Origin: a virus
IMG/VR virus record: IMGVR_UViG_3300031999_000225
Span: 1 to 21,292 of that record
Reading direction: 5' to 3' (one strand)
DNA length: 21,292 nt
Under the pieces are notes generated by a model. That model searched no databases. It was given only the letters and a program-made list of their open reading frames with translations, and was not told the origin of the DNA. Positions 1 through 21,292 of the stretch are shown here, one piece after another. The stretch's first letter is position 1, and the number at the start of each line of letters is the position of its first letter. Made by a program: the position numbers and the translations under genes.

Positions 1-125
1 AAACTCTCTAATTCCTCGTCACTCATATATCTTACTTCTACAACCTTTTTGCCAAGTAAAAAACTCTTGGCTAGTCCACCCCAATGAGTTTTTAATTGCT
101 CATAATTCATTTCATCTAATTTCAT
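1..125 (-). CDS. Small hypothetical protein, 3' end outside window
   Basis: Leftward gene that leaves the window after 41 codons; it begins MKLDEMNYEQLKTH and reaches VRYMSDEELES. I chose the ATG at 125 because GGGAGAGAG lies 4 bases before it; an in-frame ATG at 140 would place that purine-rich site inside the gene. The start overlaps the stop of the upstream 49-aa gene (ATGA), so the two are translationally coupled. The visible part resembles small phage proteins of unknown function with a V-R-Y-x-(S/T)-D-E-E segment. That resemblance is from memory, and no function is assigned. Confidence 0.65.
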   Translation of the reverse strand, partial: MKLDEMNYEQLKTHWGGLAKSFLLGKKVVEVRYMSDEELES

Positions 126-271
126 AATGCTCTCTCCCATAAAATAACATGATTTACATTTTTGCCATACTCTTGTCTAGCCAATTCTAATGGGTCTTTA
201 AATCCATTAGTCATGATATGCCCAAGTTTATAACCCCTTTTATTAAATACATCATAAAAATGATACTTCAT
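122..271 (-). CDS. 49-aa hypothetical protein
   Basis: A complete 49-codon gene starting MKYHFYDVFNKRGYKLG and ending HVILWERAL. A strong GGAGGG Shine-Dalgarno sits 5 bases before the ATG, and the TGA stop overlaps the next start. The protein is soluble-looking with many aromatic residues, and no membrane segment or known motif is visible. It belongs to the leftward accessory operon with the antirestriction gene. I do not recognise a function; the ribosome site and tight coupling support it being real despite its size. Confidence 0.65.
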   Translation of the reverse strand: MKYHFYDVFNKRGYKLGHIMTNGFKDPLELARQEYGKNVNHVILWERAL

Positions 272-371
272 AACAACCCTCCATTTCAAACTATATTACA
301 AAATTACAGAAATGCAAAGCCAAAATGATTGACTCTGTATTATCCCTCGTGATTAAAAAAAACTCCCCCAC
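272..371 (-). other. 100-base spacer without a clear gene
   Basis: AT-rich spacer between the 59-aa gene and the 49-aa gene. It contains the Shine-Dalgarno of the 49-aa gene and, on the minus strand, a GATAAT hexamer near 330, but no matching -35 at the right distance. I see no convincing terminator or RNA structure. Confidence 0.4.
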
Positions 372-551
372 CTACAAAAATACTTCTGTATTTTTTAAAA
401 GTTTGATATAGGTTAAAGCCTTTTTTCTGCATTCTCTCAATTCCTTAAACCTTGGATAATGCTCCTTAATTGCATTATTGCTTAAAATACAATTAACCTC
501 ATGTTCCAAATGGCTTAAAAGAATAATTGCCTCTTTTTCTAATTGACTCAT
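372..551 (-). CDS. 59-aa hypothetical helical protein
   Basis: Begins MSQLEKEAIILLSHLEHEV and ends LKNTEVFL; it is predicted mostly alpha-helical from its Leu/Glu/Lys pattern. I chose the ATG at 551 because TGGAG lies about 6 bases upstream. A TTG four codons further upstream overlaps that ribosome site and is unlikely to be used. The gene follows a two-hairpin spacer (567-607). Function unknown. Confidence 0.6.
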   Translation of the reverse strand: MSQLEKEAIILLSHLEHEVNCILSNNAIKEHYPRFKELRECRKKALTYIKLLKNTEVFL

Positions 552-566
552 AACGATCTCCAAAAT

Positions 567-607
567 GGCTAATGTTAACCCCTAAGCCTCCGATTAAAGA
601 GGCTTAG
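567..607 (-). ncRNA. Two-hairpin intergenic RNA element, copy 1
   Basis: Read on the minus strand, this spacer holds a 9-bp stem (599-607 with 582-590, 8-base loop) and, after one base, a 5-bp stem with a tetraloop (576-580 with 567-571, one G-U pair). The first stem begins 8 bases after the stop codon of the 182-aa gene. A second copy follows ardA at 1191-1232 with the same geometry and base-pair-preserving differences. There is no U-tract, so a simple intrinsic terminator is unlikely; an RNA processing, stability or regulatory role fits better. Confidence 0.6.
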
Positions 608-615
608 AGATAACA

Positions 616-1164
616 CTATGCCAATGCTAATTGATATTGTTTTGGTAGAGTCCTCTCCCAATAATCAGCGTTAGTCTTAGCCTCCTCAATAGCAAAATCC
701 TCATAGCCTATAAACCCTCCAACAGAGTCCAACATTTCCCCCTCTTTGTCCTCTATCGTATAGCCATAGCAATTTCCGACTAAATAATGGTCGTATTCCT
801 TGACTTCATGCTCTAGCATTTTGATAGGATCAACAATGCCCTCATGCTTTGCGTCTCTTTTTGATATATAGATATAGCCGACTTGCCCACTATCCCAACC
901 ACAATTAAAAGGGCTAGTCTTCATGGTTATCCCTCCATGATCGTATAAATACAGAGGCAAATAAAAAATGTTGTCTTTTTCCTCTGTTAAAAATTCCTCA
1001 AACTCTTCGGGGTCTCTAAATGTATGCTTATCCCCCAAATCATAACGACCATGAAAGCAAACCATTTTCCCAAGGTTATCCCACTCCCTTGGGTTCATTG
1101 GTTCGTTATCGTGCCAAATATTAATGTTTAGCCCCTTATACTCAAAACTTTTTACATTTTCCAT
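616..1164 (-). CDS. Conserved phage/plasmid protein of unknown function (WDSGQVG family)
   Basis: A 182-aa acidic protein. Recognisable blocks are NINIWHDNEPMNPREWDNLG (residues 13-32), YLPLYLYDHGGITM (68-81), CGWDSGQVGYIYISK (88-102) and EYDHYLVGNCYGYTIED (123-139). This architecture recurs in uncharacterised proteins of phages and conjugative plasmids, from memory often near antirestriction genes. I chose the ATG at 1164 because GGAGAG lies 4 bases upstream; longer readings lack a better site. It lies directly downstream of ardA and is separated from it by a hairpin element. A role in host-defence evasion is an inference from its neighbour only. Confidence 0.8.
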   Translation of the reverse strand: MENVKSFEYKGLNINIWHDNEPMNPREWDNLGKMVCFHGRYDLGDKHTFRDPEEFEEFLTEEKDNIFYLPLYLYDHGGITMKTSPFNCGWDSGQVGYIYISKRDAKHEGIVDPIKMLEHEVKEYDHYLVGNCYGYTIEDKEGEMLDSVGGFIGYEDFAIEEAKTNADYWERTLPKQYQLALA

Positions 1165-1190
1165 AATTCTCTCCATTATGTTATCAAATT

Positions 1191-1232
1191 GGCTAAAGAT
1201 AGCCCACAAGCCTACTCAATAAATAGACTTGT
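1191..1232 (-). ncRNA. Two-hairpin intergenic RNA element, copy 2
   Basis: On the minus strand a 9-bp stem with one U-G pair (1224-1232 with 1206-1214, 9-base loop) is followed after one base by a perfect 5-bp stem with a tetraloop (1200-1204 with 1191-1195). It begins 8 bases after the ardA stop. Compared with copy 1 at 567-607, paired positions differ on both sides and pairing is kept, while the spacing is identical. Similarity also extends over the two stop codons (GGCATAG in both). Confidence 0.6.
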
Positions 1233-1240
1233 AGATATCT

Positions 1241-1717
1241 CTATGCCCTAAAATAATAGCCATTATGACTTGAATAGTCCATCATGATATCTCTAGCCGT
1301 TCCCTCCCAATCAATATGAACATATGAGGGCAAGTCCTTAGGGATATCTCCACAACTTTCCAATAGTTCCATAGTAAAATCTATGTCACTATTGTATTGC
1401 CCTTGATAAGCGTCTCTAGCATCTTCAATAGTCCCCTCACCATAGCAATGAATATAAGCCTCCAAAATTGCTTTGTCATCATCGTCAAGGGCTAACCATT
1501 CCCACAAGTCAGAGTCCAAACCACTCTCAGAATAATAAGCCTTCGGAAATTCCTCAAAGTCTTGATACATCAGTTCGGGGTCTTCCTCGTCCTTGTGTAA
1601 TTCTCTGCAATAGTCTAAAAATTCTTCATGGTCGTTAAATTCTGTTAGATCAACCCATGCCCCACCGATTGAACCATTATTGTATTTTTGATAAGTCCCT
1701 ACATATACACTAGCCAT
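1241..1717 (-). CDS. ardA: Antirestriction protein ArdA
   Basis: A 158-aa, strongly acidic protein. It shows the ArdA opening VYVGTYQKYNNGSIGGAWVD (residues 4-23), the block YCRELHKDEEDPELMYQDFE (36-55), the central signature ILEAYIHCYGEGTIEDARDA (84-103) and the closing IDWEGTARDIMMDY (135-148). ArdA proteins mimic B-form DNA and occupy the DNA-binding groove of type I restriction-modification enzymes, protecting incoming DNA. Length is close to the family norm of about 165. The start is the ATG at 1717 with AGGAG 8 bases upstream; a GTG three codons earlier would touch that site. As an early leftward gene it fits a role right after DNA entry. The acidic bulk and intact signature suggest it is functional. 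Confidence 0.92.
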   Translation of the reverse strand: MASVYVGTYQKYNNGSIGGAWVDLTEFNDHEEFLDYCRELHKDEEDPELMYQDFEEFPKAYYSESGLDSDLWEWLALDDDDKAILEAYIHCYGEGTIEDARDAYQGQYNSDIDFTMELLESCGDIPKDLPSYVHIDWEGTARDIMMDYSSHNGYYFRA

Positions 1718-1735
1718 TTTTCTCACTCCTTATAA

Positions 1736-1912
1736 TTAAGATAATCTAAAAGCACCTTTTAAAGCCAAACGCTTGTCCCTTAAGTCGTCAATCTCTCGTC
1801 TAAGGTTTATTTTTTCCCATTCTTTTAAATGATGACTTAAAGCAATTTTTAGCTCCAAGCCTCCTATTTGCATATCTAAAAGTGATATTTGATATTTTGT
1901 TTTTTTGTCCAC
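1736..1912 (-). CDS. 58-aa coiled-coil-like protein, GTG start
   Basis: Runs from (V/M)DKKTKYQISLLDMQIGG to LALKGAFRLS; it is charged, helical and probably forms a short coiled coil (residues 8-50). I prefer a GTG start at 1912, which has AAGGGGG 5 bases upstream and leaves no overlap with the upstream gene. A longer reading to 2026 would add a hydrophobic segment but would lie 104 bases inside the 69-aa gene, which looks like a real conserved family. Function unknown. Confidence 0.55.
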   Translation of the reverse strand: MDKKTKYQISLLDMQIGGLELKIALSHHLKEWEKINLRREIDDLRDKRLALKGAFRLS

Positions 1913-1922
1913 GATAGCCCCC

Positions 1923-2132
1923 TTAAAACTCAAAATTACAATAAACAAGCTTGTTAGGCTTGACCAATATAGAATGACTAATATCACTCCAATCATGCAA
2001 CCAAAAAGCCTTAGCACTTCTATCATACTCGCCTTTTTGATAAACTTTTGAATGCGAGTCTTTACGCTTTATAAACTCGCCCTTTTTAACCTCAATGAGA
2101 GGCTTATACATCTCAGAATAGTCGTTATACAT
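1923..2132 (-). CDS. 69-aa conserved phage hypothetical protein
   Basis: Begins MYNDYSEMYKPLIEVKKGEF, with a middle EYDRSAKAFWLHDWSDIS and the ending LVKPNKLVYCNFEF. This pattern (K-K-G-E-F-I-K-R-K ... Y-D-R-S ... K-x-N-x-L-V-Y) recurs in small phage proteins of unknown function. The ATG at 2132 overlaps the stop of the upstream 67-aa gene by 8 bases, with AAGGA 7 bases ahead of it. A longer in-frame reading to 2291 would run inside the 67-aa gene and is rejected. Confidence 0.7.
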   Translation of the reverse strand: MYNDYSEMYKPLIEVKKGEFIKRKDSHSKVYQKGEYDRSAKAFWLHDWSDISHSILVKPNKLVYCNFEF

Positions 2133-2328
2133 TTTGATATCCTTGTAATTTTTTGATTGTTTTAAGACTTGGGGCATGAATAACTCGCCCCCCAACCTCA
2201 TGACCATAGGCAAAAGGCAAAAGCCTTTGCAATAAGTCTTTAATATCATGGCTTGATCTAATGTCAAAGCCATCTTCAACCCAAGTATCACTAATGCGTA
2301 ATTCCACGATGTATTTTTGAAAAGCCAT
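2125..2328 (-). CDS. 67-aa conserved hypothetical protein
   Basis: Begins MAFQKYIVELRISDTWVEDG, with GFDIRSSHDIKDLLQRLLPFA in the middle. It looks like a compact alpha/beta protein with a beta strand at residues 4-11 and a helix at 28-37. The Shine-Dalgarno AGGGGA lies 6 bases before the ATG. Its stop overlaps the next start, so translation is coupled. No function is recognised; it sits near the promoter-proximal end of the leftward operon. Confidence 0.65.
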   Translation of the reverse strand: MAFQKYIVELRISDTWVEDGFDIRSSHDIKDLLQRLLPFAYGHEVGGRVIHAPSLKTIKKLQGYQNV

Positions 2329-2339
2329 TTTTATTCCCC

Positions 2340-2543
2340 TTAGTAATTGACCACTTGTTCAATTGATAGAATAGGCACACTCAAACCCAAATACTTAAAA
2401 TAATTCCAAGCTTTAGTTTTAGCCTCGCATGGTTTCCGTGCATGGTATTTAATTTCATACACATCACAAGCCAAGCCTTGAGCATTGATAGCCCTACCTC
2501 TTACCTTGTATATGTTGTGATTGTTAAAAGTATAAACTTGCAT
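2340..2543 (-). CDS. 67-aa hypothetical protein, first gene of leftward operon
   Basis: Begins MQVYTFNNHNIYKVRGRAIN and ends LSIEQVVNY. The middle part (YEIKYHARKPCEAKTKAWNY) is basic, which would allow nucleic-acid contact, though no domain is recognised. The start is the ATG at 2543 with GGGGG 6 bases upstream. An extension to 2579 would cross the operator-like repeats at 2556-2589 and is unlikely. As the first gene after the divergent control region it should be expressed early. Confidence 0.6.
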   Translation of the reverse strand: MQVYTFNNHNIYKVRGRAINAQGLACDVYEIKYHARKPCEAKTKAWNYFKYLGLSVPILSIEQVVNY

Positions 2544-2555
2544 AATCAACCCCCT

Positions 2556-2589
2556 ATGTAATGACATGGAAATGTCCATGTAATGACAT
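2556..2589. promoter_or_regulatory. Paired operator-like repeats
   Basis: The 12-mer ATGTAATGACAT occurs at 2556-2567 and again at 2578-2589, exactly 22 bp apart (about two helical turns). Each copy has ATGT/ACAT half-sites, and a further GACAT-GGAA-ATGTC inverted repeat lies at 2563-2576. The sites abut the ribosome site of the first leftward gene and overlap a weak promoter candidate. This is the arrangement expected for cooperative repressor binding. The protein that binds is unknown. Confidence 0.45.
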
Positions 2590-2617
2590 CTTAACCCCTT
2601 TTTAATAACTCATGCAA
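2588..2617 (-). promoter_or_regulatory. Weak candidate promoter for leftward operon
   Basis: On the minus strand TTGCAT (2612-2617) and TAAGAT (2588-2593) are separated by 18 bases. The match to sigma-70 consensus is only partial (about 3/6 and 4/6). Position favours it: the transcript would start inside the paired repeats and lead into the 67-aa gene. Confidence 0.3.
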
Positions 2618-2636
2618 CATTTATTTTTCTACCCAA

Positions 2637-2765
2637 CCGAGTGCAGCCGAGGCCAGAGCAGCAAAAACCCCCCAATGCCTTGTGGCAGTAGCTCCAGGAA
2701 GGGTCACTCTCTGCCTGGACTAGAGCCATCAGCGTTTCAACCCCCCAATGCCTCGCCCCCCTTGA
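2637..2765. other. GC-rich structured non-coding island
   Basis: About 61% G+C by hand count in an otherwise AT-rich region. It contains a perfect 15-bp direct repeat, AACCCCCCAATGCCT, at 2666-2680 and 2739-2753. Three C-tracts lie at 2668-2673, 2741-2746 and 2756-2762. Between the repeats is an interrupted inverted repeat: TGGC/GCCA outer, TAG/CTA, then TCCAGG/CCTGGA inner (2683-2728). Open frames exist on both strands but have no ribosome sites and look non-coding. Candidate roles are a non-coding RNA, a replication origin or a packaging site beside the small terminase gene; I cannot decide between them. Confidence 0.5.
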
Positions 2766-2853
2766 TATATGCGAAGCATGACAGACCAAGCCATATAAGT
2801 GATGTATAAAGATTGTATATAAGAGCCATAGAGGATAGATCAATTTAACCCAT

Positions 2854-2867
2854 AGTGAGATATCACT
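2854..2867. promoter_or_regulatory. Short inverted repeat, possible operator
   Basis: AGTGA-GATA-TCACT is a perfect 5-bp inverted repeat with a 4-base centre. It lies 19 bases before the first TATAAT-containing repeat upstream of the small terminase gene. Its size and position suit a dimeric regulator, but this is inference. Confidence 0.3.
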
Positions 2868-2880
2868 CTAATTGAGATCG

Positions 2881-2942
2881 TGTCTTATAATGCGATTATG
2901 TAAGCCGTTTTATAGCTATTATTCATTAATTGTCTTATAATG
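2881..2942 (+). promoter_or_regulatory. Two copies of a TATAAT-containing 12-mer (candidate promoters)
   Basis: TGTCTTATAATG occurs at 2881-2892 and 2931-2942, exactly 50 bp apart. Each contains a perfect -10 hexamer. Neither has a good -35 at 16-18 bases or an extended -10 TG, so if active they may need an activator or a phage-specific factor. The second copy would start transcription about 27 bases before the small terminase ATG. Confidence 0.4.
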
Positions 2943-2974
2943 ACTCTTTTACAATCTATACCCTTTTTATACTC

Positions 2975-3916
2975 ATGACCCTAAACCGAAAGCAAATCAA
3001 AGAGGCACTAGAGCAAACTCCCATAGATCAACTTCTACTGGGGGGCAATGCTAAAGATATATCCTTGACTCCTAAGCAAAAAGCCTTTGCCGAAGAGATA
3101 GCCAAGGGATCAACCAAAGCTAAAGCCTACCGAACTGCTTACGATAGCAAAGCAAAACCCCACACGCAAAGCCAAGAGGGTCAAAGACTCATGAAGAACC
3201 CATCAATAACCCATCATGTAGAGGCTATTAAACTAGCAATTGAGGCACAGAAATATCTCTACCCTACTCATTTAAGGGCGCTTGTTATCCAACAACTAAC
3301 GGAAAAGGCACTTGACCCCGATGTCAATCATGCACAACAGATCAAAGCGCTTGAACTCATTGGAAAGTTTTCCGATGTAAACCTATTCCAAGAGCGTAAA
3401 GAAGTAAAGACCGACACGAACACACTAGACGCTAGGGCTAGACTCCTTGAGACCTTGACCAATGCAATCAGCACCTCAAAGAATATTGATAACGACAAGA
3501 GGCAAAGAGCGAGTGACCTACTGCAAGAGATAGCTAACTCTATGACCGATAGACCTAACACTATAACCATAGACCAAGAGCCAACCGAAGAGATAGAGCC
3601 AAGTATCCAAGACGAAGACCAAGCTATTTCCGAGACCTACCCCAATGCATACAGGGAAAATGACGACCCCACCGACCCCCATGCACCAAAAAATTCAGAA
3701 AATGGTGCTGGCCCTATGCATACTATTCCAGACAAACAATCATCCGTTTTATCCACGGAAGAGGCCCCCTTGTCTTTTGAGAACACAGAGGGGGAGGGGG
3801 TATATAATTTTTGGGAGCAGTTTGAGATAGCGCCCACAGAAACACCCCCCCTTAGTGATTTAGGGTCCCATCCCACCCCATTAGATATTCCTAACGCAAA
3901 TTGGACTGAAAAGTAA
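2975..3916 (+). CDS. terS: Terminase small subunit (probable)
   Basis: A 313-aa protein. Residues 33-55 (LTPKQKAFAEEIAKGSTKAKAYR) form the usual N-terminal helix-turn-helix region of phage small terminases. Helical repeats follow to about residue 150 (LRALVIQQLTEKALD, IKALELIGKFSDV). The last 130 residues are Glu/Pro/Thr-rich and likely disordered. Small terminases recognise viral DNA and load the large subunit for packaging. I chose the ATG at 2975; no Shine-Dalgarno is visible, and a longer TTG start at 2930 would begin inside the candidate promoter. The extended acidic tail is longer than in most small terminases. Position ahead of the packaging genes supports the call, but sequence signal alone is moderate. 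Confidence 0.72.
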   Translation: MTLNRKQIKEALEQTPIDQLLLGGNAKDISLTPKQKAFAEEIAKGSTKAKAYRTAYDSKAKPHTQSQEGQRLMKNPSITHHVEAIKLAIEAQKYLYPTHLRALVIQQLTEKALDPDVNHAQQIKALELIGKFSDVNLFQERKEVKTDTNTLDARARLLETLTNAISTSKNIDNDKRQRASDLLQEIANSMTDRPNTITIDQEPTEEIEPSIQDEDQAISETYPNAYRENDDPTDPHAPKNSENGAGPMHTIPDKQSSVLSTEEAPLSFENTEGEGVYNFWEQFEIAPTETPPLSDLGSHPTPLDIPNANWTEK

Positions 3917-4050
3917 TGTATGAGCGTATAGATGTTGATTGGATATACAGTCATCTTGTATGGGCTTATGTGTTCCTTATCTACCTTATTGCTTCCCTTA
4001 TGGCCATATACACAATATGGGCTGAACTTCGTAACAAGGGGGCGGAATGA
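3916..4050 (+). CDS. 44-aa single-pass membrane peptide
   Basis: Too short for most gene callers. It begins MYERIDVDWIYSHLVWAYVF and has a continuous hydrophobic stretch at residues 13-35 followed by a charged tail ELRNKGAE. Its ATG overlaps the small terminase stop (TAATG), and its TGA overlaps the next start (ATGA), so it is embedded in the translation chain. Single-pass small phage membrane proteins can be holins, spanin parts or membrane modulators; none of these is proven here. Confidence 0.65.
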   Translation: MYERIDVDWIYSHLVWAYVFLIYLIASLMAIYTIWAELRNKGAE

Positions 4051-4268
4051 AAACGATTGTGCATGTTAACCAACATGTCATTAAGTCTAATAGGAAGAAT
4101 GGCGTTCAAGAACCAGTTTTGACCGTTAAGACTTATAAAGATAATAGATACGCCCATGAGGTTATTATCAAGGGTGATAGCAAGATTGTTTACAGCCCCG
4201 ATAAACCATTATCCTGTGGCGCCCATGTATGGATTGAAACTATGGCTGAAGTTGAGGTAGTCAAATGA
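4047..4268 (+). CDS. 73-aa conserved phage hypothetical protein
   Basis: Begins MKTIVHVNQHVIKSNRKNG, with PVLTVKTYKDNRYAHEVII in the middle and YSPDKPLSCGAHVWIET near the end. This is a small beta-rich protein family found in many tailed phages without known function (recognised from memory). AAGGGGGCGGA precedes the ATG, and the start overlaps the previous stop. Its stop overlaps the next tiny gene. Confidence 0.75.
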   Translation: MKTIVHVNQHVIKSNRKNGVQEPVLTVKTYKDNRYAHEVIIKGDSKIVYSPDKPLSCGAHVWIETMAEVEVVK

Positions 4269-4342
4269 AAATGATTGAGATATTAGGGTTTGTTATACTT
4301 TTAATTGTATGGTGCGTATTTATGTACGACCTATTTATATGA
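4265..4342 (+). CDS. 25-aa single-pass membrane peptide
   Basis: MKMIEILGFVILLIVWCVFM followed by YDLFI. Nearly the whole peptide is one hydrophobic helix (residues 4-20). It starts on the ATG overlapping the stop of the 73-aa gene, and its TGA overlaps the ATG of the next gene, so both ends are coupled. Its size makes the call tentative, but the double overlap and the pure membrane-helix composition argue for translation. Confidence 0.5.
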   Translation: MKMIEILGFVILLIVWCVFMYDLFI

Positions 4343-4548
4343 AACAGTACGAACTAGACAAGTCTACAGGCGAGTTAATATGGGAAGAAAATACACCTAA
4401 ACTACAATACAGCCCAGAGTTTACTTACTGGTATGAAAGAATCTACTTACAAAGCCCAAGCTTTTGTGCTTTACAGTATGACGATGAAAAGATGTGGGAA
4501 GCTTGGAAGGCAGCTAAACAACTTGGAGTTAAAGATGTGGAACTATAG
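4339..4548 (+). CDS. 69-aa hypothetical protein
   Basis: Begins MKQYELDKSTGELIWEENTP and ends AKQLGVKDVEL. It is rich in Trp/Tyr (WYERIYL, MWEAWKAA) and probably mixed alpha/beta. I start at the ATG at 4339, which overlaps the stop of the 25-aa peptide; a GTG at 4309 would lie inside that peptide gene. It overlaps the next gene by 14 bases. Function unknown. Confidence 0.6.
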   Translation: MKQYELDKSTGELIWEENTPKLQYSPEFTYWYERIYLQSPSFCALQYDDEKMWEAWKAAKQLGVKDVEL

Positions 4549-4759
4549 AATCATTAAAAGAATTTCTGTACATGAACCTGAATGCTATTATGCATTGAAT
4601 GAAGTATTTTATACAGAACAAGGCAAGCTTATGGCATACAGTGAAAGAGATGACATTGTAGGTGGATCTCCAGAAGAGATTATAAAAGTTCTAGAGATGA
4701 TGTTAAAAGACGCTAAGAAATACCAACCTGTATTAACTGAAGACGACTTTAATAAATGA
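4535..4759 (+). CDS. 74-aa conserved phage hypothetical protein
   Basis: Begins MWNYRIIKRISVHEPECYYA, then LNEVFYTEQGKLMAYSE and GGSPEEIIKVLEMMLKDA. The order of beta strands and a C-terminal helix (residues 44-61) matches a small phage family I know as MWNYR(I/V)-type proteins of unknown role. GGAG lies 6 bases before the ATG at 4535; longer readings (to 4433) fall inside the previous gene. It overlaps the next ATG by 4 bases. Confidence 0.72.
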   Translation: MWNYRIIKRISVHEPECYYALNEVFYTEQGKLMAYSERDDIVGGSPEEIIKVLEMMLKDAKKYQPVLTEDDFNK

Positions 4760-4980
4760 CCCCAGCACAAAAAGAGATATTCCTGATAGTAGACGAGTAC
4801 TGGCGTAACTACGGCTTTGGTCCTACTATTGATGATGTTATGCGTCTAACGGGTGCAAGAGGTAGAGGCAACGTGGCCCGTAAGATGCAAATCCTTATTG
4901 AAATAGGGGTATGCAAAGGGGTAAAGGGGCGTGCAAGATCTATCCGCCCAGCTGGGTTAAAGGTAAGATCAGTTGAGTAA
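4756..4980 (+). CDS. LexA-type winged-helix DNA-binding protein
   Basis: A 74-aa protein, MTPAQKEIFLIVDEYWRNYG, followed by FGPTIDDVMRLTGARGRGNV and ending in a wing with GRARSIRPAG. It matches the layout of the LexA N-terminal domain: helix 1 with T-x-x-Q-K/R-E, the P-(T/S)-(I/L)-x-x-(V/I) helix 2, a recognition helix near residues 34-47, and a GRAR beta wing. There is no C-terminal protease domain, so it is a stand-alone DNA binder, not a cleavable repressor. It sits immediately before terL and overlaps it by 8 bases. It could regulate phage transcription or take part in terminase DNA recognition. Confidence 0.7.
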   Translation: MTPAQKEIFLIVDEYWRNYGFGPTIDDVMRLTGARGRGNVARKMQILIEIGVCKGVKGRARSIRPAGLKVRSVE

Positions 4981-6466
4981 AGATATCATAGACCTTATTA
5001 AGATGTTGCCTGAGGCGGAGCAAGCTCCTATTTGGGAGGAGGTTCGTAACCTAGCCTCAGCGGAAACAAGAGAACAAGGCACTACGGACTTTATGAAGTT
5101 TGTCACAACCATGTGGCCTGGTTTTATACATGGAAGACACCATGAACTTATGGCTAGGAAGTTTGAAGAGATAGCAGATGGAAAAATTAAACGTCTTATC
5201 ATTAACATGCCACCTCGTCACACAAAGTCTGAGTTTGCCTCTTTTATGTTGCCTGCTTGGTTCTTAGGAAGGTTCCCAGGAAAGAAGATTATTCAGTGTT
5301 CTAATACAGCAGAACTTGCAGTTGGGTTTGGACGAAAGGTAAGAAATCTGGTAGACTCTGAAGTCTATAGCGAAATATTCCCAAACGTTGCCCTTCGTTC
5401 TGACTCTAAAGCTGCTGGTCGCTGGAGTACTAATGCTAATGGTGAGTACTTTGCTATTGGTGTGGGTGGTACTGTCACAGGTAAGGGAGCTGATCTACTC
5501 ATCATTGATGACCCGCATTCGGAACAGGAAGCAGCGTTAGCGGCTGGAGATCCAACCGTATACGATAAGGTCTTTGAGTGGTATACTTCTGGGCCTAGGC
5601 AGCGTTTACAACCAGGTGGCACAATTGTAGTAGTTATGACCCGTTGGGCTAAACGAGACCTCACTGGTAAGATTTTACAAGGTATGGTTGATCGTGATGG
5701 TGATGAGTGGGAGATTATTGAATTACCTGCTATACTACCATCTGAGAAACCTTTATGGCCAGAGTTTTGGTCTTATGAAGAATTAAGTAAACTTCGTGAA
5801 GAGTTGCCTTTAAGTAAATGGCAAGCTCAGTACCAACAAGACCCAACATCTGAAGAAGGCGCTTTAATTAAGCGTGAGTGGTGGCAAGTATGGGAAAAAG
5901 AACATCCACCACAATGTCAATTTATTATTCAGTCATGGGATACCGCCTTTACAAAGTCTGAGCGTGCCGACTATTCTGCATGTACAACTTGGGGTGTCTT
6001 TTATAAAGACGAGAATGAGAATGACCCACATATCATACTCCTTGACGCACTTAAAGAGCGTATGGAGTTTCCAGAATTAAAGCAAAGAGCTTTAGAGTAT
6101 TATCAAGATTGGCAACCCGATGCATTTATTGTGGAAGCCAAAGCATCAGGTGCGCCTTTAATTTTTGAACTAAGACGGATGGGAATCCCAGTTCAAGAGT
6201 TTACACCCACTCGTGGAAACGATAAGATTTCCAGAGTAAATTCGGTAAGCGATTTGTTCGCCTCTGGGAAGGTGTGGGCGCCAAGAAAAAGGTGGGCGGA
6301 GGAGGTCATTGAAGAACTCGCTGCATTCCCTAACTCAGACCATGACGACTTGGTTGACTCAAGCACACAAGCACTTATTCGTTTTAGACGTGGAGGCTTC
6401 GTAACTCTGCCTTCAGACGAACCCGATGAACCTCGTGAATTTAGAAGGAAGACTGGCTATTATTAA
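4973..6466 (+). CDS. terL: Terminase large subunit
   Basis: A 497-aa packaging motor and nuclease. The ATPase half has the Walker A-like loop MPPRHTKSE (residues 79-87), Walker B LLIIDDP (175-181) and coupling motif VVVMTRW (219-225). The RNase H-like nuclease half has SWDTAF (D323), FIVEAKASG (E388) and SDHDDLVDS (D458/D459), the expected acidic metal ligands. It pumps DNA through the portal into the prohead and cuts concatemers. The start is probably TTG at 4973, with weak AAGG upstream; ATG at codon 11 is an alternative. All catalytic residues are present. Confidence 0.96.
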   Translation: MSKDIIDLIKMLPEAEQAPIWEEVRNLASAETREQGTTDFMKFVTTMWPGFIHGRHHELMARKFEEIADGKIKRLIINMPPRHTKSEFASFMLPAWFLGRFPGKKIIQCSNTAELAVGFGRKVRNLVDSEVYSEIFPNVALRSDSKAAGRWSTNANGEYFAIGVGGTVTGKGADLLIIDDPHSEQEAALAAGDPTVYDKVFEWYTSGPRQRLQPGGTIVVVMTRWAKRDLTGKILQGMVDRDGDEWEIIELPAILPSEKPLWPEFWSYEELSKLREELPLSKWQAQYQQDPTSEEGALIKREWWQVWEKEHPPQCQFIIQSWDTAFTKSERADYSACTTWGVFYKDENENDPHIILLDALKERMEFPELKQRALEYYQDWQPDAFIVEAKASGAPLIFELRRMGIPVQEFTPTRGNDKISRVNSVSDLFASGKVWAPRKRWAEEVIEELAAFPNSDHDDLVDSSTQALIRFRRGGFVTLPSDEPDEPREFRRKTGYY

Positions 6467-7001
6467 TCAAAAGTACTGGCTATACGAGTCAGCCATTTCA
6501 AAAAAACAATGTGAGCTTATTTTAGAAGAGGCTAATTGGTCTCAAGAACATAATGCTGAATTTATGCGTGATGGTCAATCTGTCTCTAATGAAGATATTA
6601 GAACAACCAAAGTAACATTTATGCCAACCTATTCAGTAATAGGATGTATTTTAAATACCCATCTATTAAACATTAATGCTTACCAATGGAATTTTGATAT
6701 TAGTAGAATACAAGATATACAAATAGGACACTATGCCGAAGGCGGTCATTATGATTGGCATGTAGATGTGACTGTACCAGATGAAAATAACATACAAAGA
6801 AAGTTATCAGCTGTACTTATGTTATCAGACCCAGATGACTACGAAGGTGGGTTGTTAGAAATACAAGACACAGAAATACCCAAATTAAAGCAAGGAACGC
6901 TCATAGTCTTTCCTTCTTTTATGAAACATAGGGTTACCAATGTTACAAAAGGAAATCGTTTTACAGCGGTTGCATGGGCTGTAGGACCCGCATTTAGGTA
7001 G
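6426..7001 (+). CDS. 2-oxoglutarate/Fe(II)-dependent dioxygenase (prolyl-hydroxylase-like)
   Basis: A 191-aa protein with a double-stranded beta-helix pattern. It shows HYDWHVDV (H112, D114), the distal histidine FPSFMKHRVTNV (H168) and the co-substrate arginine GNRFTAVAW (R178); together these form the HxD...H iron triad and the 2-oxoglutarate site. GGLLEIQD (141-148) is the usual strand between them. The family (PKHD-type / P4Hc) hydroxylates protein side chains or repairs and modifies nucleic acids; the substrate cannot be read from sequence. The ATG at 6426 overlaps terL by 41 bases, and a later non-ATG start near codon 12 is possible, since GAAGGA lies at 6444-6449. It sits between terL and portal. 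Confidence 0.85.
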   Translation: MNLVNLEGRLAIINQKYWLYESAISKKQCELILEEANWSQEHNAEFMRDGQSVSNEDIRTTKVTFMPTYSVIGCILNTHLLNINAYQWNFDISRIQDIQIGHYAEGGHYDWHVDVTVPDENNIQRKLSAVLMLSDPDDYEGGLLEIQDTEIPKLKQGTLIVFPSFMKHRVTNVTKGNRFTAVAWAVGPAFR

Positions 7002-7053
7002 CTAAATATGCGTAAACAAGTTAAAATATTGTATCTACTATTAAAGGATTATT

Positions 7054-9612
7054 ATGTCAATAGATAAAGCCCTCTACGAAGCTCCTCAAGGTCTAGCAGG
7101 AATAGACCCACAACAACCAGCCATGGAAATAGAAATTGTAAATCCAGAGTCAGTTCATATTGGTATGGACGGCTTAGAGATTGACTTGGAACAAGACAAA
7201 GAAAAAGAAGACTTTGCCGATAACCTAGCTGAACACATGGATGAAGGTGACCTAGCACAATTAGCTGGTGACTTAGTAGGAGACTTTGATGGTGACGTTG
7301 ATTCTAGACGTGACTGGATCCAAACTTATGTAGATGGGTTAGATCTTTTAGGATTAAAAATTGACGAACGTTCTGAACCATGGGATGGCGCATGTGGCGT
7401 TTATCATCCTATTCTAGCTGAAGCGGTAACTAAGTTCCAATCAGAAACAATCATGGATACTTTCCCAGCATCTGGCCCAGTAAAAGGCGAGATCATTGGA
7501 AAAGAAACCCAAGAGAAAAAAGATGCTATGGGTCGTGTAGTTACAGACATGAACTATGAACTTACAGACAACATGCCAGAGTACAGACCAGAACATGAAA
7601 GAATGTTATGGGGCGTAGCATTATCTGGTAACGGTTTTAAAAAGGTTTATATAGATGCAGCGCTTGACCGCCAAGTATCTATGTATGTACCAGCTGAAGA
7701 CTTAGTAATGCCTTATGGTGCATCAAGCCTTGAAGCTTCTGAACGTGTAACTCATGTAATGCGTAAAACAGAAAATGAATTAAGAAGATTACAAATTGCT
7801 GGATTCTACCGTGATGTAGATATTGGTGAACCACAATCATCATTAGATGAAGTAGAGAAAAAGATTGCAGAGAAGTTAGGCTTCCGTGCAACCACTGATG
7901 ACAGATATAAGATTTTAGAAATGCATGTAGACTTGGATCTTCCAGGTTTTGAACATACAGATGACAAAGGTAAACTTACTGGATTAGCATTACCTTATGT
8001 AGTCACTATTGAAAAAAATACAAGTACAATTTTAGCCATTAGACGTAACTGGGATCCAGAAGATGATACTCATCAAAAACGTCAACACTTTGTACACTAC
8101 ACATACATACCAGGTTTTGGTATTTATGCGTTTGGCCTTATCCACTTGATAGGCGGTTTTGCTAAATCTGGAACATCCATACTTAGACAATTAGTAGACG
8201 CTGGATCACTGGCAAACCTACCTGGTGGATTTAAAACAAGAGGCCTTAGAGTTAAGGGTGATGACACTCCTATTGCTCCAGGCGAATTTAGAGATGTAGA
8301 TGTACCATCTGGCACGATGAAAGATAACATCATGCCGTTGCCATACAAAGAACCATCACAAACACTTATCCAATTACTTAATCAAATCATTGATGAAGGT
8401 CGTAGATTTGCTGCAGCTGGAGACTTAAAGGTTTCTGATATGTCAGCTAACAGCCCTGTAGGAACTACATTAGCTATTCTAGAACGTACATTAAAAGTAA
8501 TGTCAGCTATTCAAGCTCGTATTCACTTTGCAATGAAAAAAGAATTCAAGCTTCTTAAGGTTCTTATTTCTGAATATGCACCAGAAGATTATTCATATGA
8601 ACCATCAACTGGAAATAAAAAAGCTCGTAAATCTGATTACTCAATGGTTAATATCATTCCAGTATCAGATCCTAACGCAGCTACCATGTCACAAAAGGTA
8701 GTTCAATACCAAGCTGTATTACAACTTTCTCAAACAGCACCACAACTATACAATTTACCTTATTTGCATCGCCAAATGTTAGATGCATTAGGTATTAAAA
8801 ATACAGAAAAACTAGTGGCTATTCCAGAAGATATGACGCCATTAGATGCTGTATCTGAAAATGTAAATGCACTTAAAGGCAAACCACTTAAGGCTTTTGG
8901 TTATCAGGATCATAAAGCTCATATTCAAATTCATATGGCTGCAATGAATGATCCTAAGATTAAACAGTTAATTGGTCAGAACCCACAAGCACCTAACATT
9001 ATGGCGGCTGTTCAAGCTCACATTACAGAACATGTAGGACTTGAGTATAAGCGCCAGTTAGAGCAAATGGCTGGCATGCCTATACCTTCAAGTGAAGATG
9101 AAGACTTTAAGATGACTCCAGAAATGGAAATGCAAATTACGCAAATGGCTGTTCCATTTACTCAACAACTTCTTAATCAAAATCAAACTGAAGTTGCCGC
9201 TAAGAATGCGCAGATGGCTCAAAACGATCCTATCATTCAAATGCAAATGAAAGAATTACAGCTTAAATCTCAAGAAATTGATATTAAGATGAAGAAAATG
9301 CAGATTGATGCCGCTACTAAAGCTGATCAACTTGAACTTGAAAAAGAACGTATTAACGCTCAAAAAGAGATTGCTGGCATGCAAGTAGGCGCTAAGATCC
9401 AATCTGAAAAAGCTCATATTGCTTCTAAAGAAAAACTAGAAGGTATGAAAATTGGTAATGATGTTGGTAAGTCTAAAGACCAAATGAAACAACAAGACCA
9501 ACTTGAGAAGCTTCGTTTAGGTATTGAGTTAAAAAAATACAACAATCAAATGTCACAACAAGAAAGAAAATCATCACAAGAAAAACAACCTTCAAACAAG
9601 GAAAATAAATGA
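7054..9612 (+). CDS. Portal protein
   Basis: An 852-aa protein, large for a portal. An acidic N-terminal region (residues 1-80) is followed by the conserved portal core with RSEPWDGACGVYHPILAEAV, VALSGNGFKKVYID, PAEDLVMPYG and AAGDLKVSDMSANSPVGTT. The last 150 residues are Gln/Lys/Glu/Met-rich with strong coiled-coil character (LKSQEIDIKMKKMQIDAA). The protein forms the dodecameric DNA gate of the capsid and docks the terminase and neck proteins. AAAGGA lies 6 bases before the ATG. The charged C-terminal extension may project into the capsid or bind scaffold. Its stop overlaps the next ATG. Confidence 0.92.
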   Translation: MSIDKALYEAPQGLAGIDPQQPAMEIEIVNPESVHIGMDGLEIDLEQDKEKEDFADNLAEHMDEGDLAQLAGDLVGDFDGDVDSRRDWIQTYVDGLDLLGLKIDERSEPWDGACGVYHPILAEAVTKFQSETIMDTFPASGPVKGEIIGKETQEKKDAMGRVVTDMNYELTDNMPEYRPEHERMLWGVALSGNGFKKVYIDAALDRQVSMYVPAEDLVMPYGASSLEASERVTHVMRKTENELRRLQIAGFYRDVDIGEPQSSLDEVEKKIAEKLGFRATTDDRYKILEMHVDLDLPGFEHTDDKGKLTGLALPYVVTIEKNTSTILAIRRNWDPEDDTHQKRQHFVHYTYIPGFGIYAFGLIHLIGGFAKSGTSILRQLVDAGSLANLPGGFKTRGLRVKGDDTPIAPGEFRDVDVPSGTMKDNIMPLPYKEPSQTLIQLLNQIIDEGRRFAAAGDLKVSDMSANSPVGTTLAILERTLKVMSAIQARIHFAMKKEFKLLKVLISEYAPEDYSYEPSTGNKKARKSDYSMVNIIPVSDPNAATMSQKVVQYQAVLQLSQTAPQLYNLPYLHRQMLDALGIKNTEKLVAIPEDMTPLDAVSENVNALKGKPLKAFGYQDHKAHIQIHMAAMNDPKIKQLIGQNPQAPNIMAAVQAHITEHVGLEYKRQLEQMAGMPIPSSEDEDFKMTPEMEMQITQMAVPFTQQLLNQNQTEVAAKNAQMAQNDPIIQMQMKELQLKSQEIDIKMKKMQIDAATKADQLELEKERINAQKEIAGMQVGAKIQSEKAHIASKEKLEGMKIGNDVGKSKDQMKQQDQLEKLRLGIELKKYNNQMSQQERKSSQEKQPSNKENK

Positions 9613-9797
9613 GTGAATTAGATACTGTAGTAAATGAAATTAATGCTCAAGTAGCAAATCTACAAGAACATTTAGGTACAGGCGCAGCCAAAGACTATGC
9701 TGAATACCAAAATATGTGCGGAAAGATATCAGGTCTACTATCCGTATATCGTTATATCAAAGACCTAAAACAACACATGGAGAACTCGGATGAGTGA
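9609..9797 (+). CDS. 62-aa portal-linked hypothetical protein
   Basis: MSELDTVVNEINAQVANLQE, with KDYAEYQNMCGKISGLLSVY in the second half. It is almost entirely helical and probably coiled-coil. It is translationally coupled to portal (ATGA) and to the GroES-like gene (8-base overlap). Similar small helical proteins with a G-A-A-K-D-Y-A-E-Y-Q core follow the portal in related phages (from memory). Role unknown, likely head assembly. Confidence 0.7.
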   Translation: MSELDTVVNEINAQVANLQEHLGTGAAKDYAEYQNMCGKISGLLSVYRYIKDLKQHMENSDE

Positions 9798-10200
9798 AAT
9801 ACTAATCGGATCAAACCCCGATGATGTAAATGCAACAACAACACTTCCCCAAACGGAAGAAGAAAAAGCAAGACAGCTTCCAGAACCAAAAGGCTACCGC
9901 ATATTATGTGCACTACCAGAAGCTGAAGAAAAGTTTGACAGTGGTATCGTCAAATCTAGTGAAACAATGCGTAATGAAGAAATATTATCTACAGTATTTT
10001 TCGTAGTTAAACTTGGTCCCGATTGTTATAAAGATGAAAAACGTTTCCCGACTGGCCCTTGGTGCAAAGAAGGTGACTTTATCTTAGCTAGACCAAACTC
10101 TGGCACACGACTTAAGATTCATGGTCGTGAATTTAGAATAATCAATGATGATTCCGTAGAGGCGATAGTTGAAGATCCTCGTGGCATCAGCAGAGCTTAA
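9790..10200 (+). CDS. GroES-like co-chaperonin
   Basis: A 136-aa protein with a GroES (Cpn10) pattern after a 30-residue leader. GYRILCALPEAEEKFDSGIV (35-54) matches the first strand and mobile-loop entry of GroES. FFVVKLGPDCY (70-80) matches the V-x-x-V-G-x-G strand. WCKEGDFILARPNSGTRLKI (91-110) matches V-K-x-G-D-x-V-x-F. HGREFRIINDDSVEAIVED (111-129) is the typical end. Phage co-chaperonins such as T4 gp31 replace host GroES so that the chaperonin can fold the phage capsid protein. Position two genes after portal and four before capsid supports a folding role in head assembly. It is longer than host GroES (about 97 aa) because of the leader and an insertion around residues 78-92. Confidence 0.72.
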   Translation: MSEILIGSNPDDVNATTTLPQTEEEKARQLPEPKGYRILCALPEAEEKFDSGIVKSSETMRNEEILSTVFFVVKLGPDCYKDEKRFPTGPWCKEGDFILARPNSGTRLKIHGREFRIINDDSVEAIVEDPRGISRA

Positions 10201-10211
10201 GGAGAAAAATC

Positions 10212-11168
10212 ATGGCAGAAGAATTCCAATTTCCTGATGAAATAGAGGAAAAAAAGGTTGATGCTAATGCAGATGCTGGATTTGAAATTGAGGTGATTGA
10301 TGATCGCCCAGAAGAAGACCAGAAAAATGCAACACCATTACCTAAAGAAATCGTAGAAGACATTGAAAATGATGACTTGGAAGAGTATTCCAAGGAAGCT
10401 AAACAACGTTTACTACAAATGAAGAAGCTTATTAATGATGAACGTAGAGAAAAAGAACAAGCTTTACGTGAACAACAAGAAGCAATCCGTGTAGCACAAA
10501 CAATTATTGAAGAAAACAAGAAGCTAAAGGGTAGTTTAACCTCTGGCGAGAAGGTTTTAGTTGATAGTGTTAAAGTTTCAGCTGCACGAGACCTTGAAGT
10601 AGCTAAAAAAGCATATAAAGATGCGTATGATTCTGGTGATTCAGAACTTTTGGTCAATGCTCAGGAGCAATTAACTGAAGCAAAGCTCAAAATGAATCAA
10701 TTTGAGAATTATAAGTATCAATATGATGAAGAAACTTTCAAAAATCAAGAAAATGCTGTACAATCACAGTTACAACAGTCACAACCTGCTCGTTTGGATT
10801 CAAAAACCCAAGCATGGCTAGACAAAAATAGCTGGTATGGTACAGATGACGACATGAGTTTCCTTGCAATGGGTATTCATAGACGATTAGAACGTGATGG
10901 CGTGCCAATTGGCTCCGATCACTACTGGCAATCTATAGATACCGAGATGCATAAACGATTTCCAGAGAAATTTGCTGGTGAATCCCCTTCTGAAACCAAA
11001 GATTCAGTAAGACAGAAATCCTCAACGGTCGTAGCGCCTGCTACTCGTTCTACATCCCCAAAAAAGATTAGATTGACGCAGACACAATTAGCTTTGGCTA
11101 AGAAATTTAAACTTTCTCCAGAGCAATATGCTATGGAATTAACTAAATTGGAGTCACAAAATGGCTGA
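10212..11168 (+). CDS. Capsid scaffolding protein (probable)
   Basis: A 318-aa, highly charged protein with an acidic N-terminus (residues 1-60). A long helical coiled-coil region spans about 60-185 (KQRLLQMKKLINDERREKEQ, EDLEVAKKAYKD-type repeats). A conserved middle, TQAWLDKNSWYGTDDDMSF, is followed by a basic C-terminal part (SPKKIRLTQTQLALAKKFKL). This layout and the position between portal and capsid are typical of scaffolds that template prohead assembly through a basic C-terminal capsid-binding helix. GGAG lies 8 bases upstream. No protease motif is seen. Confidence 0.75.
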   Translation: MAEEFQFPDEIEEKKVDANADAGFEIEVIDDRPEEDQKNATPLPKEIVEDIENDDLEEYSKEAKQRLLQMKKLINDERREKEQALREQQEAIRVAQTIIEENKKLKGSLTSGEKVLVDSVKVSAARDLEVAKKAYKDAYDSGDSELLVNAQEQLTEAKLKMNQFENYKYQYDEETFKNQENAVQSQLQQSQPARLDSKTQAWLDKNSWYGTDDDMSFLAMGIHRRLERDGVPIGSDHYWQSIDTEMHKRFPEKFAGESPSETKDSVRQKSSTVVAPATRSTSPKKIRLTQTQLALAKKFKLSPEQYAMELTKLESQNG

Positions 11169-11607
11169 AAATAGAATTCCCCGTGAAGTAGATACCCGTC
11201 AACAGGATGAGCGCCCTAAACAGTGGAAAGCACCTGAATTGTTACCAGAACCCGATAAGCAACCTGGTTTTGCGTACAGATGGATTAGAGTTTCAATGCT
11301 GAACTCAGCAGACCCACGCAATCTCAGTTCTAAACTTAGAGAAGGCTGGGAACCTGTAAGAGCAGAAGAGCAACCGAAATTTCAACTGTTAGTTGATCCC
11401 GATAGTCGTTTTAAAGACAACATTGAGATTGGCGGATTATTACTTTGCAAGACACCACAAGAACTTGTTGAGCAAAGAACAGAGTACTATGAGAAGCAAA
11501 CGCAATCTCAAACAGACGCTGTTGATAATAATCTTATGCGTCAAAATGATCCTAGAATGCCTCTCTTTAATGAGAGAAAGTCTACGACTAGTTTTGGCAA
11601 AGGTTAA
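11161..11607 (+). CDS. Head-module conserved protein
   Basis: A 148-aa hydrophilic protein. Its conserved part is GFAYRWIRVSMLNSADPRNL followed by SSKLREGWEPVRAEE (residues 36-70), then IGGLLLCKTPQELVEQRTEY. This family recurs between scaffold and capsid genes in phages (from memory) and is thought to be a minor head component, but its function is not known to me. It overlaps the scaffold stop by 8 bases, which suggests stoichiometric coupling. It begins MAENRIPREVD without a strong ribosome site. Confidence 0.72.
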   Translation: MAENRIPREVDTRQQDERPKQWKAPELLPEPDKQPGFAYRWIRVSMLNSADPRNLSSKLREGWEPVRAEEQPKFQLLVDPDSRFKDNIEIGGLLLCKTPQELVEQRTEYYEKQTQSQTDAVDNNLMRQNDPRMPLFNERKSTTSFGKG

Positions 11608-11632
11608 TTTTTTAATTTAAGGAGTTTTAAAC

Positions 11633-12256
11633 ATGGCTTATCCAACCATTGACAAACCCTATGGATTTGAAGCGATTAATCGTTATGATGGTCTTCCTTA
11701 TGCTGGTGCAACATTACAGTATAAGATTAGTGGCTCTTACAACACACCAATCTATAACGGTTCTTCAGTTAAAATCGTAGCGGGCGGTAACGTTGAATTA
11801 TCTGGTGCAACAACTACTGGTACTATTATCGGTGTTGCAACTGGTTTTCAATACACAAATTCATCAGGTCAGACAGTTCAAGCTCAATACTATCCAGGTA
11901 CTAGCGTTACTAATGCTATTGCTTATGTAGTGGTTGATGCTTCAGCTTCTTTCAAGGTGTCAGTAACAACTTCAGGCGCTCCAACAGTAGTAACAGGTGC
12001 TAATGCAACTATCGTTGGTGCTAACGTAGCTGAAATCCAAAACGGTACAGGTTCTACAACAACAGGTAATGCACAATCATCTATTGTTAAACCTGCAGAT
12101 ACCGCTGGTGCTGCTACAACATTACCATGGAGAGTAGTTGCAGTTGTTCCAGATACAGCATATGTATTATCTGGCGTAACTCTTTACCCAGAAGTAATTG
12201 TAAAAGTCAACAACCCACAGCTTACTGCCCTCACAGGCGTAGCTTACGCAGCTTAA
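11633..12256 (+). CDS. Capsid decoration / head structural protein (probable)
   Basis: A 207-aa, Ala/Thr/Gly/Val-rich, beta-structured protein starting MAYPTIDKPYGFEAINRYDG. It contains IVAGGNVELSGATTTGTIIG and ends with a strand-rich tail VTLYPEVIVKVNNPQLTAL. It has no Cys and few charges, which is typical of surface virion proteins. It is placed directly before the capsid gene with a strong AAGGAG ribosome site. A decoration or head-stabilising protein that binds the capsid exterior is the best inference. Confidence 0.72.
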   Translation: MAYPTIDKPYGFEAINRYDGLPYAGATLQYKISGSYNTPIYNGSSVKIVAGGNVELSGATTTGTIIGVATGFQYTNSSGQTVQAQYYPGTSVTNAIAYVVVDASASFKVSVTTSGAPTVVTGANATIVGANVAEIQNGTGSTTTGNAQSSIVKPADTAGAATTLPWRVVAVVPDTAYVLSGVTLYPEVIVKVNNPQLTALTGVAYAA

Positions 12257-12272
12257 TTAAGGAGAAAAGAAC

Positions 12273-13181
12273 ATGGCTATTTCACGTGCGCAGCTCCTAA
12301 AAGAGCTATTACCAGGACTTAATGCATTATTCGGTTTAGAATATGCAACTTATGGACAAGAACACAAAGAAATCTACGAAACAGAGACTTCTGAGCGTTC
12401 ATTTGAAGAAGAAACAAAACTATCAGGCTTTTCAGCAGCACCAGTTAAAAACGAAGGCACAGCCATCGCTTATGACAATGCTCAAGAAGCTTGGACAGCA
12501 CGATACAATCATGAAACTATCGCTCTTGGCTTCAGCTTAACTGAAGAAGCTATTGAAGATAACTTATATGATTCATTATCTGCTCGTTACACAAAAGCTT
12601 TAGCGAGAGCTATGGCTTATACGAAACAAGTGAAAGCTGCTGCTGTTATTAATAACGGCTTCAGTGCATCATACACAGGCGGTGACGGTGTTGCTTTATT
12701 TAGCACTTCTCACCCAATTGTTTCAGGTGGCGTAAACAGCAACACTCCAGCTACAGCAGCTGACTTGAACGAAACTTCATTGGAAAATGCAGTTATTCAA
12801 ATCGCAGCTTGGACTGATGAGCGTGGTCTATTAATTGCAGCTAAACCTAAGAAACTTATCGTTCCACCAGCATTGCAATTCGTTGCAACACGCTTGTTAG
12901 AAACTGAGTTACGTGTTGGTACAGCTGACAATGACATAAATGCAATTAAGAACAATGGCGCTATCCCAGAAGGTTATACAATTAACCACTTCTTGACAGA
13001 CGCTAACGGTTGGTATTTAACAACTGATGTTCCTAATGGTATGAAACACTTTGTTCGTACTCCATTAAGCAATTCAATGGACGGTGACTTTGACACAGGT
13101 AATGTTCGCTATAAATCACGTGAACGTTATTCATTTGGTTGGTCAGATCCGTTAGGTATGTACGGTTCACCAGGTGCTTAA
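12273..13181 (+). CDS. Major capsid protein
   Basis: A 302-aa protein beginning MAISRAQLLKELLPGLNALF. The run AWTARYNHETIALGFSLTEE followed by AIEDNLYDSLSARYTKALAR (residues 73-112) and the C-terminal GDFDTGNVRYKSRERYSFGW are strongly conserved in a capsid group related to the Mu gpT-type head subunit. An HK97-like fold is expected: E-loop region around residues 38-62, P-domain helices at 87-120, and A-domain in the second half. AAGGAG lies 9 bases upstream. The gene ends 18 bases before a strong terminator, consistent with high expression. No N-terminal delta domain is evident, in line with the separate scaffold gene. Confidence 0.93.
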   Translation: MAISRAQLLKELLPGLNALFGLEYATYGQEHKEIYETETSERSFEEETKLSGFSAAPVKNEGTAIAYDNAQEAWTARYNHETIALGFSLTEEAIEDNLYDSLSARYTKALARAMAYTKQVKAAAVINNGFSASYTGGDGVALFSTSHPIVSGGVNSNTPATAADLNETSLENAVIQIAAWTDERGLLIAAKPKKLIVPPALQFVATRLLETELRVGTADNDINAIKNNGAIPEGYTINHFLTDANGWYLTTDVPNGMKHFVRTPLSNSMDGDFDTGNVRYKSRERYSFGWSDPLGMYGSPGA

Positions 13182-13199
13182 TTAAGCATTTGATGATGG

Positions 13200-13227
13200 A
13201 AAAAGCCTTCTTCGGAGGGCTTTTTTT
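13200..13227 (+). terminator. Intrinsic terminator after capsid gene
   Basis: An 11-bp stem (13200-13210 with 13215-13225, one U-G pair) is closed by a UUCG tetraloop and runs into seven T residues (13221-13227). It lies 18 bases after the capsid stop. This is a textbook Rho-independent terminator that ends the head transcript. Confidence 0.93.
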
Positions 13228-13256
13228 ATATCTATTCATTTGTAAAAACACTAGCG

Positions 13257-13286
13257 CTTACATGGCAAAATGTAGTAAAATATACA
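13257..13286 (+). promoter_or_regulatory. Candidate promoter for downstream structural genes
   Basis: CTTACA (13257-13262) and TATACA (13281-13286) lie 18 bases apart, each a 4/6 match to sigma-70 boxes. TAAAAT at 13276-13281 is an alternative -10. A promoter is expected here because transcription from the left stops at the terminator just upstream. The exact element is uncertain. Confidence 0.4.
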
Positions 13287-13289
13287 TAT

Positions 13290-13344
13290 CCAGGAACACC
13301 CTGGTTTATTAGACTGTCCTGGCAGACGCATAAAAGACTAATGA
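13290..13344 (+). ncRNA. Structured 5' leader RNA candidate
   Basis: A hairpin CCAGG-AACAC-CCTGG (13290-13304) is followed by a 7-bp stem TTATTAG/CTAATGA (13306-13312 with 13338-13344, one U-G pair) enclosing a 25-base region. That region contains a second CCTGG at 13318-13322, which could replace the first as partner of CCAGG. The two alternative pairings would suit a switch or a translational control element. The stem ends 16 bases before the AAGGA ribosome site of the next gene. Confidence 0.45.
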
Positions 13345-13370
13345 GCCTAACTTTTTATGAAGGAAAAATT

Positions 13371-13853
13371 ATGTCAAGAACAACATTCTCAGGCCCAGTT
13401 AAATCAGGCACAAATAGATACACTCCATACAAAAACGTTGGTACAACAGTATTAACACAACAAACTCCATTTACTTTTGATGCAACATTAGTTCAAAGCG
13501 TAACCTTATATGTTCCAGCAGGATCTAAACTACTTAACATTTTTGTTGATGTTATTACAGCATATGATTCAGCTACATCAGCTACTTTAACTGTTGGTAA
13601 AACTGCAGCTGGTACTGAGTATGCTTCTGGTGTTAATGCTAAAACAGCAGCTCGTACAACTCCTACATTTACAGCAGCACAATTAACCAATATGCAATCA
13701 ACACCAGTTGATGTTGCAGCAAACAACGGCCAACAAGCTTCTTCAGCTCTTGTTGTTACAATAACATCAGTAGGTCAGCCTACAGCTGGTACAGGTTTTG
13801 TTACATTCCAGTACGCTCAATCTGATGACCGTGCAACATATAACACACAATAA
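13371..13853 (+). CDS. Beta-rich virion structural protein
   Basis: A 160-aa protein beginning MSRTTFSGPVKSGTNRYTPY, rich in Thr/Ala/Val/Ser. Strands such as SVTLYVPAGSKLLNIFVDVI are followed by SATLTVGKTAAGTEYASGVN. It has no Cys and few charges. The family sits after the capsid gene in related phages and is probably a head decoration or fibre component. The ATG at 13371 follows GAAGGAAAAATT; an in-frame ATG at 13341 falls in the leader stem and has no ribosome site. The gene is the first one after its own promoter and leader. Confidence 0.7.
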   Translation: MSRTTFSGPVKSGTNRYTPYKNVGTTVLTQQTPFTFDATLVQSVTLYVPAGSKLLNIFVDVITAYDSATSATLTVGKTAAGTEYASGVNAKTAARTTPTFTAAQLTNMQSTPVDVAANNGQQASSALVVTITSVGQPTAGTGFVTFQYAQSDDRATYNTQ

Positions 13854-13860
13854 TTAATCT

Positions 13861-13880
13861 AAGGGGGTTAACGCCCCCTT
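13861..13880 (+). terminator. Hairpin, possible intrinsic terminator
   Basis: A perfect 7-bp G/C-rich stem AAGGGGG/CCCCCTT (13861-13867 with 13874-13880) has a 6-base loop and is followed by GTTTAT. The T-tract is weak, so it may attenuate or protect the transcript end and not fully terminate. It lies 7 bases after the upstream stop codon. Confidence 0.6.
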
Positions 13881-13904
13881 GTTTATAACTTAAGGAGATT
13901 AATT

Positions 13905-14417
13905 ATGGGTATGCAATATGATGTAAAACAAGCGCATTTAAATTCTAGTGGGTATCTAGTTAAATATCCTGTACGTGTTAAAGGCATATCGTTTACAGGT
14001 AGTGCTTCTGCTGGAACTTTAGTAGTATTTGATACCGAAACAACTCCTGTATCAGCAAGTGTAACTTATGCACAAACTGGCACACTTGTAACAGTAACAA
14101 AAACAGCGCATGGATTAATTACTGGTGATGTTATTGGTATTCATTTTTTAACAAATGCCGGTGTTTCAGCTACTGATGGTACATATGATATTACTAAAAC
14201 AGGCGCAGATACATTTACTTTAACTGATATTAACTCACGTACTATTACTAGCACTGCAGCTGTATATACTGTAGGTAAATGGTTACTTACTTATGGGACC
14301 AACGCCGGAGATTATTTTAATAATGCACCTATTATTGCAGGTGAAGGTATAAGAGCTAGTAACGGTGTATATGCTGTTATGACAAATATAACTGCAACAC
14401 AAATAATTTACGGGTAA
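13905..14417 (+). CDS. Beta-rich virion structural protein with FCCH-like module
   Basis: A 170-aa protein starting MGMQYDVKQAHLNSSGYLVK. An internal block of about residues 50-118 (TKTAHGLITGDVIGIHFLTN, then DGTYDITKTGADTFTLTD) has the H-G-(L/Y)-x-x-G-D and T-(Y/F)-x-(I/V)-T...T-F-T-L-T pattern of small beta modules found inside phage tail and baseplate proteins. The flanking parts (residues 1-48 and 119-170) look like one split domain. This suggests an inserted module. AAGGAG lies 8 bases upstream. Likely a head or tail surface component. Confidence 0.65.
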   Translation: MGMQYDVKQAHLNSSGYLVKYPVRVKGISFTGSASAGTLVVFDTETTPVSASVTYAQTGTLVTVTKTAHGLITGDVIGIHFLTNAGVSATDGTYDITKTGADTFTLTDINSRTITSTAAVYTVGKWLLTYGTNAGDYFNNAPIIAGEGIRASNGVYAVMTNITATQIIYG

Positions 14418-14422
14418 TAACT

Positions 14423-14644
14423 ATGAGCGCAGAACGTGAAGTTATAGAACACGGTGTAGAAATTAAACATATACAATCAGACGTGGATAGCATTATGGAA
14501 GACATGGAACAATTAAAAGCTCGTCTAGATGGTATTGAAAAAACACTAGAAGAAATTAAAGGCGGTTGGAAGGTATTTATCGCTATTGCTACTATTCTTT
14601 CTGGTATTATTAGCTGGATGGTAACTCATTGGTTAGGAAAATAA
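14423..14644 (+). CDS. Holin-like protein (XhlA-type layout)
   Basis: A 73-aa protein. Residues 1-47 form a charged coiled coil (IKHIQSDVDSIMEDMEQLKA, RLDGIEKTLEEIKGG) and residues 49-70 form one membrane helix (KVFIAIATILSGIISWMVTH). This coiled-coil plus C-terminal transmembrane layout matches XhlA-type haemolysin/holin proteins of phages. No endolysin lies in the window, so a lysis role is unconfirmed by context. No good Shine-Dalgarno is visible. The alternative is a membrane-anchored structural or superinfection protein. Confidence 0.55.
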   Translation: MSAEREVIEHGVEIKHIQSDVDSIMEDMEQLKARLDGIEKTLEEIKGGWKVFIAIATILSGIISWMVTHWLGK

Positions 14645-14645
14645 T

Positions 14646-15170
14646 ATGCCAAGTAAATCTAAAGCACAACACAAACTTATGACAGCAGTAGCCCATAATA
14701 AAGCATTTGCTAAAAAAGTTGGAATACCACAAAAAGTAGGCAAAGATTTTGCAGAAGCTGACAAAGGTAAGAAGTTTAAGTCTGGTGGCTTGTATGCAAA
14801 TATTCACGCAAAAAAACAGCGTATAGCTCAAGGTAGTGGTGAGAAGATGCGTAAAGTTGGATCAGCAGGCGCACCATCTAAACAAGATTTTATTGATTCA
14901 GCAAAGACTGCCAAAATGAAAAAAGGTGGTGTATCATTAGCTATTGGTCGTGGTGAAAAACTACCAGTATCCAAAGGTGCTGGATTAACTGCAAAAGGCC
15001 GTGCTAAGTATAATGCAGCTACAGGAAGTAATTTAAAAGCACCACAACCACAAGGTGGCGCTCGTAAAAGATCATTCTGCGCCCGTATGTCTGGTATGCC
15101 TGGTCCTATGAAAGATGAACAAGGCAGACCTACTCGTAAAGCAGCTTCTTTAAAACGTTGGAAATGTTAA
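14646..15170 (+). CDS. Basic phage protein with DUF3008-like and DUF6321-like parts
   Basis: A 174-aa, Lys/Gly-rich protein. The N-terminal part MPSKSKAQHKLMTAVAHNKA followed by FAKKVGIPQKVGKDF resembles the DUF3008 opening. The C-terminal part has KLPVSKGAGLTAKGRAKYNA, RKRSFCARMSGMPGPMKDEQ and RPTRKAASLKRWKC, the pattern of DUF6321 proteins. Both assignments are from memory of the family motifs. A MKKGG segment lies between them (about residues 91-95). A net positive charge of this size suggests contact with packaged DNA, but no function is established. Two Cys, at 145 and the last residue, are conserved in the C-terminal pattern. Confidence 0.7.
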   Translation: MPSKSKAQHKLMTAVAHNKAFAKKVGIPQKVGKDFAEADKGKKFKSGGLYANIHAKKQRIAQGSGEKMRKVGSAGAPSKQDFIDSAKTAKMKKGGVSLAIGRGEKLPVSKGAGLTAKGRAKYNAATGSNLKAPQPQGGARKRSFCARMSGMPGPMKDEQGRPTRKAASLKRWKC

Positions 15171-15183
15171 CAAGGAAAATATT

Positions 15184-15645
15184 ATGAAAAAGAAATCAGT
15201 AAACCCAGCAATGGCTATGATGGCAGCACGTGCAAGACGCATGCCAGCAGTTAGACCAGCTCCTATGGCAGCCCCTATGGCAATGCCACCAAGTATGCCA
15301 ACTGGTATGCCTCCAGCTATGCCAGGAATGAAAAAAGGCGGGGCGCTTAAGTCTGTAGAAAAAAGTAAGAATCCTGGATTATCAAAATTACCAACGGAGG
15401 TTAGAAATAAAATGGGCTACATGAAAAAAGGCGGTATGTCGTATAAAGAAGGTGGAAACGCTAAAGGATGTGCAACTAAATCAGATGCAAAAATGATTGC
15501 TAAAAAAGAAGTAAAAGGTCATGAGTCATCAATGCATAAAATGAAAATGGGCGGTAAATGCATGGCTACTGGTGGCAAAGCATCTCAACTATCTAAAGCT
15601 AATGGTATTGCTGTTCGTGGTAAAACAAAAGGCACGATGTGCTAA
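15184..15645 (+). CDS. Met/Pro/Lys/Gly-rich basic protein with C-terminal GKTKG tag
   Basis: A 153-aa protein of low complexity. Residues 9-49 are Met/Ala/Pro-rich (AMMAARARRMPAVRPAPMAA). Repeated MKKGG-type motifs follow at 49-53, 80-84 and 120-124 (KMKMGG). The protein ends ANGIAVRGKTKGTMC (139-153), which is shared with the next gene and with the 64-aa gene at 19388. It is probably a disordered virion-associated protein. AAGGAAAATATT precedes the ATG. Function unknown. Confidence 0.65.
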   Translation: MKKKSVNPAMAMMAARARRMPAVRPAPMAAPMAMPPSMPTGMPPAMPGMKKGGALKSVEKSKNPGLSKLPTEVRNKMGYMKKGGMSYKEGGNAKGCATKSDAKMIAKKEVKGHESSMHKMKMGGKCMATGGKASQLSKANGIAVRGKTKGTMC

Positions 15646-15655
15646 GGAAAATAAT

Positions 15656-16141
15656 ATGGCTAAAAAAGACGAATATTTAGAAGGTTACGAATTAGGCATT
15701 AAAAAAGGTAAATCTATACCATCTGAGCCTGGATTACCTGATAGATATCAAAAAAATATGTTAGCTAAAGTTTTATCCAGCGGCGCTCAATTTTTTCCTG
15801 AACCCCCTGAAGTTAAAAACCTAAGATTAAAAAGAGAAGCTGATGATAGATATTTAGATTCCCCGATGGGTAAAGGTGAGGCTCAAGGACGTGCAGAATA
15901 TGATAAAGCACTTAAATTGGAATCAGAAAGAGCAAAAAAGAATCCTCCTAAAGCTATTCCTATGACTAAAGAAGATGCCAAAGTTCTTAATTCACCTGAG
16001 TTTAAAAAAGCTAGTGAAGGTACTAAAGATATGAAAAAAGGCGGCGTAATTAAAGCTAAAAAAATGGCTAAAGGTGGTACAGCATCATCAAGAGCTGATG
16101 GTTGCGCTACTAAAGGTAAAACTAAAGGACGCATCATTTAA
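15656..16141 (+). CDS. Basic phage protein with C-terminal GKTKG tag
   Basis: A 161-aa protein starting MAKKDEYLEGYELGIKKGKS. Residues 1-120 are charged and helical, then come MKKGGVIKAKKMAKGG (126-141) and the closing ADGCATKGKTKGRII (147-161). The tag is nearly the same as that ending the preceding protein, though the two proteins are otherwise unrelated. I start at the ATG at 15656 with AAGGA upstream; a longer reading to 15572 lies inside the preceding gene. The stop overlaps the next start (TAATG). Function unknown. Confidence 0.65.
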   Translation: MAKKDEYLEGYELGIKKGKSIPSEPGLPDRYQKNMLAKVLSSGAQFFPEPPEVKNLRLKREADDRYLDSPMGKGEAQGRAEYDKALKLESERAKKNPPKAIPMTKEDAKVLNSPEFKKASEGTKDMKKGGVIKAKKMAKGGTASSRADGCATKGKTKGRII

Positions 16142-16536
16142 TGCCTGTAGACTATTCTCAGTATGAACCATACTGGGTAAAAGAATTTAGAAGATGTGAG
16201 CATTGGATTGAAGCAGCGTTAGAATATTCACACGGAACACATAATATTCAAAACATCTTTGAAGATGTAATGAATGGTAGAGTTGAATTCTGGCCTGGTA
16301 AAGAATGTGCTTTAATTAGCCAAGTAGTCCAGTACCCACAAAAGAAAATGATACATGTATTTTTAGCTGGTGGTGATATTAGTGAAATTAAAGAAATGGA
16401 ACCTCATATCGTTGAATGGGCTAAGCAACAAGGATGTTCAGCTTTGTCTTTAACAGGAAGACCTGGTTGGACTAAGAGTTTTTTAAAAGATATTGGGTAT
16501 CAAAATACTCAAGTTCAAATGATTAAGGAGTTTTAA
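16141..16536 (+). CDS. GNAT-like phage protein (probable)
   Basis: A 131-aa protein with the blocks MNGRVEFWPGKECALISQVV (44-63), KKMIHVFLAGGDISEIKEME (68-87), VEWAKQQGCSALSLTGRPGW (91-110) and LKDIGYQ (115-121). The strand-helix order and the G-C-x-x-(L/V)-x-(L/I)-x-G-R-x-G-W ... GY ending fit a group of phage proteins annotated as GNAT-fold. The acetyl-CoA P-loop (R/Q-x-x-G-x-G/A) is not evident, so it may be a non-catalytic structural relative. It lies between disordered virion genes. Confidence 0.65.
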   Translation: MPVDYSQYEPYWVKEFRRCEHWIEAALEYSHGTHNIQNIFEDVMNGRVEFWPGKECALISQVVQYPQKKMIHVFLAGGDISEIKEMEPHIVEWAKQQGCSALSLTGRPGWTKSFLKDIGYQNTQVQMIKEF

Positions 16537-17046
16537 ATGGGTGCATCATCACAAGGCGGTCAAATGAGACCTCAGCCTCAAGTTCAGCCACAACAAAGAC
16601 CTATGGGTGGACAAAGACCACAACAAGGTAAAGGTCCAGGTTTGCCTATGCCACAACAAGGTGGAGATCGTCCATTTCAACCTAAACCATATCAGCCTAT
16701 TGGCGCAAACAATCCTCCATTTAATCCTAACCCAGTGCAGCCTGTTCCAGGTAATATGCCACAAGGCAAAGGTCCAGGACAAGGGCAAATACCACCTCAA
16801 ATGGCGGACGCAATAAAAACTCACTATATGCAACAAATGCAAAATGGTAACCCTATGGGACCAGGCGCACCAATGCAGCCACAAGTAATGCCTCCAAGTC
16901 CAGGCCAGCAAATACAAGGTGGGCAATTTGGAAATATGGGTGCTTATATTTCACCTATGGCACAAAAACCACAAGGTTTACAAATGCAACCAAGTATGAA
17001 TCAAGGTATGCCTATATATGGTGGTGCTGGTAAAGGACCTATGTAA
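16537..17046 (+). CDS. Pro/Gln/Gly/Met-rich disordered protein
   Basis: A 169-aa protein composed almost wholly of Pro, Gln, Gly, Met and Asn, starting MGASSQGGQMRPQPQVQPQQ. It contains GKGPG twice and GKGPM at the very end. It has no predicted globular fold, Cys or membrane segment. AAGGAG lies 6 bases upstream, and its stop overlaps the next start (TAATG). Long disordered proteins at this genome position are common in related phages; they may fill or link virion parts. Function unknown. Confidence 0.65.
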   Translation: MGASSQGGQMRPQPQVQPQQRPMGGQRPQQGKGPGLPMPQQGGDRPFQPKPYQPIGANNPPFNPNPVQPVPGNMPQGKGPGQGQIPPQMADAIKTHYMQQMQNGNPMGPGAPMQPQVMPPSPGQQIQGGQFGNMGAYISPMAQKPQGLQMQPSMNQGMPIYGGAGKGPM

Positions 17047-17834
17047 TGAGTCAAGCAGCCCAATTAGGACAACAAGGATCTGACCATGGACAATACGGTC
17101 AAACTCCCATGGCTACGCCTTATGGAATGAATAGCTCTGCTAATGCTAATCAACAACAAAATGAGAATACTCAAAATGTAGGTGATTATAGCCCAATGTT
17201 GCCATCTGGTGGATTAATGCAAGGTCAACCTAAACAATGGTATCCTGGTATGTATCCAAGCACATCACCACAGTTTGGTACCAATCCTTATGCACCACAA
17301 ACATTTAATGTGCAAGGTCATCCTGGTCATAATCCAAGTACGTTTGCAGCGGTAGAACCTAATATTAATAATAATGCTATGTCTAATCAAGGTCAGTTTG
17401 TACAACAAATGGCTCGTGGTGGAAAATCAAAACCAGCTCCAGTTAATGGTGGTTTTACATATACTGAACCACCAAAAACATGGTCTGGTCCAGTAAGTAC
17501 TAATGCACCTAGCTATCAACAAGAAAATCCAGTAGATGCTTTTTCTAACATGAAAGGTTTGGGTATGAAACCTCAGACATCTCAACCTAATGGCATGGGG
17601 TCAGCAAAAGGTCTTGGAATGGCAAGTGTAATTGGAGCAGAAAATCCAGAGTTTGCTAAAGCTATGGGTAAAGGTCCAGCACAAGTTGAACAAAAAGCAC
17701 AAGAAGTTGTACAGCCTACAGTAAATGCAAATCAAGTATATGCGCCTAGATATGATCAATACGCACCAGTTAGAACTAATATTGATGAATACGGCAATCC
17801 GTTGTTTAACAATGGTGGTTCAATAAAGGAATAA
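17046..17834 (+). CDS. Gln/Asn/Pro/Gly-rich disordered protein
   Basis: A 262-aa low-complexity protein starting MSQAAQLGQQGSDHGQYGQT and rich in Tyr-Pro and Asn-Gln patches. Short recurring motifs include KGLGM (twice), MGKGPA and MARGGKSKP, and it closes with FNNGGSIKE. The KGLGM/GKGPA motifs echo the GKGPG motif of the preceding gene, so the two may have a joint role or a common origin. Translation is coupled to the upstream gene. No domain is recognised. Confidence 0.6.
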   Translation: MSQAAQLGQQGSDHGQYGQTPMATPYGMNSSANANQQQNENTQNVGDYSPMLPSGGLMQGQPKQWYPGMYPSTSPQFGTNPYAPQTFNVQGHPGHNPSTFAAVEPNINNNAMSNQGQFVQQMARGGKSKPAPVNGGFTYTEPPKTWSGPVSTNAPSYQQENPVDAFSNMKGLGMKPQTSQPNGMGSAKGLGMASVIGAENPEFAKAMGKGPAQVEQKAQEVVQPTVNANQVYAPRYDQYAPVRTNIDEYGNPLFNNGGSIKE

Positions 17835-17835
17835 T

Positions 17836-17997
17836 ATGAGAGCATCACGTGGAATGGGAGACATAAGAGCTTCCAAAATGCCTAAAGGTAAAAAGAAAGC
17901 CCGCAGAGATAATACTGATTTTACTCAGTATGCTAGTGGCGGTAAAGTTGCGTCTAACGCAAAAAGCAAAGCAAAATTTGCAAAGGCAGCTAAATAA
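17836..17997 (+). CDS. 53-aa very basic protein
   Basis: MRASRGMGDIRASKMPKGKK, then KARRDNTDFTQYASGGKVAS, and an Ala/Lys tail (NAKSKAKFAKAAK). About a third of residues are Lys or Arg. The RGMG-x-I...KMPK...R-(K/R)-D-N...GGKV pattern recurs in small phage proteins near tail genes (from memory). AAAGGA lies 6 bases before the ATG, and the TAA overlaps the next ATG (TAATG). It probably binds DNA or an acidic virion partner. Confidence 0.7.
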   Translation: MRASRGMGDIRASKMPKGKKKARRDNTDFTQYASGGKVASNAKSKAKFAKAAK

Positions 17998-18938
17998 TGG
18001 CACAAACTACAGGCACATCAGTATTTAATCTAAACATGAATGACCTCATTGAAGAGGCATTTGAGCGTTGTGGTATAGAATTAAGATCTGGTTACGATTT
18101 TAGAACAGCAAGACGAAGCTTAAATCTACTCACAGTAGAATGGGCTAATCGTGGTATTAACTTATGGACAATTGAAGAAGGTCAGATACCAATGGTTACT
18201 GGTCAGATTACATATCCTATCCCTGTTGACACCATAGACTTATTAAGCACTGTAGTTAGAACTGGAGCAAACACAAACCAGATAGATATTAACATTAGCC
18301 GTATTTCAGAAGATACATACTCTACAATACCTAATAAAAACGCTACAGGCCGTCCAATCCAAGTATGGATTAATAGACAGTCTGGTAATAGCTCAACTTC
18401 TACAGCATACTTATCAGCTTCTATTAGTTTATCAGATACGACTATTACCATGAGTAGTGTTGCTGGATTATCAGCTACAGGATACATTCAATTAGATAAT
18501 GAAATCATTCTTTATCAAAATGTAGACAATGCTACCAACCAATTATTAAACTGTTTCCGTGGTCAAAATGGCACGACAGCAGCGGCACATATAGCCACGA
18601 CAAGTCCTTATAATTATGCTATAGTACCATTATTACCAAATATTAATGTATGGCCTACACCAAACGCTGGTGGTGATTATACATTTGTATATTGGAGATT
18701 AAGAAGAATTCAAGATGCTGGTACTGGTGTAACGGTCAATGATATTCCATTTAGATTCTTACCATGTATGGTAGCTGGATTAGCATATTACTTAGCTCAA
18801 AAAGCTCCAGAAGTAGATCCAAATAGAATGGCTATGTTACAAGCTGATTATGAAAAACAATGGGATTTAGCATCTCAGGAAGATCGTGAAAAGGCACCTC
18901 TTAGATTCGTGCCAAGAAACATGTTCTATACAAGGTAA
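17997..18938 (+). CDS. Neck / head-to-tail adaptor protein with inserted domain
   Basis: A 313-aa protein. Conserved blocks are NDLIEEAFERCGIELRSGYD (15-34), RSLNLLTVEWANRGINLWTI (40-59), ISRISEDTYSTIPNKNATGR (100-119) and DIPFRFLPCMVAGLAYYLAQ (249-268). These match a podovirus-type tail accessory/adaptor family (P22 gp4- or T7 gp11-like in role). Residues about 138-207 form an inserted beta module (LSDTTITMSSVAGLSATGYI ... LLNCFRGQNGTTAAAHIATT). The protein would sit under the portal and join head and tail. The core resumes at NVWPTPNAGGDYTFVYWRLR (217-236). Confidence 0.8.
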   Translation: MAQTTGTSVFNLNMNDLIEEAFERCGIELRSGYDFRTARRSLNLLTVEWANRGINLWTIEEGQIPMVTGQITYPIPVDTIDLLSTVVRTGANTNQIDINISRISEDTYSTIPNKNATGRPIQVWINRQSGNSSTSTAYLSASISLSDTTITMSSVAGLSATGYIQLDNEIILYQNVDNATNQLLNCFRGQNGTTAAAHIATTSPYNYAIVPLLPNINVWPTPNAGGDYTFVYWRLRRIQDAGTGVTVNDIPFRFLPCMVAGLAYYLAQKAPEVDPNRMAMLQADYEKQWDLASQEDREKAPLRFVPRNMFYTR

Positions 18939-18941
18939 GAC

Positions 18942-19376
18942 ATGCCTACCAAATATTCATCTGGTAAATATGCGATTGCCGAATGTGATCGTTGTGGTCA
19001 AAGATACAAGCTTAAAGAGCTTAAGAAAATGATCATTAAAACCAAGCTTTTTAATATTAAAGTATGCCCAGAGTGTTGGGACCCAGATCAACCACAGTTA
19101 CATTTAGGTATGTATCCTGTAAATGATCCACAAGCAGTGCGTGAACCAAGACCAGATGTAAGCTATAATGTAGGTGGCACAACTGGTTTAAAAACTGATC
19201 TATATGATCCAAATGTTAATAACGTGGATGATGCTGGATATCCTACTGATGGTAGTAGACAAATTCAATGGGGATGGCAACCAGTAGGTGGTGCAAGTTA
19301 CTTTGATACACTTTTAACGCCTAATAACTTAACACCACAAGTTGAAATAGGCACTGTTACAATAGTTACAACTTAA
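18942..19376 (+). CDS. Zinc-ribbon phage structural protein
   Basis: A 144-aa protein with CDRCGQRYKLKELKK (C15, C18) and VCPECWDPDQPQL (C42, C45), a four-cysteine zinc ribbon typical of a widespread phage family whose members read C-x-x-C-x(n)-L-x-V-C-P-x-C-W-D-P-x-(Q/H)-P-Q. The C-terminal 80 residues are Pro/Gly/Asn-rich. It lies between the adaptor and basic-protein genes and is likely a small virion or assembly protein. All four metal ligands are present. Confidence 0.8.
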   Translation: MPTKYSSGKYAIAECDRCGQRYKLKELKKMIIKTKLFNIKVCPECWDPDQPQLHLGMYPVNDPQAVREPRPDVSYNVGGTTGLKTDLYDPNVNNVDDAGYPTDGSRQIQWGWQPVGGASYFDTLLTPNNLTPQVEIGTVTIVTT

Positions 19377-19387
19377 GGAGAAACAAA

Positions 19388-19582
19388 ATGGCATTTAAAA
19401 AAGCAGCTGATGGCATTACTAAACAAGGTAAAACTAAAGGCAAAAATCTAGGTGATTCAGGACCTACAGCTGGTATTCAATCTGGTAAAGGTTCTAAGGG
19501 CGCATCTTCAGTAACTTCATTAGATATGAAGAAACTTGGACGCAATTTAGCAAGAGCAATGAATCAAAAAAAAGGTAAATAA
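19388..19582 (+). CDS. 64-aa basic protein with N-terminal GKTKG tag
   Basis: MAFKKAADGITKQGKTKGKN, followed by LGDSGPTAGIQSGKGSKG and MKKLGRNLARAMNQKKGK. It carries the same tag as the proteins at 15184 and 15656, here at the N-terminus (residues 7-20). The rest is Lys/Gly-rich, with a basic C-terminal helix. GGAG lies 7 bases upstream. Similar short proteins are found beside tail genes in related phages (from memory); function unknown. Confidence 0.7.
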   Translation: MAFKKAADGITKQGKTKGKNLGDSGPTAGIQSGKGSKGASSVTSLDMKKLGRNLARAMNQKKGK

Positions 19583-19584
19583 TT

Positions 19585-19917
19585 ATGACTAAAGAACGCA
19601 AAGTTCCAGTGACACCAGCAGAAGCTTATCCTTTGGGTCACGCTAAAGAGAACAAAGATGCAAGTGCCTACACTGAGTTTAAATACCCTTCTGGCGGTGG
19701 CAATGACATTGGTGTTTATAAGCAACCTATGACTAATCCAAACGGTACAGAACAAGAAGCAGTAGCTATGTCTGGCAACGGAGTAAGCAAAATGAATATA
19801 TCTGTTGGCGGTGTTAGCAAAGGCAACTATGGAGAAGTAAATCCATATGGCGTTAAAGAAATGCGTGGATACGGTGCAGCAACTAAAGGCCGTAAAATCA
19901 GTGGTAAACAAGGCTAA
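19585..19917 (+). CDS. 110-aa phage hypothetical protein
   Basis: Begins MTKERKVPVTPAEAYPLGHA and ends YGVKEMRGYGAATKGRKISG plus KQG. The closing GYGAATKGRK (residues 95-104) is a distant relative of the GKTKG tag of neighbouring proteins. It is Gly/Lys/Asn-rich and probably flexible. It follows the 64-aa gene after 2 bases and precedes the tail-tube gene. Function unknown, likely virion-associated. Confidence 0.65.
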   Translation: MTKERKVPVTPAEAYPLGHAKENKDASAYTEFKYPSGGGNDIGVYKQPMTNPNGTEQEAVAMSGNGVSKMNISVGGVSKGNYGEVNPYGVKEMRGYGAATKGRKISGKQG

Positions 19918-19920
19918 TTA

Positions 19921-20841
19921 ATGAATTATATCCAATTGTATCAAAGCATTCAGGACTATACAGAAACTACAGAACAGTTATTTGTGGCTAATATTCCTCG
20001 CTTTGTTCAAGAAGCTGAGGACAGAATCTATAATTCAGTTCATATTCCATCACTACGTAGGAATGTCACTGGCTCATGCACATCTGGAAATAAGTATTTA
20101 TCCTTGCCTAATGATTGGTTGGCTAACTATTCTTTGGCTTTAATTGATGCAAGTGGTAACTATGAATACTTATTAAACAAAGATGTAAACTACATTAGAC
20201 AAGCGTTTCCTAATCCAGCCTCCACTGGGCAACCTACGCACTATGCTTTATTTGGCTCACAATATTCAAATATTAATGAGATGTCTCTTATTTTAGGCCC
20301 TACTCCAGATTCTAACTATGGCGTAGAAATGCATTATTTCTATTACCCACCTACCATTGTTCAAGGTCAAATTGATACATTTGGACTGCTTGTAGGAGGA
20401 ACAGGATATGTTGCTGGCGTATACTCAGATGTAGCTTTAACTGGCGGTAATGGTTCTGGTGCAATAGCCACAATTACAGTTAATTCATCTGGCGTAGTAA
20501 GTAATGTTGCCTTAAAAGATGGTGGACAATTTTATGCCGTTGGAGATGTTTTATCTGCACTTAATACTTCATTAGGAAACAGCGGAACTAATTTTTCAAT
20601 TCCTGTAAATACAGTAACAAATTCATCTGGCACAAGCTGGCTAGGTGATAACTTTGACCCAGTATTGCTTTATGGCTCATTAAGAGAAGCTATGCTCTTC
20701 CAAAAACAAGAGCCAGATATGATTAAAAATGTTGATGATAAATTTATAGAAGCTATGCAACAACTCAAACGTCTTTGTGATGGACTTGAGCGTGGTGATG
20801 CATACCGTGATGGTCAAACTAAACTTAAGGTTAGAACATGA
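19921..20841 (+). CDS. Tail-tube / adaptor protein with inserted beta domain
   Basis: A 306-aa protein. The conserved core has QSIQDYTETTEQLFVANIPR (8-27), FVQEAEDRIYNSVHIPSLRR (28-47), LPNDWLANYSLALIDASGNY (62-81), YLLNKDVNYIRQAFPNP (83-99) and SWLGDNFDPVLLYGSLREAM (239-258). This matches a podophage neck/tail-tube family. Residues about 148-233 are an insertion of Gly/Ser/Val-rich beta repeats (TGYVAGVYSDVALTGGNGSG, then KDGGQFYAVGDVLSAL) that separates core strands. It probably forms a ring below the 17997 adaptor. It overlaps the next gene by 4 bases. Confidence 0.78.
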   Translation: MNYIQLYQSIQDYTETTEQLFVANIPRFVQEAEDRIYNSVHIPSLRRNVTGSCTSGNKYLSLPNDWLANYSLALIDASGNYEYLLNKDVNYIRQAFPNPASTGQPTHYALFGSQYSNINEMSLILGPTPDSNYGVEMHYFYYPPTIVQGQIDTFGLLVGGTGYVAGVYSDVALTGGNGSGAIATITVNSSGVVSNVALKDGGQFYAVGDVLSALNTSLGNSGTNFSIPVNTVTNSSGTSWLGDNFDPVLLYGSLREAMLFQKQEPDMIKNVDDKFIEAMQQLKRLCDGLERGDAYRDGQTKLKVRT

Positions 20842-21260
20842 TCGTTCAAACAGCATGTACAGTATTTAAATTTAACTTAATCAGCGGAGCAGAAGACTTT
20901 AATACCCCTTCTCCATATGTATATAAAATAGCTTTATATAATGCTAATGCTGATTTAAACAATACAACCACTGCTTACACTACTACAAATGAAGTAGCTG
21001 GTACTGGATACACTGCTGGAGGTATTGCACTTACCCCAGTGGTGGGAAGCGATACTGCAAACAATGTTGCATATGTGACATTTAGCAATGTAACATGGAA
21101 TCCAGCAGGCTTTACCTCAAGGGGTGCTTTGATTTATAATAGCACTACTGGAGCAGCAGTAGCAGTATTAAACTTTGGATCTGATAAAACAGCCACCACT
21201 AGCTTTACAATCCAATTTCCATCAGCAACATCAACCAGCGCAATACTAAGAATTAATTAA
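20838..21260 (+). CDS. Beta-rich virion protein (tail or head surface)
   Basis: A 140-aa protein starting MIVQTACTVFKFNLISGAED. A conserved-looking run, VYKIALYNANADLNNTTTAY then EVAGTGYTAGGIALTPVV (residues 28-69), recurs in phage virion proteins near tail genes (from memory). It is Thr/Ala/Asn-rich and has only one Cys. Its translation is coupled to the tail-tube gene (ATGA). The exact role is unknown; fibre or decoration are possible. Confidence 0.65.
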   Translation: MIVQTACTVFKFNLISGAEDFNTPSPYVYKIALYNANADLNNTTTAYTTTNEVAGTGYTAGGIALTPVVGSDTANNVAYVTFSNVTWNPAGFTSRGALIYNSTTGAAVAVLNFGSDKTATTSFTIQFPSATSTSAILRIN

Positions 21261-21270
21261 GGAGAAATAT

Positions 21271-21292
21271 ATGATTAAAGAAACAGGCGGCT
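21271..21292 (+). CDS. Start of a further gene, cut by window end
   Basis: An ATG at 21271 preceded by GGAGAAATAT opens a frame reading MIKETGG before the window ends. The ribosome site equals those of the preceding structural genes, so a real gene is likely. Nothing can be said about its product. Confidence 0.5.

Follow-up and report, generated by a model that had tools for sequence, protein, structure and literature searches.

A family of covarying RNA elements that take in the upstream stop codon in the intercistronic spacers of phages

Two spacers on the minus strand of the virus record IMGVR_UViG_3300031999_000225 (21,292 nt; the whole record was analysed and is called the window here) are built alike, which raises the question of whether they carry a selected RNA structure and what such a structure might do. 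They separate three genes: the anti-restriction gene ardA (1241–1717; PF07275, E = 6.4e-22), a gene of 182 codons (616–1164) that matches no Pfam family and has distant relatives in phages, and a small gene of 59 codons (372–551) with the Shine–Dalgarno (SD) sequence GGAG. Copy B (1232–1191) lies downstream of ardA and copy A (607–567) downstream of the 182-codon gene. Each consists of two hairpins separated by a single G, namely CTAAGCCTCT-TTAATC-GGAGGCTTAG, G, GGTTA-ACAT-TAGCC in copy A and ACAAGTCTATT-TATTG-AGTAGGCTTGT, G, GGCTA-TCTT-TAGCC in copy B. In both copies the TAG stop codon of the upstream gene stands 8 nt before the hairpins (1243–1241 for ardA and 618–616 for the 182-codon gene), where it forms the base of the element, and the next ATG follows 15–26 nt after them. 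The original prediction of a duplicated two-hairpin element gave coordinates, sequences and base-pair changes that are all reproduced here: between copies A and B, stem 1 changes from C–G to A–U, from U–A to C–G and again from C–G to A–U, with an additional C–G to U–G, and hairpin 2 changes from C–G to U–G. A descriptor of the two hairpins finds three matches on the minus strand of the window, the best two being copies A and B (0–1 matches in shuffled sequences), and the folding z-scores of the copies are −7.1 and −6.0, respectively, with none of 200 shuffles as good. In addition, the 4 nt past the stop codon (TGTT in A, AGAT in B) pair with bases of hairpin 2 (AACA in A, ATCT in B), and this pairing contributes two further both-sided changes between the copies.

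Two copies alone are thin evidence for selection on RNA structure, and a covariance model and a search for more copies had been proposed. Covariance and pattern searches (the latter as scans of viral contigs, with 31 and 67 contigs) give 89 strong copies, 72 of them distinct, on about 60 viral contigs, with E-values of 1e-14 to 1e-5 under covariance model R1; related phages thus have copies, and in these the stems are kept. All 89 lie between two genes, whose strand they share, and whole records hold one to three strong copies. In relatives of ardA, the element occurs twice in two loci (L002 and L003; downstream of ardA and again downstream of the gene that follows it) and ahead of ardA in two others (L004 and L005). 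A first degenerate pattern was discarded, as its four matches lay inside other sequence and none had the fold. The pattern used for the viral contigs, run over 84,980 bacterial and archaeal genomes, returned a single match (L056), which model R1 rejected. Rfam 15 (4227 models) gave nothing at the element in the window and six loci at a relaxed E-value, no copy was detected by blastn or model R1 in eight isolate or complete phage records including those nearest by terminase, a pattern search for close relatives via the 182-residue protein found none, and a literature search returned no prior description. The element, present between small genes in many uncultured phages, is a real RNA family that matches no catalogued one.

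Hairpin 1 (1206–1232 in copy B and 582–607 in copy A) provides the clearest indication of the level at which selection acts. All 772 of 772 cells of its stem in the alignment are paired, including 116 G·U pairs, with no A·C and no other mismatch. Since G·U is present and A·C absent, selection acts on the sense RNA; a constraint on the DNA or on the opposite strand would produce A·C just as easily. Taken by itself, the first alignment has 66 double-change cells in comparison with 14.8 in shuffles. When stem 1, the lower stem described below and hairpin 2 are taken together, 98.1% of cells are paired and 270 are double-change cells, as against 58.8 (sd 6.1) and with 0/500 shuffles as high, although these shuffle statistics are inflated by copies related through descent. 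Common descent as the cause of the covariation is disfavoured by slide controls, by the differing pairings within single genomes and by the unrelated gene contexts. The 72 distinct copies therefore bear out the proposed selection on RNA structure.

The two-hairpin design needs revision: both hairpins can form, but the principal fold is one long hairpin into which the stop codon is built. The strongest predicted fold is a single hairpin of 20–24 bp, near-perfect with one bulge, whose base is the stop codon of the upstream gene. Its lower stem pairs strand 1, which is the stop codon plus 8 nt (TAG, AGAT and ATCT, 11 nt, 1233–1243 in copy B; TAG, TGTT and ATCT, 608–618 in copy A), with strand 2, which contains the 5′ half of the originally described hairpin 2 (G GGCTATCTTT A, 1194–1205 in copy B; G GGTTAACATT A, 570–581 in copy A). 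Outward from hairpin 1, the lower stem consists of U10·G54, C9–G55, U8·G56, a bulged C57 and A7–U58, followed by the variable pairs and, last, by stop-codon bases 3 and 2. The variable pairs are UGUU/AACA in copy A and AGAU/AUCU in copy B, and AAAU/AUUU, UUUA/UAAA, AUUA/UAAU, CAUU/AAUG and GAUU/AAUC occur in other copies. The lower stem, aligned over the 72 distinct rows, has 75 double-change cells in comparison with 12.7 (sd 3.1) by shuffling, and every slide of its register falls below 60% paired. The long hairpin is the minimum free energy (MFE) fold in 64 of 67 distinct copies, copies A and B included, with a mean energy gain of −8.5 kcal/mol for the lower stem and −4.2 kcal/mol for hairpin 2.

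Hairpin 2 (1204–1191 in copy B; 580–567 in copy A) uses the same bases as the lower stem, which makes the two forms mutually exclusive. In both copies, strand 2 can pair either with strand 1 to give the long hairpin or with strand 3, the AGCC of the 3′ arm (1191–1194 and 567–570, respectively), to give hairpin 2. The strand 1–strand 2 pairing covaries strongly, whereas the strand 2–strand 3 pairing is conserved, with strand 3 kept in all rows, and barely covaries. Hairpin 2 has one double-change cell and its support is conservation, which is partly imposed by the search patterns; copies chosen without those patterns (the window, L002–L005 and second copies in the same loci) also keep hairpin 2, most of them having been recognised by a model that itself contains it.

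The stop codon is bound closely to this fold. Among the 72 distinct copies, 71 have UAG (52) or UAA (19) at the stop position and none has UGA, a codon that ends 29% (142/489) of the other genes of the same loci (UAG, 21%). The third stop base never clashes with its partner (G·U in 42, A–U in 19 and G–C in 10 copies). In 85 of the 89 copies the stop closes an open reading frame that is 25 codons or longer or that extends past the contig edge; in the remaining copies the actual stop seems to be displaced by a few bases, with UAR kept. The spacing between stop and hairpin 1 is the same in 47 of 51 copies. Over the 40 nt that follow element-linked stops, the dLFE is −12.4, with all values below −4, in comparison with −1.5 and −0.1 for other stops. 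A stop-codon readthrough signal was considered and rejected, as many copies have a second in-frame stop within the stem (TAR-NNN-NNN-NNN-TAA).

A second sequence type shares this layout. Type 2, as distinct from the copies described so far (type 1), reads stop-GUGAUACC-hairpin 1-GAUUAUC-NNNN-GAUAAUC and occurs on about 30 contigs (a pattern scan gave 36, nearly all with this fold). Its hairpin 1 has 82 double-change cells in comparison with 26.9, and the upstream stop codon lies inside strand 1 in nearly all copies. The long hairpin is the MFE fold in 27 of 34 sequences, and its energy is near that of the two-hairpin form, from which it differs by a mean of 1.7 kcal/mol. For the lower stem of type 2, the covariation test has no power because the bases are nearly invariant.

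The original prediction had associated the element with ardA and with mobile regulatory cassettes. Neither idea is supported by the wider family: ardA accounts for just one of the roughly 90 protein clusters that flank the element on its two sides, the family of the 182-residue protein being another, and the copies of a single genome have widely different stem 1 sequences and only short stretches in common. Several clusters are found both before and after elements, the same cluster can occur with type 1 or type 2, and one cluster appears by sequence to resemble a sliding clamp. The commonest upstream neighbour is a conserved, hydrophobic peptide of about 28 residues (MTNLLKN..GFISAYCWLLLLLGF), found at 1924–2082 of locus L053 and, as 20 similar proteins, upstream of type 1. 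Downstream of nearly every copy lies a gene in the same direction, whose start passes all criteria in 67 of 74 and lacks a recognised SD in the rest. Spacers that hold an element measure 59–106 nt from stop to start (median, 72), and 68% of other co-directional pairs are separated by 30 nt or less. The inspected copies have no U-tract 3′ of the hairpin and a gene follows, which agrees with the earlier view that they are not ordinary terminators. A terminator-like hairpin (ACGGGCTTGCCCCGTTTC) lies between element and next ribosome site in one locus (L088, 3776–3820), the only such insertion seen.

What could a fold with a buried stop codon and a conserved alternative do? Our preferred reading, to which we give somewhat less than even chances, is that of a cis-acting, stop-codon-anchored RNA switch in phage operon mRNA that would act as a translational insulator. 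A terminating ribosome would cover about 11 nt, the stop codon plus 8 nt. It would therefore hide just strand 1, so that hairpin 2 would replace the lower stem with hairpin 1 staying in place. When the 11 nt of strand 1 are blocked in the computation, the lower stem falls from 7.5 to 0 pairs, hairpin 2 rises from 1.2 to 4.3 pairs and hairpin 1 is predicted to remain folded. Upon departure of the ribosome, strand 2 would return to strand 1, the ground state in which the stop codon is buried, and the long hairpin would snap shut behind the ribosome. We infer this gating of the fold by the ribosome from geometry and folding energies. The closed hairpin may then keep ribosomes that have terminated from sliding on to the start of the next gene, which would be initiated independently at its own SD site. 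Direct gating of the SD was rejected, as its predicted accessibility is equal in both states and SD strength downstream of elements shows no difference from that of other genes; any effect must thus run via re-initiation or another route. A wider formulation is possible and more doubtful: that phages carry specific bistable switches of at least two sequence types which sense translation termination between unrelated genes, with two hairpins while the ribosome is on the stop and one long hairpin when it is gone, and which may set the translation or the processing of their neighbours.

In attenuators of the trp-leader type, the choice between strand 1–strand 2 and strand 2–strand 3 pairing is set by the position of a ribosome. 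The element is predicted to face the same choice, likewise set by a ribosome, but it has neither leader peptide nor terminator, its controlling ribosome would be one terminating on an ordinary gene, and its output would not act on SD accessibility. The insulator reading is closest to that of the ribosome termination structure (RTS), a stable mRNA structure located right after the stop codon at spacers of at least 25 nt and proposed as a re-initiation insulator (Chemla et al., 2020; PMC7518266; see also PMC12548453). In a synthetic E. coli operon, structure just after the stop suppresses re-initiation (PMC7518266). The element is also unusually stable directly after the stop at spacers of at least 25 nt. 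However, an RTS is a signal in folding statistics, has no conserved sequence and is reported to be depleted within operons, whereas the element forms a distinct family with covariation and sequence conservation, is found only between operon genes of phages, and has the stop codon inside its stem and an alternative hairpin. So far, insulation by post-stop structure has been put to the test in synthetic operons, and native examples have been asked for (PMC7518266). An uncatalogued family backed by covariation supplies many natural variants of one small fold, in effect a natural mutant series, and its short repeated spacers make it directly testable how phages keep the translation of tightly packed genes apart.

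The strongest rival to the insulator reading is control by RNase III or exonucleases, because the ground state is a duplex of 20–24 bp. Such a site, cut by RNase III or blocking 3′-to-5′ exonucleases, would leave each gene with a stable message that retains its stop codon; a ribosome standing on the stop would prevent the long duplex, so cutting could be linked to translation. Early genes of phage T7 are separated by intercistronic RNase III sites, and the elements resemble sites of this type in being long hairpins that recur several times in a genome and separate small phage genes. The consistently intercistronic position, the one to three copies per record and the long one-bulge duplex, which is kept as the ground state while its sequence drifts, are all compatible with processing. 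It needs neither a stop codon at a fixed register of the stem nor a conserved alternative hairpin, however, and these are the features that set the element apart from T7-type sites. We consider processing or protection a serious rival, though a less probable one.

It is rather improbable that the element is an operator, one of whose two folds is recognised by a phage or host protein so that the genes carrying it are coordinated. Near-invariant bases amid varying stems (AUCU/GG(CU).../GCC in type 1, UGAUAC/GAUUAUC in type 2) would suit a binding site, but this invariance is largely explained by pairing in either state and is in part a product of the search patterns, the genes on either side are varied and no co-occurring factor has been identified. 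The pseudoknot in T4 gene 32 mRNA is likewise a structured element that precedes a gene in a phage message; it serves one gene, is bound by gp32, lies 67 nt upstream of the start codon and has no helix with a stop codon (PMC3014915).

A fixed H-type pseudoknot, in which strand 1 pairs with the loop of hairpin 2 so that both coexist without any switch, is improbable in its turn. The covarying columns 3–6 with 59–62 are compatible with an intact hairpin 2 of 4 bp. The pairing fits, and the avoidance of UGA favours, a helix that extends into the stop codon (columns 1–2), with which no nucleotide would be left to span the helix. Energy also strongly favours the nested hairpin (the scoring covered nested folds); since the energy fold nests the same pairs, the pseudoknot was dropped as the sole reading. 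An RNA that acts on RNA polymerase in antitermination or pausing is highly improbable: the elements share with the put RNAs of HK022 two stem-loops one nucleotide apart and often two copies per phage record, but put RNAs are about 70 nt long, lie near and downstream of early promoters, bind RNA polymerase and differ in sequence and tertiary fold (PMC9378689), whereas the elements lie between genes, directly after and built on a stop codon.

More sequence types probably exist. Three loci (L120 at about 715, L128 at about 9473 and L027 at 6443–6506) have the same layout in further sequence types, which include stop-AAGTATCAAC-hairpin-GATTGTTATTTTTAACAATC and, separately, a copy in which hairpin 2 is GGTTTGT ACTATC GCAAACC, its loop pairing with TAGT 3′ of the stop. 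Limnohabitans phage YIMV22061 (PQ492660) has a repeated structured intercistronic element of unrelated sequence on its minus strand (1225–1340 and 2240–2350), GGATAGCCCTTGC...GCGAGGGCCTTCC followed by GGGA..TCCC, and offers a cultured system for similar spacer elements. An 80-kb phage contig with both type-1 and type-2 elements (L094) also carries two tRNA genes (13800–13959). In the window, the terminase large subunit (4973–6466) is 54–60% identical to those of the Pelagibacter phages HTVC027P and HTVC023P and of phages 023Pt_psg01 and DSL-LC04, a sequence similarity that places the lineage of the window, not its host. The open reading frame adjoining the terminase gene (6426–7001) encodes a putative protein resembling 2-oxoglutarate/Fe(II) hydroxylases (HYDWHVD...HRV).
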